A DNA stretch of 64,000 nt from an uncultured Gemmiger sp. (GTDB lineage Bacteria > Bacillota > Clostridia > Oscillospirales > Ruminococcaceae): NCBI GenBank assembly GCA_944386225.1, contig CALXAH010000009.1, positions 23,564 through 87,563 of the forward strand, in the 5' to 3' direction. Position 1 is the first letter of the stretch. Each line of letters begins with the position of its first letter. Under the pieces are notes generated by a model. That model had not been told where the DNA came from. It was given only the letters and a program-made list of their open reading frames with translations, and searched no databases. The translations under genes were made by a program, and so were the position numbers. Shown in pieces: positions 1 to 64,000 of the stretch.

Positions 1-1247
1 TCGGTTTCCACCATGCCCGGGTTGCTGATGCGGCCCATGTTGCGGATTGCCTGCTCCGGCGTCACGGCGCAGATGCCGTCGGTCGCGCTTACCACAACGC
101 CGCTTACGGCCAGATAAGCGCTCATCAGGGCGGCACTGGATGCGGTAGCCAGCTTCAGGGCACAGCCGATTTTACCTCCGTCACAGATCATGCCGGTCAG
201 GTTGGCCGACATGTTGATGATTGCAGCGCCGATTTGCGCATCGGTACCGCCCATCAGCCAGACCATCGCGGCACTGGCGGCAGCGGCAGCGCTTACACCG
301 CATCCGCAGGTGGCGCTCAGCTTGCCGGTGAACAGCTTGATGTACACATTCAGCATATGGGAGAATGCCAGTGCTTTGACGGTGGCTTCCCGGCCGGCAT
401 TCTGGTGTCGGGCCATCTCCATCACGGGGATAATGGCTGTGATACCGTGATTGCCACTGCCAGCGCTGCTCATAACCGCGTAAGGGCAGCCACTCATACG
501 TCCTTCGGCGCTGCTGGCGACCCGCAGCATGGTATTGCTGAACAGGTTGTCTCCCAGCACATCCGTGTCAAGCTGTTTCTTCAATGCGCTGGCAATTCCG
601 ATGCCCAGGGAATTCTCCAGCCCGTAGTCGGCCAGATCGCCGTTCATCTTGGCGCCGTCCATCATGAAGTCCAGCTCTTCAGCGGTGGCGCTGTCTACCA
701 GTTCCCGGATTTCCGCCACCGTCATGGTGCGTAGTTTCTCGTGCAGTTCATCTTCGCCATCCAGTGAATATTCTTTCTGCACCAGCACCTGATTGTTTGC
801 ACTGGTAAAGACAATATTGGAGTGGGTGTTTCGAATGGTGCTGATGCCCAAACCGCGGGTCGTGATGATCTCCGCGTGGGCATACAGCTGGGTTTCTTCT
901 TCGGCAATGGTTACCGATACCTGCTTTTCCTCTACCAGGCGGGTTGCTTCCTTGCTTACAATGCTGTTGATTTCTTCCAGAAGCTGCAGTCCCTTTTCGG
1001 GATTGCCCAAACAGGCGCCCAAAGCGGCAGCATATTTGAGACCGACACGGTCAAATCCGGGGATACCTACCGACATCCCGTTTTTGTACACACCCGGATT
1101 TACCTGCACTTTTACCGACACAATCTGCCCGCCGATAGCATGGTAGGCATCAGCGGCGGCCAGCGCTACACACACGGGCTCCGTGCACCCCAATGCGGGA
1201 ACGACCTCTTGCCGCAGCAGGGCCAGCATTTCCTGTTTGTTCAGCAT
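1..1247 (-). CDS. cyuA: L-cysteine desulfidase / UPF0597 (CyuA, SDH-alpha-like) family protein, 3' end cut by window
   Basis: Reading the minus strand from an ATG at 1247 gives an open frame of 415 codons that runs off the left edge, so the C-terminus is missing. It starts [20 protein letters not shown] and continues CTEP, the N-terminal signature of the UPF0597/L-cysteine desulfidase family, which is related to the alpha chain of iron-sulfur L-serine dehydratase. Gly/Ala-rich stretches such as SSAGSGNHG and the Cys-rich segment TCGCGVSA are present and could supply cluster ligands. Family members break L-cysteine into pyruvate, ammonia and sulfide through a [4Fe-4S] cluster. A sigma-54 promoter lies about 60 bp upstream and a sigma-54 activator gene is divergent. 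Specificity for cysteine rather than serine is inferred from family and context. Confidence 0.85.
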
Positions 1248-1316
1248 ATGGTTCCATCTCCTTTTTATCTTTGGCCGGTTTCCCTGTGTACCGGCAATAC
1301 GGTTCACTGTAGTACA

Positions 1317-1333
1317 AGCAAGAATTGTGCCAA
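1317..1333 (-). promoter_or_regulatory. sigma-54 (-24/-12) promoter of the cysteine desulfidase gene
   Basis: The minus strand reads TTGGCACAATTCTTGCT, matching the sigma-54 consensus TTGGCACG-N4-TTGCT with the GG and GC doublets exactly 10 bases apart. It points at the desulfidase gene, with a start site expected near 1306, about 60 bp before the ATG. Confidence 0.88.
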
Positions 1334-1414
1334 AGTTTGCAGGCAAGGTTTTTCTGTACAGGGGCGGAAACTATTCGGGCGATTAAGTGGGCTATACGGT
1401 CAAAAACAATAAAA

Positions 1415-1447
1415 ATATTGACAGAATGCATTGTTTTCTGTCAATAT
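1415..1447. repeat. Perfect 12-9-12 inverted repeat, likely activator binding site
   Basis: The arms ATATTGACAGAA (1415-1426) and TTCTGTCAATAT (1436-1447) are exact inverse complements separated by 9 bases. The repeat lies about 85-115 bp upstream of the desulfidase -24 element, a usual distance for an enhancer-type site of a sigma-54 activator, and just ahead of the activator gene. It also overlaps a candidate promoter of that gene, which would allow autoregulation. Binding by the neighbouring regulator is inferred. Confidence 0.75.
1419..1447 (+). promoter_or_regulatory. Candidate vegetative promoter of the sigma-54 activator gene
   Basis: TTGACA (1419-1424) is followed after 17 bases by CAATAT (1442-1447). 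Both elements lie inside the inverted repeat, so a bound regulator would compete with RNA polymerase here. The -10 hexamer is a weak match. Confidence 0.45.
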
Positions 1448-1494
1448 AAAAGTATAAATGGTAATTGGTTATAAATTGGTCGGGCGGTGATAAG

Positions 1495-3567
1495 GTGAAA
1501 AAGAAGGTGGCAATTGTAGCGCTGGATCCGCAGGCGGGACAGTTTTACGCCAAGCAGGTGCGGGAAATTTTTGGTACACGGATCCGGATTTCCGCCTACA
1601 GTGTCCGGGATGGTTCGGTGGAAAATCTGGAACGAGCGGATTTGTATATGGTTTCTACCGATGCATTTGAGTCGGTGGGGGATCTGCGCCAGTATATCCC
1701 CATTGACGGGGAAGTCATAGAGATCCAGGTCACCTTTTTATGGGAAGTGGTTCGCCAGCTGCAAAGCCTTCCGGCGGGAACGCGGGTGCTGTTTGTAAAT
1801 TTAAGCGACAAGATGGCGCGGGAGGCAGTAAGCCGTCTGAACCAGCTGGGGGTTAATCAGCTGGTATTCGAGATGTATTACCCTGGTTCACCTCTCCAGG
1901 TTCGTCCGGAAGACTATGACCTGGTTGTGACCCCGCATGAACAGCGATATGCGCCCCCCTGTATCAAAAAGGTGCTGGACATTGGTCAGCGGGTGCTGAC
2001 AGCTTCCACGATGACCGAGGCTGCGCTGCGGCTGGGCCTGGATGAGTTGCTGGAAACTCCGCGTTTTCAGGCGTACCAGAATGCGGTGGCAGCCAATACA
2101 TACAGCTTTGATCAGATGTTCAATCGCAGCCGCCGTCTGGAAAGCCAGTTTGAACTGCTGCTGGAAATTCTGGAAGAGGGCATGATCGGGGTGAACGAAA
2201 AAGGTGAGGTGTTCGCCTGCAATCGCAAAGCGGAGGAAATCACCGGGATCAACAGTAAACTTGCGCTCCATCAGGAGGCCGCTGCCGTGTATCCCTATCT
2301 TCCTTTCCGGGAATGCCTGAAAAGCCGCCGGCCATTGCCACCGCGTGTCATGAAGATACACGGCACCAATGTAAATGTGACCATGGCGCCGGTGCTGCGT
2401 GGCGGCGACTGTATCGGCGCCTTTGCCGGCCTGCAGCGATTCAGCGATGCGGAAAATCGTCAGAACGAACTGCGCAGCCAGCTGCTGCATAAAGGGCATC
2501 ACGCCAAGTATACCTTTGATGATGTGCTGGGAAATTCGGCGGCTATTCGCCGCAGCGTCAGCATTGCCCGGCGCATGGCGGCCAATGACCTTCCGGTTCT
2601 GCTGATCGGTGAAACCGGTACGGGCAAGGAACTGTTTGCCCATGCGGTGCACAATGCGTCGCCCCGGTCAAACGGCCCGTTTGTAGCGCTGAATTGCGCT
2701 GCCATGCCGGAAAACCTGTTGGAAAGTGAACTGTTCGGTTATGAGGATGGGGCGTTTACCGGGGCACGGCGGGGCGGTAAGCCCGGTATGTTTGAGTTTG
2801 CCCACGGCGGAACCCTCTTTCTCGATGAGGTAGAGGGTATGAGCCCGGCGCTGCAGATCAAGCTGCTGCGGGTATTACAGGAACGGGAAATCATGCGGGT
2901 GGGCGGTAACCAGATTATCAGTGTAAATGTGCGGATTGTGGCGGCTACCAACGAAGATCTGGAGCAACGGGTAGAGGAGGGCAGCTTCCGCCGGGATCTG
3001 TATTACCGGCTGAATACGCTGCCTGTGCTGATTCCGCCGCTGCGGGAACGGGACGAGGATCTGTTCCTGCTGATCGAAAATTTCCAGACCAGATTGGGGG
3101 CACGATTCCGTCTGTCGGAGGAGGTGCGGGCCCTGCTGGCCAGTCATCAGTGGCGGGGAAATATACGGGAATTGCGCAATGTGGTGGAATATTTCAGTTG
3201 TACAGGAAACGCGGTGATAGGCCCGGAGGATCTGCCGCCCACCTTCCGGTATTGTCCCTTGCGGGAAGAACGCCCAGCGCCTGTCCGTCCGGCATCGGCG
3301 CCGGAGCCGGCAGCTGTACAGGCGGGTTCGGAAGAGGCCAGGCGATTTGTACTGCACCGCCTGCTGCTGGCTGCAGAGAGCGGGGCCGGACGGGACAGTC
3401 TGCTGCGTGCCGCCCATGAGGAAGGGATCTCTCTTTCTCAACTGGAGGTGCGTCACGCGCTGGCGTCTTTAAGTCGGGAAGGACTTGTGCAGGTCAGCCG
3501 TGGACGCGGCGGTACACGGATTACCGAGCAGGGGATCCTCTTTTGCCGGAAAAATAAAATTGGTTAA
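1495..3567 (+). CDS. Sigma-54-dependent activator (PrpR-N-like, PAS, AAA+, winged-helix C-terminus), CdsR-like
   Basis: Of 690 residues, roughly 1-190 resemble the PrpR N-terminal sensory domain and 205-310 a PAS domain ([17 protein letters not shown]). The AAA+ domain carries Walker A GETGTGKE near 372, the sigma-54 contact loop GAFTGA at about 419-424 and Walker B FLDE near 443. The C-terminus (about 615-690) does not look like the usual Fis helix-turn-helix but like a winged helix ([22 protein letters not shown]). The GTG at 1495 is preferred over the upstream TTG at 1465 because GGGCGGTGAT, close to an ideal ribosome site, precedes it. Sigma-54 promoters flank the gene on both sides. In Clostridioides difficile the sigma-54 regulator CdsR controls cysteine desulfidase cdsB; orthology here is inferred from position. 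Confidence 0.9.
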
Positions 3568-3731
3568 TTGGTTGGAATACCAATTTGTGCTTGTGAGAAT
3601 GCCGGCAAGGGAATACTTTTTGGTAATAGGAGGATCAAAACGTCTGTATCAGGCTAAACTGCACAAAAGGGAAAAGAAATAGTAAGATAAAACGCTGAAA
3701 CTTTCTTGCAATTGCCGGGGGTGTCCGTTGA

Positions 3732-3748
3732 TTGGCACGGGAGTTGCT
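3732..3748 (+). promoter_or_regulatory. sigma-54 (-24/-12) promoter of the beta-lyase/symporter operon
   Basis: TTGGCACGGGAGTTGCT is an essentially perfect sigma-54 promoter, with GG at 3734-3735 and GC at 3746-3747. Transcription would start near 3759, about 60 bp before the beta-lyase ATG. A sequence resembling one half of the inverted repeat at 1415 (TTGTGAGAATGC, compared with TTGACAGAATGC) lies at 3591-3602. Confidence 0.9.
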
Positions 3749-3817
3749 ATGGAATAAGCGAAATCTTGTGAGCGCCGACAAGGACTCGCAGTAATACGGG
3801 AAGGACGGATCAGACCT

Positions 3818-4987
3818 ATGCAATACAATTTTGATCAGGTAGTGGATCGCAGCCGCAACAATGCGGCCAAATACGATGAACGGGTGAAAAAATTCGGAAC
3901 CGATCAGGTGATTCCTCTGTGGGTGGCGGATATGGACTTCAAAACCGCGCAGCCGATCATCGATGCGCTGACCGCGCGGGCACAGGAGGGGATCTGGGGC
4001 TATACCAGCCGCCCCGACAGCTACTTTGATGCGATCTGTGGCTGGCAGCAGCGGCGCAACGGCTGGACCATTGACAAAAGTCTGGTCAGCTGGAGCCTTG
4101 GTGTGGTTCCGGCGCTGAGCGCGCTGGTGCGCCTCTTTACACCGGAGGGCGGCAAGGTGCTTATCCAGACCCCGGTCTACTCCGAGTTCTATGATGTAAC
4201 CGAAGCCTGGAACCGCACCGTCGTGGAGAATCAGCTGGTGGAAAAGGACGGCCGCTGGACTATCGACTGGGAGGATTTTGAGGCGAAACTGCCGCAGGTA
4301 AGCATGTTCCTGCTGTGCAGCCCTCATAACCCGCTGGGTATTGTCTGGACACGGGAAGAGTTGATCCGCATGACGGATCTGTGCCGCAAGTACAACGTAC
4401 TGCTGGTAAGCGACGAGATCCATTCTGATCTGATCTTCCATGGTAAGAAGCACATTCCCACCGCCAGCCTGTCGCCGGAGGTGGCTTCCCAGGTGGTGAC
4501 CTGCATTTCCGGTACCAAAACCTTCAATCTGGCGGGCCTGCAGGCTTCCACCACCGTGTTCCCGAACAAGCGCATGAAGGAAGTGTACGACAAGTTCTGG
4601 GGTGCGATGGACATTCACCGGAACAATGCGTTCAGCCTGACCGCCATGCAGGCCGCCTTCAATGAGGGCGAAGAGTGGCTGGAGCAGCTGTTGGAATATC
4701 TGGACGGCAACTTCCGCTTTGTGGCGGATTACTGCGCGCAGTATATCCCGCGTATCAAGCCCACCGTGCCGGATGCCACCTATCTGATGTGGCTGGACTG
4801 CCGGGAGCTGCATATGAGCAACGAGGAACTGCGCCGGTTCATGATCGAAAAAGCCGGTCTGGGGTTGAACGAGGGCTGGAGTTTTGGACGCAGCCTGACC
4901 GGATTCATGCGGCTCAACGCTGCCTGCCCGCGCAGTGTGCTGGAGCAGGCTATGAAACAGCTGCAGGCAGCGGTGGAAGCGCTGTAA
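3818..4987 (+). CDS. patB: MalY/PatB family PLP-dependent cystathionine/cysteine beta-lyase
   Basis: This 389-residue fold-type I aminotransferase-like protein matches the PatB/MalY family over its full length. Recognisable features are the N-terminal MQYNFDQVVDRS and WVADMDF, the cofactor-site segment SPHNPLG, SDEIHSDLIF, and SGTKTFNLAG, in which Lys234 should bind pyridoxal phosphate. The family cleaves C-S bonds of cystathionine, cystine or cysteine, giving pyruvate, ammonia and a thiol or sulfide via 2-aminoacrylate. It is the first gene after a sigma-54 promoter and is followed by a symporter and RidA, which favours a catabolic cyst(e)ine role over methionine biosynthesis. Exact substrate is not readable from sequence. 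Confidence 0.88.
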   Translation: MQYNFDQVVDRSRNNAAKYDERVKKFGTDQVIPLWVADMDFKTAQPIIDALTARAQEGIWGYTSRPDSYFDAICGWQQRRNGWTIDKSLVSWSLGVVPALSALVRLFTPEGGKVLIQTPVYSEFYDVTEAWNRTVVENQLVEKDGRWTIDWEDFEAKLPQVSMFLLCSPHNPLGIVWTREELIRMTDLCRKYNVLLVSDEIHSDLIFHGKKHIPTASLSPEVASQVVTCISGTKTFNLAGLQASTTVFPNKRMKEVYDKFWGAMDIHRNNAFSLTAMQAAFNEGEEWLEQLLEYLDGNFRFVADYCAQYIPRIKPTVPDATYLMWLDCRELHMSNEELRRFMIEKAGLGLNEGWSFGRSLTGFMRLNAACPRSVLEQAMKQLQAAVEAL

Positions 4988-5077
4988 TTCAGACAAATGG
5001 TTTTGTGCAGCCTGGTGTACAGGCTGCAGATGCAGACGGAACGACAACCCAAACGAGAAGAAAAAAGGAGCAATACA

Positions 5078-6349
5078 ATGGCTAACCAGACCGTGCGCAA
5101 AAAGTCTTTCTGGGAGCAGTACAAACTCCCGATCCTGCTGTTGGGCGGCATTGCCGTCGGTTCCATCATTGGCGTAGTGTCTCCCGCTCTGGGGCAGACC
5201 CTGAAGCCTCTGGGCGAGATTTTCCTGAACCTGCTGTTCACCATTGTGGTGCCGCTGGTGTTTGTGTCCATTGCCTCGGCGGTGGGCAGTATGATGAATA
5301 TGAAGCGCCTGGGCAAAATTCTGGGCAGCACCATCCTGGTGTTCCTGGTTACCAGTGCCATTGCGGGCGTCTGTGTGCTGTGCTGGGTCAACCTGTTCAG
5401 CCCCTCGGCCGGCACCAATATCCAGATGGGCCAGGCCGAAATGGGCGAGATGCAGAGCGCATCCGAAATGCTGGTCAGCAGCCTGACCGTCAGCGACTTC
5501 CCCGAACTGCTCAGCCGTCAGAACATGCTGCCGTTGATTATCTTTGCCATTCTGTTCGGTTTCTGCGTGTCCGCCTGCGGCGGTGACGAGAGCCCGGTGG
5601 GCAAACTTCTGGCCAACCTGAACCAGGTTATCATGAAGTTTGTGGATCTGATCATGAAGATTGCTCCCATCGGCCTGGGCGCGTATTTCGCCAACCTGAT
5701 CGGCGAATTTGGCCCCGAACTGCTGGGCGATTACGGCCGCTCCATGGTGGTGTACTATCCGCTGTGCCTGCTGTATGTGCTGATCTTCTTCCCGCTGTAC
5801 GCCCTGTTTGCCGGCGGTAAAACCGGCGTGCGGAAGATGCTCAAAAATATCTTTGCCCCGGCCGTTACCGCGTTTGCCACCCAGAGTTCGGTAGCCACCC
5901 TGCCGATCAACAAGGAGGCCTGCGACAACATCGGCGTACCTAAGGACGTAAGCGACCTGGTTCTGCCGCTGGGCGCCACGGCGCACATGGACGGTTCGGT
6001 GCTGAGCTCCATTGTAAAGATTGCGTTCCTGTTCGGCGTGTTCGGGATGCCGTTTACCGGCGCGGACACCTATGCGATGGCCATTGTGGTGGCTGTAATG
6101 TCCGCTTTTGTGCTCAGCGGCGCGCCCGGCGGCGGCCTGGTAGGCGAAATGCTGATCGTCAGCCTGTTCGGATTCCCGGCGGAGGCTTTCCCGCTGATTG
6201 CCACCCTGGGCTTCCTGTTTGACCCTGCCGCCACCTGCCTGAACGCGTCCGGCGATACTCTGGCCTCCATGATGGTGGCCCGTCTGGTGGAAGGCAAAGA
6301 CTGGCTGAAGAACGCCGCTGCCCGCAAGGCTGAGGGGGAGCAAGCTTGA
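5078..6349 (+). CDS. Dicarboxylate/amino acid:cation symporter (DAACS; possible cystine importer)
   Basis: The 423-residue membrane protein has the DAACS (GltP/TcyP) architecture: hydrophobic helices from about residue 15, the serine-rich re-entrant loop TQSSVATLP, and the transport motif LPLGATAHMDGS followed by SGAPGGG. Family members couple sodium or proton influx to uptake of glutamate, aspartate, serine/threonine or cystine. The start ATG at 5078 has AAAAAGGAG eight bases upstream; an in-frame start at 4997 would add an unlikely hydrophilic leader. It lies 90 bp after the beta-lyase gene and is inferred to supply its substrate, making a TcyP-like cystine or cysteine specificity the favoured guess. 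Confidence 0.87.
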   Translation: MANQTVRKKSFWEQYKLPILLLGGIAVGSIIGVVSPALGQTLKPLGEIFLNLLFTIVVPLVFVSIASAVGSMMNMKRLGKILGSTILVFLVTSAIAGVCVLCWVNLFSPSAGTNIQMGQAEMGEMQSASEMLVSSLTVSDFPELLSRQNMLPLIIFAILFGFCVSACGGDESPVGKLLANLNQVIMKFVDLIMKIAPIGLGAYFANLIGEFGPELLGDYGRSMVVYYPLCLLYVLIFFPLYALFAGGKTGVRKMLKNIFAPAVTAFATQSSVATLPINKEACDNIGVPKDVSDLVLPLGATAHMDGSVLSSIVKIAFLFGVFGMPFTGADTYAMAIVVAVMSAFVLSGAPGGGLVGEMLIVSLFGFPAEAFPLIATLGFLFDPAATCLNASGDTLASMMVARLVEGKDWLKNAAARKAEGEQA

Positions 6350-6373
6350 TTTTGCAGCCCCTTGTGCTATAAT
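6346..6373 (+). promoter_or_regulatory. Candidate extended -10 promoter for ridA
   Basis: TGCTATAAT (hexamer 6368-6373) is an extended -10 element, with TTGATT at 6346-6351 as a weak -35 at 16 bases. It overlaps the end of the symporter gene and would let ridA be transcribed without the sigma-54 promoter. Confidence 0.55.
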
Positions 6374-6392
6374 CAAACCAGAAAATGCTGCT

Positions 6393-6420
6393 GTCCCTCC
6401 GCCTGTTGCGGCGGAGGGAC
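6393..6420 (+). other. Strong intercistronic hairpin between symporter and ridA
   Basis: GTCCCTCCGCC (6393-6403) and GGCGGAGGGAC (6410-6420) form a perfect 11-bp stem with a 6-base loop. No T-tract follows, so it is not a standard terminator; RNA processing, stabilisation or partial attenuation are possible. Confidence 0.7.
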
Positions 6421-6458
6421 GCTGCGCAGATAATCAGACAACAGGAGGATGTATCCAA

Positions 6459-6827
6459 ATGAAAATCATTGCTACCAACAATGCGCCCGGCGCGATCGGA
6501 CCGTACTCCCAGGGCTATGAGACCGGCAGTTTTGTATTCACTTCCGGCCAGCTGCCGGTAGATCCTGCCACCGGCAATATGCCCGAGGGCATTGCCGCCC
6601 AGGCGGAGTGGAGCTGCAAGAACGTGGGCGCCATTCTGGAGGCTGCCGGCTCCGGCTTTGACAAGGTTATCAAGACCACCTGCTTCCTGGCCGACATGGG
6701 CGATTTTGCCGCCTTCAACGAAGTGTACGCCAAGTTCTTTACCTCCAAGCCCGCCCGCAGCTGCGTGGCCGTGAAGGATCTGCCCAAGGGCGCTCTGTGC
6801 GAGATCGAAGCGATCGCCGAGAAGTAA
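6459..6827 (+). CDS. ridA: RidA family reactive imine/enamine deaminase
   Basis: The 122-residue protein matches RidA over its entire length, including IGPYSQG, FTSGQLPVDP and KPARSCVAV with the essential arginine at residue 100 (Arg105 in longer homologues) and the closing CEIEAIA. RidA hydrolyses 2-aminoacrylate and related imines made by PLP enzymes, protecting other PLP enzymes from damage. AGGAGG lies upstream of the ATG. Its place after a cysteine beta-lyase and near a cysteine desulfidase fits detoxification of aminoacrylate from cysteine breakdown. It also appears to have its own promoter. Confidence 0.93.
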   Translation: MKIIATNNAPGAIGPYSQGYETGSFVFTSGQLPVDPATGNMPEGIAAQAEWSCKNVGAILEAAGSGFDKVIKTTCFLADMGDFAAFNEVYAKFFTSKPARSCVAVKDLPKGALCEIEAIAEK

Positions 6828-6906
6828 CAGCACAACTGTCAAGGGCAATCGTGTACGAAAACCTGTGTCGATCTTTGTGAAAAAGCGAAAAACCTGCGGA
6901 TGCCTG

Positions 6907-6934
6907 TTGACATTTTCTCCGATCGCGGTATAAT
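6907..6934 (+). promoter_or_regulatory. Vegetative promoter of the T-box leader
   Basis: TTGACA (6907-6912) and TATAAT (6929-6934), both consensus, are separated by 16 bases. Transcription would start near 6941, immediately before the T-box leader. From the end of ridA (6828) to this promoter nothing else is evident. Confidence 0.85.
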
Positions 6935-6940
6935 GGCCTC

Positions 6941-7264
6941 ATTACCGATTTATCAAGATAAAGCGTTGATGAGGCCAAGTAAGGCGAATGACCGCTTTCA
7001 GAGAGCTGCCGGGTGGTGCAAGGCAGCAGCGTGCTTTGCCCGAAACATCCCCTCGGAGCTGCAGGCTGAACCGCCCCACTTGCCGGGCCAAGTAAGCTAC
7101 GCCGGCTGACAGCCGTTATCCTGTCGCCCATTCGGCTGCCTGGCTGCAGCCTGATGCGGACAGAGAGGTCCGGTTTTCCGGGCAATAAGAGTGGTACCGC
7201 AGAGAGCTTGTTTTACAAGCCTTTGTCTCTTGCATGCGCAGGGGGCAAAGGCCTTTTTGTTTGC
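6941..7264 (+). ncRNA. T-box riboswitch leader upstream of BASS-family transporter
   Basis: The long leader carries the hallmarks of a T-box: a stem I region with GATGAG and AAGTAAG, the conserved AGAGAGCTG...GGTGGTGCAAGGCAGC distal part, GAAACATCC...CGGAGC on the returning strand, the T-box core AAGAGTGGTACCGC (7187-7200), and a terminator. Uncharged tRNA would pair with the core and stabilise the antiterminator, so transporter expression should rise when one amino acid is scarce. The specifier codon cannot be fixed by eye; CAU (His), AUC (Ile) and ACA (Thr) all fall in the right place after GAA. Confidence 0.88.
7219..7258 (+). terminator. Regulated terminator of the T-box leader
   Basis: GCCTTTGTCTC (7219-7229) pairs with 7242-7252 (GGGGCAAAGGC region, two G-T wobbles), followed by CTTTTT. 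The antiterminator involving 7187-7200 would compete with it. Confidence 0.8.
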
Positions 7265-7341
7265 CTGCGCGGGATCAGGCTGACACCGGGCCGCGGACCC
7301 GGTTCAGGATATAGCCGTCAAGCGGCAAACTGAGAGGAGAA

Positions 7342-8340
7342 ATGAACATGGAAGCGTTGAGGAAAGTAAGCAAATTTGCGGGCAAGTACATGGCCATTAT
7401 TGTTCTGGTCGTGGCTGTTATTGCTTTCTTCGTACCCGAGAGTTTTTTGTGGGTGGGCAAGGATTATAATGTGGTCACCCGCATCGTTACGGTGAACAAC
7501 CTGCTGATGGTGGTTATGTTCGGCATGGGCCTGACCCTGAAGCTGGACGACTTTAAGGTTGTGTTCTCCCGTCCCAAGGACGTGCTGGTGGGCTGCGCCG
7601 CGCAGTTCGTCATTATGCCGCTGCTGGCGTTCCTGCTGACCAAGGTCTTTGCCCTGAGCCCGGAGCTGGCCGTGGGCGTCATTCTGGTGGGTACCTGCCC
7701 GGGCGGTACTTCCTCCAACGTGATGACCTTCCTGGCTAAAGGTGATGTGGCCCTGAGCGTAGGCATGACCGCCTGCTCCACCATTCTGGCTCCGTTCCTG
7801 ACCCCGGCCCTGACCTACCTGTATGCCCATGAGACCGTTACCGTCAACATGATGGATATGTTCATGAGCATCGTAAAGATTGTGATCATCCCCATTGCCC
7901 TGGGCTTTGTCATCAACAAACTGTTTGGCAAGTTTACCCAGGCCGTCGTGGAGATTCTGCCGCTGATCTCGGTGGTGGCGATCGTGACCATCGTGGGCGC
8001 TGTGGTGGCCCCCAATGCCGAAAAGCTGTTTGCCAACGGCATCCTGATCCTGACCGTCGTGATCCTGCACAACCTGCTGGGCTATGCCCTGGGCTATGGC
8101 GTGGGCAAGCTGCTGAAGATGAGCGACCCCAAGTGCAACGCCGTATCCATCGAAGTGGGCATGCAGAACAGCGGTCTGGCTACCAGCCTGGCCGGCACCG
8201 TCTTCCCGGACCTGGCTCTGGCCACTGTGCCCGGCGCCCTGTTCAGCGTATGGCATAACATCTCCGGCTCCATCGTGGCCAACATCATGGCCGCTGCCGC
8301 GGAGAAAAAGGCCGCCAAAGCCGCTGCCGAAAGCAAATAA
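7342..8340 (+). CDS. Bile acid:sodium symporter (BASS) family transporter
   Basis: The 332-residue protein has nine to ten predicted membrane helices and the BASS signatures GTCPGGTSSNVMTFLAKGD and, near residue 270, VGMQNSGLA. Relatives include PanS/YocS-type carriers for ketopantoate and other 2-oxo acids as well as bile acid carriers. GAGAGGAG precedes the ATG at 7342. The T-box leader ties expression to starvation for an amino acid, so a 2-oxo acid or amino-acid precursor is a more likely substrate than bile acid. The C-terminus ends in a Lys/Ala-rich tail. A hairpin terminator follows at once. Confidence 0.85.
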   Translation: MNMEALRKVSKFAGKYMAIIVLVVAVIAFFVPESFLWVGKDYNVVTRIVTVNNLLMVVMFGMGLTLKLDDFKVVFSRPKDVLVGCAAQFVIMPLLAFLLTKVFALSPELAVGVILVGTCPGGTSSNVMTFLAKGDVALSVGMTACSTILAPFLTPALTYLYAHETVTVNMMDMFMSIVKIVIIPIALGFVINKLFGKFTQAVVEILPLISVVAIVTIVGAVVAPNAEKLFANGILILTVVILHNLLGYALGYGVGKLLKMSDPKCNAVSIEVGMQNSGLATSLAGTVFPDLALATVPGALFSVWHNISGSIVANIMAAAAEKKAAKAAAESK

Positions 8341-8350
8341 ACTTGGCACA

Positions 8351-8385
8351 AAGAAGCCCCGCGCCGTTCCGGTGCGGGGCTTCTT
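8351..8385. terminator. Bidirectional terminator between convergent genes
   Basis: AAGAAGCCCCGC (8351-8362) and GCGGGGCTTCTT (8374-8385) form a perfect 12-bp stem between the transporter and the convergent M56 gene, giving A/T flanks on each side. Confidence 0.85.
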
Positions 8386-8390
8386 CCGGT

Positions 8391-10223
8391 TTACAGTGTT
8401 CCGACAGGGCCAATCTGCAGGCTGCCGGCAATCAGATTCAGAATATCCTCGTCGGGTACCTGATCCGGTTCAAAGCGGAGCGCGATGTAGACCTCCAGTT
8501 CCCGGTTGAAGCAGAGCAGACCTTTGGTTTCGAGTTCCGGTACGGCTGCCATGTTTTCCTCCGGATGGGCTTCTATATAGGCACTGTCCTTATAAATAAC
8601 GTCCGCGATGCCGCTTTCGCCCTGGTCATACCGGCTTACCGCCGTGTACGGGTTCCAGATATCAACGCTGGAAAGCCGCAGTTCCGTGTAAACAGTTTTA
8701 TACTCATCCTCCGGCGGCACGGGTTCCTCGGTATAGGGAGTGTATCGGCCGTATTTTAAGGTGCCTGCCAGCACATCCCCGTTATAAATCTCCATGGGGG
8801 AGAGCAGGCTGGCGAAGGAAACGGCGGGCCTATTGGGCAGATTGTATATTCCTTCCTCCAGTGGGGAGCGGATCTCCCATCCGTCGGGCAGTACCAGCCG
8901 CAGATCGAAAGCCGAATCCTCCGTTTCGCTGCCGAAGGTTACATAGTAGGTTCCGAAAGCCGCCGCCGGTTCAATTCCGGCCTTGGCCAGCAGATCCACC
9001 GTCAGGCTTGGATCATCGTCACCGGGCAGATACGCGTCCATCTGCAGGCTGCGATAGGTTGCCTCGCCCAGGTCAATGATATAGGTCTGGCCGGCCTGCC
9101 AGCTGCGATCTGCGTTTTCCTGTTCCAGAAAATGTATGCTCATGCTGTCTGCGCCCATAGAGGCTTCGCCATATACCAGAATGTTCCAGTCGCTGGCGGG
9201 CGTGTAGCTTTCCGGCAGGGTAAAGGTAATGGCGGTTCCGTCAAAGGCAATGCTGTTTTCCAGCTCATCCAGGGCCTGCTGCGGATCGGTTTTTCTGCCG
9301 GTAAAGGTGCATCCGATCAGCACTACCGCGCAGACCGCCAGGGCCGCCGCTGCCCAGACCCGTGTGCGGCTGCCGGAAACAATCAGGGCGATGCGCCGCT
9401 GCAGGCTGTTCCGGCCGGCGCTCATGCTGGTGGCGGTACAGCCCGGGCAGACCGGCCCGCGCATTCGCCGTACTACCGATACCAGTGTGTGCCCGTAGGC
9501 GATCCGTTCCGGTTTGCCCAGTACCCGGACAGCCCGCTCGTCACAGGCGCGTTCGCAGTCCTCCCGGGAAACCGCAGCAGCGGTCCACACCAGCGGGTCA
9601 AACCAGTACAAACACAGGCATACCGCCCGCACCAGTGCCCAGATATGGTCTTTCTGTTTCCAGTGGCATTCTTCGTGTACCAGAATGTGCCGCAGCATGG
9701 CGGGATCATCGGTAACCTCTGGCGGGACATATACCGCCGGATGCAGCAGCCCGAACAAACAGGGGGAGCCGAGCCCGCTGACGCGGTATACCGGCAATGG
9801 ACAAGCGGCAGCCATCGGGCGGCGCATTGCGCGCAGCTGGCGGGCAAACCGAAGATTCACAAAAAGAAACCATGCCGCCGCGGCCAGAACGCCAATCAGC
9901 CAGAACACCATCAGAGCGGGAAACTCCATGGAGGCGGCTGTGTCGGTACCGGCTGTCACAGCTCCGGGAGTTGCTGTGCCGCCGGCCTGCACCCGGACGG
10001 TCTGCCCGGTGATGACGGCTTCCACGCGGCGGGTGCCGGGCAGATTCATCACGCTGCTGCCCGCAGGCAGGGAGAAAGGGAGCAGCAACCGAAATACAAC
10101 CAATCCCCACAGGCTGTATTGAAGGCGGCGGCTGATCCGGCCGCGCAGCAGCAGCCGAAGCACCAGCAGAGCCAGAATCAACACTGAGGAGGTGACAAGA
10201 AGTTCCGGAACCGAAGCAATCAT
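8391..10223 (-). CDS. BlaR1/MecR1-like M56 membrane metallopeptidase with unfamiliar extracytoplasmic domain
   Basis: The 610-residue protein has N-terminal membrane helices (about 5-30, 35-55, 100-125), the zinc motif HEECH within HILVHEECHWKQ, an arginine-rich cytoplasmic loop, and a further membrane segment (about 293-310, AVCAVVLIGC). This is the M56 BlaR1/MecR1 layout. The C-terminal 290 residues do not show the penicillin-binding SxxK/SxN/KTG pattern of BlaR1 and I do not recognise them; they are acidic and aromatic-rich and probably face outside. Its ATG overlaps the end of the BlaI gene by 4 bp, so the two are translationally coupled. The protease should inactivate BlaI on sensing a signal. 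Confidence 0.85.
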   Translation of the reverse strand: MIASVPELLVTSSVLILALLVLRLLLRGRISRRLQYSLWGLVVFRLLLPFSLPAGSSVMNLPGTRRVEAVITGQTVRVQAGGTATPGAVTAGTDTAASMEFPALMVFWLIGVLAAAAWFLFVNLRFARQLRAMRRPMAAACPLPVYRVSGLGSPCLFGLLHPAVYVPPEVTDDPAMLRHILVHEECHWKQKDHIWALVRAVCLCLYWFDPLVWTAAAVSREDCERACDERAVRVLGKPERIAYGHTLVSVVRRMRGPVCPGCTATSMSAGRNSLQRRIALIVSGSRTRVWAAAALAVCAVVLIGCTFTGRKTDPQQALDELENSIAFDGTAITFTLPESYTPASDWNILVYGEASMGADSMSIHFLEQENADRSWQAGQTYIIDLGEATYRSLQMDAYLPGDDDPSLTVDLLAKAGIEPAAAFGTYYVTFGSETEDSAFDLRLVLPDGWEIRSPLEEGIYNLPNRPAVSFASLLSPMEIYNGDVLAGTLKYGRYTPYTEEPVPPEDEYKTVYTELRLSSVDIWNPYTAVSRYDQGESGIADVIYKDSAYIEAHPEENMAAVPELETKGLLCFNRELEVYIALRFEPDQVPDEDILNLIAGSLQIGPVGTL

Positions 10224-10600
10224 GGCTGTTTCTCCTCCGCTTTTTTCAACAGGGCGTCCAGCGCGGCCAGATCCTCATCAGACAGGCGGGTGTCGCCCAC
10301 CAGTGTATTTACCATCAGTTTCAGGCTGCCGCCGTACAGGCGGGAAAGAAAACTGCGGGTTTCCTGCCGCTGGGTATCGGCCCGGTCCAGAATGGGGTAG
10401 AACTGTTTGGCGCGTTCGCCTTCTTCATGCCGGACGGCCCCCTTGGCCTCCAGCCGGGACAACATGGTGATTACCGTGTGTTTGCTCCAGCCGGTATCCT
10501 CCCGCAGCCGTTCCACCAGTTGGGTAATGGTGCTGGGAGAGTGATCCCAAAGCGCGTTCATCAACAGCCATTCGCTGTCGGACAATCGGATTACGTCCAT
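10220..10600 (-). CDS. blaI: BlaI/MecI/CopY family transcriptional repressor
   Basis: The 126-residue protein shows the family winged helix: LSDSEWLLMNALWDHSPSTI, then WSKHTVITMLSRLEAKGAV with the recognition helix, and a C-terminal dimerisation part. Such repressors bind palindromic operators and are cleaved after activation of an M56 sensor. The sensor gene overlaps its 3' end. GGAGG lies upstream of the ATG at 10600. Two copies of one 18-bp sequence flank its promoter, so autorepression is likely. No beta-lactamase is nearby. Confidence 0.93.
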   Translation of the reverse strand: MDVIRLSDSEWLLMNALWDHSPSTITQLVERLREDTGWSKHTVITMLSRLEAKGAVRHEEGERAKQFYPILDRADTQRQETRSFLSRLYGGSLKLMVNTLVGDTRLSDEDLAALDALLKKAEEKQP

Positions 10601-10614
10601 ATCCTGCCTCCTTT

Positions 10615-10632
10615 GGTAGACAAACGATTACC
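10615..10632. promoter_or_regulatory. Putative BlaI operator, proximal copy
   Basis: GGTAGACAAACGATTACC agrees at 15 of 18 positions with a second copy 40 bp further upstream, and has GGTA/TACC ends in inverted orientation. It covers the region between transcription start and ribosome site of the blaI-like gene. Confidence 0.6.
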
Positions 10633-10640
10633 TTGGTTGC

Positions 10641-10670
10641 ATTGTAACAGTTGAGGTAAACAAACGTCAA
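10641..10670 (-). promoter_or_regulatory. Promoter of the blaI/M56 operon
   Basis: On the minus strand TTGACG (10670-10665) is followed after 18 bases by TACAAT (10646-10641). The -35 lies inside the distal operator copy. Confidence 0.65.
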
Positions 10671-10672
10671 CC
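10655..10672. promoter_or_regulatory. Putative BlaI operator, distal copy
   Basis: GGTAAACAAACGTCAACC repeats the pattern GGTARACAAACG-N3-ACC of the proximal copy. It overlaps the -35 element of the operon promoter. Confidence 0.6.
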
Positions 10673-10728
10673 TTGCGGGCGCACGAAAGGCACACGAACC
10701 CGGGCGTTCACTTAATAGCCCGCAAAAC

Positions 10729-10762
10729 ACAAACCGGATGCAGCGGGCTGCATCCGGTTTGT
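10729..10762 (-). terminator. Terminator downstream of nadE
   Basis: A 15-bp perfect stem (10729-10743 with 10748-10762, around a 4-base loop) is followed on the minus strand by TGTTTTG. Confidence 0.8.
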
Positions 10763-10801
10763 ACAGATATTTGGTGGGCGCTCTGGGATACAGAGGGCTT
10801 C

Positions 10802-12727
10802 TCAGGTGCTGCTCCGCAGTTGCTCCAGTTCCGCCAGCCAAAGGGTGCTGCAGGCATCGCTGGGCATGCGCCAGTCTCCCCGGGGCGACAGCGCTGCCGA
10901 TCCCACTTTGGGGCCGTCCGGCAAGCAGCTGCGCTTGAACTGCTGCACAAAGAAGCGGCGATAAAAGTTTTCCAGCCAGTGCAGAAGCACTGCATCGCTG
11001 TACCGTCCGGCAAAAGCAGCCCGGGCCAGATGCAGGATCTTGGCGGGGCCAAAGCCGAACCGCAGTACGTGATAGAGGTAAAAATCGTGCAGCTCATACG
11101 GACCTACCAGCTGTTCGGTCTGCTGGGCAATCTGTCCGTTCTCATCAGCAGGCAAAAGTTCCGGGCTTACCGGGGTGTCCAGAATATCCAGAAGTACGCG
11201 ACGGAGTTCTTCGCTTTCCGCCCGGGTGGCCTCATAGGCCACCAGATGCCGCACCAGCGTTTTGGGGATCCCGGCATTTACGCCGTACATGCTCATGTGG
11301 TCGCCGTTATAGGTGGCCCAGCCAAGTGCCAGCTCGCTCAGATCGCCGGTGCCGATCACCAGCCCGCCCTGCTGGTTGGCCAGATCCATCAGCTCCAGGG
11401 TACGTACCCGGGCCTGCGCATTCTCAAAGGTAACGTCCAGCGTCGAAGGATCGTGTCCGATGTCGGCAAAGTGGCTCTGCACAGTGGCGGCAATGTTCAC
11501 TTCCCGGAAACTGACGCCCAGTTCCCGGCAGAGAATCTCGGCGTTGGAACGGGTGCGATGGGTGGTGCCGAAACAGGGCATAGTCACAGCCTGCACTCCG
11601 GCAAGGTCGCGGCCCAGCAGGCGGAATGCCCGCACGGCAACCAACAGGGCCAGGCAGCTGTCCAGCCCGCCGGAAATACCGATCACGGCACAGCCCGCAT
11701 GGGCATGCTCCAGCCGTTTTGCCAGCCCCTGGCTCTGAATGTTCAGAATCAGCTCGCACCGCCTGGCACGGCCCGCCTCATCAGAGGGTACAAACGGCAT
11801 CGGGTTCACCGGCCGGGTGAGAGGAACTTCCCGCATCGCCAGATCAAACGGGATTTCCAGATACCGATCATGTCCCGCAGGGGCAAAGGATGTGTTCCGC
11901 TGCCGTTCCGCTGCCAGCCGCTGCACATCCAGCTCTGTAACGGCATATCCGTCGCCGAAAGGCTCGCATTCTGCCAGCAGGGAACCATTTTCCGCAATCA
12001 GGTTGTGGGCGGCAAAAACCATATCGGTGGTGGACTCACCGTAGCCTGCGTCGGCGTACAGATACCCGCAAAGCAGCCGGGCCGACTGCCCGGCCACCAG
12101 CTGGCGGCGATATTCGGCTTTGCCCACGGTCTCGTTGCTGGCCGACAGGTTGGCGATCACCGTGGCGCCCGCCAGCGCATGGCCGATGCTGGGGGGGATT
12201 GGTGCCCATAAATCTTCGCACAGTTCCACCGCCAGGCTGAACTGGGGTAACTGGCGGCAGCGGAACAGCAGCCTTGTGCCGAACGGTACCGGCTGGCCGT
12301 CAAACTCCACGGTTGTGATTTCCACCGGGGCGGGGGTAAAATGCCGCAGTTCGTAAAACTCAGCGTAATTGGGCAGATGGGTTTTAGGCACAAAACCCAG
12401 CAGCGCGCCGTCATGTACCACCGCCGCGCAGTTATACAATTTCTGCTCCGCCAGCAGAGGCAGACCTACCAGCAGCACCGGATCCAGCCCGGCACTGGCT
12501 TGTATGATCCGGCACAGCGCCTGTTTTGCCCCCTGCAGCAGCGGATCCTGCAAAAACAGATCGCCGCAGGTATAGCCGGTGATTCCCAGTTCCGGGGTAC
12601 AGAGAAGCTGAACGCCCTGTTCATGCGCGCCCTGCAAAGCCCGGATCAGTTCCTGTGCGTTGAATGCGCAGTCCGCCACCCGCAGTGCGGGGGAAACGGC
12701 GGCCGCCTTGATAAAACCGTATCGCAT
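10802..12727 (-). CDS. nadE: Glutamine-dependent NAD(+) synthetase
   Basis: The 641-residue enzyme joins an N-terminal nitrilase-type glutaminase with a C-terminal NAD synthetase domain. The glutaminase triad is visible as TPELGITGY (Glu), PKTHLPNY (Lys) and VELCEDLW (Cys). The synthetase P-loop is ISGGLDSC, with GTGDLSELALGW further on. It converts deamido-NAD to NAD using ammonia channelled from glutamine. The ATG at 12727 is preferred because AGGTGGA lies just upstream; the frame is open further but without a ribosome site. An extended -10 (TGCTATACT) lies about 70 bp upstream. It is a single-gene unit with its own terminator. Confidence 0.95.
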   Translation of the reverse strand: MRYGFIKAAAVSPALRVADCAFNAQELIRALQGAHEQGVQLLCTPELGITGYTCGDLFLQDPLLQGAKQALCRIIQASAGLDPVLLVGLPLLAEQKLYNCAAVVHDGALLGFVPKTHLPNYAEFYELRHFTPAPVEITTVEFDGQPVPFGTRLLFRCRQLPQFSLAVELCEDLWAPIPPSIGHALAGATVIANLSASNETVGKAEYRRQLVAGQSARLLCGYLYADAGYGESTTDMVFAAHNLIAENGSLLAECEPFGDGYAVTELDVQRLAAERQRNTSFAPAGHDRYLEIPFDLAMREVPLTRPVNPMPFVPSDEAGRARRCELILNIQSQGLAKRLEHAHAGCAVIGISGGLDSCLALLVAVRAFRLLGRDLAGVQAVTMPCFGTTHRTRSNAEILCRELGVSFREVNIAATVQSHFADIGHDPSTLDVTFENAQARVRTLELMDLANQQGGLVIGTGDLSELALGWATYNGDHMSMYGVNAGIPKTLVRHLVAYEATRAESEELRRVLLDILDTPVSPELLPADENGQIAQQTEQLVGPYELHDFYLYHVLRFGFGPAKILHLARAAFAGRYSDAVLLHWLENFYRRFFVQQFKRSCLPDGPKVGSAALSPRGDWRMPSDACSTLWLAELEQLRSST

Positions 12728-12815
12728 TCTGTTTCCACCTGTCTGTGTTGTCCCGTGCAGCACGGGAAGGATTTTGCTGTTGATGTCAGTATAGCATACC
12801 TGGCAGGAAAGAGCA

Positions 12816-12850
12816 AAGGCCCGCCAACGCATAACGCGCAGGCGAGCCTT
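12816..12850 (-). terminator. Probable terminator after the esterase gene
   Basis: On the minus strand AAGGCTCGCC (12850-12841) pairs with GGCGGGCCTT (12825-12816), 10 bp with one wobble and a 15-base loop. Only a weak T-rich run follows. Confidence 0.5.
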
Positions 12851-12874
12851 CTTTGCGGATGAATTGCGGAACCA

Positions 12875-13624
12875 TCAGTTGCCGGTATCCAGCAGATTGC
12901 GCAGGAAGTAGGGCAGTTGCTTGCACCACCAGGGCCAGTCGTGTACCACATCGGTACCCCAGATGTCCTTCCAGACGTTCACGCCCAGATTCCGCAGGAT
13001 ATGGGTGAGTTCCTGCGTACTGGCCAGCGCGTCGTCCTCAAAAGCGCCCTGCCCGGCGCACAGGATCAGCTTGCCCTGATCCCGCAGAAGGGGAACGTAA
13101 GGATGATCGGCGGGCAGATTGGCCATATAGTCCATGGGGCTGTTGCGGTACACCAGATCATCCATGTAGCCGTCAAAGAAATATGCGGCACTGTAGATGC
13201 CGGACATGCCGATGGCGCCCCGCACCAGATCGGGCCGGCGCAGATAAAGATTTACCGCATGCAGTGCGCCCAGGCTGCAGCCCGCAGCCAGTACCCGGCC
13301 GTTCCAGGCGGAAAGTTCCAGTGCCCGGGGAATGATTTCTTCGCAGATGTAATTGTGCCAACGCTCCTGCATTTCGATGCGGGGGCGGGCGGGGCCATTG
13401 CCGTTCCAGCTTTCCCGGTCGATGCTGTCCACCGTGATCAGAAGCAAACGCCCTTCCTCCAGAAGTGGAGCCACGGCCTGGATCATTCCGTTGTTCTCAA
13501 AATCATAAAACCGCCCGCATTCGCAGGGGAATGCGATGCAGGGCTGGCCGCCCTGTCCATATACTTTGAACTCCATATCCCGGTTCAGAAACCGGCTGGG
13601 CTCCTTGAAATAACGCACTTCCAT
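12875..13624 (-). CDS. Putative esterase (esterase D / alpha-beta hydrolase type)
   Basis: The 249-residue protein resembles the putative esterase family (esterase D, antigen 85 fold). The nucleophile elbow is GCSLGALHAVN (GxSxG), an acidic residue may lie in the FEDDALAS region, and the closing VVHDWPWW supplies a plausible catalytic His. The ATG at 13624 is favoured because GGAGGAGG sits 9 bases upstream; a GTG three codons earlier is too close to it. No signal peptide is visible, so it is probably cytoplasmic. Substrate is unknown. It has its own promoter divergent from mntP. Confidence 0.75.
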   Translation of the reverse strand: MEVRYFKEPSRFLNRDMEFKVYGQGGQPCIAFPCECGRFYDFENNGMIQAVAPLLEEGRLLLITVDSIDRESWNGNGPARPRIEMQERWHNYICEEIIPRALELSAWNGRVLAAGCSLGALHAVNLYLRRPDLVRGAIGMSGIYSAAYFFDGYMDDLVYRNSPMDYMANLPADHPYVPLLRDQGKLILCAGQGAFEDDALASTQELTHILRNLGVNVWKDIWGTDVVHDWPWWCKQLPYFLRNLLDTGN

Positions 13625-13712
13625 GGCAGGCACCTCCTCCGGATTTTCAGGAGCCGTCCGCCCCGGCCGCAGCGTACGGATCGGCGCGGACGCAAACGCT
13701 TTCGTTAACTTT

Positions 13713-13742
13713 ACAATAGCAAAGCGGACAAGCCTTTGTCAA
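13713..13742 (-). promoter_or_regulatory. Promoter of the esterase gene
   Basis: On the minus strand TTGACA (13742-13737) and TATTGT (13718-13713) are separated by 18 bases. Transcription runs toward the esterase ATG about 85 bp away. Confidence 0.65.
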
Positions 13743-13782
13743 TACTTCGGCAGGGGATTCGACCGCCTTTTTTGTTTGCCGC

Positions 13783-13812
13783 TTGACAAGCCTTGGCATG
13801 CTGTGATAGTAT
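13783..13812 (+). promoter_or_regulatory. Promoter of the mntP riboswitch transcript
   Basis: TTGACA (13783-13788) is followed after 18 bases by TAGTAT (13807-13812), placing the start just before the riboswitch. Confidence 0.7.
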
Positions 13813-13817
13813 GTTCG

Positions 13818-13936
13818 GGTATTAAGGGAGTAGTCGGCGCTTTGGCGTAACAAGGTCAACATACTGGGGCTGTGCCTCTGGCTTTGTTTTTCATGACGAG
13901 ACTTATTTGCACACTGCAAATAGGTCTCGTTTTTTT
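13818..13936 (+). ncRNA. yybP-ykoY manganese riboswitch
   Basis: The leader contains the conserved yybP-ykoY elements: AAGGGAGTAGTC near the 5' end, AAGGTCAACATACTG in the middle, GGCTTTGTTTTTCATGACGAGAC at the 3' side (13880-13902), and a terminator stem built on the same GAGAC segment. This class binds Mn2+ and switches on Mn exporters when the metal is in excess. The gene downstream is mntP, a known target, which corroborates the call. Confidence 0.93.
13898..13936 (+). terminator. Riboswitch expression-platform terminator
   Basis: GAGACTTATTTGC (13898-13910) pairs with GCAAATAGGTCTC (13916-13928), 13 bp with one wobble, followed by GTTTTTTTG. Confidence 0.9.
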
Positions 13937-13971
13937 GTTGCCCAAAACGCCCAATGGAAGGGAGCACACAA

Positions 13972-14532
13972 ATGGGTTTTGCAGAATTGTTTCTTGTTGC
14001 CGTTGGCCTGTCCATGGATGCGTTTGCTGTGTCGGTATGTAAGGGGCTGTCTGCCGGTCAGGTTACCCTGCGGCATTCGCTGACCGCCGGTGCCTGGTTC
14101 GGCGGGTTTCAGGCGCTGATGCCGTTTCTGGGCTGGTTGCTGGGGGTTAGGTTTCAAAGCTTCATCACGCATCTGGATCACTGGATCGCCTTTGTGCTGC
14201 TGGGGCTGATCGGCGCAAACATGATCCGGGAGGCGCTGAGCGGCGAGGAAGAAAAGGTAGAGGCTTCCTTTGGCTGGCGGGCCATGCTGCCGATGGCAGT
14301 AGCCACCAGTATTGATGCACTTACGGTGGGGATTACCTTTGCGTTCCTGGGCGTACCCATCCTTCCGGCGGTCAGCCTGATCGGTGTGACTACCTTTATC
14401 CTGTCCGCCATTGGCGTGCGTGCCGGCGGCGTGGTGGGAATGCGCGGTAAAAAGCGGGCTGAGCTGCTGGGCGGCGCGGTGCTGGTTCTGATGGGCCTGC
14501 GTATTCTGGTTGAGCACCTGGGGATTTTCTAA
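13972..14532 (+). CDS. mntP: Manganese efflux pump MntP
   Basis: The 186-residue protein has six predicted helices in two similar halves, each with the acidic-site motif of the family: LSMDAFAVSVCKG at about residue 15 and VATSIDALTVGITF near 110. MntP exports Mn2+ across the cytoplasmic membrane. The ATG at 13972 follows GGAAGGGAG; an upstream ATG at 13954 would place this site inside the coding region. Expression is placed under the Mn riboswitch directly upstream. Confidence 0.95.
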   Translation: MGFAELFLVAVGLSMDAFAVSVCKGLSAGQVTLRHSLTAGAWFGGFQALMPFLGWLLGVRFQSFITHLDHWIAFVLLGLIGANMIREALSGEEEKVEASFGWRAMLPMAVATSIDALTVGITFAFLGVPILPAVSLIGVTTFILSAIGVRAGGVVGMRGKKRAELLGGAVLVLMGLRILVEHLGIF

Positions 14533-14540
14533 GGAAAAAT

Positions 14541-14575
14541 GCGGCGGGAGGATGTATCCTTCCGCCGTGCTTTTT
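14541..14575 (+). terminator. Terminator after mntP
   Basis: GGCGGGAGGA (14543-14552) pairs with TCCTTCCGCC (14557-14566), one wobble, 4-base loop, followed at 14571 by TTTTT. Confidence 0.85.
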
Positions 14576-14650
14576 GTGGAAATTCCGGTCTTAGTATGGT
14601 ATAGTGAACCTGGCCGTTATTCTGCCTGTTAGAAAATGATCGAGGAACCT

Positions 14651-15334
14651 ATGGATATTTTGGTTGTTGATGACGAAAAAGCGATTGCGGATCTGGTGGA
14701 ACTGTACCTGAGAAACGAAGGCTTCACGGTATATAAATGTGCGGATGCCGCACAGGCACTGGACTGTATACAGAGCCATCCGTTGGATCTGGCGATCCTG
14801 GATGTGATGCTGCCGGATATGGACGGTTTTGAATTGTGCCGCCGCATCCGGGAACAACACCTTTTCCCGATTCTGATGCTCACAGCCCGGGTGGAGGATA
14901 TGGACAAGATCAACGGCCTTACCCTGGGTGCGGATGACTATATTACCAAGCCTTTCAACCCGCTGGAGCTGGTTGCCCGGGTGAAAACCCAGCTGCGGCG
15001 GTATACCCGGTATAACCCGGGTGCCAGCGGCCCGGCACAGGAATACGATATTCGAGGATTGCAGATTTCCCGTTCTTCGCACAAATGCGCCTTGTTCGGC
15101 GAGGAACTTGCCCTTACCCCTCTGGAATTCTCCATATTATGGTATCTGTGCAGCCGCCAGGGGCAGGTGGTTTCCAGTGAGGAATTGTTTGAGGCGGTGT
15201 GGGGCGAAAAGTATATGGACAGCAACAATACCGTTATGAGCCATATTGCCCGCCTGCGGGAGAAAATGCACGAGCCAAGCCGAAAACCCAAATTTATCAA
15301 GACCGTCTGGGGAGTGGGATATACCATTGAGTGA
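14651..15334 (+). CDS. VanR-like OmpR-family response regulator
   Basis: The 227-residue protein has a receiver domain starting MDILVVDDEKAIADLVELYL, with the phospho-acceptor aspartate in LAILDVMLPDMDGF and the lysine in YITKPFNPLEL, then an OmpR-type winged helix ending PKFIKTVWGVGYTIE. The close VanR resemblance is of family type; no vanHAX-like resistance genes are in view. The ATG at 14651 is preferred to 14636 because GAGGA lies 5 bases before it. It overlaps the histidine kinase gene by 8 bp, and the target is unknown. Confidence 0.92.
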   Translation: MDILVVDDEKAIADLVELYLRNEGFTVYKCADAAQALDCIQSHPLDLAILDVMLPDMDGFELCRRIREQHLFPILMLTARVEDMDKINGLTLGADDYITKPFNPLELVARVKTQLRRYTRYNPGASGPAQEYDIRGLQISRSSHKCALFGEELALTPLEFSILWYLCSRQGQVVSSEELFEAVWGEKYMDSNNTVMSHIARLREKMHEPSRKPKFIKTVWGVGYTIE

Positions 15335-16427
15335 GCAAAGTTTTTCCGAAAGGCTGAAAGGCTGCCGCAGCCGGGCACTGAAGACCTGGCTGCATTACCT
15401 GGGATATCTGTGCGCCTGGGCGGCTGTCCTGCTGTTGGTTATGAGCGCCGCCACCCTTCTGGAGAACGCATTTATTCTGCAGCCGGGTGTTTTATTTGAA
15501 CTTCTCCATTTTATGCGAAGCAATGTGGAGGTGGTTTTCGGCGTGCTGCTGCTGGCGGGCTGGGCTGTGATCAGCTATTTTTATATCGCCCGGCCGGTAC
15601 GGGATATGGAGATGCTTATGGAAAGCACCGAGGCTTTGGCGTATCCCGGCGATACGCCTATACGCCTGCCCGAAACTATGCAGAATGCCGAGAACCGGCT
15701 GAATCTGGTACGGGAACAGGCACTGCACAATATCCGGGCAGCCCGGGATGCGGAGCAGCGCAAAAACGATCTGGTTGTCTATCTGGCCCATGATTTGAAA
15801 ACGCCGCTCACCAGCGTGATTGGATACCTGACCTTGCTGCAGGACGAGCCGCAGCTTTCCCCTGCGATGCGGGCACGCTATACCGGCGTAGCGCTGGAAA
15901 AGGCCCTGCGTCTGGAGGATCTGATAAATGAATTCTTTGATATTACCCGGTTCAGCCTGACCCATCTGGAGTTTGAGCTCCAGAGCGTGGATCTGAAACG
16001 CATGCTGGAGCAGATCGCCAGCGAATTTGAACCAACCCTGCGGCAGAAAGAAATACGCTGTGAGCTGGATTTGTCCCAGGCGCTGACAATTGTCTGTGAT
16101 CCGGACAAGATGGCCCGCGTTTTTGACAACCTGCTGAACAACGCCGCCCATTATGCGTATCCGGCCTCGGTGGTGCATATCCGTGGTGGGCAGAAAAACG
16201 GAAAGGTGGTGCTGACCTTTCAAAATTCCGGCCGTACCATCCCGCCGGAAAAGCTTAACCGGATGTTTGACCAGTTTTTCCGGCTGGATTCCTCCCGGGG
16301 CACCGATGCGGGAAATGCCGGCCTCGGCCTGGCCATTGCCAGGGAGATCGTGGAGGCGCACGGCGGCTCCATTGAGGCGCAGAGTGAGCAGGGAACCATT
16401 TGCTTTACCGTTACGCTGCCGGCCTGA
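15327..16427 (+). CDS. VanS-like sensor histidine kinase
   Basis: The 366-residue protein has two membrane segments (about 27-50 and 70-92), a short extracytoplasmic loop, a HAMP-like linker, the phospho-acceptor box YLAHDLKTPLTSV, and ATPase boxes DNLLNNAAHYA, FDQFFRLDSSRG and GLGLAIAREIVEAHGG. The short loop is typical of kinases sensing at or in the membrane. A TTG start at 15327, overlapping the response regulator stop, is chosen because the next methionine lies inside the first membrane segment. No regulated partner gene is adjacent. Confidence 0.9.
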   Translation: MSEQSFSERLKGCRSRALKTWLHYLGYLCAWAAVLLLVMSAATLLENAFILQPGVLFELLHFMRSNVEVVFGVLLLAGWAVISYFYIARPVRDMEMLMESTEALAYPGDTPIRLPETMQNAENRLNLVREQALHNIRAARDAEQRKNDLVVYLAHDLKTPLTSVIGYLTLLQDEPQLSPAMRARYTGVALEKALRLEDLINEFFDITRFSLTHLEFELQSVDLKRMLEQIASEFEPTLRQKEIRCELDLSQALTIVCDPDKMARVFDNLLNNAAHYAYPASVVHIRGGQKNGKVVLTFQNSGRTIPPEKLNRMFDQFFRLDSSRGTDAGNAGLGLAIAREIVEAHGGSIEAQSEQGTICFTVTLPA

Positions 16428-16464
16428 GCGCGGCACAGCGCATCGGAAGGCCGCGATAAAACAA

Positions 16465-16509
16465 AAAAGGCGGACAGCCGGGAAACAAACCCGCGGCTGT
16501 CCGCCTTTT
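16465..16509. terminator. Bidirectional terminator
   Basis: AAAAGGCGGACAGCCG (16465-16480) and its perfect inverse complement (16494-16509) form a 16-bp stem with T-runs on both strands, serving the kinase gene and the convergent HdeD-like gene. Confidence 0.9.
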
Positions 16510-16535
16510 GCGTTTGCGAAAAATCCACAGCAGCA

Positions 16536-17069
16536 CTACCGGCTGTGCCGCGCCGTCAGGCAGGCGGCCAGGTCGCTGGCGCCATCCAGAAGCAGCGCAA
16601 TGCCGAAGATCCGGATCACAAGCTGCGCTGTCTGGAAAGGCCGCACCAAAATGATCAGCCCCAGGGCCAGCGGCAGAAAACTGGAAATGGCTAAAGGAAC
16701 CTGTGCATCAAGCCGATTCCGCAGCGCGTCGATGGCAAGCGGCAGTTTGCCAAGCCCGTCGAGCAGAAGCAGCGCGCCCAGTACCAGCGGCAGAACCGAC
16801 AAAATCACATGGGGCCATAACAGAGCAAACAGGGTGAACGCCAGAGAAAGAGCCGTCAAAAACAGATCTCCCGGCAGTGACTGGCCGGACTTGCGTGCCT
16901 TCATATACCGGAACAGATGCCCCAGCCCGTACAGCGCGGAGCCGGCAGCAAGCAGCCAGACGAACACCGTGCCGCTGACGCCGGGAAAGAGCAGCAGCAA
17001 GATGCCGAATCCCATATACAGCGCAGCCAGCCATACCGATGCGGACCGAACCCAGAAAAACTGGAACAA
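16536..17069 (-). CDS. HdeD/DUF308 family membrane protein
   Basis: About 177 residues form six predicted membrane helices in three repeated helix pairs, the pattern of DUF308/HdeD proteins (GFGILLLLFPG, then VILSVLPLVLGALLLLDGL, then ALGLIILVRPF). HdeD is linked to acid resistance in enterobacteria; in Gram-positives the role is unknown. AAGGAGG lies directly before a GTG at 17078 (too close) and 8 bases before a TTG at 17069, so the TTG is used here. It starts 31 bp after the bile salt hydrolase gene in the same direction and probably shares its transcript. Confidence 0.75.
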   Translation of the reverse strand: MFQFFWVRSASVWLAALYMGFGILLLLFPGVSGTVFVWLLAAGSALYGLGHLFRYMKARKSGQSLPGDLFLTALSLAFTLFALLWPHVILSVLPLVLGALLLLDGLGKLPLAIDALRNRLDAQVPLAISSFLPLALGLIILVRPFQTAQLVIRIFGIALLLDGASDLAACLTARHSR

Positions 17070-17100
17070 GGTGCACACCTCCTTTTTTATACGGAGTGGG

Positions 17101-18087
17101 TCAGCTGTCTGCGTTGATGTGGCAGATCTGCTGACCGGCGTTCAGCGGAAACACGGACAATTGCTCTCCTTCCAGATCCGCTCCGTTCAGATGGACAGCG
17201 CTGATCTGATTGTTTCCATAGGTCTTGTAATAGTATATGCCGGTGGAAGCGTCAATACAGCAGGAATAGGTGGTAATATCCGGTTTGCCTTCCGGCGTAA
17301 TCACGCTGCCCCGCACCATGGATACACCATCCAGAATGTGGAAGAACTGGCCCACTGCGTCTTCACGGGTGTCGCCCCACAAAGAGTTTTCCTTTAAAAA
17401 GCAGGCGCGGACAAAGCGGGACTGGGGCGACCAGTCTCCCGGCAGACCGATGGCACCCATGCCCTGGCCCACTGTGCGCAGATCCAGGCCGGGTGCAAAG
17501 CGGTTCTCCGGCGGCCGGGCAGACAGATGCATATAATTGTTCAGATTGGCCAGCTGGAGAGGATACGGTGGATTGTTGGTCAGTACGCCTGCCGGATCGT
17601 CGTACAGATGAATGCCATCCTGCGTGGCCTCCATTACCAGACAGCCGGAACCGTCGGCAATATGCCAGTGCAACGGTGCCAGAGGGTAGTTGGGCGCAAA
17701 GGGAAGGGCGGCAAGCCGAAGCTGTTCCAGCGTCTGCCGTGCCTGCGCCAGATCGGCGCAGCGGCCCAGCACCAGCGGAATCAGCTCATAGGGGGTTACA
17801 GCTAGTGTGTCCCCGTGCTCGGCAGGGGGATAGTACGCGTTTCCGGGGAAATTCAGCCCGGCCATGTACAGGCCTTTTTCGTTCATTGCTTCGGCATAAA
17901 GGGGATAATTGCCGGCTACCGTAGCCATGCCGATCAGGGCGTAATGCCGGGGAAGCGGTTCCCGAAGCCGGAAGGCAAAGGAATAGTTGCGCGGCGTAAT
18001 TACTACCTGCTCGCCAAACGAGTACTCAAGATCCAGATTGCGGCCGAATAACGGCCCGGCTGTGCGGACTGCCAGACTTGTGCACAT
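17101..18087 (-). CDS. bsh: Choloylglycine (bile salt) hydrolase, Ntn-hydrolase C59 family
   Basis: The 328-residue protein begins MCTSLAVRTAGPLFGRNLDL; removal of Met1 would expose the catalytic Cys2. Other residues of characterised bile salt hydrolases are present: Arg16, Asp19, Asn79 (GLNFPGN), Asn172 (LTNNPPYP) and Arg224 (GDWSPQSRFVRA), plus YYYKTYGNNQ near the end. These enzymes cut the amide bond of glycine- or taurine-conjugated bile acids. The related penicillin V acylases share the fold, but NNPPYP and SRFVRA favour a bile salt hydrolase. AAGGAGG precedes the ATG at 18087. No signal peptide is seen, so it is cytoplasmic. Confidence 0.88.
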   Translation of the reverse strand: MCTSLAVRTAGPLFGRNLDLEYSFGEQVVITPRNYSFAFRLREPLPRHYALIGMATVAGNYPLYAEAMNEKGLYMAGLNFPGNAYYPPAEHGDTLAVTPYELIPLVLGRCADLAQARQTLEQLRLAALPFAPNYPLAPLHWHIADGSGCLVMEATQDGIHLYDDPAGVLTNNPPYPLQLANLNNYMHLSARPPENRFAPGLDLRTVGQGMGAIGLPGDWSPQSRFVRACFLKENSLWGDTREDAVGQFFHILDGVSMVRGSVITPEGKPDITTYSCCIDASTGIYYYKTYGNNQISAVHLNGADLEGEQLSVFPLNAGQQICHINADS

Positions 18088-18239
18088 AGATGCTGCCTCC
18101 TTGCGTGAAACAATATAATTTAGTATATCCCAAAACCCTGGGATACACCAAGAGGACGTTTGCGGATTTGACCTCAATATGCTATCATTATAGCGAAAAT
18201 ACTTTACCTGATGCCCGGTGAACAGGGAGGGATCAACCG

Positions 18240-20513
18240 ATGGAAGAAACCCGGATACAAGCCCGCCTGCGCCGCGCGGCCAGGATCATACTGACCGCCG
18301 GGCTGCTTCTCCTTGCTGTGGGCATAGGGGTGGCGGCCTTTCTGGTAAATTCCATGATTCAGGTTACCAACAGCCAGATGCGGGCTGAAACGGACGAATA
18401 TAAGAACCGCCTGACCAGGCAGATCAGTTCGGACTTCCAGATTCTTACCACTATGTCCAGTTTTCTGGAGTTTACCGAGGTGGAACAGGCGGACAATTTT
18501 GCACAGATTCTGGATCAATCCAACCTGCGCAGTGACTTTGTAACAATGGCCTACTTTCCGACGGATGGTACGGGGGTAGTGGCGATTCCGGATGAGCCGG
18601 TTCGCACGGATGTTCGGCTTGAGGACATGCAGCCGGAAGTCCAGAATGTAGTGTCCCGGACCCGGAACGGCGAGGCGGCTCTGTCCAAGCTGTTTGAAAG
18701 CGAACTGACCCGGGAAAAGATTTTTGTGTATGGTATTCCGGTGGAGGAGAACGGCCGGGTGGTAGGCTCCCTGATTGCCAGTGATCAGCTGGAGATTTTC
18801 AGCGATATACTCGGCGGCGATACGGTGCTGGGGGGAAATGGGCATATCCATATGATCAGTACGTCGGGGGAATTCCTGATCCGATCGCAGGACGCCGTAG
18901 TGCAGGAGAATATGGAAACCATTTTTGATGGCCCGTACTTTTCCGAAAAAGAGACGGAGCGAATTCAGGCGGCGCTTGCCGGTCAGGAAACCATATATAC
19001 ATCCTTCCGGTACCAAGGACGCAGTTATCAGGCGCTTTTGCAGCCGGTGGAAATCAACGGCTGGTACATGCTTTGCGTGAACAGCATGCGGGAAAGCAGC
19101 GAGATCTACAGGATCGTTATGGTGATTGCGATTACCTTTGCCGGTGCGCTGCTGCTGATGGTGCTTCTGCTGGCCTATGGTTACCGGCTGACCCGGCGCA
19201 GCAATCGGGAGCTGCATGATTTGGCGTTCCATGATCCGCTTACCGGTGGAGACAATCTGCGCAGTTTTATGCTGCGGCTGACCGAAGTTCTGCCGCAGCA
19301 GAATGACTGCAATGTAGCAGCGCTGAATGTGCACCAATTCAAATTCATCAACGAAATCTTCGGCAGGGAACGGGCAGACCGGCTTCTGCGCCATATTCAC
19401 CAGGAGTTTTCCAAGCGCCTGCAGCCGGATGAATTTTGCTGCCGTGACAGTGCCGACCGGTTTTTTGCTGTGCTGCGGGGAACGGATGCCGGGCAGGTGG
19501 CTGCGCGGCTGAACGGAATTATGGATGAAATCTGCCGCACGGCACTGGAGGATACCAACAGCGACTATCGGGTGCTGCTCTACTGCGGGATGCTTTCCGC
19601 GGCGGAATGCGCCGCCGCGCCGCAGGATATCAACGGCGCGCTGACCCGGGCACTGTTCGCGCTGGAACGGGCCAAAGGAAATGACCGGAACACCGTCTGG
19701 ATTTACGACGCGGAGCTTCACAAACAGGAAGAAGTGGCCAACTACGTGGAAAGCCATATGCACCAGGCTCTCCGCGACCGGGAATTCCGGATGTATCTGC
19801 AGCCCAAAATTGATCTGCAGACCGGCCGTTTGGGCGGCGCCGAAGCGCTGGTGCGGTGGATTCCGGGCAACGGCCGTATGCTGTATCCCGACCAGTTTAT
19901 CCCTCTGTTTGAAGCCAACGGCTTCAGCGTATCGCTGGATCTGTATATGGTGGAGTGCGCCTGCCGGCAGCTGCGAACCTGGATGGACCAGGGTATTAAG
20001 CCGGTTCCGCTCTCGGTAAACCAGTCCAAACTGCTTTTCTTTGAGGCGGATTATATTCAGAACCTTCAGCAGATCATCAGCCGGCACAATGTATCCGCCC
20101 GGTGGATTACGCTGGAAATTCTGGAGGGTCTGGCTCTGGAAAATGCCGAAAAACTGAATGCGCGTATCGAGCAGCTGCAGAAGATCGGATTCCGAATTTC
20201 GATGGATGATTTCGGAAGCGGTTATTCGTCCTTGAATACGTTGAGCCATCTGCATATTGACGAGCTGAAACTGGACCGGGGCTTCCTTATGGAAGTAGCC
20301 GATCAGGGGAATACTCGTTCCCGTATCATTATGGAGCAGATTGTCCAGATGGCAAAGCGCCTGGGGATCTCCGTGGTGGTGGAAGGGGTCGAAACCCGGG
20401 AAAACGAGGAACTGATCCGCACCCTGGGCTGCGACTACGGGCAGGGATACTACTACAGCAAACCCATCGATGCCGATGCCTTCACGGCCCGCTTCTGGGG
20501 CTGCGAATTATGA
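18240..20513 (+). CDS. Cache-type sensor with degenerate GGDEF and intact EAL domain (c-di-GMP phosphodiesterase)
   Basis: Of 757 residues, about 14-36 form a membrane helix, 45-275 an extracytoplasmic Cache-like sensor, and 290-315 a second helix. The GGDEF domain (about 330-490) is degenerate: the signature position reads CRDSADRFF, so it should not make c-di-GMP. The EAL domain (about 500-750) keeps GAEALVRW, SVNQSKL, ITLEILEG, MDDFGSGYSS, ELKLDRGF and VVVEGVET, the metal- and substrate-binding set, so it should hydrolyse c-di-GMP. GGGAGGG precedes the ATG. Its stop lies back to back with that of the convergent pseudouridine synthase gene. Confidence 0.92.
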   Translation: MEETRIQARLRRAARIILTAGLLLLAVGIGVAAFLVNSMIQVTNSQMRAETDEYKNRLTRQISSDFQILTTMSSFLEFTEVEQADNFAQILDQSNLRSDFVTMAYFPTDGTGVVAIPDEPVRTDVRLEDMQPEVQNVVSRTRNGEAALSKLFESELTREKIFVYGIPVEENGRVVGSLIASDQLEIFSDILGGDTVLGGNGHIHMISTSGEFLIRSQDAVVQENMETIFDGPYFSEKETERIQAALAGQETIYTSFRYQGRSYQALLQPVEINGWYMLCVNSMRESSEIYRIVMVIAITFAGALLLMVLLLAYGYRLTRRSNRELHDLAFHDPLTGGDNLRSFMLRLTEVLPQQNDCNVAALNVHQFKFINEIFGRERADRLLRHIHQEFSKRLQPDEFCCRDSADRFFAVLRGTDAGQVAARLNGIMDEICRTALEDTNSDYRVLLYCGMLSAAECAAAPQDINGALTRALFALERAKGNDRNTVWIYDAELHKQEEVANYVESHMHQALRDREFRMYLQPKIDLQTGRLGGAEALVRWIPGNGRMLYPDQFIPLFEANGFSVSLDLYMVECACRQLRTWMDQGIKPVPLSVNQSKLLFFEADYIQNLQQIISRHNVSARWITLEILEGLALENAEKLNARIEQLQKIGFRISMDDFGSGYSSLNTLSHLHIDELKLDRGFLMEVADQGNTRSRIIMEQIVQMAKRLGISVVVEGVETRENEELIRTLGCDYGQGYYYSKPIDADAFTARFWGCEL

Positions 20514-21482
20514 ACGGGGCGAGGGCTTGTCTGCCCGGGCGAGCGCATGAAACTGCCGGATGATTTCCGGGTCAGGCAGTTCCACGGTTTTGCCGGTCAG
20601 ATACTGCAGGGTGTTCTCTGGCGGGATCTCGCCAAAGGTCAGGCGGACGGCACACAATGCCTGGGTCTTGAAGCCGGTGCGCTCATTCATCTTCCGGTTT
20701 CCGTACTTGATGTCCCCCAGCACCGGCGCGCCCAGAAAAGCCAGATGCGCCCGGATCTGGTGGGTGCGGCCCGTCACAAGTCCGATGCGGCAAAGGGCAA
20801 ACGGCCCATTCTGCTCCAGCACCTCCACCTCGGTGATGATCTTTTTGTATCCCTCGGCAGGCTGCGGGCGCACCGTGACCTTGTTGTTCTTCTCACTGTG
20901 GTACAGCCAGGCCTCGTGGCGGCCCTTGGGCGGGGCGCCCACCGTGATGGTCAGGTATTCCTTGCGTACCCGGTCCTCCCGGATGATGGCGTTCATATCC
21001 CGCAGGGCCGGATAGGTCTTGGCGGCAATCACAAGCCCCTCGGTTCCCCGGTCCAGCCGGTTGCAGATGGAGGGGGTAAAGCTGTTTTCGCTGCCGGGCT
21101 CAAACTCGCCCTTTTCGCCCAGATAAGCAAGAAAGGCGCTCACCAGATCCGGGTCGCCCGTCCGGTCGGAGTGGCAGAGCAGATGGGCAGGCTTGTACAG
21201 CACCGCCAGATCCCCGTTTTCCAGCAGAACGCGCACCCGCGGCTGTTTAGGGGTGCGGCGCGGCGCGGGCGCGGCGGGGAAGAACTCATCATTCAGATAC
21301 AGCTCAATCACGTCGCCCTGCTGCAGACGGTAGTCCGGGGCGGCTTTTTTGCCGTTTACCTTGATCCGTTTGTTGCGGAAACTTTTATACAGCAGCCCGG
21401 TGGGAAGCCCGGACGTTACCCGCTCCACAAAGCGGGAAAGGCGAACCTGGTCGTCGTTGGCTCCGGCGGTAAAACTTTTCAT
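20508..21482 (-). CDS. RluA-family rRNA pseudouridine synthase (RluC/RluD type)
   Basis: The 324-residue protein has an N-terminal S4 RNA-binding domain (about 14-75, RLSRFVERV...IKVNGKKA) and a RluA-type catalytic domain with the aspartate in NRLDRGTEGLV and GLVTGRTHQIRAHLAFLG. It isomerises uridines of 23S rRNA; exact sites cannot be read here. A second RluD-type gene lies at 41701, so this copy is a paralogue. It is convergent with the EAL gene, stop codons adjacent. Confidence 0.93.
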   Translation of the reverse strand: MKSFTAGANDDQVRLSRFVERVTSGLPTGLLYKSFRNKRIKVNGKKAAPDYRLQQGDVIELYLNDEFFPAAPAPRRTPKQPRVRVLLENGDLAVLYKPAHLLCHSDRTGDPDLVSAFLAYLGEKGEFEPGSENSFTPSICNRLDRGTEGLVIAAKTYPALRDMNAIIREDRVRKEYLTITVGAPPKGRHEAWLYHSEKNNKVTVRPQPAEGYKKIITEVEVLEQNGPFALCRIGLVTGRTHQIRAHLAFLGAPVLGDIKYGNRKMNERTGFKTQALCAVRLTFGEIPPENTLQYLTGKTVELPDPEIIRQFHALARADKPSPRS

Positions 21483-21569
21483 TTTGCAGCTCGCTTTCTC
21501 TTTTCAAGAGTTTTTATTTAGTATATAATTATACGATGCCAATGTAAAGCACGGAGAGGGGATGGGCCG

Positions 21570-22322
21570 ATGACGCAGCGGGATAAAGCCAGTGCAGAGC
21601 ACAATATCCACGAAAACCATCGGGCCCGGATGCAGCAGCGGGTACAGACCTATGGGCTGGAAAGCCTGGCTGATCACGAGCTGCTGGAATACCTGCTCTT
21701 TTTTGTGATTCCTCGCCGGGATACCAACCCCTTGGCCCACCGGCTGATCGACCATTTCGGCGGTTTACATCAGGTGCTGGACGCCAGCTATGACCAGCTG
21801 CTGGAGGTGGAGGGCATCGGCCCGGCCAGCGCCCGGCTTCTGTCCACCTATCTGCCGGTCAACCGCTGCTATCTGCGCAGCCGCGCCCAGCGGGTCGGTC
21901 TGGAAACGCTGGAAAAACAGGCGGAGTATCTGCTGCCGCTGTTCCACGGCCAGAATATGGAGATCGTATACGAGTTGTTGCTGGACGACCGGTTCCGCCT
22001 GCTGCGGGCGGTTCGCCTGGCGGAAGGCGTCAGCAACTCGGTCCAGCTGGACACCAAGAAAGCGGTGGCCGAGGCCCTGCGCAGCGGTGCCACCACCGTG
22101 GTGCTGGCCCATAACCATCCCGGCGGGTACGAGGTCCCCTCCGCGGATGACGCGGTAATCACCGGCAAGCTGATGCAGCAGCTGGATGTGGTGGGCATTG
22201 CCCTGCTGGATCATATCATTGTGGCGCAGGACCGGTATTTATCCATGCGGGCCACCGGCCGGCTGCCCCGGCTGCGGAACGGCTCGGTGGAGATGGAATT
22301 TCTTGTGAGCAGCGGCGGATGA
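21570..22322 (+). CDS. radC: RadC family JAB/MPN-domain protein
   Basis: The 250-residue protein has an N-terminal helix-hairpin-helix part (LEVEGIGPASARL, about 72-84) and a C-terminal JAMM domain with the metal motif AHNHPGG followed by PSADD. RadC was named for DNA repair but its role is not established. AGAGGGGATGGGCCG precedes the ATG. It opens a unit with uvrB and uvrA 47 bp downstream. Confidence 0.93.
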   Translation: MTQRDKASAEHNIHENHRARMQQRVQTYGLESLADHELLEYLLFFVIPRRDTNPLAHRLIDHFGGLHQVLDASYDQLLEVEGIGPASARLLSTYLPVNRCYLRSRAQRVGLETLEKQAEYLLPLFHGQNMEIVYELLLDDRFRLLRAVRLAEGVSNSVQLDTKKAVAEALRSGATTVVLAHNHPGGYEVPSADDAVITGKLMQQLDVVGIALLDHIIVAQDRYLSMRATGRLPRLRNGSVEMEFLVSSGG

Positions 22323-22369
22323 GAAAATTGCCTGCCGCACGGGCATACTGAATCCGGAGGATTCTGGCA

Positions 22370-24376
22370 ATGGATCAATTCAAACTTCATGCGCCCTATC
22401 AGCCCACCGGCGATCAGCCCCAGGCGATCGACGCGCTGGTAAAAGGCATTCTGGAAGGGGACAAGGCCCAGACGCTGCTGGGCGTGACCGGCAGCGGCAA
22501 GACCTTTACCATGGCCAACGTGATCGAGCGGGTCAACCGCCCGACCCTGGTGCTGGCACACAACAAAACCCTGGCCGCCCAGCTCTGCACCGAGTTCCGG
22601 GAGTTCTTCCCCGAGAACGCGGTGGAATATTTTGTGTCCTATTACGACTACTACCAGCCGGAGGCCTACATCCCGTCCACCGATACCTATATCGAAAAGG
22701 ACAGCGCCATCAACGATGAGATCGACCGGCTGCGCCATTCGGCCACCGCGGCCCTGTCCGAGCGGCGGGACGTGATCATCGTGGCCAGCGTTTCCTGCAT
22801 CTACAGCCTGGGCGACCCCATTGACTACCGCAGCATGGTGATCAGCCTGCGCCCCGGCATGCAGATGGAGCGGGACGAGCTCTGCCGCCGCCTGGTGGAC
22901 CTGCAGTATGAGCGCAACGACATCAACTTCGTACGCAACAAATTCCGCGTCCGGGGTGACGTGGTGGAGATCAACCTGGCCTATATGAACGACGTGGCCA
23001 TCCGCGTGGAGTTCTTCGGCGACGAGATCGACCGCATCAGTGAGATGAACCCCCTTACCGGTGAGCGTAAAAACGTGGTCAAGCACGTGGCCATCTTCCC
23101 GGCCAGCCATTACATCGTCTCCAAGGAGAAGATGCAGGCAGGTCTGGCCCGCATCCGGGAGGAGATGGACGCCCAGGTGCGCGCCTTTACCGAACAGGGC
23201 AAACTGATCGAAGCCCAGCGCATCGCCCAGCGCACCAACTACGATATGGAGATGCTGCAGGAGGTGGGCACCTGCAAGGGCATCGAGAACTACTCGGCGG
23301 TGCTGTCCGGCCGGGCGCCCGGTTCCACCCCTACCACCCTGCTGGACTACTTCCCGGAGGATTTCCTCCTGTTTGTGGACGAAAGCCACGTGATGCTGCC
23401 CCAGCTGCGGGCCATGTACGGCGGCGACTACGCCCGCAAGCGGACGCTGGTGGACTTCGGTTTTCGCCTGCCCTCCGCCTTTGACAACCGCCCCCTCAAA
23501 TTTGAGGAGGTGGAACAGAAACTCAACCAGATGGTCTTTGTCAGCGCCACCCCCGGCCCTTATGAAAAGGAGCACAGCACCCGGGTGGCCCAGCAGGTCA
23601 TCCGCCCCACCGGCCTGGTGGATCCGGTGATCGTGGTCAAGCCGGTGGAGGGCCAGATCGAGGATCTGCTGGGCGAGATCCGCCAGCGCACCGACAAAAA
23701 CGAGCGGGTGCTGGTGACCACCCTGACCAAGAAGATGGCCGAGGACCTGACCGATTACCTGACCGACCAGGGGGTCAAGGTCAAGTATATGCACCACGAG
23801 GTGGATACCTTTGAGCGTATGGAACTGATCAAAGACCTGCGCAGCGGCGCCATCGACGTGATCGTGGGCATCAACCTGCTGCGGGAGGGCCTGGACCTGC
23901 CGGAAGTATCCCTGGTGGCAATCCTGGACGCGGACAAGGAAGGCTTTTTGCGCAGCGAGACCAGCCTGATCCAGACCATCGGCCGGGCGGCCCGCAACGC
24001 GGAGGGCACGGTCATTATGTACGCCGACCAGGTCACCCCCAGCATGGAGCAGGCCATCACCGAGACTGAACGCCGCCGCGCCATCCAGATGGCCTATAAC
24101 CAGGAGCACGGCATCGTGCCCAAAACCATCGTCAAGAGCATCCGGGACACCATCGAAATCAGCGACAAGGCGGAGAATGCCAAAAACGGCACCCGCCGCC
24201 TGAGCAAGGCAGAACGGGAGCAGCTGATTACCCGCCTGACCCGCGAGATGAAGGAGGCGGCCCGCCTGCTGGAATTCGAGCATGCGGCCTTCCTGCGTGA
24301 CCGCATCGACAAGCTGCGCCGGGGCGAAAATCCAAAGGACGACACAGCGGCACCCAAACGAAAGAAAAGAGGGTAA
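22370..24376 (+). CDS. uvrB: Excinuclease ABC subunit B
   Basis: The 668-residue protein is full length and shows UvrB features: Walker A GVTGSGKT near 38, the beta-hairpin region [22 protein letters not shown], helicase motifs [33 protein letters not shown] split over about 505-530, QTIGRAARN, and a C-terminal UVR motif ([14 protein letters not shown]) that contacts UvrC. It verifies damage handed over by UvrA and loads UvrC. CCGGAGGA lies upstream of the ATG. uvrA starts 8 bp after its stop; uvrC is not in the window. Confidence 0.98.
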
Positions 24377-24384
24377 ACACAACC

Positions 24385-27240
24385 TTGAGCAACGATAAAA
24401 TCATCATCCGGGGCGCCCGGGAACACAACCTGAAAAACATCGACCTGACCATCCCCCGGGACAAGCTGGTGGTAATGACCGGCCTGTCCGGCAGCGGCAA
24501 GTCCAGCCTGGCCTTCGATACGATCTACGCCGACGGCCAGCGCCGCTATATGGAAAGCCTGTCCAGCTATGCCCGGCAGTTCCTGGGCCAGATGGAAAAG
24601 CCGGATGTGGATGAGATCCAGGGCCTTTCCCCGGCGGTATCCATCGACCAGAAAACCACCAGCCGCAACCCCCGTTCCACGGTGGGCACGGTGACCGAGA
24701 TCTACGACTATCTGCGCCTTTTGTATGCCCGTATCGGCATTCCTCACTGCCCGGTCTGCGGCCGGGAGATCAGCCAGCAGACGGTGGACCAGATGGTGGA
24801 TACGGTGCTGGCCCTGCCCCAGGGCACCAAGTTTCAGGTGCTGGCCCCGGTGGTGCGGGGCCGCAAGGGCACCCAGCAGAAAGAGCTGGAGGCAGCCCGC
24901 CGCAGCGGCTTTGCCCGGGTGCGGATCGACGGCAACCTCTACGACCTTGAGGAAGAGATCAGCCTGGAAAAGAACAAAAAGCACACGGTGGAGATCGTAG
25001 TGGACCGTCTGTCCCTGAACGATTCGGTGCGCAGCCGTCTGGCAGATTCTCTGGAAACGGCTCTGAACCTGACCGGCGGCCTGGCCACGGTGGACGTGAT
25101 CGGCGGAGAAGAGATGCAGTTCAGCCAGAACTACGCCTGCCCGGAACACGGCATTTCGGTGGACGAGCTGACCCCCCGTATGTTCAGCTTCAACAACCCC
25201 TTCGGCGCCTGCCCCACCTGTACCGGCCTGGGCACCTTTATGAAGGTGGATCCGGAACTCATCATCCCCAACAAAAAGCTCTCCATCCGGGAGGGGGCCA
25301 TCAAGGCCAGCGGCTGGTACTATGCCGACGGCTCGGTAAGTTCCATGTACTATGAGGGCCTGGGCAAACGGTACGGTTTCACCCTGGATACCCCCATCTG
25401 CGAGATGAGCAAGGAGGCGGTGGACGCCATCCTGTACGGCACCAAGGGCGAGCGCATCGAGATGCACCGGGAGAACGAGTTCGGCTCCGGCCGGTACTTC
25501 AACGATTTTGAAGGTATCGTCAATAACCTGGAACGCCGCTTCCGGGAGACCGGCAGCGAGTGGATGAAAGAGGAGATCGCCACCGTTATGAACGGGGTGG
25601 AGTGCCCCGACTGTCACGGCCACCGTCTCAAACCCACCAGCCTGGCGGTCACGGTGGGCGGCATCGCCATCAGCCAGTTCTGCGACATGAGCGTGCGGGA
25701 GGAACTGGAATTCCTGAACAACATCCAGCTTACCGAGATGCAGCACCGTATCGGCGACGGCATCCTGAAAGAGATCCGGGAGCGTCTGGGCTTTCTGCAG
25801 AACGTGGGCCTGGAATACCTGACCCTGTCCCGGGGTGCGGCCAGCCTGTCCGGCGGTGAGAGCCAGCGTATCCGTCTGGCCACCCAGATCGGCAGTGCCC
25901 TGACCGGCGTACTGTACGTGCTGGACGAGCCCAGCATCGGCCTGCACCAGCGGGACAACGACAAGCTGATCGCCACCCTGAAACGCCTGCGGGATCTGGG
26001 CAATACCCTGGTGGTGGTGGAGCACGACGAGGATACCATGCGCCAGGCGGATTTCATCGTGGATATCGGCCCCGGCGCGGGCGTCCACGGCGGCGAAGTG
26101 GTGGCGGCCGGCACGGTGGAGGACATCTGTGCCGAGCCCCGCAGCATCACCGGCGCGTACCTGTCCGGCCGAAAGCGGATCACCGTGCCCGCCACCCGGC
26201 GCAAGGGCAACGGCAACAAGATCCGGATCGTGGGCGCGCGGGAAAACAACCTGCAGAACGTCACGGTGGACATCCCGCTGGGTACCATGACCTGTGTGAC
26301 CGGTATCTCCGGCAGCGGCAAGTCCAGCCTGATCAACGAAATTCTGTATAAAAAGCTGGCCAGCGAGCTGAACGGCGCCCGTACCCGTCCCGGCCGTCAT
26401 AAGGAGATCCAGGGCCTGGAATTTGTGGACAAGGTCATCGGCATTGACCAGTCTCCCATCGGGCGCACGCCCCGGTCCAACCCGGCCACCTATACCGGCG
26501 TGTTCACCGATATCCGCAACGTGTTTGCCCAGACGCAGGACGCCAAGATGCGTGGGTACGGTCCCAGCCGGTTCAGCTTCAATGTAAAGGGCGGCCGGTG
26601 CGAAGCCTGTGAGGGCGACGGCATCCTGCAGATCGAGATGCACTTTTTGCCGGACATCTTTGTACCCTGTGAGGTCTGCAAAGGCGCCCGCTACAACCGG
26701 GAAACCCTGGAGGTCAAGTACAAGGACAAGACCATCGCCGATGTGCTGAACATGACGGTGGAGGAAGCCTGCAATTTCTTTGCCAACATCCCCCGCATTC
26801 ACCGCAAGCTGAAAACCCTGCTGGACGTGGGCCTGGGCTATATCCAGCTGGGGCAGAGTGCCACCACCCTCTCCGGCGGCGAGGCCCAGCGGGTCAAGCT
26901 GGCGCTGGAGCTGAGCAAGCGGGAGACCGGCCGCACGGTATATATCCTGGACGAGCCCACCACCGGCCTGCATGTGGCCGATGTGCACAAGCTGGTCAAG
27001 GTGCTGGACAAGCTCACCGACGCGGGCAACACCGTGGTGGTGATCGAGCATAACCTGGACATCATCAAGCGGGCGGATTATATCATTGATCTGGGCCCGG
27101 AGGGCGGCAGCGCGGGCGGCCGCGTGGTGGCCTGCGGCACCCCGGAACAGGTGGCCCAGACCCCGGGCTCCTATACCGGCCAGTACCTGAAACCCTTGCT
27201 GGAGCGGGACCGGGAGCCTGCCGACCCGCAGCAGAAATAA
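24385..27240 (+). CDS. uvrA: Excinuclease ABC subunit A
   Basis: The 951-residue protein has two ABC ATPase modules with Walker [11 protein letters not shown] near 32 and [10 protein letters not shown] near 640, signature motifs LSGGESQRI and LSGGEAQRV, Walker [12 protein letters not shown] and [11 protein letters not shown], and the zinc-binding cysteines ([13 protein letters not shown]). It finds distorted DNA as a dimer and recruits UvrB. The start is a TTG at 24385 with GAGGG upstream, 8 bp after uvrB, so translation is coupled. Confidence 0.98.
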
Positions 27241-27256
27241 GCCTGCCGGGCGGGTC

Positions 27257-27285
27257 TTGTGCTTTATCTGAATTTGTTGTATACT
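27257..27285 (+). promoter_or_regulatory. Promoter upstream of miaB
   Basis: TTGTGC (27257-27262), 17 bases, TATACT (27280-27285). It lies between uvrA and miaB and gives a leader of about 70 bases. Confidence 0.6.
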
Positions 27286-27361
27286 AAAACGGTGTATTTG
27301 ACGGACGCCGCATTGCCGGCGCACGGCCGCCTGCCCAGGCAGCCGGTAGAGAGGTGATTCC

Positions 27362-28741
27362 TTGGAGCGTATCAATTTTACCCATGATGAACGGGCAGCC
27401 GCGCAGATCGCTGCCTGTTACGACACCCCGCCCATGGCCTATGTGCGGTCGTTCGGCTGCCAGCAGAACGTGAACGACGGGGAAAAGATCAAAGGCGTGC
27501 TGCTGGACGCGGGCTTCGGCCTGTGCGACAATGTGGAACAGGCGGATCTGATCCTGTTCAATACCTGCGCGGTGCGCGAGCACGCGGAGGACCGGGTGTT
27601 CGGCAATGTGGGGGCCCTGAAAAGCCTGAAAGAGGCCAACCCCCGGCTGATCATCGGGGTGTGCGGCTGCATGGCGCAGCAGCCCACCGTGGTGGAAAAG
27701 CTGAAAAAGAGCTATCCCTTTGTGGATCTGGTGTTCGGTGTCAACGGCATCGACACCCTGCCCGCGCTGCTGGCGGAAAAGCTGCAGCGGGGCCGCCGTC
27801 TGCTGCAGACCCCGGTGGAGCGGTTCGACGTGGTGGAGCAGATTCCCATCCGGCGGGATTCCTCCTTCCGGGCCTGGCTGCCCATCATGTACGGCTGCGA
27901 CAACTTCTGCACCTACTGCATTGTGCCCTATGTGCGGGGCCGGGAGCGCAGCCGCCGCAGCGAGGACGTGCTGGCGGAATTCCGTCAGCTGGTGGAGCAG
28001 GGATATAAGGAGATCACCCTGCTGGGCCAGAATGTAAACTCCTACGGCAAGGGCCTGGAGGAACAGATCGATTTCTCCGACCTGCTGGAAAAACTCTGCC
28101 AGGTGCCGGGTGAGTACCAGATCCGTTTCATGACCAGCCATCCCAAGGATGCCAGCCATAAGCTGATCGACACCATTGCGGCCCATCCGCAGATCTGCCG
28201 CCACATCCACCTGCCGGTGCAGTCCGGCAGCGACCGGATCCTGCAGCAGATGAACCGGCATTATACCGCCGGCCAGTACCGGGACCTGATCCGCTACGCC
28301 AAGGAGAAGATCCCCGGCCTGACCCTCTCCAGCGATATAATCGTAGGCTTTCCCGGCGAAACCGAGGAGGACTTCCAGGCCACGCTGGATCTGGTCAGGG
28401 AGATCGGCTATATGCAGCTGTTCACCTTTATCTATTCCAAGCGGGAGGGCACCAAGGCGGCCACCATGCCGGACCCGATCACCCGCAAGGAAAAGACCGA
28501 CCGGATGGCCCGCCTGCTGGCGCTGCATGACGAGATTTCCCACAATCTGGTCAGCGAACTGGTGGGCAGCACCGTCACCGTGCTGGTGGAATCCCACGCA
28601 CGTACCGAAGGCTGTCTGAACGGCCGTCTGGACAACAACCTGGTGGTGGAATTTGCCGCCGACCCGGCGCTGCTGGGGCAGTATGCCCGCGTGACCCTGA
28701 CCGGCGCCCGGGGCGCCATGCTGCAGGGGCAGCTGGCCTGA
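27362..28741 (+). CDS. miaB: tRNA-2-methylthio-N6-isopentenyladenosine-37 synthase (methylthiotransferase MiaB)
   Basis: The 459-residue protein shows the three N-terminal cysteines of the auxiliary cluster (FGCQQN, FNTCAVRE, GVCGCMAQQ), the radical SAM motif GCDNFCTYCIVPYVRGRERSR split around CxxxCxxC, and a C-terminal TRAM domain. It adds a methylthio group to i6A37 of tRNAs. The start is a TTG at 27362 with GAGAGGTGAT just upstream. MiaA, which makes the i6A substrate, is encoded at 33927 at the far end of the same run of genes. Confidence 0.96.
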   Translation: MERINFTHDERAAAQIAACYDTPPMAYVRSFGCQQNVNDGEKIKGVLLDAGFGLCDNVEQADLILFNTCAVREHAEDRVFGNVGALKSLKEANPRLIIGVCGCMAQQPTVVEKLKKSYPFVDLVFGVNGIDTLPALLAEKLQRGRRLLQTPVERFDVVEQIPIRRDSSFRAWLPIMYGCDNFCTYCIVPYVRGRERSRRSEDVLAEFRQLVEQGYKEITLLGQNVNSYGKGLEEQIDFSDLLEKLCQVPGEYQIRFMTSHPKDASHKLIDTIAAHPQICRHIHLPVQSGSDRILQQMNRHYTAGQYRDLIRYAKEKIPGLTLSSDIIVGFPGETEEDFQATLDLVREIGYMQLFTFIYSKREGTKAATMPDPITRKEKTDRMARLLALHDEISHNLVSELVGSTVTVLVESHARTEGCLNGRLDNNLVVEFAADPALLGQYARVTLTGARGAMLQGQLA

Positions 28742-28803
28742 ACGGACTATACATTCCCGGCGCACACAGCGCCGTAACTATGAAAAATAAGGAGATTCAA
28801 ACC

Positions 28804-29211
28804 ATGGACGCAATTGAGATGTTTAAGAGAGCCGCTGTAGCCCTGCAGACCGACGAGCGCTATCTGGCGTTGGACGCTGCCCGACGTGCTAACGACGAGA
28901 ACCAGGAACTGCAGGACATGATCGGCGAGTTCAATCTGGCCCGCATGGATCTGAACAACGAGATCAGCAAGGACGAGCGGGACGAAGCCCGCGTGGCCGA
29001 GCTGAACACCAAGGTGAACACCCTGTACAGCCAGATCATGGCCAGCGAGGGCATGGTGGCCTACAACGAGGCCAAGACCCGCGCCGAGGCGATGATCAGC
29101 CACATTGACGCGATCATCAACACCGCCATGAACGGCGGCGACCCGATGCTGGTGGAAGAACCCCAGGGCGGCTGCTCCGGCAGCTGCTCCACCTGCGGCG
29201 GCTGCGGCTGA
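28804..29211 (+). CDS. YlbF/YmcA family protein with Cys-rich C-terminal tail
   Basis: The 135-residue protein is helical and matches the YlbF/YmcA (DUF964) family (AARRANDENQELQDMIGEF). In Bacillus subtilis YlbF, YmcA and YaaT form an iron-sulfur complex that steers RNase Y and affects competence, sporulation and biofilm. The C-terminus ends GGCSGSCSTCGGCG, with four cysteines that could bind a cluster or zinc. The ATG at 28804 is preferred to 28780 because AAGGAG lies between them. It sits between miaB and mutS. Confidence 0.85.
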   Translation: MDAIEMFKRAAVALQTDERYLALDAARRANDENQELQDMIGEFNLARMDLNNEISKDERDEARVAELNTKVNTLYSQIMASEGMVAYNEAKTRAEAMISHIDAIINTAMNGGDPMLVEEPQGGCSGSCSTCGGCG

Positions 29212-29292
29212 TAGATAACATCTGAACAGACGGCGCGGCGGCACGAACAGAGGGCCGGCCGCGCCGCTTTACTCCAACGATCAGGACGGTGA

Positions 29293-31899
29293 ATGAGCAT
29301 GGCGGCGCTTTCCCCCATGATGGCGCAGTATTTTGAACTGAAAAAACAGCACAAGGACGAGATTCTGTTCTTCCGGCTGGGTGACTTCTACGAAATGTTC
29401 TACGACGACGCGATCCTCGCGTCCAAGGAACTGGAGCTGACCCTGACCGGCCGGGACTGCGGGCAGGAAGAGCGCGCTCCCATGTGCGGCGTGCCGTTCC
29501 ACAGCTACGAAAGCTATGTGGCGCGCCTGATCGCCAAAGGGTACAAGGTGGCCATCTGCGAGCAGATGGAGGACCCCGCCCTGGCCAAGGGCCTGGTCAA
29601 GCGGGACGTGATCCGTGTGATCACCCCCGGCACCGTCATTGAGAACAGCATGCTCAAGGACGACCGCAACAACTATCTGTGCAGCATCTACCGCACCAAG
29701 GAGCGGGTGGGGCTGTGCTTTGCGGACGTGTCCACCGGCTGTGCCCATACCACCGAGATCCGGGATACCGCGCCCGGCGAGACCATCATTGCGGAGCTGT
29801 GCCGCTTTTCTCCCACCGAAATTTTGTTCAACGGGGCCGTGCTGGATCTGAAAGAGGTCACCCAGTATATCAAGCAGCGGATGACCTGTTCGGTGGAACT
29901 CATGGAAGATGAGTATTACCAGCCGGATCGGGTGGACGAGCTGCTCAAAACCCAGTTCGGTGAGGACTGGGCTGCACAGGAACACATTGATCCCAGCGGT
30001 AATGTGCCCGGTGCGCTGGCCGCGGTGCTGCAGTATATGCAGCGCACCCAGAAGCGGGGCGTGGAGCGGCTCAAAACCATCTACAGCTATGCCGAGACCC
30101 AGTATATGCAGTTGTCTCCCATCACCCGCATGAACCTGGAACTGACCGAAACCATGCGCGGCCGGGAGAAGAAGGGCACCCTGCTCTGGGTGCTGGACAA
30201 GACCGAAACCGCCATGGGCAAGCGCCTTTTGCGGGACTGGCTGGAGCGCCCTCTGGTGGACGCCGCCATGATCAACCGCCGCCTGGACGCGGTGCAGGCG
30301 CTGGTGAACGCCGGCGTGGAGCGGGACGAACTGCGCGCCGCGCTGGATCGGGTGTTCGACATGGAGCGCCTGCTCACCCGCAGTGTGTACGGCACCGCCT
30401 CGCCCCGGGATGTATACGCCCTGGCCCAGACCTGTTGCCAGCTTCCGGCTGTCCGGGAGATGGCCGACCGGTGCAATAGTCCGGTGCTCAGCGAAATGGC
30501 GGCCCGGATCGACCCGCTGGAGGACATCCGGGACGATGTGTTCTCCGCGCTGGATGAAGAGGTACCCTCCACCCTGAAAGACGGCGGCGTGATCCGCGCG
30601 GGCTACTCCGCCGAGGTGGACGAACTGCGGCAGATCGTCCACGGCGGGCGGGATTACCTGTCCCAGATGGAGGCCAAACTCAAGGAAGAAACCGGCATCC
30701 GCACCCTGAAAGTAGGGTACAACCGGGTGTTCGGCTATTATATCGAGATCAGCAAGAGTTTCTCCGACCAGGTGCCGGCCGGCTTTGTGCGCAAGCAGAC
30801 CCTGGCCAACGCCGAGCGGTACATAACCCCGGAACTGAAAGACTGGGAAAACAAGATCCTGGGTGCCAACGAGCGGCTTCTGGTGCTGGAGCGGCAGCTG
30901 TTTGAGGAACTGCTCCAGCAGATCGCGGGGCAGCAGGCCCGCATCCAAGCCACAGCGGATGCGGTGGCCCAGCTGGACGTGCTGGCTTCCCTGGCGCAGA
31001 CCGCGGTGGAAAACCGGTACACCCGCCCAGAGGTGGACGAGGGCACCGAGATCCGCATCACCGAGGGCCGCCATCCGGTGATTGAGCAGATGCTCAAGGG
31101 GGTGCTGTTTGTGCCCAACGATACCCTGCTGGATCAGGGGGACAACCGGATGCTCATTATCACCGGCCCCAACATGGCGGGCAAATCTACCTATATGCGG
31201 CAGAACGCCCTGATTACCCTGATGGCCCAGATCGGCTCCTTTGTGCCGGCCGCGTCCTGCCATGTGGGTGTGGTGGACGCGATCTTCACCCGTGTGGGCG
31301 CATCGGACGACCTGGCCGCCGGGCAGTCCACCTTTATGGTGGAGATGACCGAAGTGGCCGAGATCCTGCAGAACGCCACCCCGCGCAGTCTGGTCATTCT
31401 GGACGAGATCGGCCGCGGCACCTCCACCTTTGACGGCATGAGCATCGCCCGCGCGGTGGTGGAACACATCGCCGACCCGTCCAAGGGTCTGGGCTGCAAG
31501 ACCCTGTTCGCCACCCATTACCACGAGCTTACCGATCTGGAGAATACCCTGGACGGGGTCAAGAACTACAACATCGCCGTAAAGAAGCGCGGCGAGGATA
31601 TCACTTTCCTGCGCCGGATCGTGCGCGGCCCTGCCGACGACAGCTACGGTATTGAGGTCGCCCGCCTGGCCGGTCTGCCCGCCCAGGTCACCCGCCGTGC
31701 CAAAGAGGTGCTGCGGCGGCTGGAGGCCACCGCGCCGGACGCGCATAAGGCGGAACAGCTGGACTTCGACAAGCTGGAAGAATACAACAGCCCGTCGGTG
31801 CCCAGCGAGGTAATCGAGAAACTGAAAGGCCTGGATGTGGAAACCCTGACCCCCATCGAGGCGCTGAATTTCCTGTACGAACTGAAACAGCATTTTTGA
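29293..31899 (+). CDS. mutS: DNA mismatch repair protein MutS
   Basis: The 868-residue MutS has the mismatch-reading motif FFRLGDFYEMF near residue 30 (Phe-x-Glu in DFYEMF), the clamp and lever regions, Walker A GPNMAGKST near 625, Walker B VILDEIGRGTST, and THYHEL. It binds mismatches and recruits MutL. AGGACGGTGA precedes the ATG; a second ATG lies two codons in. mutL follows 16 bp downstream. Confidence 0.98.
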   Translation: MSMAALSPMMAQYFELKKQHKDEILFFRLGDFYEMFYDDAILASKELELTLTGRDCGQEERAPMCGVPFHSYESYVARLIAKGYKVAICEQMEDPALAKGLVKRDVIRVITPGTVIENSMLKDDRNNYLCSIYRTKERVGLCFADVSTGCAHTTEIRDTAPGETIIAELCRFSPTEILFNGAVLDLKEVTQYIKQRMTCSVELMEDEYYQPDRVDELLKTQFGEDWAAQEHIDPSGNVPGALAAVLQYMQRTQKRGVERLKTIYSYAETQYMQLSPITRMNLELTETMRGREKKGTLLWVLDKTETAMGKRLLRDWLERPLVDAAMINRRLDAVQALVNAGVERDELRAALDRVFDMERLLTRSVYGTASPRDVYALAQTCCQLPAVREMADRCNSPVLSEMAARIDPLEDIRDDVFSALDEEVPSTLKDGGVIRAGYSAEVDELRQIVHGGRDYLSQMEAKLKEETGIRTLKVGYNRVFGYYIEISKSFSDQVPAGFVRKQTLANAERYITPELKDWENKILGANERLLVLERQLFEELLQQIAGQQARIQATADAVAQLDVLASLAQTAVENRYTRPEVDEGTEIRITEGRHPVIEQMLKGVLFVPNDTLLDQGDNRMLIITGPNMAGKSTYMRQNALITLMAQIGSFVPAASCHVGVVDAIFTRVGASDDLAAGQSTFMVEMTEVAEILQNATPRSLVILDEIGRGTSTFDGMSIARAVVEHIADPSKGLGCKTLFATHYHELTDLENTLDGVKNYNIAVKKRGEDITFLRRIVRGPADDSYGIEVARLAGLPAQVTRRAKEVLRRLEATAPDAHKAEQLDFDKLEEYNSPSVPSEVIEKLKGLDVETLTPIEALNFLYELKQHF

Positions 31900-31915
31900 A
31901 ACGAGGTGAAGGGGC

Positions 31916-33943
31916 ATGGCCGTGATCCATGTGCTGGACCAGCATACAGCGGAACTGATCGCCGCCGGTGAGGTGGTGGAACGTCCCGCTTCGGTGGTCA
32001 AGGAACTGCTGGAAAACTCCATCGACGCCGGCGCCACCCAGGTAACGGTGGAACTGGAGCGGGGCGGTATCTCCCTGATCCGTATATCCGACAACGGCAG
32101 CGGCATTGACACCGAATATGTGCCCACTGCCTTTATCCGGCATGCCACCAGCAAGATCCGCACCGAAGAGGATCTGGACAGTATCCATACGCTGGGCTTC
32201 CGGGGCGAGGCGCTGGCTTCCATCGCCAGCGTGGCCCGGGTGCAGCTGCTCACCCGCACCGAGGACGAGGAGTTTGCCGCCCTGTACCGGATCGAGGGCG
32301 GGCAGGAGCTGGGGCTGGAAACCGCCGCCCGCCCGCAGGGAACCACCATTGAGGTGCGGGATCTGTTCTACAACACCCCGGCCCGGATGAAGTTTTTGAA
32401 AAAGGACGCCACCGAGGGAACCTATGTGTCGGAGGTGGTCAGCCGCATCGCCCTGTCTCATCCGGAGGTAGCCATCCGCCTTGTGCGGGACGGCAAGCAG
32501 CAGTTTGCCACCGCCGGGGACGGCAGCCTGCGCAGCGCCGCCTATGCGGTATTAGGCCGGGAATTTGCCCGGGACCTGCTGGAACTGGAGCCGGCAGGGG
32601 AGGGCCCCTACCGGCTTTCCGGCCTGCTCACTGCTCCCCGGGGATGCCGGGCCAGCCGCAGTATGCAGTTCTTTTTCATCAACGGCCGGTTTGTCAAAAA
32701 CCGCACCATGATGGCCGCGCTGGAAAACGCCTATAAAGGCACCCTGATGCAGGGCAAATTCCCCGGCTGTGTGCTGAATCTGGAGATGCCGCCCCAGCTG
32801 GTGGACGTAAATGTTCATCCCGCCAAAACCGAAGTGCGCTTTGCCCGTGAAGGGGATGTGTTCGACGCGGTCTACCGGGCGGTCAAAACGGTGGTCACCC
32901 GCCCGGCAGCCGGGGAACGGGTGTTCTCCTTTGCGCAGTCCGGCGCAAAACCGGGCACGGCGGTACAGGCACCGCAAAAGCCTGCGGCTGCACCGGTGCC
33001 TACTCCGGCAAAACCGGCAGCTCCCGCGGTTCAGCCTGCTCCCCGTCCGGCGGCAGTAGTTTCCGCCGCCGCGCCCTCTGCCCGTGCCATCGAGACAATG
33101 CGGCAGATCAACGAGATGTTTGCCGGCACAAGCCAGCTTCGCAGCCGCCCGATGGGGGCGGATTTGGAAACGCCCGCGTATACCGTGCGTTCCGAGCATG
33201 AACTGAGCCTTCCGGTCGAGGAAATGCCGCCCGCGGGCCCGGCGGAACCGGAACGGGCAGAACCGCCCGCTCCGCAGCCGGAAATTCCCCGGGAAGAACC
33301 GCAGGCCGAGCCGCCGAAGCCGGTTTCCGTCCCGGCCGCCGAGCAGATTACAATGGAGCCTGAGCCGGAGATCGAGCCTCTGCGGTATGTGGGTGAGGTG
33401 TTCCGCACCTACATCATCACCCAGCGGGGCGACGAAATGTGCCTGATCGACAAGCACGCCGCCCATGAACGGCTGCTGTATGAAAAGCTGGCCGCCGAGT
33501 ACGGCTGCGTCAGCAGCCAGATGCTGCTGGCTCCGGTAACGGTGCGGCTTTCCGCCGAGGAAAAGCAGGCGGTTCTGGAGCATCAGCAGCTGCTGCAGGA
33601 CGCAGGCCTGGAGGCGGAGGACTTCGGCGACCGCACCGTGCTGGTGCGCGCCGTTCCGGCGGATGTTCCCCCGAACGATGTGGAAGAACTGCTGGTGGAA
33701 CTGGCCGACCGCCTGGCAGCGGGCAGCCGGGACGCCGTAAGCGAAAAAACCGAGTGGGTGCTGCACTCCATCGCCTGCCGCGCCGCCATCAAGGCAGGGG
33801 ACAAGAGCGATGCAACGCAGCTGCTCCACCTGGCCCAGGAGATCCTGGCGGGCAAGGTGCCGCCGTTCTGCCCGCACGGGCGGCCGGTGGTGCTGAAACT
33901 GACCAAAAAGGAGTTGGAAAAGCAGTTTGGCAGGCTTGGATAA
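31916..33943 (+). CDS. mutL: DNA mismatch repair protein MutL (endonuclease type)
   Basis: The 675-residue protein has the GHKL ATPase motifs IAAGEVVERPASVVKELLENS split over about 17-38, DNGSGI, and GFRGEALASI, then a long Pro/Ala/Glu-rich linker (about 350-490) and a C-terminal domain. That domain contains DKHAAHERLLYE, a variant of the DQHAx2Ex4E metal site, plus FCPHGRP, so it is the nicking form expected where MutH is absent. Its end overlaps the start of miaA by 17 bp. Confidence 0.97.
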   Translation: MAVIHVLDQHTAELIAAGEVVERPASVVKELLENSIDAGATQVTVELERGGISLIRISDNGSGIDTEYVPTAFIRHATSKIRTEEDLDSIHTLGFRGEALASIASVARVQLLTRTEDEEFAALYRIEGGQELGLETAARPQGTTIEVRDLFYNTPARMKFLKKDATEGTYVSEVVSRIALSHPEVAIRLVRDGKQQFATAGDGSLRSAAYAVLGREFARDLLELEPAGEGPYRLSGLLTAPRGCRASRSMQFFFINGRFVKNRTMMAALENAYKGTLMQGKFPGCVLNLEMPPQLVDVNVHPAKTEVRFAREGDVFDAVYRAVKTVVTRPAAGERVFSFAQSGAKPGTAVQAPQKPAAAPVPTPAKPAAPAVQPAPRPAAVVSAAAPSARAIETMRQINEMFAGTSQLRSRPMGADLETPAYTVRSEHELSLPVEEMPPAGPAEPERAEPPAPQPEIPREEPQAEPPKPVSVPAAEQITMEPEPEIEPLRYVGEVFRTYIITQRGDEMCLIDKHAAHERLLYEKLAAEYGCVSSQMLLAPVTVRLSAEEKQAVLEHQQLLQDAGLEAEDFGDRTVLVRAVPADVPPNDVEELLVELADRLAAGSRDAVSEKTEWVLHSIACRAAIKAGDKSDATQLLHLAQEILAGKVPPFCPHGRPVVLKLTKKELEKQFGRLG

Positions 33944-34889
33944 ACCCCGCGTGATCCTGTTGGGCGGCCCCACCGCCTGCGGAAAAACCGCCCTGTCGGT
34001 GCAGATGGCCCGGCAGCTGGATGCGGAGATCATCAGTGCCGACTCCATGCAGGTGTACAAGGGCCTTACCGTGGGCACGGCCCAGGTAACACCCGAGGAG
34101 ATGGGCGGCGTTGTGCACCATCTGGTCAATTTCCTGGATCCGGAAACCCCGTACAGCGCGGCGGATTTTGTGGAGCAGGCGGACGTGTGCATACGGGATA
34201 TCCATGCCCGGGGCAAGCTGGCGCTGGTGGTGGGCGGAACCGGTCTCTACCTGTCCAGCCTGCTGGATGGCCGCCGCTACTCCCTCACGCCGGAGGATGA
34301 CGGCCTGCGCCAGTCGCTGTGCGACCGTCTGGAAGCGGAGGGCGAACAGGCCCTTTACGAAGAACTCCGTCAGCGGGATCCCCAGGCGGCCGAAGCGGTT
34401 CACCCCCACAACCACAAGCGGCTGATCCGGGCGCTGGAACTGTCCATCTCTACAGGTCAGACGCTGGCGCAGCGCAACGCGGCCTCCCTGCCGCAGGAAA
34501 AGCCCTATACCTCGCTGCTGTTCTGTCTGTCCGACCCGGACCGGGCAAGACTGTATGACCGCATCGACCGCCGGGTGGACGTTATGCTCAGCCGCGGCCT
34601 GCTGGAAGAGGCCCGCCGGGTCTGGGAAAACCGGGATCGCTATCCCACGGCGGCCCAGGCAATCGGCTACAAGGAATATTTCCCGTTTTTTGACGGACAG
34701 GCAACCATGGAAGATTGCACTGCCCAGCTGAAACAGGCCTCCCGCCGGTACGCCAAACGACAGTTGACCTGGTTCCGCCATATGGACGGCGTCGTCTGGC
34801 TGGACGCCTGTGACCCGGCGGTGTGCCGCCTTGCGGTGGAACGGGTCCGGCAGGAGTTGTGCGGAGAAAACAATACCCAGCCGGTATAA
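33927..34889 (+). CDS. miaA: tRNA dimethylallyltransferase MiaA
   Basis: The 320-residue protein has the P-loop GGPTACGKTA, the catalytic SADSMQVYKGLTVGTAQ region, GGTGLYLSSLL, and IGYKEYFPF. It adds dimethylallyl to A37 of tRNAs reading UNN codons, providing the substrate for MiaB. The start is TTG at 33927 or TTG at 33936; both lie within the end of mutL, so translation is coupled. Confidence 0.96.
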   Translation: MAGLDKPRVILLGGPTACGKTALSVQMARQLDAEIISADSMQVYKGLTVGTAQVTPEEMGGVVHHLVNFLDPETPYSAADFVEQADVCIRDIHARGKLALVVGGTGLYLSSLLDGRRYSLTPEDDGLRQSLCDRLEAEGEQALYEELRQRDPQAAEAVHPHNHKRLIRALELSISTGQTLAQRNAASLPQEKPYTSLLFCLSDPDRARLYDRIDRRVDVMLSRGLLEEARRVWENRDRYPTAAQAIGYKEYFPFFDGQATMEDCTAQLKQASRRYAKRQLTWFRHMDGVVWLDACDPAVCRLAVERVRQELCGENNTQPV

Positions 34890-34910
34890 CAACAGGAAAG
34901 GCAGACAAAG

Positions 34911-36122
34911 ATGACCAATTGGAGACAAACCCTGCTGCGCACTGTCCTTGTGGTGGCGGTGGCAGCGCCCGCGCTGTATCTGGCGGTGATGCTGTTCCAC
35001 TTTGCCAATCGGCCTTATATCACCGAGACGGCTGTAACCGCCACCATGACCGACAGCCTGTATTGTGAAGGCGCCGTGGTGTTCAGCGAGCAGACGCTGC
35101 CCGCCGGAAGCGGTGAGATCGGCTATCTGGTAGCGGACGGCATCCGCGTGTCCGCCGGTACACAGGTGGCGGAGCAGTACACCGATGCCGCCCAGGCGCA
35201 GTGCCGCAAGCAGCTGCAGCAGGTGGAAGAAGAGATCGGGGTGCTGCAAAGCAGTCAGGTCAGCGGAAACGTGGACACTCTGAACGCCTCCATCCGAACT
35301 GCTACGCTGGATATTCTGGATGCGCTGGCTGCCCATGACTTTGAGCAGGCATCTTCCGGCGCACAGGAATATCTGCTGGCCTCCAACCGGCTCAAGGTAA
35401 CCACCGGTCAGAGCGCCGGCTTTGCCGATACGCTGGCCGAACTGAACACCCAAAAAGAGGCGCTTACCCAGCAGCTGGGAAGCCCCGCGGCGGTTACGGC
35501 GCCTGCGGGCGGATATTTCATCTCCTCCGACAAGGCGTCGTTCCTTTCGGTGGATGGGGAAACGCTGGCCGGTATGACGGCTTCGGAACTGTCTGCCGCT
35601 CTGGAGGCCGGCCTCCTGCAGTCCTCGGACGCTTATTCCGGCAAGATTGTTACCAGCTATACCTGGCATTTCTACGGGGTCTGCACCCTGGAAGAAAGCG
35701 AGAAGTTTACGGTGGGCAGCAAGGTCAGCATCAGCTTCCCCAACCGAAGCGATACCATCCTGCCCGCCAAGGTTCTGGCCCTGGAAGAAGAGGAGGGAAC
35801 CGGCCTGGTCAAGGTTACGCTGGAGTGTGAGTATATGGGCGCGGATATCCTGGCGCTTGGCCAGGAAACGGCCCGGATTGACTTTGCCAGCTACGAGGGG
35901 ATCCGGGTTCCGGCCCAGGCGCTGCATATTGTGGACGGGCAGAAGTGCGTGTATGTAAAACATGGAAATCTGGCCCGCAAGCGCAACATCGTTGTGCTGT
36001 ATGAGGACGAGAACTATCTGCTGGTTCCCGCGGACGGCAAGGTGGGCGGCGACAGCGAGGTTCGATTGTACGACGAGGTCATCGTATCCGGCATGGATCT
36101 GTATGACGGAAAAAAGCTGTGA
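34911..36122 (+). CDS. HlyD-like membrane-anchored protein upstream of sepF
   Basis: The 403-residue protein has one N-terminal membrane helix (about 8-32), then an extracytoplasmic part with a HlyD/biotinyl-lipoyl-like segment (SLYCEGAVVFSEQTLPAGSG), a helical stretch with coiled-coil character (about 85-190) and a beta-rich C-terminal part (GVCTLEESEKFTVGSKVSI). It resembles HlyD-type periplasmic adaptors, but no ABC transporter or outer-membrane partner is adjacent. It is followed by sepF-ylmH-divIVA, so an envelope or division role is suggested by position only. Confidence 0.7.
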   Translation: MTNWRQTLLRTVLVVAVAAPALYLAVMLFHFANRPYITETAVTATMTDSLYCEGAVVFSEQTLPAGSGEIGYLVADGIRVSAGTQVAEQYTDAAQAQCRKQLQQVEEEIGVLQSSQVSGNVDTLNASIRTATLDILDALAAHDFEQASSGAQEYLLASNRLKVTTGQSAGFADTLAELNTQKEALTQQLGSPAAVTAPAGGYFISSDKASFLSVDGETLAGMTASELSAALEAGLLQSSDAYSGKIVTSYTWHFYGVCTLEESEKFTVGSKVSISFPNRSDTILPAKVLALEEEEGTGLVKVTLECEYMGADILALGQETARIDFASYEGIRVPAQALHIVDGQKCVYVKHGNLARKRNIVVLYEDENYLLVPADGKVGGDSEVRLYDEVIVSGMDLYDGKKL

Positions 36123-36139
36123 CAGCCTCCGGTGTGTGG

Positions 36140-36168
36140 TTGACATCCGGAACAAAAAAAGCGATAAT
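36140..36168 (+). promoter_or_regulatory. Promoter of the sepF-divIVA operon
   Basis: TTGACA (36140-36145), 17 bases, GATAAT (36163-36168), about 65 bp before the sepF start. Confidence 0.75.
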
Positions 36169-36232
36169 AATAACATATTGTATTGTGGCCGGGGCTGCCT
36201 GATTGGCCCGGCTGCGCAAAGGAGATGGGACC

Positions 36233-36676
36233 ATGCTGGATAAGTTGAAAGATTTTCTTGGCATCGGCGAAGAAGACGCGGATGATTACTATGGGGAAGA
36301 CGAAGTGGATTTTGTGAGCCCCCGGGCTGCGGCTGTGGAAGAAGAACCCAAGGTTGATTCCGGTTCCAAGCGCAACAAGGTGGTCAATATCAATGCGACC
36401 ACCCAGCTCAAGGTGGTGCTTGTCAAGCCGGAACGTTTTGAGGATGCCAGCACAGTGGCGGATCACCTGAACGCCAAGCGTACGGTGGTGCTGAACCTGG
36501 AGTCCACGAACAAAGAAGTGTCCCGCCGCCTGGTGGACTTCCTGTCCGGTGTGGCGTATGCCAACAACGGTCAGATCAAGCGGGTTGCCAACAGCACCTT
36601 CATCATCACCCCGTACAACGTGGACATCATGGGCGATCTGCTGGACGAACTGGAGAGCAATGGCGTATTCTTCTGA
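36233..36676 (+). CDS. sepF: Cell division protein SepF
   Basis: The 147-residue protein has an N-terminal amphipathic membrane-binding helix (MLDKLKDFLGI), an acidic linker, and the SepF core (NATTQLKVVLVKPERFEDA, VVLNLEST, FLSGVAYANNGQIKRV, TFIITPYNVDI). SepF bundles FtsZ filaments and ties them to the membrane. The ATG at 36233 follows AAAGGAGATGGG. Its end overlaps ylmH by 17 bp. Confidence 0.96.
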   Translation: MLDKLKDFLGIGEEDADDYYGEDEVDFVSPRAAAVEEEPKVDSGSKRNKVVNINATTQLKVVLVKPERFEDASTVADHLNAKRTVVLNLESTNKEVSRRLVDFLSGVAYANNGQIKRVANSTFIITPYNVDIMGDLLDELESNGVFF

Positions 36677-37460
36677 GCCTGCATCCCGCGGCTTTATCCC
36701 GCCGCGGGATGATCATGAGCGGCTTGTGATGCGCCGCGCGGAAGAATTGGCCCGTGCCGCTGAAAACAGCGGCCGGGTTCGCTGGACATCTTTCCTGAGC
36801 GACCGGGAACAGGATCTGTGTGTCGCTGCCATGAACCGTGCCGGCTGTGCCTGCTACGGTTTTGAGGGAGGATTTGAACAAGCGGAACGGAAGTTGCTGT
36901 GCATAAGGCCGGCGGGCGCCTATGGCGAACCGCCGCTTTGTTGCGTCCGGGTGGAATTTGGCCAGCCCGGCCCCGGCCACCGGGATCTGCTGGGCTCCAT
37001 GCTGGGCCTGGGCATCAAGCGGGAGAGCATAGGGGATATCCTGCTCGGTGCGGCCCCGGCGCAGCAGGCTTTCGTCTGTGCACTGGAACCGGCTGCCCGG
37101 CTGATTTGCCAGGAGCTTTCTTCGGCGGGCCGGGTATCCGCCCGGGCGGAGATGGCACGGTTTGAGGATATCCCGCAGGAACTGTGCATGCCCCAGCGGG
37201 AAAGCCATACCGTCACGGTGGCATCCCTGCGGGCGGACAGTGTGCTGGCTGCCATGCTGCATGTTTCCCGTGGACAGGCCTGCGATCTGATCCGGGCCGG
37301 GCGGGTAGAGATCAACCATATCCCGGTCTCGGCCGCTCATACGGATGTGTATGAGGGGGACGTGTTCACGGTACGGGGCACAGGGCGTTTCCGTGTACAG
37401 CAGCTGGGCGGGAAAAGCCGCAAAGAACGTTTGTTTCTTACATTTTTTCAGTATGGCTGA
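36660..37460 (+). CDS. ylmH: YlmH/RqcP2-like S4-domain RNA-binding protein
   Basis: The 266-residue protein matches YlmH: an N-terminal domain (LSDREQDLCVAAMNRAG) with a RNA-binding central part (LGSMLGLGIKRESIGDIL) and a C-terminal S4 domain (VLAAMLHVSRGQACDLIRAGRV). In Firmicutes YlmH binds the 50S subunit and can act in rescue of stalled ribosomes by alanine tailing. The ATG at 36660 lies inside the end of sepF with GGAG upstream. Confidence 0.92.
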   Translation: MAYSSEPASRGFIPPRDDHERLVMRRAEELARAAENSGRVRWTSFLSDREQDLCVAAMNRAGCACYGFEGGFEQAERKLLCIRPAGAYGEPPLCCVRVEFGQPGPGHRDLLGSMLGLGIKRESIGDILLGAAPAQQAFVCALEPAARLICQELSSAGRVSARAEMARFEDIPQELCMPQRESHTVTVASLRADSVLAAMLHVSRGQACDLIRAGRVEINHIPVSAAHTDVYEGDVFTVRGTGRFRVQQLGGKSRKERLFLTFFQYG

Positions 37461-37499
37461 GCCATGCGCAATATTCTTACACGACCGGAGGGGTAGATC

Positions 37500-38234
37500 A
37501 TGATTTCATCTCAGGAGATCCGCACCGTCACCTTTGAAAAGGCCATGCGCGGGTATCGGGCAGAGGATGTGGATTCGTTTCTTCAGCAGGTGGCCGACAC
37601 GATCGACGAGCTGACCAAGGAAAAGGAAGAATCCCGCAAAAAGCTGTATATCCTGGCGCAGAAGATAGAGGAGTATCGCAAGGACGAAGACAATCTGAAA
37701 ACGGCGCTTCTCAACGCCCAGCGCATGGGTGAAAACGTGATCCACGAGGCCAAGCAGAAAGCGGAGGAAATTATCCGCAAGGCCCGTATCGGCGCGGAGG
37801 ATATTACCCGCCAGGCGCATGAGCAGGTACAGGATGAGACGCTGGAATATCAGCGGATCAGTGCCGAGGTTGCGGCTTTCAAAACCAATGTGCTGAATCT
37901 GTACCGGCAGCATATTGAGTCCCTCAGCACCCTGCCGGGCCATGAGGAAGAAGCCCCGGCCGAAAAGGAAGAAGAAGCGGTTCAGAGCCCGGAAGAACTG
38001 GCCGCGCAGGAGCCGGCTGCCGCGGAGACGGACGAGCCTGCCCAGCCGGCGCAGCAGGAGGCGGCCCCCTGGGTGGTGGCTGCCGCCGCTCCGGAAGCCC
38101 CGGAAGAAGAGGATTTCGGCGCCGAGATCGATTTTACCAATTTGATGGACGCCCCCGACGCCCCGGAAGAGGAGCCTGCCGAAGAAGAACCGTCGGTATT
38201 TGACGGATTCCAGGGCATTAAATTCAGCGACTGA
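37500..38234 (+). CDS. divIVA: DivIVA-domain cell division/polarity protein
   Basis: The 244-residue protein starts with the DivIVA domain (ISSQEIRTVTFEKAMRGYRAEDVDSFL, split at about residue 20), followed by a coiled coil up to about 145 and an acidic, Pro/Ala/Glu-rich tail ending VFDGFQGIKFSD. DivIVA proteins mark negatively curved membrane at poles and septa. GGAGGGG lies before the ATG. The tail is low complexity and likely disordered. Confidence 0.95.
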   Translation: MISSQEIRTVTFEKAMRGYRAEDVDSFLQQVADTIDELTKEKEESRKKLYILAQKIEEYRKDEDNLKTALLNAQRMGENVIHEAKQKAEEIIRKARIGAEDITRQAHEQVQDETLEYQRISAEVAAFKTNVLNLYRQHIESLSTLPGHEEEAPAEKEEEAVQSPEELAAQEPAAAETDEPAQPAQQEAAPWVVAAAAPEAPEEEDFGAEIDFTNLMDAPDAPEEEPAEEEPSVFDGFQGIKFSD

Positions 38235-38271
38235 CCGCACACAAAAAACGCAGCGAGGAGAGTATAGACCA

Positions 38272-41061
38272 GTGGCACAGGATTACAACAAAACCATCAA
38301 TCTTCCCAGCACCAAATTTGATATGCGTGCTGGCCTGCCCAAGAAGGAGCCGGAAATGCTCCGCGACTGGCAGGAGAATCATCTGTACGAAGAACTCATG
38401 AAGCACAACGAGGGCAAGCCCAAGTATGTACTGCATGACGGCCCTCCGTATGCCAACGGCAACATCCACATGGGCACAGCGCTGAACAAGATCATCAAGG
38501 ACATCATTGTCCGCTATAAGAACATGACCGGTTTCCAGGCTCCCTATGTGCCCGGCTACGACACCCATGGCCTGCCGATTGAGCTGAAGGCCATGAAGCA
38601 GCTGGTGGGCAAGGGCGAGATCTCCAAACTGGAGCTGCGCAAGGTCTGCCATGAGTTTGCCACCGAGCATATCGACATCATGGGCGAACAGTTCCAGCGC
38701 CTGGGCGTGATCGGCGATTTCAAGGATCCCTACCTGACCCTGAAGCCGGAATTTGAGGCCCGCCAGATCGAGATCTTCGGCGAGATGGCCAAGAAGGGCT
38801 ATATCTACAAGGGCCTGAAGGCTGTGTACTGGTGCCCGGAGGACCGTACCGCCCTGGCCGAGGCGGAGATCGAGTACGGCGAGGACGAGTGCGATTCCAT
38901 CTACGTCCGTTTCAATGTCACCGACGACCCGAACGGCATTCTGGCCAAGCGCGGCATCCCCATGGACAAGGCCTGGTTCGTGATCTGGACCACTACCACC
39001 TGGACTCTGCCCGCCAACGTGGCCATCTGCCTGAACCCCGACTACGACTATGTATTCGTCAAGGTAGGGGAGAACTATCTGGTCATGGCCGAGGCTTTGG
39101 TGGAGAGCACCATGCAGGCCTGCAAGATCGAGAGCTACGAGATCGTGGGCGAGCCCGTGCGCGGCAGCGAGCTGGAACTGATGCAGGTTCAGCATCCTTT
39201 CCTGGACCGCAAGAGCCTGGTGATCAACGGCGACCATGTCACGCTGGAAAGCGGTACCGGCTGCGTTCACACGGCGCCCGGTCATGGTGTGGAAGACTTT
39301 GAGGTCTGCACCCGCCACTATCCGCAGGTCCCCGTGGTGGTGCCGGTGGACGACGGCGGTTACCTGACTGCCGAGGCCGGCCCCTTCAGCGGCCTGAAGG
39401 TCTGGGATGCCAACAAGGTGATCCTGAAGCATATCCAGGAGAGCGGCCATCTGCTGGGCGTTCAGCACATGAGCCACCAGTATCCCCATTGCTGGCGATG
39501 CCACAGCCCCATCATCTTCCGTGCCACCAAGCAGTGGTTCTGCTCTATCGACGCCTTTAAGGAGGATGTCTATAAGGCCATCGACCAGGTGCAGTGGTTC
39601 CCCGGCTGGGGCCATGACCGCATGACCGGCATGGTGCGTGACCGCAGCGACTGGTGCATTAGCCGTCAGCGTACCTGGGGTGTGCCGATCCCGGCGTTCT
39701 ACTGCAAAAAGTGCGGCAAGTACCACATCACCGACGAGACCATCAAGGCGGTCAGCGACCTGTTCCGCAAGGAGGGCAGCGACGCCTGGTACAAATACGA
39801 GGCTTCCGAGATCCTGCCGGCCGGCTACACCTGCGAATGCGGCGGTACCGAGTTCGAGAAGGACAAGGATATCATGGATGTCTGGTTCGACTCCGGTTCC
39901 ACCCACGTGGCGGTTCTGGAGGAGCGTCCGGAACTGCACTGGCCTGCTGACCTGTATATGGAGGGCGGCGACCAGTTCCGCGGCTGGTTCCAGTCCAGCC
40001 TGCTCACCAGTGTCGCCACCCGCGGCGTTGCCCCTTATAAGAACGTTCTGTGCCACGGCTGGGTAGTGGACGGCGAAGGCAAGCAGATGCACAAGTCTGC
40101 CGGCAACGGCGTGGAACCCAGCGAGATCATCAAGGACTATGGCGCCGATATCGTGCGTCTGTGGGTTGCCTCCAGCGACTACACCGTGGACGTGCGCATC
40201 AGCAAGGAGATTGTCAAGCAGCTCAGCGAGGCGTACCGCAAGATCCGCAACACCGCCCGCTTCATCCTGGGCAACCTGAACGGTTTTAATGCCTGCACCG
40301 ATCTGGTGGCGGACGATCAGCTTACCGAGCTGGACCGCTGGGCGCTGGATCGCCTGGATCAGCTGAACGCCGTGGCCCGTGATGGCTATGACAGCTTTGA
40401 TTTCCATAAGGTGTACCATGCGGTGTACAACTTCTGCGTGGTGGATATGTCCAACTTCTATCTGGATGTGGTCAAGGACCGTCTCTATATCAGCAAGGTG
40501 GACGCCCCGGCCCGCCGTGCGGCGCAGACTGCCATGTTCCGTATCCTGGTGGATCTCACCAAGATCATTGCTCCCATCCTGACCTTTACCAGCCAGGAGA
40601 TCTGGAGCTTTGTTCCGGACTTTGCGGGCAAGCAGAAGTACGTGGTGTTTGAGGATATGCCCAAGCCCGGCGTCTATGCCCAGAGCGCGGAATTCCGTGC
40701 CAAGTGGGATCGTCTGATCGCCCTGCGTGACGATGTGAAGAAGGTGCTGGAGCAGGCCCGTGCCGATAAGGTGATCGGCGCGTCCCTGGAGGCCAGCGTG
40801 ACCCTGCACTGCACCGGCGAACTGGCGGAGTTTGTGCGCAGCATTCCCCAGAATGACCTGGAAGACCTGCTGATCGTGTCCCGGGTGAAGATCTGCGAGG
40901 ATGACGCCGGCACCAAGGGTGAGGTGGAAGGCCTGGGCGTAAGCGTGGAGCGCGTTCAGGGCCATAAGTGTGAGCGCTGCTGGAAATACACCAGCGACGT
41001 GGGCAGCCATCCGGAGCATCCTACCCTGTGCGCCCGTTGCGCCAGCGTTCTGGAAGACTGA
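38272..41061 (+). CDS. ileS: Isoleucyl-tRNA synthetase
   Basis: The 929-residue class I synthetase has the HIGH-type motif PPYANGNIHMG, the editing domain (TTTWTLPANVAI, about 225-390), the KMSKS-type motif KQMHKSAGN, and a C-terminal zinc finger (CERCW...CARC). The GTG at 38272 with GAGGAG upstream is chosen over an ATG at 38200 inside divIVA. Unlike many Firmicutes ileS genes it has no room for a T-box leader, only 37 bp after divIVA. Confidence 0.98.
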   Translation: MAQDYNKTINLPSTKFDMRAGLPKKEPEMLRDWQENHLYEELMKHNEGKPKYVLHDGPPYANGNIHMGTALNKIIKDIIVRYKNMTGFQAPYVPGYDTHGLPIELKAMKQLVGKGEISKLELRKVCHEFATEHIDIMGEQFQRLGVIGDFKDPYLTLKPEFEARQIEIFGEMAKKGYIYKGLKAVYWCPEDRTALAEAEIEYGEDECDSIYVRFNVTDDPNGILAKRGIPMDKAWFVIWTTTTWTLPANVAICLNPDYDYVFVKVGENYLVMAEALVESTMQACKIESYEIVGEPVRGSELELMQVQHPFLDRKSLVINGDHVTLESGTGCVHTAPGHGVEDFEVCTRHYPQVPVVVPVDDGGYLTAEAGPFSGLKVWDANKVILKHIQESGHLLGVQHMSHQYPHCWRCHSPIIFRATKQWFCSIDAFKEDVYKAIDQVQWFPGWGHDRMTGMVRDRSDWCISRQRTWGVPIPAFYCKKCGKYHITDETIKAVSDLFRKEGSDAWYKYEASEILPAGYTCECGGTEFEKDKDIMDVWFDSGSTHVAVLEERPELHWPADLYMEGGDQFRGWFQSSLLTSVATRGVAPYKNVLCHGWVVDGEGKQMHKSAGNGVEPSEIIKDYGADIVRLWVASSDYTVDVRISKEIVKQLSEAYRKIRNTARFILGNLNGFNACTDLVADDQLTELDRWALDRLDQLNAVARDGYDSFDFHKVYHAVYNFCVVDMSNFYLDVVKDRLYISKVDAPARRAAQTAMFRILVDLTKIIAPILTFTSQEIWSFVPDFAGKQKYVVFEDMPKPGVYAQSAEFRAKWDRLIALRDDVKKVLEQARADKVIGASLEASVTLHCTGELAEFVRSIPQNDLEDLLIVSRVKICEDDAGTKGEVEGLGVSVERVQGHKCERCWKYTSDVGSHPEHPTLCARCASVLED

Positions 41062-41080
41062 TCTGAATTTGTAGCAACCA

Positions 41081-41115
41081 AAAACAGCGGCGCTTGCCCA
41101 AAGCGCCGCTGTTTT
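41081..41115 (+). terminator. Terminator after ileS
   Basis: AAAACAGCGGCGCTT (41081-41095) and its perfect inverse complement (41101-41115) form a 15-bp stem with a 5-base loop, ending in TTTT. Some read-through into lspA is possible. Confidence 0.85.
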
Positions 41116-41138
41116 GGCAATGAGGGAGTTTTCTTTTT

Positions 41139-41714
41139 ATGACCGTGATCGTTTTTTCCTGCCTGTTGGCTGTACTGTTCCTGCTCGCTGCGCGGCTTGT
41201 GCATGGAATGCGCGGGTTCCGCCTTTCTCTGGGCATGTTTGCCGTTGTGGCGGTGCTGGTGGCTGCGGATCAGCTGACCAAGCTGTGGGCGGTGCGGGTG
41301 CTGCAGTATGTAGACAGCATCCCCTTTATTCCCGGCATTCTGGAATTCCGGTTCACCCTGAATGACGGCGCTGCTTTCAGTATGCTGGGCGGTAAACAGA
41401 CCTTTCTGATTCTGTTTACCAGTCTGGCCCTGTTGATTCTGACCGTGTATCTGGTGTTCCGCATGCCGGCCAGCCGGCTGGAGTACGCCGCCTGGACCCT
41501 GGTTCTGGCGGGCGGTATCGGCAACCTGATCGACCGGGTGGCCAATGGAGCCGTGGTTGATTTCTGGAATGTGCTGTTCATGAACTTTGCCATTTTCAAT
41601 TTTGCGGATGTGCTGGTAACAGTCGGTGTATGCCTGCTGATCCTGTATCTGCTCCAGGTGGAACTGCGGGAGCGCCGCCGCAAGGCAGACGGAGACGGAT
41701 ATGCGGCAGCTTGA
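41139..41714 (+). CDS. lspA: Lipoprotein signal peptidase (signal peptidase II)
   Basis: The 191-residue protein has four or five membrane helices and the family motifs AADQLTKLW, NDGAAFSML, and the two catalytic aspartates in GNLIDRVANGAVVDFW and FNFADV. It removes signal peptides from prolipoproteins after lipidation. The first 35 residues form an additional hydrophobic helix compared with the usual about 160-residue form. The end overlaps rluD by 14 bp. Confidence 0.95.
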   Translation: MTVIVFSCLLAVLFLLAARLVHGMRGFRLSLGMFAVVAVLVAADQLTKLWAVRVLQYVDSIPFIPGILEFRFTLNDGAAFSMLGGKQTFLILFTSLALLILTVYLVFRMPASRLEYAAWTLVLAGGIGNLIDRVANGAVVDFWNVLFMNFAIFNFADVLVTVGVCLLILYLLQVELRERRRKADGDGYAAA

Positions 41715-42630
41715 GTTTGTAGTGCCGCAGGAAGCCTGTGACCAGCGGCTGGACAGTTATCTGGCCGCCCGGGAGGAAACGGGCCTTTCCCGCAGCGCCC
41801 TGCAGCAGCTTGTCAAAGACGGCAAGGTGCTGTGCAACGGAAAACCGGCGGCAAAAAACGCACGGCTGCGTCCGGGGCAGATCCTTACCCTGGAAATTCC
41901 GGATCCGCAGCCGGTGGAGGCTGTGGCGCAGAATATTCCGCTGGATATTGTATATGAAGACGCGGATCTTCTGGTGGTGAACAAGCCCAAGGGGATGGTG
42001 GTGCACCCGGCGCCCGGCAATCCGGACGGTACCCTGGTGAATGCGCTGCTGTACCATTGCCGTGGCAGTTTGTCCGGCATTGGCGGCGAATTGCGCCCCG
42101 GTATTGTGCACCGGATCGATAAGGATACCAGCGGCCTGCTTGTGGTGGCCAAAAACGATGCGGCACACCAGGGCCTGGCCGCCCAGATGGCGGTGCACAG
42201 CATAGAGCGCGCCTACCATGTGGTGGCCTACGGCGGTTTCCGTCAGGACGAAGGTTTTGTGGAAGCGCCGATCGGCCGCCACAAAACCGACCGGAAGAAG
42301 ATGGCCATTGTACCGGACGGACGATACGCTTATACGGCGTACCGGGTGGTGGAGCGATACAATGGCTTTACCTATCTGGAGTGCCGTCTGCGTACCGGGC
42401 GCACCCATCAGATCCGGGTGCATATGGCCAGCATCGGGCATCCTTTGGCGGGTGATCCCGTGTACGGCCCCAAAGCGGTCATCACCCGTCTGCAGGGGCA
42501 GTGTCTGCACGCAAAGGTGCTTGGTTTCACGCATCCGATAACAGGAAAAACCATGCGGTTCGAAGCTCCGCTGCCGTCTTGGTTTACGGAATTTCTGCAT
42601 TCACTGGGAAGGAATACAAACGATGATTGA
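41701..42630 (+). CDS. rluD: RluD-type rRNA pseudouridine synthase
   Basis: The 309-residue protein has an N-terminal S4 domain (RLDSYLAAREETGLSRSALQQ) and the RluA catalytic motif HRIDKDTSGLLVVAKND, plus LRTGRTHQIRVHMASIGHP. It makes pseudouridines in 23S rRNA. The lspA-rluD gene pair is a common Firmicutes arrangement. It overlaps lspA and the next gene (8 bp), so all three are coupled. Confidence 0.95.
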   Translation: MRQLEFVVPQEACDQRLDSYLAAREETGLSRSALQQLVKDGKVLCNGKPAAKNARLRPGQILTLEIPDPQPVEAVAQNIPLDIVYEDADLLVVNKPKGMVVHPAPGNPDGTLVNALLYHCRGSLSGIGGELRPGIVHRIDKDTSGLLVVAKNDAAHQGLAAQMAVHSIERAYHVVAYGGFRQDEGFVEAPIGRHKTDRKKMAIVPDGRYAYTAYRVVERYNGFTYLECRLRTGRTHQIRVHMASIGHPLAGDPVYGPKAVITRLQGQCLHAKVLGFTHPITGKTMRFEAPLPSWFTEFLHSLGRNTNDD

Positions 42631-43444
42631 ACGCTTGACGGATATCCTTGTGGTCAGCGACATGGACAACACGCTGCTTACTGCAAAAAGCGGCATTCCC
42701 GCCTGCAACCGCGCAGCCATTGAACTGTTCTGTTCTCTGGGCGGGCGCTTCACCGTGGCCACCGGCCGCCCGCCGGCATCGGTGCAGGCGGCAATGGGTA
42801 CCCAGAAACTGTCGGCACCGGCGGTATGTTGCGGCGGGTCTATTCTGTATGATTTCGAGCAGGGCCGGGCGGTATACCGGCGCATCATGGAAACCAACGG
42901 CGCAAAACAGGCGATCCGGGATGTGATGGAGCAGTTCCCCACGGTGGGAGTGGAAGTGCTGACCGGCAACGGTGAGATCCGTCTGCTGCGGGCCAACCGG
43001 TACACCCAGGCGCATCTGGCGGATGAAAAGCTGGGCTGTATTCTGCAGCCGCTGGATACGCTGCCGGATGATTGGCTAAAGGTGGTGTTTGCCGGGGAGA
43101 GCGCGCTTTTGGAACAGATTGAAGCGTTTGCCGGGCAAAAAAGTTACCCCGGCGTCTATTTCCTGCGCACCAATACGATTTATTACGAGATTATGCCGCA
43201 GGGCGTAAACAAAGCATCCGGCCTGGAACGACTGTGCGCCCGGTTGGCTTTGCCGATGGAAAATGTGATTTTTATCGGTGATTATTACAACGATTTGGAC
43301 CTTATGCGTCTGGCGGGGCACTCGGTGGCTGTGGCGAATGCGCCGCTGGATGTGCAGGCGCAGGCGGATGAGGTTACCCTGAGCCGTTGTGCGGACGGCG
43401 GTGTAGGAGAGTACTTGTATAGACTTGTCAAGCGTTATGTATAG
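42623..43444 (+). CDS. Cof-type HAD-IIB phosphatase
   Basis: The 273-residue protein has the HAD nucleophile motif VVSDMDNTLLT near residue 11, a cap domain in the middle, Lys in GVNKASGLERL, and the acidic motif FIGDYYNDLDLM near 217. Cof-type phosphatases act on sugar phosphates, nucleotides or cofactors such as FMN; the substrate is not predictable. It is the last gene of the coupled run. Confidence 0.92.
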   Translation: MIERLTDILVVSDMDNTLLTAKSGIPACNRAAIELFCSLGGRFTVATGRPPASVQAAMGTQKLSAPAVCCGGSILYDFEQGRAVYRRIMETNGAKQAIRDVMEQFPTVGVEVLTGNGEIRLLRANRYTQAHLADEKLGCILQPLDTLPDDWLKVVFAGESALLEQIEAFAGQKSYPGVYFLRTNTIYYEIMPQGVNKASGLERLCARLALPMENVIFIGDYYNDLDLMRLAGHSVAVANAPLDVQAQADEVTLSRCADGGVGEYLYRLVKRYV

Positions 43445-43522
43445 AAATTGTCAAATGCAGCAAAAGTCCCTTTTCCTTTTGCGGTAAGGTGTGGTAAAAT
43501 CAGCATAAAGAGGCGATGCGCT

Positions 43523-43903
43523 ATGGGATGCCCGGCAAAAAACAGTGCACAGCGGGATGCGGTCCGCCTGTTGCTGTCTACGCTTTTGGCATTGGTGCTG
43601 ATAACCGGCGCGGCGGCGGTCAGTTTTGCGCCGTTCCGTCCTGGCCAAACAGAATTTTCCGGCTCACCGCCGGTTTTGACGGATTCTGTCCGGGTCAACA
43701 TCAATGAGGCGGATGTGTCGGAGCTGTGCTGCCTGCCCGAGGTGGGAATCTCCCGGGCGGAGGCAATTATAACCTATCGGGAACAGCACGGCCCATATCG
43801 GCATCTGAGAGATCTGTGCAATATTGAGGGGATCGATGTACAGATGATTCTCAGCTGGGGGAGCATGGCGTATATTTCGGAGCAGGATGCGGAGGGATTT
43901 TAA
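43523..43903 (+). CDS. ComEA-like membrane-anchored helix-hairpin-helix protein
   Basis: The 126-residue protein has an N-terminal membrane helix (about 18-38) and a C-terminal HhH domain starting VRVNINEADVSELCCLPEVG and continuing through YREQHGPYRHLRDL, the ComEA pattern. ComEA binds incoming DNA at the membrane during competence. The ATG at 43523 has AGAGG about 10 bases upstream. The stop TAA overlaps the ATG of ppk1 (TAATG), so translation is coupled. No comEC is present. Confidence 0.8.
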   Translation: MGCPAKNSAQRDAVRLLLSTLLALVLITGAAAVSFAPFRPGQTEFSGSPPVLTDSVRVNINEADVSELCCLPEVGISRAEAIITYREQHGPYRHLRDLCNIEGIDVQMILSWGSMAYISEQDAEGF

Positions 43904-46035
43904 TGGAACAGGATACCCTGTTTATTAATCGGGAATTAAGCTGGCTGGAATTTAACCGGCGTGTGCTGGCACTTTCCAAGGACAAGGAAGTGCCTCTGGC
44001 GGAACAGCTTAAGTTTGCGGCGATTTACGGCAGCAACTTGGATGAGTTTTTTATGGTGCGGGTGGGATCGCTGCAGGATCAGCTTGTGCTGGACGGGGAC
44101 AAGGCGGATGCCGGGTCCCGCAATGCGTCCGCTGCCCAGCAGCTGAATGCTATTATGCCGGTGGTTGCAGAATTGCAGGGGCTCTGTGACAAATATGTGG
44201 GCCAGCTGGAAGAGAATCTGCGCCAAAAAGGTTACAACAAGCTGAATTTTGATAAGCTCACCAAGGAGCAGGAACGTTTCTGGAAAAAGTATTTCGAGGC
44301 GGAACTGTTTCCGCTGCTTTCACCCCAGATTATTGACCACCGGCACCCGTTCCCGTTTTTGCGCAACCAGGAAATCTATCTGGGTGTGACCCTGAAGAAT
44401 AAAGGGGACAGCGAGATCTCCTTTGGCATCATTCCGGTCAGCAGCCAGTTTGAGAGGGTACTGTATCTGCAGCAGAATGGCGTGACCTGGTATGCCTTGG
44501 TGGAGGAACTGATCGCCCATTACGCGCCGATGGCCTTTGGGCGCTGGAGCGTGCAGAAAAAGTGCCTGTTCCGGGTAACCCGGAACGCGGACATTACGCC
44601 CGATGAAGGTCTGATGGACCAGGATATCGACTATCGGGAAATCATGACGGAACTTCTGAAAAAGCGGCGCAAGCTGGCTCCGGTGCGTATCCAGTTCTGG
44701 CCGGAAGCGCCCCAGGAGATCCAGCATTTCCTGTGCCAGAAGCTGATCCTTTCCGGCAAACGCTGCTTTGTACAGCAGAGTCCGCTGGATCTGAGCTGCT
44801 TGTTCCGGCTGGCATCCCGCCTGGCATCGGACGGACATACCGAACTGTGCTACCCGGCAGCCCGGCCGATGCAGGCCCCGGCGGACTACAATCTGGAGGA
44901 ACAGGTCCAGCACAAGGACGTGCTGCTCTGCTATCCCTATCAGAGCATGCGGCCTTTTATCAAGATGCTGAAAAAAGCTGCCTATGACCCGGATGTTCTC
45001 TCCATCAAGATGACCCTGTACCGGGTGGCGCGGGATTCGCAGATCGTGCAGGCGCTGGTGGCGGCCGCTGAAAACGGCAAAGAAGTCGTAACCGTTGTGG
45101 AACTGCGGGCCCGCTTTGATGAGCAGAACAATATCGACTGGTCCAAACAGCTGGAGCAGGCCGGCTGCACCGTGATCTATGGCTTTGATAACTACAAGGT
45201 GCATTCCAAACTGACCCTGATCACCCGCAAGAAAAACGGAAAGTTCCAGTATATTTCCCAGATCGGTACCGGCAACTACAACGAAAAAACCAGCGAACAG
45301 TATACCGACCTGTCCTTTGTAACCTCCAACCAGGAAATTGGTGAAGAGGTAGCCGCGGTATTCAACAACCTGGCGGTAGAGCGCCTTACCCCGCAGGTGG
45401 AAAATCTGCTGGTGGCCCCGCTCTGCTTCAAAAGTGTGCTGATGCAGGAGATGGACCGGGAAATCCAGGCGGCCCGGAATGGCCACCCCGCCCGTATTCT
45501 GCTGAAAAACAACTCCATCAACGATAAAGATATTATCCTGAAACTGTCCGAGGCCTCCTGTGCCGGCGTGCCGGTGGATATGATCGTGCGCGGTATCTGC
45601 TGTGTAAAGGCTGGCGTTCCGGGTCTGACTGAAAACCTCCGGGTGCGCAGCATTGTGGGCCGTTATCTGGAACATTCCCGCATTTATGCGTTCGGTGTGG
45701 GTGAGGATGTGCGTGTATACATTGCCTCCGGCGATTTCCTCACACGCAACACGCAGCGCCGCGTAGAGGTGGGCGTGCGCGTCCGGCAACCCGATCTGGT
45801 CGCTCGTTTGCTGGAAATCCTGCGGCTTGAGTTGGAAGACAATGTGAACGCCCGGGAAATGCGCCCCAATGGCAAGTATGTCCGGGTAAAACCGGCTGAC
45901 GGGCAGGCCCGGATCGACAGCCAGATGCTGCTGTACGATCTCTTCCGGGAAGACTTTCACACAGCACCGCCTGCTGTTGCGGCACCTAAGCGCATTGGTA
46001 TTTTGGATCGCCTGCGGAAAATTTTCCAGGGCTGA
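43903..46035 (+). CDS. ppk1: Polyphosphate kinase 1
   Basis: The 710-residue protein starts FINRELSWLEFNRRVL and includes the C1/C2 domains with the phosphorylated histidine His434 in NYKVHSKLTLI, IGTGNYNEKT, and a second histidine in HSRIYAFG. It reversibly makes polyphosphate from ATP. It is coupled to the upstream HhH gene; no exopolyphosphatase is nearby. A strong terminator follows. Confidence 0.97.
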   Translation: MEQDTLFINRELSWLEFNRRVLALSKDKEVPLAEQLKFAAIYGSNLDEFFMVRVGSLQDQLVLDGDKADAGSRNASAAQQLNAIMPVVAELQGLCDKYVGQLEENLRQKGYNKLNFDKLTKEQERFWKKYFEAELFPLLSPQIIDHRHPFPFLRNQEIYLGVTLKNKGDSEISFGIIPVSSQFERVLYLQQNGVTWYALVEELIAHYAPMAFGRWSVQKKCLFRVTRNADITPDEGLMDQDIDYREIMTELLKKRRKLAPVRIQFWPEAPQEIQHFLCQKLILSGKRCFVQQSPLDLSCLFRLASRLASDGHTELCYPAARPMQAPADYNLEEQVQHKDVLLCYPYQSMRPFIKMLKKAAYDPDVLSIKMTLYRVARDSQIVQALVAAAENGKEVVTVVELRARFDEQNNIDWSKQLEQAGCTVIYGFDNYKVHSKLTLITRKKNGKFQYISQIGTGNYNEKTSEQYTDLSFVTSNQEIGEEVAAVFNNLAVERLTPQVENLLVAPLCFKSVLMQEMDREIQAARNGHPARILLKNNSINDKDIILKLSEASCAGVPVDMIVRGICCVKAGVPGLTENLRVRSIVGRYLEHSRIYAFGVGEDVRVYIASGDFLTRNTQRRVEVGVRVRQPDLVARLLEILRLELEDNVNAREMRPNGKYVRVKPADGQARIDSQMLLYDLFREDFHTAPPAVAAPKRIGILDRLRKIFQG

Positions 46036-46061
46036 TGGCAGGTATTGCGTTATGGAACTGT

Positions 46062-46114
46062 GAACCCTGGGCATAGAGCGGAACGCTTTATGCCCAGGGT
46101 TCGCGTCTTTTTTT
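46062..46114 (+). terminator. Terminator after ppk1
   Basis: GAACCCTGGGCATA (46062-46075) pairs with TATGCCCAGGGTTC (46089-46102), 14 bp, followed shortly by TTTTTTT (46108-46114). Confidence 0.85.
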
Positions 46115-46169
46115 GCCCTCGGGCCCATATACTGAAGACAAACGTCCGAAGCGAGGAGGGCAATGCCGC

Positions 46170-46997
46170 GTGTGGGAAAATGAAACGGAAAAGCAGCAGC
46201 AAACGACAGACCGACGGCCTCAACCGGAGTACCTGAAGCCCCCGCCCGCACCGGTTTCCGACGGCCCGGATTATCTTCTGCGGGCGCAGGTCCTGATTTG
46301 TGTTGTCGTAGCCCTGCTGGTGTTTCTGATGCGGCAGTTGGGAATGCCGGCTTTTGAGACGGTCCGGCAGAACTATAACAGCGCAATGGAGTCCGGGCGG
46401 GCTCCGGCCGCGCAGGCGGCAATAGAACTTGCCGGCGACCTGCTTGCCGGGCTGCAGGCCCGGGCCCAGACGGCGCTGGAACAATGGAAACAACAGCTGG
46501 AAGCGGAGCAGGCGACCGCCGCCTTTACCGGGGCGGGAGGTCTGTTTTCGGTCAAGCAGGATTCCGTGCCGGAGGGCTACTCATTAGAGGATTGTCCGAT
46601 AGAGGGGGAACTGGAACAGCCGCTTTCCTGGTATACCGTCACCTCGGAGTACGGGTGGCGAAAGCATCCCCTGACCGGAAAAAAGGACTTTCACACCGGT
46701 ATTGATCTGGCCAACGCGGAAGGAACCGCCATCACACCGGTGCGGGAAGGGATCGTGCTGAAAACCGACACCAACTCCTCCTACGGCAACTATGTGCAGG
46801 TGATGCACAGCGACGGGCTGGTCAGTGTGTACTGCCATATGCAGTACGTATTTGTGCGTGCAGGGGAGTGTGTGGAACCGGGTGAGTGTCTGGGTACGGT
46901 CGGCAGCACCGGCGTTTCCACCGGCCCGCACCTGCATCTTGAGCTGATCAGCAACGGCATCCACTATGACCCGGCCGCCGCGCTGGGGGTGGAATGA
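46170..46997 (+). CDS. Membrane-anchored M23 peptidase-domain protein, SpoIVFA-like
   Basis: The 275-residue protein has a membrane helix at about 34-54, a linker helix (about 60-115), and a C-terminal LytM/M23 domain with FHTGIDL and GPHLHLEL, both metal motifs intact. SpoIVFA has this layout and regulates the intramembrane protease SpoIVFB; a related M23 protein is SpoIIQ. The GTG at 46170 follows GAGGAGGG. Its ATGA overlap with the next gene, an M50-type protease, is the reason for the SpoIVFA label. An active endopeptidase is the alternative. Confidence 0.75.
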   Translation: MWENETEKQQQTTDRRPQPEYLKPPPAPVSDGPDYLLRAQVLICVVVALLVFLMRQLGMPAFETVRQNYNSAMESGRAPAAQAAIELAGDLLAGLQARAQTALEQWKQQLEAEQATAAFTGAGGLFSVKQDSVPEGYSLEDCPIEGELEQPLSWYTVTSEYGWRKHPLTGKKDFHTGIDLANAEGTAITPVREGIVLKTDTNSSYGNYVQVMHSDGLVSVYCHMQYVFVRAGECVEPGECLGTVGSTGVSTGPHLHLELISNGIHYDPAAALGVE

Positions 46998-47431
46998 GCC
47001 GTCTGCGGCAGGAACGGCCGCTGATTTTTCTGGCCGTCCTGACCTTTTTGCTGCTGCGGGATTTTACGGGGCTGTATCGTATCAGTTTGTTGTGCTGCCT
47101 GCTGCATGAAAGCGGACATCTGGCGGTTTACATATTGTGTCGGAAAAAGCCTCCCCGCCTGCACTGTTCCTTGTGGGGAATCTGCCTGGAGTGGAACGAG
47201 GCGGAACTGAGCCTGCGCGAGCGGTTCTGGCTGGCCGCCAGCGGCCCGGCAGCCAATCTGGCGCTTTTTGCGGCCGCCTGGCTGTGGATGCAGCATGAAG
47301 CCTCCTATTGGGGGTGGTGTTTTGCGGGCAGCAATCTGCTTACGGCGGGATACAATCTGCTGCCGGTTATGCCGCTGGACGGCGGCCAGATGCTCTCCGC
47401 CTGGCGGGAGCAGAAAATTCTGAAAATGTAA
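46994..47431 (+). CDS. Small M50 site-2 protease, SpoIVFB-like
   Basis: The 145-residue membrane protein carries HESGH near residue 39, GPAANLALF near 85, and LPVMPLDGGQML near 130, the zinc and aspartate motifs of S2P/SpoIVFB proteases. SpoIVFB cleaves pro-sigma-K. At 145 residues it is about half the usual length and lacks the C-terminal CBS domain, so it is minimal but keeps all catalytic residues. It overlaps the SpoIVFA-like gene by 4 bp. Confidence 0.78.
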   Translation: MSRLRQERPLIFLAVLTFLLLRDFTGLYRISLLCCLLHESGHLAVYILCRKKPPRLHCSLWGICLEWNEAELSLRERFWLAASGPAANLALFAAAWLWMQHEASYWGWCFAGSNLLTAGYNLLPVMPLDGGQMLSAWREQKILKM

Positions 47432-47433
47432 AA

Positions 47434-47462
47434 TTGCATTTCCTCCCGGAATACGGTACAAT
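47434..47462 (+). promoter_or_regulatory. Promoter of the radical SAM/DUF2344 pair
   Basis: TTGCAT (47434-47439), 17 bases, TACAAT (47457-47462), about 35 bp before the ATG. Confidence 0.65.
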
Positions 47463-47496
47463 AAGGGTCGTATAAAACTATCTGCGGAGGAAAACC

Positions 47497-49368
47497 ATGT
47501 TTGACCCCAAACTGAAACAGGCGCTGGCACGGGTGCAGAAACCGGGTCGTTATACCGGCGGAGAACCGGGCAGTGTCTATAAAGACAAATCGCAGGTGGA
47601 TCTGCGCTTTGCGTTCTGCTTTCCCGATACCTACGAGGTAGGTATGTCCTTCCTGGGCATGAAGATCCTGTACGAATTGCTCAACCAGCACCCCAACTGG
47701 TGGTGCGAGCGGGCGTTTATGCCCTGGCTGGATATGGCGCAGCAGCACCGGGAACTGGGCCTGCCTCTGTATACGCTGGAGAGCAAAGACCCTCTGACGG
47801 ATTTTGACATTGTGGGCTTTACCCTCCAGTACGAGCTTTCCTATACCAATATCCTGGCCATGCTGGATCTGGCCGGTATTCCGTTCTATGCGGCAGACCG
47901 GGACGAAAGCTGGCCGCTGATCGTGGCGGGCGGCCCCTGTGTCTGCAACGCCGAGCCGATTGCGCCCTTCTTTGATATGATGATGCTGGGCGAGGGCGAG
48001 TGGCAGCTGCAGAAGGTCTGCGAAACGGTGGAACAGGCCAAAAAGGAAGGCTGGGCCAAGCGCCGCCTGCTGGAACAGCTGGCCGGTATCCCCGGCTGCT
48101 ATGTGCCGTCCTTCTATGATGTGACCTACCAGCCGGATGGCCGCGTTCAGTCCATCACGCCCAACTGTCCCCAGGCACCCGCCAAGGTGACCAAGGTCAT
48201 CCTGCAGGATATGGATTCCTATGCGCCGCCCACCCATTTCGTGGTACCCATGGTGGGGGCCATCCATGACCGGGCCCAGATCGAGGTGCTGCGCGGGTGC
48301 GTGCGTGGCTGCCGGTTCTGCCAGGCAGGCTTTTTGTACCGGCCTATGCGCCAGCGCAGCGTGGGTATGCTCAACGAAGCGGCCCGCGACCTGTGCGCCA
48401 ATACCGGCTATGAGGAGGTCAGCCTGACCAGCCTGTCCACCTCCGACCACAGCCAACTGGAACAGCTGCTGGACGAGATGGATACCTGGACCCCGCAGGA
48501 GCACGTCTCCATCTCGCTGCCCAGCCTGCGTATCGACAATTTCAGCGAAAGCCTGATCGAAAAGACCACCATGGTTCGCAAGAGCGGTCTGACCTTTGCG
48601 CCGGAAGCCGGCACCCAGCGTCTGCGGGACGTAATCAATAAGAACATCACCTGGGACGAGATTGAAAAGAGCTGCAGGATTGCCTTCAAGGCGGGGTACA
48701 GTTCGGTGAAGCTGTACTTTATGATGGGCCTGCCCACCGAGACCATGGAGGACATCGAAGGCATTGCCGAGACGGCCCAGCGGGTGGTGGATCTGTACTA
48801 TTCCAACCCGGACAAGCCCAAAGGCAAGGGGGTACAGGTGACCATCAGCGTGGCCTGCTTTGTGCCCAAACCCCATACGCCGTTCCAGTTTGTGCCCCAG
48901 GATACCAAGGAGCAGCTGGAGGCCAAGCAGCAGCATCTGCTGCACAGTGTGCACAGCCGCAAGATCCGGGTCAACTATCACGACAGCAGCACCAGCTTCC
49001 TGGAGGCCGTGTTCGCCAAAGGCGACCGCCGCCTGGCGCCGGTGATCGAAGCCGCCTACCGGAAAGGCTGCTTCTTTGACGGCTGGGATGAGTGCTTCCG
49101 CTATGATGTGTGGCTGGAGACCTTCCGGGAATTTGGCCTGGACACCGCGTTCTATGCCAACCGCACCATCGGGGAGGATGAAATCACCCCCTGGAGCCAT
49201 ATGGACTACGGCGTGAGCCACGCGTTCCTGGTACACGAGTACCACAAGGCGCTGGCCGCGCAGACAACCCAGCCCTGCAACCGTCAGTGCAGCGGCTGCG
49301 GCGCAAATCATCTGTTGGGAGGACCCTGCTTTGCATACGATACGGATTTGGTTCACGAAAACCGGTGA
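47497..49368 (+). CDS. B12-binding-type radical SAM protein (TIGR03960 family)
   Basis: The 623-residue protein has an N-terminal B12-binding-like domain (FCFPDTYEVGMSFLGMKILYE, split here) without the classical DxHxxG motif, a radical SAM core with CVRGCRFCQAG near residue 268, and a C-terminal cysteine cluster CNRQCSGCG. The family is widespread in Clostridia, usually beside a DUF2344 gene; its reaction is unknown. ATCTGCGGAGG lies before the ATG. The next gene starts inside it, 38 bp before its end. Confidence 0.9.
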   Translation: MFDPKLKQALARVQKPGRYTGGEPGSVYKDKSQVDLRFAFCFPDTYEVGMSFLGMKILYELLNQHPNWWCERAFMPWLDMAQQHRELGLPLYTLESKDPLTDFDIVGFTLQYELSYTNILAMLDLAGIPFYAADRDESWPLIVAGGPCVCNAEPIAPFFDMMMLGEGEWQLQKVCETVEQAKKEGWAKRRLLEQLAGIPGCYVPSFYDVTYQPDGRVQSITPNCPQAPAKVTKVILQDMDSYAPPTHFVVPMVGAIHDRAQIEVLRGCVRGCRFCQAGFLYRPMRQRSVGMLNEAARDLCANTGYEEVSLTSLSTSDHSQLEQLLDEMDTWTPQEHVSISLPSLRIDNFSESLIEKTTMVRKSGLTFAPEAGTQRLRDVINKNITWDEIEKSCRIAFKAGYSSVKLYFMMGLPTETMEDIEGIAETAQRVVDLYYSNPDKPKGKGVQVTISVACFVPKPHTPFQFVPQDTKEQLEAKQQHLLHSVHSRKIRVNYHDSSTSFLEAVFAKGDRRLAPVIEAAYRKGCFFDGWDECFRYDVWLETFREFGLDTAFYANRTIGEDEITPWSHMDYGVSHAFLVHEYHKALAAQTTQPCNRQCSGCGANHLLGGPCFAYDTDLVHENR

Positions 49369-49975
49369 GGCATCCTACATCTCGCTGCTGGATCTGCAGC
49401 GGGTGATGGGGCGTGCGCTCAAGCGCAGCGGATTGCCGGTCTGGTACACGCTGGGCTTTAACCCGCATATTTATATGACCTTTGCCTGTCCGCTGTCCCT
49501 GGGACAGGAGAGTCTGGTGGAAAGCGTGGACGTAAAGACCGAGGAGAACAAACCGGATTTTGCCGCCTGGCAGGCGGCCCTGGCGCCGGTCATGCCCACC
49601 GGCCTTGCGGTGGTACGGGTGGATTATGCCCGCATCAAGGCCGAGCAGATCGGTTCCGCAGCCTATACCATCACGCTGCCCGCCCGGGCGGCCCAGGCAG
49701 TGGAAGAGTACAACCGGCTCACCGAGGCGGTGGTCATGAAAAAGAGCAAGCGGGGGGAGAAGCCCGTGGATCTGAAAGCCCACGTGCCGGCCCTGGAGCT
49801 GAAAACCGACGGCGAATCCGCCAGCTTTTCGGTAACGCTGCCCGCCAGTGAAACGCTGAATCTGAACCCGTCCCTGCTGCTGAAGTTCCTGGAGGATCGG
49901 CTCGGCCTGCCCGCGGAAGAGTGCGCGATTCTGCGCACCGCTCTCATCACCAAGGACGGCGAGCCGTTCTGCTGA
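49331..49975 (+). CDS. DUF2344/TIGR03936 family protein, partner of the radical SAM gene
   Basis: The 214-residue protein starts MHTIRIWFTKTGEASYISLLD and has the family segment SLGQESLVESVDV. It contains no catalytic motif that I recognise. The start is a TTG at 49331 with GGGAGGA about 8 bases upstream, inside the end of the radical SAM gene, so the two are made together. A role in RNA or protein modification has been suggested by clustering with ribosomal and RNase genes; here rplS follows. Confidence 0.85.
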   Translation: MHTIRIWFTKTGEASYISLLDLQRVMGRALKRSGLPVWYTLGFNPHIYMTFACPLSLGQESLVESVDVKTEENKPDFAAWQAALAPVMPTGLAVVRVDYARIKAEQIGSAAYTITLPARAAQAVEEYNRLTEAVVMKKSKRGEKPVDLKAHVPALELKTDGESASFSVTLPASETLNLNPSLLLKFLEDRLGLPAEECAILRTALITKDGEPFC

Positions 49976-50024
49976 CCTGGCGGGCACAAAGCCGGGAAAT
50001 GGGCGGATTTTCTGTAAAAAATGC

Positions 50025-50053
50025 TTGCAATCCGGGAAACTTTATGCTATGAT
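50025..50053 (+). promoter_or_regulatory. rplS: Promoter of rplS
   Basis: TTGCAA (50025-50030), 17 bases, TATGAT (50048-50053), with an extended -10 TG two bases upstream. Confidence 0.8.
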
Positions 50054-50059
50054 ATTTAG

Positions 50060-50166
50060 GCGTTAGTGTCCGCTGGCACCACCAGCGGGGTTAATGTTAT
50101 CATTAAACGGACGGTCCTCTGCCGCTCTGCGGGCATGAACGTCACAAAAAAATGGAGGATCATCAA
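50060..50166 (+). promoter_or_regulatory. Structured 5' leader of rplS, candidate L19 autoregulatory leader
   Basis: The approximately 105-base leader can fold as a three-way junction: GTCCG (50068-50072) with CGGAC (50108-50112) encloses CTGG/CCAG (50073-50076, 50082-50085) and TTAATG/CATTAA (50091-50096, 50101-50106). L19 leaders are known in Firmicutes; whether this matches that class was not tested. Confidence 0.45.
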
Positions 50167-50508
50167 ATGGACGCAATGAAGATTATCACCGAGGGCATGA
50201 TCAAGGCCGACCAGCCCAAGTTCGAAGTGGGCGACACCGTTCGCGTGTCCGTCCGCATCAAGGAAGGCGAGCGTGAGCGTATCCAGGCTTTCGAGGGCAC
50301 TGTGATCGCGAAGAAGCACGGCGGCGTCGCCGAGACCTTCACCGTTCGCCGCACTTCCTACGGCGTAGGTGTGGAGCGTGTGTTCCCCATCAACTCGCCC
50401 TTCGTTGAGAAGGTTGAGGTCATCCGCCGCGGTAAGGTTCGTCGCGCGAAGCTGTTCTATCTGCGCGGTCGTACCGGCAAGGCTGCCAAGGTCAAAGAGC
50501 AGATCTGA
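50167..50508 (+). CDS. rplS: 50S ribosomal protein L19
   Basis: The 113-residue protein has the L19 features [49 protein letters not shown] and [16 protein letters not shown]. It sits at the 30S-50S interface. The ATG at 50167 with GGAGG 8 bases upstream is chosen; an ATG at 50152 overlaps the ribosome site. A terminator follows directly. Confidence 0.97.
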
Positions 50509-50519
50509 TCATTGCAGGA

Positions 50520-50548
50520 AAGGGACGACAATATGTTGTCCCTTTTTT
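50520..50548 (+). terminator. Terminator after rplS
   Basis: AAGGGACGACA (50520-50530) pairs with TGTTGTCCCTT (50534-50544), one wobble, followed by further T residues. Confidence 0.85.
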
Positions 50549-50597
50549 GTTTATTCCGCGCTTTTACGCGGTTTTGTGGGAAAGAAGGTGTCTGTGC

Positions 50598-51137
50598 ATG
50601 AAAACGAATCGCAGCCAGAGCAACGCGGAGCTGCTGGAATGGTATGACGCGCTGATCTTTGCGCTGGCCGTTCTGGTAATCGTGTTTGTGTTTTTTGTCC
50701 GCGCCGTGGCGGTGGACGGCATTTCCATGGAGCCTACGCTTCAGGGCGGTGACCGGCTTCTTGTGCAGAGCATCGGCTATACCCCCCAGCGGGGCGACGT
50801 GGTGGTGGTTGACGGGTATATCAACTACGGCAAGCCGCTGGTCAAGCGGGTGATCGGCGTGGGCGGCGACGTGGTGGATATCGACCCGGACACCGGCGCG
50901 GTCACGGTCAACGGCGAGGTGCTGGACGAGCCCTACATCAATAACCAGACTACCATCAACGGGGATGTAACCTTTCCTTGCACGGTTCCCAAGGGGTGCC
51001 TCTTTGTAATGGGGGATAACCGGCAGCATTCTTCCGACAGCCGCACCAGTAAGATCGGCTGTATTGACGAACGGGATGTGCTGGGAAAGGTGATTTTCCG
51101 TTTCTTTCCGTTGGAAAAGGTTGGAGGGATCGAGTAA
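50598..51137 (+). CDS. lepB: Type I signal peptidase
   Basis: The 179-residue protein has one N-terminal membrane helix (about 18-36) and the catalytic Ser in VDGISMEPTL and Lys in LVKRVIGVGGD, plus FVMGDNRQHSSDSR. This is the short Gram-positive SipS form. It cuts signal peptides of secreted proteins outside the membrane. The ATG at 50598 is preferred because AAGGTG precedes it. Confidence 0.96.
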   Translation: MKTNRSQSNAELLEWYDALIFALAVLVIVFVFFVRAVAVDGISMEPTLQGGDRLLVQSIGYTPQRGDVVVVDGYINYGKPLVKRVIGVGGDVVDIDPDTGAVTVNGEVLDEPYINNQTTINGDVTFPCTVPKGCLFVMGDNRQHSSDSRTSKIGCIDERDVLGKVIFRFFPLEKVGGIE

Positions 51138-51139
51138 TC

Positions 51140-52033
51140 ATGGCAAATGAGCAGATCAACCGGCGCCAGATCCAGTGGTTTCCCGGCCATATGGCCAAAA
51201 CCCTGCGCATTATGGAAGCGGATATCCGCCATGTGGATGCGGTGCTGCAGCTTCTGGACGCCCGGATTCCGGCCAGCAGCCTGAACCCGGAAATTCAGCG
51301 GATCACCCGGGGCAAGCCCCATCTGTATGTACTGAATAAAGCGGATCTGGCCGATCCGGCGGTTACGGCCCGCTGGGTGAAGTATTTCCAGTCCCAGGGC
51401 GAAGGCTGTGTGGCGATCACCGCCCGCCAGCGCGGCGGCGCGGCAGCGGTGCGGGCGGCCATTGAAAAAGAACTGTCGGAGTTGATGCAGCGCCGTGCGG
51501 TGCGCGGCATGGCGGGTGCCCGGCTGCGCGTCATGGTGGTAGGGATCCCCAATGTGGGCAAATCCACCTTTATCAACAGCTTTGCCGGCTCCGTCCGGGC
51601 CAAAGCGGCGGACAAGCCGGGCGTAACCCGGGGCAAGCAATGGGTCACCGTGGGCAACTTCGACCTGCTGGATATGCCCGGCGTACTCTGGAAAAAGTTC
51701 GACTCTCTGGAAACTGCCACCAATCTGGCGTTTATCGGCTCCATCAAGGACGATATCCTGGATATTGAGGAGCTGGCCATGGGCCTGCTGGCCCAGATGA
51801 GCCGCATGTATCCGCAGATGCTGACCCAGCGGTATAAGCTGACCGAAGAGGAGCTGACGCTGGATCCCTGGGAGCTGCTGCAGGCCATCGGCCGCCGCCG
51901 CGGCATGCTGATCAGCGGCGGGGAAGTGAATACCGAACGGGCGGCCATCATGCTGGTGGACGAGTTCCGCGCCAGCAAGTGGGGCCGCATCTCGCTGGAA
52001 GCCCCTCCCTCCCGGACGGAGGTGGCGGAATGA
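51140..52033 (+). CDS. rbgA: Ribosome biogenesis GTPase RbgA (YlqF)
   Basis: The 297-residue protein is a circularly permuted GTPase: G4 NKADL near 65 precedes G1 GIPNVGKST near 135 and G3 DMPG. The N-terminal QWFPGHMAK and DARIP motifs are typical of RbgA, which helps late 50S assembly. It starts 2 bp after lepB and overlaps rnhB. Confidence 0.96.
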   Translation: MANEQINRRQIQWFPGHMAKTLRIMEADIRHVDAVLQLLDARIPASSLNPEIQRITRGKPHLYVLNKADLADPAVTARWVKYFQSQGEGCVAITARQRGGAAAVRAAIEKELSELMQRRAVRGMAGARLRVMVVGIPNVGKSTFINSFAGSVRAKAADKPGVTRGKQWVTVGNFDLLDMPGVLWKKFDSLETATNLAFIGSIKDDILDIEELAMGLLAQMSRMYPQMLTQRYKLTEEELTLDPWELLQAIGRRRGMLISGGEVNTERAAIMLVDEFRASKWGRISLEAPPSRTEVAE

Positions 52034-52656
52034 TGGACGAAAAGCAGCTTGCCCGCTACGAATTTGACGCGCAGATCCGGGCGGAGCACGGGATTTTCTG
52101 CGGCGTGGACGAAGCGGGCCGCGGCCCTCTGTGCGGGCCGGTCTGCTGTGCGGCGGTAATCCTGGATCCGGAACACCCCATTGAGGGGATCAACGATTCC
52201 AAGAAGCTCAGCGAAAAAAAGCGGGAGGCCCTGTACGAGGAAATCTGCGCCCATGCGCTGGCGTACAGCATCGTGTCGGTTGGCCCGGAGATCATCGACC
52301 GGGACAACATTCTGTGGGCAACCATGGGCGGGATGCGGCAGGCCATAGAAGGTTTGTCCGTAGTGCCTGCCTTTGCCCTGATCGACGGAAACCGCTGCCC
52401 GCCTGAGCTGGCAATCCCGGCCGCGGCGCAGGTCAAGGGAGACGCGGTCAGCGCCAGCATCGGCGCAGCCTCCATCCTGGCCAAGGTCACCCGTGACCGG
52501 TACATGAAGCAGCTGGACGCGCAGTTCCCGCAGTACCAGCTGGCCAAACATAAGGGCTATCCCACCAAACTGCATTATGAACTGATCGCGCAATATGGCA
52601 TTCAGCCGTTTTACCGCCGCAGCTTTTTGAAAAAGCAGGGCTACTGGCATGAATAA
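52030..52656 (+). CDS. rnhB: Ribonuclease HII
   Basis: The 208-residue protein has the RNase HII metal-binding motif GVDEAGRGPLCGP, INDSKKLSEKKR, and the aspartates ALIDGN and VTRDR. It removes RNA from DNA-RNA hybrids including single ribonucleotides. ATGATG at 52030 overlaps the rbgA stop, with GGAGG upstream. Confidence 0.95.
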   Translation: MMDEKQLARYEFDAQIRAEHGIFCGVDEAGRGPLCGPVCCAAVILDPEHPIEGINDSKKLSEKKREALYEEICAHALAYSIVSVGPEIIDRDNILWATMGGMRQAIEGLSVVPAFALIDGNRCPPELAIPAAAQVKGDAVSASIGAASILAKVTRDRYMKQLDAQFPQYQLAKHKGYPTKLHYELIAQYGIQPFYRRSFLKKQGYWHE

Positions 52657-53011
52657 TGCGAACCTGGGCCGGCGGGGTGAGGATGCGGCGGCCCGCTGGT
52701 ATCAGCGGCAAGGCTTCCGGGTTGTGTGCCGCAACTTCCGTACCCGGATGGGTGAGTTGGATCTGGTGACTGTTCGGGAGAATCTGCTGGTTATCGTAGA
52801 GGTCAAAACCCGCAGCGGCAATGCGGGGTTCGGTACACCGGCGGAAGCGGTGGATTATCATAAGCAGCAGCGGATTATCCGGGCGTCACAGTTGTTTTTA
52901 CAACGGTACCCGACATATTCGGGTTTTGCCGTGCGTTTTGACGTAGCGGAGGTAACGCCCGGCCTGCTGGGGCTGCAAGTGCGTTGTATCTGCGGGGCGT
53001 TTGAGTGCTGA
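52649..53011 (+). CDS. yraN: YraN family (UPF0102) endonuclease-like protein
   Basis: The 120-residue protein has the family motifs GRRGEDAAARWYQRQGF and GELDLV...VIVEVKTR, a restriction-endonuclease-like fold with D-ExK. The biological role is unknown. It overlaps rnhB by 8 bp, as in many genomes. Confidence 0.92.
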   Translation: MNNANLGRRGEDAAARWYQRQGFRVVCRNFRTRMGELDLVTVRENLLVIVEVKTRSGNAGFGTPAEAVDYHKQQRIIRASQLFLQRYPTYSGFAVRFDVAEVTPGLLGLQVRCICGAFEC

Positions 53012-53066
53012 ATTTGAAATGTAAAACCGGGCACAGAGCCTGGATTTCAGACAGGAGGGGTTTAGT

Positions 53067-54521
53067 ATGGAGTTTTGCAGTACCAGAAACAGTAATCTGC
53101 GGGTGAGCGCTTCTCAGGCGATTGCCCAGGGCCTTTCGGCGGAGGGTGGCCTGTTTGTCCCTTGCGAGTTTCCGCAGGTGGATGCCCGGGAACTGTGCGG
53201 GCTGGAGTACCCGGTGCTGGCGCGCCGTGTGCTGGCCGCGTTTCTGACCGATTACGATCCGGATCAGCTGGAGGACTTTGCCCGCCAGGTTTACGGCGAA
53301 CCGTTCGGGGACAAAGCCGGTCATCTTGCCAAGGTGCAGGACGGGCTGTACTCGCTGGAACTGTGGCATGGCCCCACCTGCGCATTTAAGGACTATGCGC
53401 TGCAGCTGATGCCCCGGCTGCTGGTGCAGGCCAAGAAAAACCTGGGCCGGGACGAAACCACCCTGATCCTGGTGGCCACCTCGGGCGATACCGGCAAGGC
53501 GGCGCTGGAAGGATACCGGGATATTCCCGGTATCAAGATTGCCGTATTCTACCCGGATCACGGCACCAGCGAGATCCAGCGCCTGCAGATGGCAACCCAG
53601 CAGGGGAACAATGTGGCCGTGTACGCGGTGGACGGCAACTTCGACGATGCCCAGACCGGTGTGAAGCGGGTTTTTGGTGATGCGTCGGTGGCGCGGGAAC
53701 TGGAGAAAAAGAATGTCCGCCTCTCCAGTGCCAACTCCATCAACTGGGGACGTCTGGTGCCCCAGATCGTCTACTACTTTGCCGCCTATGGACAGCTGAT
53801 GCGCTCCGGTGCGGTGCGGTACGGCGAACCGGTGGACTTCTGCGTACCCACCGGCAACTTTGGCGATATTCTGGCCGGTTACTACGCCAAGCGGATGGGG
53901 CTGCCGGTGGGCCGCCTGATCTGCGCTTCCAACCGCAATAAGGTACTGACCGACTTCCTGACCACCGGCCTGTACAACGCCCGGCGGGAATTTTATCGCA
54001 CCACTTCGCCTTCCATGGATATTCTGGTATCCTCCAACCTGGAACGCCTGCTCTGGCACATGACCGGCAGCGATCAGGCGGTGACCGGCTTTATGGAAGG
54101 CCTGGCCCGGAAAGGCCATTATCAGGTGGATGACGCCACGATGGAAAAGATCCGGCAGGTCTTTGCCGCCGGCTGGGCAGACGATGGGCAGGCGGCGCAG
54201 GAAATCCGCAGCCGCTACGAACGGGACGGATACCTGTGCGACACTCATACCGCGGTAGCCTTTAAGGTCGCGCAGGAGCAGCGGGCCGAACGTCCGATGG
54301 TGGTGCTGTCCACCGCCAGCCCGTTCAAGTTCCCGCGGGATGTGCTGGCGGCTCTGGGCGAAACCGCGCCGGAAAGCGACTTTGCCGCCATGGAACAGCT
54401 CACCGCCTGTACCGGTTGTGCCGCGCCCCGTCAGCTGGCTGACCTGCAGGGCAAGCCGGAGCGTTTCCGGGACGTGATCCGCCCGGATGAGATCGGCAAA
54501 ACGGCGCTGGATCTGGCATAA
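53067..54521 (+). CDS. thrC: Threonine synthase
   Basis: The 484-residue protein is a threonine synthase of the long, yeast/E. coli-type form: N-terminal FCSTRNSNLRVSASQAIAQG, the PLP lysine in HGPTCAFKDYALQ near 110, ATSGDTGKAALEGY, and SANSINWGRLVPQI. It converts O-phosphohomoserine to threonine. AGGAGGGG precedes the ATG. It is a single-gene unit between yraN and a terminator. Confidence 0.96.
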   Translation: MEFCSTRNSNLRVSASQAIAQGLSAEGGLFVPCEFPQVDARELCGLEYPVLARRVLAAFLTDYDPDQLEDFARQVYGEPFGDKAGHLAKVQDGLYSLELWHGPTCAFKDYALQLMPRLLVQAKKNLGRDETTLILVATSGDTGKAALEGYRDIPGIKIAVFYPDHGTSEIQRLQMATQQGNNVAVYAVDGNFDDAQTGVKRVFGDASVARELEKKNVRLSSANSINWGRLVPQIVYYFAAYGQLMRSGAVRYGEPVDFCVPTGNFGDILAGYYAKRMGLPVGRLICASNRNKVLTDFLTTGLYNARREFYRTTSPSMDILVSSNLERLLWHMTGSDQAVTGFMEGLARKGHYQVDDATMEKIRQVFAAGWADDGQAAQEIRSRYERDGYLCDTHTAVAFKVAQEQRAERPMVVLSTASPFKFPRDVLAALGETAPESDFAAMEQLTACTGCAAPRQLADLQGKPERFRDVIRPDEIGKTALDLA

Positions 54522-54541
54522 ACCCGTATCAGCAGCAAGCA

Positions 54542-54575
54542 AAAAATCCTGCTGCGTCAGCGCAGCAGGATTTTT
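54542..54575. terminator. Bidirectional terminator after thrC
   Basis: AAAAATCCTGCTGCG (54542-54556) and its perfect inverse complement (54561-54575) form a 15-bp stem with T-runs on both strands, also serving the convergent DUF1540 gene. Confidence 0.9.
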
Positions 54576-54590
54576 CCGTTCCGGCGAAGG

Positions 54591-54755
54591 TCAGGCCTTG
54601 GTAAAGGTATCGCAGGCCGGTTCATCCGGGCCGGCGGTACAGGTGCCGGTGCACTTTTTCACATGGATCTGCTCCGCCATACAATGGCAGCTGCCGTTGT
54701 TGTAGGCGCAGTCCAGTTCGTCACAGCGGATTTTGTTATCAGCACAGGATTCCAT
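54591..54755 (-). CDS. Small DUF1540 cysteine-rich protein
   Basis: A 54-residue frame from ATG at 54755 has AAAGGAGG 9 bases upstream and ends at the bidirectional terminator. It contains eight or nine cysteines: CADNKIRCDELDCAYN then GSCHCMAEQIHVKKC and CTGTC. The CxxxxC...C...HV..C layout fits DUF1540, small metal-binding-looking proteins common in Clostridia, with unknown function. It is divergent from the metallophosphatase gene. Confidence 0.82.
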   Translation of the reverse strand: MESCADNKIRCDELDCAYNNGSCHCMAEQIHVKKCTGTCTAGPDEPACDTFTKA

Positions 54756-54822
54756 ACAATTTCGCCTCCTTTGTGCAGTTAGTGTGCGCGGGGCGGCTAT
54801 GATTTATGAGGGGAGGAAGAAA

Positions 54823-55500
54823 ATGGCAGTCTTTGCGATCGGTGATCTGCACCTCTCGCTGGGAACCGACAAACCCATGGATGTGTTCCCCGGCTGGAAA
54901 GGCTACAAGGAAAAGCTGGAGCGCAGCTGGAACGCCCTTGTGCGCCCGGAGGATACCGTGGTGCTGGCGGGGGATACCAGCTGGGCGATGAAGCTGGAGG
55001 ATACCGGCGCGGATTTCGCATTTCTGCAAAGCCTTCCCGGCCGCAAACTTCTTTTGAAAGGCAACCACGATTACTGGTGGTGCACCAAGGCCAAGATGGA
55101 CCGGTATCTGGAACAGCAGGGCTTTACCAGTCTGGCCATCCTGCACAACAACTCCTTTTCTGTGGAGGGATTGGCTATTTGCGGAACCCGCAGCTGGTTG
55201 TTTGACGCCGGCCAGCCCCATGACGAAAAGGTCATGAACCGGGAACTGGGCCGCCTGCGCATGAGTCTGGACGCAGCGGGCGACGGGGAAAAGGTGGTGT
55301 TCCTGCACTATCCGCCCCTGTGTTCCAACGCCCAGGCGCCGGAGGTCGTGGCGGTGCTGCGGGAATACGGGGTCAAGCGCTGTTTTTACGGCCATCTGCA
55401 CGGCACGGCTATCCGCTATGCGGTGCAGGGAATACGGGACGGAATTGAATACCGCCTGATCAGCGCCGACGCGCTGGGCTTCTGCCCGCTTAAAATCTGA
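54823..55500 (+). CDS. Calcineurin-like metallophosphoesterase
   Basis: The 225-residue protein has the dimetal motifs IGDLHLS, LAGDTSW, LLKGNHDYWW, LHYPPL and YGHLHG. This short clade is found across Firmicutes; its substrate is not known. The ATG at 54823 follows GGGGAGGA. Confidence 0.9.
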   Translation: MAVFAIGDLHLSLGTDKPMDVFPGWKGYKEKLERSWNALVRPEDTVVLAGDTSWAMKLEDTGADFAFLQSLPGRKLLLKGNHDYWWCTKAKMDRYLEQQGFTSLAILHNNSFSVEGLAICGTRSWLFDAGQPHDEKVMNRELGRLRMSLDAAGDGEKVVFLHYPPLCSNAQAPEVVAVLREYGVKRCFYGHLHGTAIRYAVQGIRDGIEYRLISADALGFCPLKI

Positions 55501-55591
55501 AATTAGGGCTGGTATTCCTGCCCGCTATATGGTATAATTATCGCTACAATGGCTATTTTAGGGGCCGCTGGTCCCGCTTGGAGGAAATAGA

Positions 55592-56905
55592 ATGAAACTG
55601 GTTAAGAACGAAAAGCTGGAAAAGAGCATGGTCGAACTGCAGTTTTCTGTGGATGCGGAGACTTTCCGCGCCGCTGTGGACAAGGCCTATAAGCGTGAGG
55701 GCAAGAAGTACAACGTGCCCGGCTTCCGCAAGGGCAAGGCGCCCCGCGCGATGATCGAGAAGATGTACGGCGCGGATATTTTCCACTACGACGCCATCAA
55801 CGACCTGTTCCCGGAGAACTACGAGGCCGCTGTCAAGGAAGCCGGCCTGGAGGTTGTGGGCCAGCCTGAGGTGGACGTGGTTTCCATGTCCATGGACGAG
55901 GGCGTTGTGCTGAAGGCTGTCGTTCCCGTCAAGCCGGAAGTGACCGTGGGCGAGTACACCGGCCTGAAGGTGACCCGCAAGGTTACCGCGGTGGAGGATG
56001 CCGACGTGGAGGCTGAGATCACCCGTATGCAGGAGCGCAACGGCCGCATGATCACCCGCGAGGGCAAGGCTGAGAACGGCGACACCGCCGACATCGATTT
56101 CGAGGGCTTCGTGGACGGCGTGGCTTTCGAGGGCGGCAAGGGCGAGCATTACTCTCTGGTGCTGGGCAGCAACTCCTTCATCCCCGGCTTTGAGGAGCAG
56201 GTTGTGGGCCATGAGGCTGGCGAGGAGTTCGACGTGAACGTTACCTTCCCCGAGCAGTACCATGCCGCCGAGCTGGCCGGCAAGCCCGCTGTGTTCAAGA
56301 TCAAGCTGCATGAAGTGAAGTACAAGGAGCTGCCTGCCCTGGACGACGAGTTCGCCAAGGATGTGAGCGAGTACGACACCCTGGACGAGCTGCGCGCCAG
56401 CATCCGCAAGGAGATGGAAGAGCGCAACGGCAAGCAGGCGGATGTGCAGGTGGAGAACGACCTGGTTGACCAGGTGATCGCTACCCTGGAGGGCGAGATT
56501 CCCGAGGCTATGTACGAGAGCCGCATGGACGACATGGTCCGCGACTTCGAGTACCGTCTGAGCCAGCAGGGCCTGAAGCTGGAGATGTACCTGCAGTACA
56601 TGGGCCAGACCCTGGAGACCTTCCGCGCCAGCTACAAGGAGCAGGCCGAGAAGCAGGTCAAGATCCGTCTGGCTCTGGAGGCTGTTGCCGCCAAGGAGAA
56701 GCTGGAGGCTACCGACGAGGACTTCAACGCTGAGGTCAAGCGCATTGCCGACCAGTACAAGATGGAAGAGGAAAAGGTCCGCGAGCTGGTGGACGAAAAG
56801 GCCGTCAAGGCGGATCTGGCTGTGAACAAGGCCATCGACTTCATCAAGGAGAAGGCCGAGATCACCACCGAAGAAGTGAAGAAGGACGCGCCCGCGGCTG
56901 AATAA
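55592..56905 (+). CDS. tig: Trigger factor
   Basis: The 437-residue chaperone has the ribosome-binding signature VPGFRKGKAPRAMIEKMYG near 48, a FKBP-type PPIase domain (about 155-245, NGDTADIDFEGFVDG), and the helical C-terminal chaperone arms. It binds at the ribosome exit and meets nascent chains first. GGAGG precedes the ATG; TATAAT lies at 55533-55538 with a poor -35. A GC-poor palindrome separates it from clpP. Confidence 0.97.
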   Translation: MKLVKNEKLEKSMVELQFSVDAETFRAAVDKAYKREGKKYNVPGFRKGKAPRAMIEKMYGADIFHYDAINDLFPENYEAAVKEAGLEVVGQPEVDVVSMSMDEGVVLKAVVPVKPEVTVGEYTGLKVTRKVTAVEDADVEAEITRMQERNGRMITREGKAENGDTADIDFEGFVDGVAFEGGKGEHYSLVLGSNSFIPGFEEQVVGHEAGEEFDVNVTFPEQYHAAELAGKPAVFKIKLHEVKYKELPALDDEFAKDVSEYDTLDELRASIRKEMEERNGKQADVQVENDLVDQVIATLEGEIPEAMYESRMDDMVRDFEYRLSQQGLKLEMYLQYMGQTLETFRASYKEQAEKQVKIRLALEAVAAKEKLEATDEDFNAEVKRIADQYKMEEEKVRELVDEKAVKADLAVNKAIDFIKEKAEITTEEVKKDAPAAE

Positions 56906-56943
56906 ACCCGGCCCGATTGCCGCATACTCTTTTGGCGCTGCTG

Positions 56944-56982
56944 AATTGACCGATATGACCGGTATGGCCATATCGGTCAATT
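56944..56982. repeat. Perfect 14-bp inverted repeat between tig and clpP
   Basis: AATTGACCGATATG (56944-56957) and CATATCGGTCAATT (56969-56982) are exact inverse complements around an 11-base loop. No T-run follows on the plus strand, so a terminator is doubtful; an operator for the clpP transcription unit is possible. Confidence 0.7.
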
Positions 56983-57039
56983 TGGCAAAAAGGCGTTCTG
57001 CCAAAACCTGCTGAATCTGGAATATTGGAGGCGAAAACC

Positions 57040-57624
57040 ATGAGTTTGGTACCTTACGTCATCGAACAGACGGCCCGCGGCGAGCGGTCCTACGATATCT
57101 TTTCCCGGCTGCTCAACGACCGGATCATTATGCTGAGCGACCAGGTGGACGACAACACCGCCAGCCTGGTGGTGGCTCAGCTGCTGTATCTGGAAGGGCA
57201 GGATCCGGACAAGGATATCAGCCTGTATATCAACAGTCCCGGCGGCTCGATCAGCGCGGGCATGGCCATCCATGACACGATAAAATACATCAAGTGCGAT
57301 GTGTCCACTATCTGCATGGGCATGGCGGCCTCCATGGGCGCGTTCCTGCTGGCCAGCGGCACCAAGGGCAAGCGCCTGGCGCTGCCCAATGCGGAGATCA
57401 TGATCCATCAGCCCCTGATGAACGGGCTGCAGGGTCAGGCTACCGACATCAAGATCCACGCGGATCACATCATCCATCTGAAGAACAAGCTGAACGGCCT
57501 GCTCAGTGAGTATACCGGCCAGCCTCTGGATGTGATCTGCGCCGACACCGAGCGCGACAATTATATGACCGCGCAGCAGGCGAAGGATTACGGCCTGGTG
57601 GATGCCGTGATCAGCCATCGCTGA
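57040..57624 (+). CDS. clpP: ATP-dependent Clp protease proteolytic subunit
   Basis: The 194-residue serine protease shows [15 protein letters not shown], the catalytic Ser in [12 protein letters not shown], His in IMIHQPL, and Asp in DTERDNYM. Fourteen subunits form the degradation chamber. The ATG at 57040 follows GGAGG. clpX is 15 bp downstream. Confidence 0.98.
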
Positions 57625-57639
57625 CGCTAAAGGAGTTAT

Positions 57640-58953
<1,314 letters not shown>

Positions 58954-59047
58954 TAGCTTTCCGGACGGCGGTCCGCTTCCTGTGCAGGGGCGGGCCGCCG
59001 CCTTGTTTTCCGCTCCGGTTGCCGGGCTGCACACCTGTTGCAAAGGC

Positions 59048-59076
59048 TTGCATCCTATACCGCGTTAGTGTATAAT
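59048..59076 (+). promoter_or_regulatory. lon: Promoter of lon
   Basis: TTGCAT (59048-59053), 17 bases, TATAAT (59071-59076), about 55 bp before the lon start. Confidence 0.78.
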
Positions 59077-59131
59077 AATAGGAATCAATGTGCAAAGGGC
59101 TTTCCGCCGGAAAGTCCGGGAGGTTGCCAAT

Positions 59132-61567
59132 ATGTCAGAAAAAGTCAAGATCAAGGTGGATCGTGATATTATGCGGATGCCCACCATCGCGCTGCGCGGT
59201 CTGGTGGTCTTTCCCAATAATGTAGTGCATTTTGAGGTTGGCCGGGAAAAATCGGTAGCTGCCGTAGAATGGGCCATGAATAACTCCAGCCATATTTTCC
59301 TGATCACCCAGCGGGAAATGGAGACCGAGACCCCCACGGTGAATGATCTGTACGAATATGGCGTTGTGGCGGAGGTCAAGCAGGTGCTGCGCGTCTCCGA
59401 CGAGGTCGTCAAGGTCCTGGTGGAGGGAAAATACCGGGCCCGTCTGCTGGCGCTGGAAGGCGGCGGCAAGTTCCTGATTTCTACCATCAAACCCGCGCCG
59501 CTGCGGGGCGTGCGGGTAGGGGCTACCATCCAGATGGAAGCCATGCTGCGCAGCCTGAAAGAGGCGTTTGAGCGGTATCTGTCCCTGAATCCCCGCCTGT
59601 CCAAGGACGTGGTATACAACATTCTGTCCAGCGACGATGCGGCGTTCCTGGCCGAATACGTTCCCGCTAACATTCTGCTCAAGTATCAGGATAAACAGCA
59701 GGTTCTCAACGAAAGCACCCTGATGCGCCGCATCAGCACCCTGCTGGAGCTGCTGAACCGGGAATGCCAGGTCCTCTCCATCGAAAAGGAAATCCAGGAC
59801 AAGGTCAGCGACCAGATGGACAAGAACCAGCGGGATTACTATCTGCGGGAGCAGATGCGGGTCATCGCCACCGAGCTGGATGAGACCGAGGATGCCCGTC
59901 TGGAAGCGGAGGAATACCGCAAGAAGATCGAAGCCCTGGAGCTGCCCGAAGAAGCCCGGGAAAAGCTGCTCAAAGAGACAGACCGGATGGCCCGCATGCA
60001 GGGCAACAGCCAGGAGGCCGCGGTGATCCGCACCTATCTGGATACCTGCCTGAGCCTGCCCTGGGGCAAAACCACGGTGGATAACCTGAACATCACCCGC
60101 GCCCAGAATCTTCTGGACAAGGAACACTATGGCCTGAAAAAGGTCAAGGATCGTATTCTGGAGATTCTGGCGGTGCGCAAGCTCAGTCCGGAGGTCAAAG
60201 GGCAGATTATCTGTCTGGTAGGCCCTCCGGGCGTGGGCAAAACCTCGATTGCCCGTTCCATTGCGGCCTGCCTGGGGCGGGAGTATGCCCGTATGAGCCT
60301 GGGCGGCGTGCGGGATGAGGCCGAGATCCGGGGCCATCGCCGTACCTATATCGGGGCGATGCCCGGCAAGATCATCAGCGCGGTGATTACCGCCAAGAGT
60401 TCCAATCCGCTGCTGTTGCTGGATGAGATCGACAAGCTGGCCAGCGACTTCCGGGGCGACCCGGCTGCCGCGCTGCTGGAGGCCCTGGATCCGGAGCAGA
60501 ACAAGGGTTTCAAGGACCACTATCTGGACATTCCCTTTGATTTGAGCAATGTGCTCTTTATCACTACAGCCAATAACCTGGACACCATCCCGGCCCCGCT
60601 GCTGGATCGTATGGACGTGATCGAACTGCCCAGCTATACGCGGGTGGAGAAGTTCAACATTGCCAAGCGGCATCTGCTGCCCAAACAGCTGAAGAACAAT
60701 GGCCTGGAGGGCAAGGTGACCATGAACTCCGGCGCGCTGTACGGCCTGATCGACGGCTATACCCGTGAGGCCGGCGTGCGCAGTCTGGAGCGCAGCATCA
60801 CCGAGGTTCTGCGCAAGTGCGCCCGCAAGATCGCCGCCGAAGAGACCGAATCGGTGCATGTGACCGCCGGTATGCTGGAAGAACTGCTGGGGCCCCGCCG
60901 CGTCAAGGATAATTTCTTTAACCGCACCAACGCCGTGGGTATCACCAACGGCCTGGCCTGGACCAGCGTGGGCGGCGAGATTCTGCCCATTGAGGTGCAG
61001 GTGCTGGACAACGGCACCGGCAAGATCGAGCTGACCGGTTCCCTGGGCGACGTAATGAAGGAGAGCGCCCGTCTGGCGGTCACCTATGCCCGTGTCCACG
61101 CGGCGGAGTACGGCATTGACCCCGCCCGCCTGAAGGATGCGGATCTGCATATCCATGCCCCGGAGGGCGCGGTGCCCAAGGACGGCCCGTCCGCCGGTGT
61201 CACCCTGACCACCGCGCTGATCTCCAGCCTGTCCGGCTGTGCCGTACGGGCGGATGTGGCCATGACCGGCGAAATCACCCTGCACGGGCAGGTGCTTCCC
61301 ATTGGCGGTCTGCGGGAAAAGAGCATGGCCGCCTATCGGGAGGGCATCAAGACCGTGCTGATTCCCAAAGATAACGAGAGCGACCTGTACGAGGTGGAGG
61401 AAGAGGTCAAGAAAGCGGTGACCTTTGTACCGGTTTCCAACCTGCAGCAGGTGCTGGACAAGGCGTTGATTCGCCCGGGCAAGGAGAAAAAGAAAGCTCC
61501 TTCCCGCAGCAAGAAAGCCGCGCCGCCGCCGGAAGAGCACGCCTCCTCTGCGACTGTGCGCCAGTAA
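59132..61567 (+). CDS. lon: ATP-dependent protease Lon
   Basis: The 811-residue protease has the N-terminal substrate domain ([21 protein letters not shown]), Walker [10 protein letters not shown] near 376, Walker [11 protein letters not shown], and the Ser-Lys proteolytic domain with [10 protein letters not shown] near 700. A Lys/Pro/Ala-rich tail ends it. It degrades damaged and regulatory proteins. The ATG at 59132 follows GGGAGG. Confidence 0.97.
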
Positions 61568-61582
61568 GGGAAAGGAAGTTTC

Positions 61583-62182
61583 ATGAACTATAACAACGCG
61601 CAGTTTCTGGCGTCCTACGGCCTGTCCAGCCAGCTGCCGGACAGCGACCGGCCGGAGTTCGTCTTTTCCGGCCGCTCCAATGTGGGCAAATCCAGTCTGA
61701 TCAACAAGCTGTGCAACCGCAAAAACCTGGCCCGGGTAAGCGCCACACCGGGTAAAACGGCCACCATCAACTTTTATCAGGTGGACAGCGTCTATTTTGT
61801 GGATCTGCCGGGCTATGGCTATGCCCGCGTGTCGGATCAGGAACGCCGCCGCTGGGATGATCTGATCAACAGCTATTTTGAAGCGGCCCGTAAACGGGCG
61901 GTGCTGATTCAGCTGCTGGACAGCCGCCATGCCCCTTCAGCTGATGACCGGCAGATGCTGGAATATCTGCGCTATCACGGGGTGGAGTTCGCGGTGGCGC
62001 TTACCAAGGCCGATAAGCTGAAAAAAAGCCAGATGGCCGCCACCCGGGAGGAGTTTGTCCGGATCTGCGCGGAGTACGGCTGCAAGGATGTATTCCTTGT
62101 CAGCAGTGAAAACGGGCAGGGGATCGGGGATCTGCAGGCGTTTCTGGCGCAGCGGCTGGAGGCGGACGATGGCCTACAATGA
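61583..62182 (+). CDS. engB: Ribosome biogenesis GTPase EngB (YsxC/YihA)
   Basis: The 199-residue GTPase has G1 GRSNVGKSS near 30, G2/G3 TPGKTATINF and DLPGYGYA, and G4 TKADKL. It acts in late 50S assembly. lon-engB is a common gene pair. The methyltransferase gene starts 14 bp before its end. Confidence 0.96.
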   Translation: MNYNNAQFLASYGLSSQLPDSDRPEFVFSGRSNVGKSSLINKLCNRKNLARVSATPGKTATINFYQVDSVYFVDLPGYGYARVSDQERRRWDDLINSYFEAARKRAVLIQLLDSRHAPSADDRQMLEYLRYHGVEFAVALTKADKLKKSQMAATREEFVRICAEYGCKDVFLVSSENGQGIGDLQAFLAQRLEADDGLQ

Positions 62183-62936
62183 GTTTGCCTATTTCTATGA
62201 CGAACTGAACGGGGAAGCCGACTACGACGCGCTTTTTGGCTATGTGGCCGGCCAGCTGCAGGAGCACGGCGTGCGGGACGGCATCGTGGTGGATCTGGGC
62301 TGCGGAACCGGTGACCTGACCCTGATGCTGGCTCAGTGCGGCTACGATATGATCGGCGTGGATCAGTCGGCGGAGATGCTGTCGGTTCTGCGGGAAAAAG
62401 CGGCGGAACTGGGCATCTCCGACGGCTTGCTTCTGCTGCAGCAGGATATCCTGGATCTGGATCTGTACGGAACCATACGGGCCGCCGTGTCTACCTTTGA
62501 TACCTTCAATCACATCGGCCCACAGGAACGCTTTGAAAAAGCAATCGAAAAAGCCGCCTTTTTCATGGAAAAGGACGGCGTATTCGTGTTTGATCTGAAC
62601 ACACCCTATAAGCACAGTCAGGTGCTGGCCGGGCAGAGCTTTACCATCGAGTGCCCGGACGCTGTCTGCTGCTGGAGCAACCGGTACGATCCCCTGGCAG
62701 GGCGGGTGGATATTGATGTGTCCATCCGGTACAGCGACCCGCCGGAGGAGTGCCGGGAGCAGTTCAGCGAATATACCTATGAGCAGGCGTATGTAACAAA
62801 GGTTTTGGAACGGTACGGCTTTACGGTGGCCTGTGTCCGCGACGGGGAAACCTTTGGCCCGCTGCGCCCGGACAGCCAGCGGTACATCTTTACAGCAATC
62901 AAGCAATATACCCAGCAAGGAGAGAACCAGCCATGA
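62169..62936 (+). CDS. SAM-dependent class I methyltransferase
   Basis: The 255-residue protein starts MAYNEFAYFYDELNGEADYD and has the SAM-binding motif VVDLGCGTGDLTLML near 42 with the acidic residue in IGVDQSAEM. This is a family often found beside hslO and engB in Clostridia; its substrate is unknown. The ATG at 62169 overlaps engB. It overlaps hslO by 4 bp. Confidence 0.88.
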   Translation: MAYNEFAYFYDELNGEADYDALFGYVAGQLQEHGVRDGIVVDLGCGTGDLTLMLAQCGYDMIGVDQSAEMLSVLREKAAELGISDGLLLLQQDILDLDLYGTIRAAVSTFDTFNHIGPQERFEKAIEKAAFFMEKDGVFVFDLNTPYKHSQVLAGQSFTIECPDAVCCWSNRYDPLAGRVDIDVSIRYSDPPEECREQFSEYTYEQAYVTKVLERYGFTVACVRDGETFGPLRPDSQRYIFTAIKQYTQQGENQP

Positions 62937-63820
62937 GCAATTTGATTCGGGGCATTTCGGAAAACGGGGGCGTTGTGTTTTACGGTGTGGACAGCACGGA
63001 ACTGGTGCGCCGGATGGAGCAGATCCACAAGACCAGCGCCGTTACCTCGGCGGCACTGGGCCGCCTGCTGACCGCGGCCTCCATGATGGGGGTCATGCTG
63101 AAAAATGAAAGCGACTCCATCACCCTGCGTGTAAAGGGCGGCGGCCCGGCCGGGCTTGTTCTGGCCGTGGCGGACGGCAAGGGCTGTGTAAAGGGCTATG
63201 TGGAGAACCCCTGTGTGGATGTCCCCGACCGGCCGGACGGAAAACTGAACGTGGGCGCGGCGGTAGGCCGGGACGGCACCCTGAGCGTGGTGCGCGACCT
63301 GGGCCTGAAAGAGCCGTATGTGGGGCAGATCCCGCTGGTGAGCGGTGAAATTGCCGAGGATATTACCAGCTATTACGCTGTGAGCGAGCAGATCCCGACC
63401 GTATGCGCGCTGGGTGTGCTGGTGGCCCCGGATCTGACGGTTTCCTGCGCGGGCGGATATATCCTGCAGCTTCTGCCCGGCGCGTCGGAGGAAGAGATCA
63501 GCCGCCTGGAAGCCAATGTGGCCGCTATGCCGCCGATCACCAGCCTGCTGCAGGTGGGCTATACCCCGGAGCGGATCATGGAGCGTGTGATGGACGGTTT
63601 TGCCCCGCAGGTGCTGGACAGCCATACCGTCAGCTATCAGTGCGACTGCAGCCAGGCCCGTGTGGAGCGTGCGCTGCTCAGCCTGGGCCGGGAAGAATTG
63701 CAGCGCCTTAAGGAAGAAGAGGGGACTGTGGAGGTCACCTGCCAGTTCTGCGATAAGGTCTATTCGGTAGATGTGGAGCGGCTTCTCAAGGGCCTTTCCG
63801 ACAAGAAATCGGACGAATAA
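62933..63820 (+). CDS. hslO: Redox-regulated chaperone Hsp33
   Basis: The 295-residue protein has the Hsp33 N-terminal domain (TSAVTSAALGRLLTAASMMG) and the four redox cysteines as CDCSQ near 240 and CQFCDKV near 273. Oxidation releases zinc and activates the holdase. It is the last gene of the lon-engB-methyltransferase run. Confidence 0.96.
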   Translation: MSNLIRGISENGGVVFYGVDSTELVRRMEQIHKTSAVTSAALGRLLTAASMMGVMLKNESDSITLRVKGGGPAGLVLAVADGKGCVKGYVENPCVDVPDRPDGKLNVGAAVGRDGTLSVVRDLGLKEPYVGQIPLVSGEIAEDITSYYAVSEQIPTVCALGVLVAPDLTVSCAGGYILQLLPGASEEEISRLEANVAAMPPITSLLQVGYTPERIMERVMDGFAPQVLDSHTVSYQCDCSQARVERALLSLGREELQRLKEEEGTVEVTCQFCDKVYSVDVERLLKGLSDKKSDE

Positions 63821-63850
63821 AAAAAGTTTGAATTTTTTTGAGGATTTGTA

Positions 63851-63879
63851 TTGACAAATGCGTCGGGATGCGATAAAAT
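63851..63879 (+). promoter_or_regulatory. Promoter of the tRNA-Gly gene
   Basis: TTGACA (63851-63856), 17 bases, TAAAAT (63874-63879), 47 bp before the tRNA. Confidence 0.85.
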
Positions 63880-63925
63880 AAACACCGTCGCCCGAACAAA
63901 GCGGTCGACAAGATCCTCAAAACAT

Positions 63926-64000
63926 GCGGCTTTAGCTCATCTGGTAGAGCGCCACCTTGCCAAGGTGGAGGTAGCGAGTTCGAGCCTCGTAAGCCGCTCC
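63926..64000 (+). tRNA. tRNA-Gly (anticodon GCC), 3' CCA cut by window edge
   Basis: GCGGCTT (63926-63932) and AAGCCGC (63991-63997) form the acceptor stem. The anticodon arm is CCACC-TTGCCAA-GGTGG, giving anticodon GCC, and GTTCGAG marks the T arm. The discriminator T is followed by CC at the window end, so a CCA is probably genome-encoded. Confidence 0.95.

Follow-up and report, generated by a model that had tools for sequence, protein, structure and literature searches.

A predicted two-promoter sigma-54 regulon for breakdown of cysteine and related C-S compounds in an uncultured Gemmiger sp.

Sulfide, ammonia and pyruvate can be released from cysteine by unrelated enzymes, and the locus considered here raises the question whether two such enzymes, a likely importer and a RidA-type deaminase are placed under one sigma-54 activator. 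The window, i.e., the whole analyzed stretch of 64,000 nucleotides from an uncultured Gemmiger sp. (genome size 3.38 Mb), features the gene order cdsB <- activator -> patB-symporter(-ridA), with a single sigma-54 activator gene between two -24/-12 boxes (Table 1). Gemmiger, Fournierella and Flavonifractor are genera known from guts, and the source bacterium is probably a gut inhabitant.

Table 1. Features of the cluster, in positions of the window.
Feature	Positions	Strand	Evidence
cdsB-type gene (L-cysteine desulfidase family, UPF0597/CyuA)	1..1247	-	PF03313, 172 bits
-24/-12 sigma-54 promoter of cdsB, TTGGCACAATTCTTGCT	1317..1333	-	exact match
putative sigma-A promoter before the activator gene, TTGACA-18-CAATAT	1418..1447	+	by eye
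candidate upstream activating sequence 1, AATTGGTTATAAATTGGT	1463..1480		repeat pair
sigma-54 activator, 690 aa, probably XcyR/CD2732-type	1495..3567	+	PF00158, 240 bits; GAFTGA
candidate upstream activating sequence 2, AATTGGTTAATTGGTTGGAATACCAATT	3558..3585		by eye
-24/-12 sigma-54 promoter of patB, TTGGCACGGGAGTTGCT	3732..3748	+	exact match
patB/malY-type PLP-dependent C-S lyase, 389 aa	3818..4987	+	TIGR04350 C_S_lyase_PatB, 479 bits, cut-off 340
SDF (DAACS) symporter, 423 aa	5078..6349	+	PF00375, 344 bits
sigma-A-like promoter before ridA, TTGATT-16-TATAAT, then hairpin	6346..6373	+	10/12 match, TG before -10
ridA, enamine/imine deaminase family, 122 aa	6459..6827	+	TIGR00004, 161 bits, cut-off 106; PF01042

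Two sigma-54 promoters beside one activator gene

Both boxes are exact 17-mers of the form TTGGCACN5TTGCT and lie where the original prediction had placed near-perfect promoters, on either side of one activator gene as it had likewise proposed. The pattern TGGCACN5TTGCW occurs exactly three times in the 3.38-Mb genome, compared to a chance expectation of about 0.36 per genome for an exact 12-letter match (GC assumed to be 0.57), and two of the three sites are those flanking the activator. The third (C29:30577, final letter A) was set aside as a further promoter, being antisense within a dCMP-deaminase-like reading frame. Inspection of one-mismatch boxes covered those on contigs C34, C73 and C1; a TGGCAT site on C73 was rejected as antisense within a long reading frame, and another on C1 lies near the contig end. 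The doubt whether the genome encodes the sigma factor at all is removed by one copy of rpoN (C34:8141), so that rpoN, an AAA+ domain with GAFTGA and -24/-12 boxes are all present. Only two strong sigma-54 activators were found in the whole genome.

The arrangement recurs among relatives. In a comparison set of 22 close loci, mostly from Oscillospirales and, as relatives, not yielding independent counts, patB follows the activator in all 22, cdsB is divergent in 20 (and absent beside the activator in the other two), the symporter comes directly after in 19 and ridA adjoins it in 15. One locus outside this set, L153, features cdsB, patB and both boxes as well. Across the order, rpoN was found in 18 of 295 genomes and the activator in two, both among these 18. 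Upstream of cdsB, a box matching at 10-12 of 12 positions is present in 21/21 sequences (window included) versus 26 of 4200 shuffles; upstream of patB, the corresponding values are 9-12 of 12 positions in 23/23 sequences (window included) versus 186 of 4600 shuffles.

These counts bear on the reading that the boxes arose by chance and the genes are mere neighbours without sigma-54 control. It could draw on the relaxed search, in which 86 genome sites with at most one mismatch exceed the 72 of a reversed-pattern control hardly at all, and on the cdsB box also being flagged by a sigma-70-type scan (9/12 match, 1333-1306 minus). Nevertheless, the boxes are exact, adjoin an activator, are conserved and are supported by the genome count, the shuffles and an opposite-strand control, which makes chance promoters extremely unlikely. 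Thus, a sigma-54 regulon of two divergent units around one activator is supported by sequence and conservation.

The activator, its family and its candidate sites

The original prediction had explained the locus by the logic of CdsR, through which, together with sigma-54, cdsB of Clostridioides difficile is described to be induced by cysteine (PMC5767170). Both systems share a CdsB-family gene, a -24/-12 promoter and an adjoining sigma-54 activator, and their cdsB proteins group in a tree (100/99; long branches). However, CdsR is given as a protein of 591 aa with a Fis-type end (PMC5767170), and its match to the window activator is confined to the AAA+ motor (residues 338-591 of the window protein). 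Regarding the activator as CdsR was therefore abandoned: it is of a different family and matches another C. difficile activator, L145, over its full length (34%). The latter is apparently CD2732, although the box differs by one base and the strain is a different one. In the cited tables, the CdsR regulon comprises cdsB alone (Nie 2019, PMC6615313, Table 1), and CD2733-CD2734.1 stand beside CD2732 with a predicted SigL -24/-12 promoter, in a row giving neither an expression change nor a mapped start (PMC7438776, Table 4). As a point against the sigma-54 reading, the latter study reports that, in the medium used there, cdsB of C. difficile was not affected by SigL.

The CD2732 locus resembles the window in having a -24/-12 box and then a PatB/MalY enzyme (46%) behind an activator that is homologous over its full length. 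It differs in the following genes, which encode a 480-aa transporter, named a Na+/H+ antiporter in PMC7438776, and an 89-aa protein, and no match to cdsB, the SDF symporter or ridA was obtained within the 10 kb around L145. Via this homologue, the window activator shows the features of the XcyR/CD2732 type, i.e., full-length homology and malY/patB adjoining behind a -24/-12 box, and its membership of the predicted XcyR group is probable. Table 1 of Nie 2019 (PMC6615313) lists XcyR with malY-pepT-hyp, labels it peptide degradation and includes Flavonifractor; in F. plautii, three patB homologues were found, of which the copy in this cluster is alone in having an activator match no more than a few kb away. 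GamR-type activators (C. difficile CD0167 and CD3094 according to PMC7438776) are likewise similar in length and domain order, matching at about 31-34% along the greater part of the protein, and cdsB adjoins them in 5/16 loci. Their loci differ in the next gene, which is gamma-glutamyl-hydrolase-like in 13/16 (by eye), usually with an amino-acid permease.

The activator comprises an undescribed N-terminal domain (residues about 1-210), a PAS domain (218-267; PF00989, 25.5 bits, cut-off 22.6), the AAA+ domain with GAFTGA (345-511) and a winged-helix-like C-terminus (about 620-690), and a domain profile search detected no Fis helix-turn-helix (HTH_8) in it. The C-terminal profile matched 2obp (E 1.5e-4) and, with lower significance, RRF2, FadR, NsrR and ribosomal S19e proteins, all of them winged helices. 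For the N-terminus, Pfam gave no more than two weak methyltransferase matches at E up to 1. Searched against solved structures, the N-terminal profile hit designed TIM barrels at about 2e-4 without a passing stretch, plus three other entries at 0.37-0.49, all judged meaningless.

Candidate sites for this activator are ATTGGT/ACCAAT repeats close to each promoter. Site 1 lies 132-150 bp upstream of the -24 box of cdsB and 14 bp ahead of the start codon of the activator, and the pattern AATTGGTN{2,12}AATTGGT has its one occurrence in the genome here. Site 2, about 150-176 bp upstream of the -24 box of patB, overlaps the activator stop codon; similar ACC repeats follow the stop codon of the C. 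difficile activator homologue (by eye). By a box definition drawn up after inspection of the same regions that were later counted, GGT[TC] boxes are enriched on the cdsB side (77 versus 32.3 expected in 21 regions) and ACC-oriented boxes on the patB side (96 versus 41.7 expected in 23 regions), i.e., one orientation per side, which is the same relative to both promoters. The window itself, unlike most relatives, has patB-side boxes of mixed orientation (two AATTGGT and one ACCAATT) and lacks an [AG]ACC box ahead of the patB promoter, which slightly reduces the likelihood of the proposed regulon. Moreover, the 9-bp repeat spacing prominent in the set is absent from the window (8 and 11 bp) and from L153.

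The repeats also weigh on the proposal that cdsB is switched on by the second activator of the genome, of CdsR/DioR type and located on C34, while the divergent activator governs patB alone. In its favour, the C34 protein matches C. difficile CdsR over its full length (36%) and the C. difficile activator L108 at 38%. It adjoins, however, a PALP-family gene that resembles diaminopropionate ammonia-lyase and is preceded by a one-mismatch box, TGGCATACAGATTGCT, a layout known from the DioR regulon (Nie 2019, PMC6615313), and the enrichment of ATTGGT repeats is seen on each side of the divergent activator. Control of cdsB by the C34 protein is thus regarded as distinctly improbable.

The activator gene itself seems to be read from an ordinary sigma-A promoter. 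TTGACA plus an A/T-rich hexamer is visible by eye before the activator in many relatives, and the putative promoter in the window was missed by the promoter scan of the region. The first repeat pair lies between this promoter and the start codon and, therefore, the activator could limit its own synthesis.

Enzymes, symporter and RidA

The gene families named in the original prediction were confirmed by profile matches: a CdsB-family protein, a PatB-family C-S lyase, a plausible importer and RidA. The cdsB gene encodes 430 aa in full, from 1247 down to C9:23518, with the final 46 bases beyond the window. Its product belongs by homology and by four conserved cysteines to the CdsB/CyuA L-cysteine desulfidase family: L-cysteine desulfidases were the only solved relatives found (9fsl/9fyi, E 9.7e-32; 9he0/9he2), and Cys 21, 314, 355 and 362 are invariant across 35 rows, 32 of them different. 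For the serine-dehydratase model TIGR00718, it scores 24 versus 243 bits, i.e., far below. The patB product, with 4dgt and 6qp3 as solved relatives, is placed among the PatB family C-S lyases above the curated cut-off.

In the symporter, alignment to solved aspartate/glutamate transporters revealed alanine in place of Arg397 of GltPh, as in all 21 readable symporters from the 22 loci. The protein is thus of the SDF family and lacks the arginine by which acidic side chains are bound, as expected for a DAACS symporter of neutral amino acids. The GltPh variant R397C is reported to transport serine, alanine and cysteine (PMC5750217), and the window protein is predicted to import a neutral amino acid, compatible with cysteine. 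A role as a TcyP-type cystine carrier is not supported: the match to E. coli TcyP is 29% over 308 aligned columns, and TcyP, the annotated cystine carrier of the same superfamily, retains the arginine lost here.

PatB enzymes are known for a broad substrate range. Alternatively, the regulon might serve other C-S substrates, e.g., cystathionine, S-conjugates or peptide-derived cysteine derivatives, with such a compound as inducer and cysteine as a mere intermediate. The XcyR label of peptide degradation with malY-pepT-hyp (Nie 2019, PMC6615313, Table 1) fits this possibility, as does the C. difficile homologue preceding a PatB homologue and a transporter; in a further locus, L147, an activator of the same type is coupled to patB, a different transporter and, judged by eye, a gene resembling a peptidase. 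Due to this gene content and the two loci lacking cdsB, cysteine is not the sole possible theme. Still, cdsB, of an L-cysteine-acting family, has its own -24/-12 box in 21/21 sequences, and the symporter site suits a small neutral amino acid. A regulon devoted to other substrates is thus considered rather unlikely, and cysteine is inferred as inducer and substrate.

The claim of a built-in aminoacrylate detoxification is less secure. RidA is genuine, as the arginine of its PARSC motif aligns with RidA-family structures and the catalytic arginine is thus present. Its membership of the sigma-54 unit is weakened by the sigma-A-like promoter before ridA, from which the gene may be read on its own in this genome, leaving built-in detoxification under sigma-54 unproven. 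The promoter is itself a hint only, the scan of the region having flagged five promoter-like sites versus 3.2 (sd 1.8) in shuffles; similar elements precede ridA in the nearest relatives. The neighbourhood of RidA and C-S lyases is already known (PMC4433059). Among the papers searched, none combined cysteine desulfidase with RidA, and none joined cysteine desulfidase, gut, Flavonifractor and hydrogen sulfide. A comparable set of functions is annotated in E. coli, where the cysteine importer and desulfidase genes cyuP-cyuA lie near tdcG-tdcF, encoding a serine deaminase and a putative enamine/imine deaminase; in contrast to the window, neither a sigma-54 activator nor patB is annotated in that 10-kb stretch.

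A proposed switch for sulfide release

Overall, the cluster combines known parts in a new way and probably represents a two-promoter sigma-54 regulon for the breakdown of cysteine and related C-S compounds. As sensors, the N-terminal and PAS domains of the activator would respond to a small molecule (probably cysteine, cystine or one of their products), and its winged-helix-like end would bind the ATTGGT repeats on either side of its own gene, where bound activator may restrain its own expression. The AAA+ motor, visible in the sequence as are the promoters, would then open sigma-54 polymerase at cdsB (minus) and patB (plus). The symporter, judged by its residues, may bring in a neutral amino acid such as cysteine, from which, following the known chemistry of their families, CdsB (Fe-S) and PatB (PLP) would release sulfide, ammonia and, via 2-aminoacrylate, pyruvate. 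RidA, perhaps expressed on its own in this genome, would speed the hydrolysis of 2-aminoacrylate.

More broadly, XcyR/GamR-like activators may form one family with an undescribed N-terminal sensor, PAS, a sigma-54 motor, a winged helix and candidate ATTGGT-repeat sites, and are at present labelled "peptide degradation" or "amino acid metabolism". Tentatively, and with slightly more doubt than confidence, we suggest that this family really senses cysteine or a cysteine-derived metabolite in several clostridial lineages, having gathered cdsB, patB or gamma-glutamyl hydrolase genes by lineage, and that, in relatives of Gemmiger, Fournierella and Flavonifractor, two unrelated lyases releasing sulfide from cysteine are jointly under its control. 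If true, these three genera would possess one inducible switch for sulfide from cysteine, and an activator group so far known by prediction alone would gain a testable function. Moreover, with two promoters, one activator and few sites, the cluster would offer a convenient system in which to identify what an undescribed sensor domain binds.

Predicted sigma-54 promoters of the cluster and their recurrence

The sigma-54 activator gene is located between a cdsB-type gene and a patB-symporter-ridA unit (Table). The original prediction had placed -24/-12 promoters before both units, and these were confirmed as exact 17-base boxes, with the start codons of cdsB and patB each lying about 86 bases after their own box. 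Likewise, the rpoN gene, on which a sigma-54 reading depends, was found in the genome.

Table. Features of the cysteine-related cluster and its downstream neighborhood (window coordinates)
Feature	Position	Strand	Remark
cdsB-type gene	1247 downward	-	window begins inside gene; stop 46 bases past window edge
-24/-12 box, cdsB side	1317-1333	-	exact 17-base match
Candidate activator site	1463-1480		14 bp before activator start codon
Sigma-54 activator	1495-3567	+	
-24/-12 box, patB side	3732-3748	+	exact 17-base match
patB	3818-4987	+	TIGR family score above cut-off
SDF symporter	5078-6349	+	
Sigma-A-like promoter	6346-6373	+	TTGATT-16-TATAAT, 10 of 12, TG before -10; then hairpin
Hairpin	6393-6420		11-bp G+C-rich stem, w/o T run (by eye)
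ridA	6459-6827	+	family score above cut-off
Transporter stretch	6907-8340		perfect sigma-A promoter TTGACA-16-TATAAT
T-box leader RF00230	6957-7233		downstream of ridA
BlaR1/MecR1-like frame and adjoining BlaI/CopY-like regulator	8391-10600	-	membrane peptidase, 610 aa, and regulator, 126 aa (by eye from translations)

In the 3.38-Mb genome, TGGCACN5TTGCW occurs at exactly three sites, with about 0.36 exact 12-letter matches expected per genome. Two of these are the cluster boxes and the third lies antisense within a dCMP-deaminase-like frame. With one mismatch allowed, 86 matches in the whole genome compare with 72 for the reversed pattern, and thus weak boxes are of little meaning in this genome. 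As a further point against the boxes, that of cdsB was also picked by a sigma-70-type scan (9/12 match). Among the relatives, GG and GC at the correct spacing were required equally in real and shuffled sequence. The best cdsB-side box matched 10-12 of 12 letters in 21/21 sequences and the best patB-side box 9-12 in 23/23 (20 of them reaching 10), the window being included in both sets. Dinucleotide shuffles reached 10 in 26/4200 (cdsB side) and 38/4600 cases (patB side) and 9 in 113/4200 and 186/4600, respectively, and the opposite strands of the same DNA never exceeded 7 of 12.

Of 299 relatives detected with the activator as query, the best 80 were listed, and Gemmiger sp. An120 is the closest named record among these (94%). 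The 22 closest loci (L012-L033, 55-94% identity), mutually related and hence no independent trials, were counted. They belong mostly to Oscillospirales, with titles also naming Tissierellales (L030), Clostridiales bacterium 1_7_47_FAA (L031), and Lacrimispora (L032). Here, patB follows next after the activator in all 22 loci, cdsB is divergent and adjacent in 20, the symporter comes directly next in 19, and ridA is present in 15. The symporter of L020 is just 44% alike, that of L026 lies 993 bases distant, and the sole symporter relative of L024 and L033 is 43% alike and 2.6-3.4 kb away. RidA is missing in L019, L024, L028 (contig ends), L030, L031, L032, and L033. When 250 genomes were sampled evenly from the family of G139, a relative's genome, the N-terminal half of the activator had relatives in four, including G139's own locus L093 with cdsB, the patB start and the cdsB box. 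L153, outside the 22, features cdsB, the patB start and both boxes. At L154, a 44% symporter relative adjoins the activator; within the 4 kb examined per locus, L154 and L155 gave no cdsB or patB match, and L155 no member of the gene set at all. Among 295 genomes of the order, two carry the activator, both with rpoN, which occurs in 18, and 71 carry some cdsB homologue; except for the cluster cdsB of the two activator genomes, those listed are 28-38% alike. Clostridiales bacterium 1_7_47_FAA also holds a second activator-patB pair (L147). Behind it come, as judged by eye, another type of transporter and a peptidase-like gene, and no cdsB was found in the 10 kb examined.

The activator and its candidate binding sites

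The CdsR logic originally proposed was not borne out, as the activator aligns with C. difficile CdsR solely over residues 338-591. A Pfam search detected no Fis domain, and the first 210 residues matched nothing described in Pfam or in the solved-structure profile search. The C-terminal profile matched structure 2obp (E 1.5e-4) and, more weakly, others, many of them ribosomal S19e, which we take to be winged helices.

By comparison, the C. difficile activator L145 aligns over 5-686 (34%), and behind its gene lie a -24/-12 box and then the genes of a PatB homologue (46%), of a transporter of 480 aa and of a protein of 89 aa. This locus fits a row in Table 4 of PMC7438776, where the regulator CD2732 stands next to CD2733-CD2734.1 (PLP-dependent transferase, Na+/H+ antiporter, membrane protein) and a -24/-12 promoter is assigned to the latter; the row gives neither expression change nor mapped start, and the promoter is therefore a prediction. 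In the table of PMC6615313, XcyR is paired with malY-pepT-hyp under "peptide degradation". The genera given are Clostridioides, Clostridium, Flavonifractor, Geosporobacter, and Lachnoclostridium, and the XcyR row names no cdsB, symporter or ridA. As Flavonifractor is included and only one of three patB homologues found in F. plautii, that of the cluster, has an activator match no more than a few kb away, the patB half of the regulon was probably predicted earlier. In the literature searched, XcyR is mentioned in two other papers, whose titles show no relation to it. CD2732 is mentioned in PMC7438776 and in a preprint on immunology that is unrelated, and CD2733 additionally in PMC4207893, a paper on the metabolic network of C. 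difficile. Besides, GamR-like activators adjoin, by eye, genes resembling those for gamma-glutamyl hydrolase and an amino-acid permease. Five of 16 such loci (L043, L044, L045, L046, L066) additionally hold a cdsB homologue, hinting at breakdown of gamma-glutamyl-cysteine compounds.

The genome has six PF00158 matches, only two of them strong, namely the cluster activator and one on contig C34. The latter lies near rpoN, an amidohydrolase gene and one of the PALP family that resembles diaminopropionate ammonia-lyase (by eye). Over its full length it is similar to CdsR of C. difficile (36%) and to L108, a further activator of that species (38%), and it is read as a putative DioR-like regulator of the CdsR/DioR type. 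A one-mismatch -24/-12 box lies near this activator and the PALP-family gene (L011/L003).

Repeat boxes, picked after inspecting the same regions so that the counts characterize the set but are no test of it, are enriched on both sides of the cluster activator. GGT[TC] occurs 77 times before the activator start vs 32.3 expected (other strand 21 vs 21.2), and the reverse orientation 96 times past the stop vs 41.7 (other strand 41 vs 32.2), the orientation thus being identical relative to both promoters. A 9-bp spacing is prominent in the set, with 13 and 16 pairs compared with a shuffle mean of at most 0.4 for every spacing. The C. difficile homologue likewise carries a pair of ACC boxes at 9-bp spacing directly past its stop codon, and L153 has three boxes per side without 9-bp pairs. 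The window deviates from the set, since its boxes are spaced by 11 bp at the upstream site and by 8 bp at the downstream one; on its patB side, [AG]ACC is absent upstream of the promoter, and two AATTGGT and one ACCAATT are found instead. The activator would bind these candidate boxes. The pattern AATTGGTN{2,12}AATTGGT has its single genome occurrence at the candidate site directly before the activator gene, a position that makes autoregulation possible.

Enzymes, symporter, and ridA

The only solved relatives found for CdsB are L-cysteine desulfidases, and its four cysteines, invariant across 35 rows (32 of them different), agree with the four conserved cysteines described in PMC5767170. In the tree, CdsB of the cluster groups with its C. 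difficile counterpart (100/99); the branches are long. According to PMC5767170, cysteine induces C. difficile cdsB through sigma-54 and CdsR; PMC7438776 reports no SigL effect on this gene in the conditions used. PatB scores above its family cut-off. At the position of GltPh Arg397, Ala is found in the window and in 21/21 readable symporters of the 22 loci (a count that takes in those of L020, L024, and L033, which are 43-44% alike), whereas E. coli TcyP retains Arg. As GltPh R397C transports serine, alanine, and cysteine (PMC5750217), the cluster symporter is predicted to be of the neutral-amino-acid type.

RidA scores above its family cut-off and retains the arginine, and the grouping of RidA genes with those for cystathionine beta-lyase and for cysteine enzymes was described in 2015 (PMC4433059). 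The single sigma-A-like site before ridA is weak evidence, since the scan gave five sites in the region vs 3.2 (sd 1.8) in shuffles. A looser search, without shuffle control, found a similar element in 8/15 relatives having ridA behind the symporter (L012, L013, L014, L018, L022, L023, L026, L029) and none in the other seven. The hairpin between symporter and ridA has a similarly folding counterpart in L012. Further downstream, a separate unit seems to be formed by the sigma-A promoter, the T-box and a transporter of the bile-acid:sodium-symporter family, for which PanS is the closest NCBIfam model (score below cut-off). The T-box specifier codon could be AUC (isoleucine) by eye, presuming the usual T-box layout. 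A small BlaI/CopY-like regulator (126 aa, by eye) adjoins the BlaR1/MecR1-like frame.

Each part of the cluster is already known. A literature search of incomplete coverage found no case in which a single activator is flanked by cdsB, patB and a symporter of the neutral-amino-acid type, and passages of PMC12316311, PMC12069270, and PMC9130780 show none either. The cluster is conserved and very probably represents a sigma-54 regulon dedicated to C-S compounds, with cysteine as the most likely one, and governed by an activator of the XcyR/CD2732 type.
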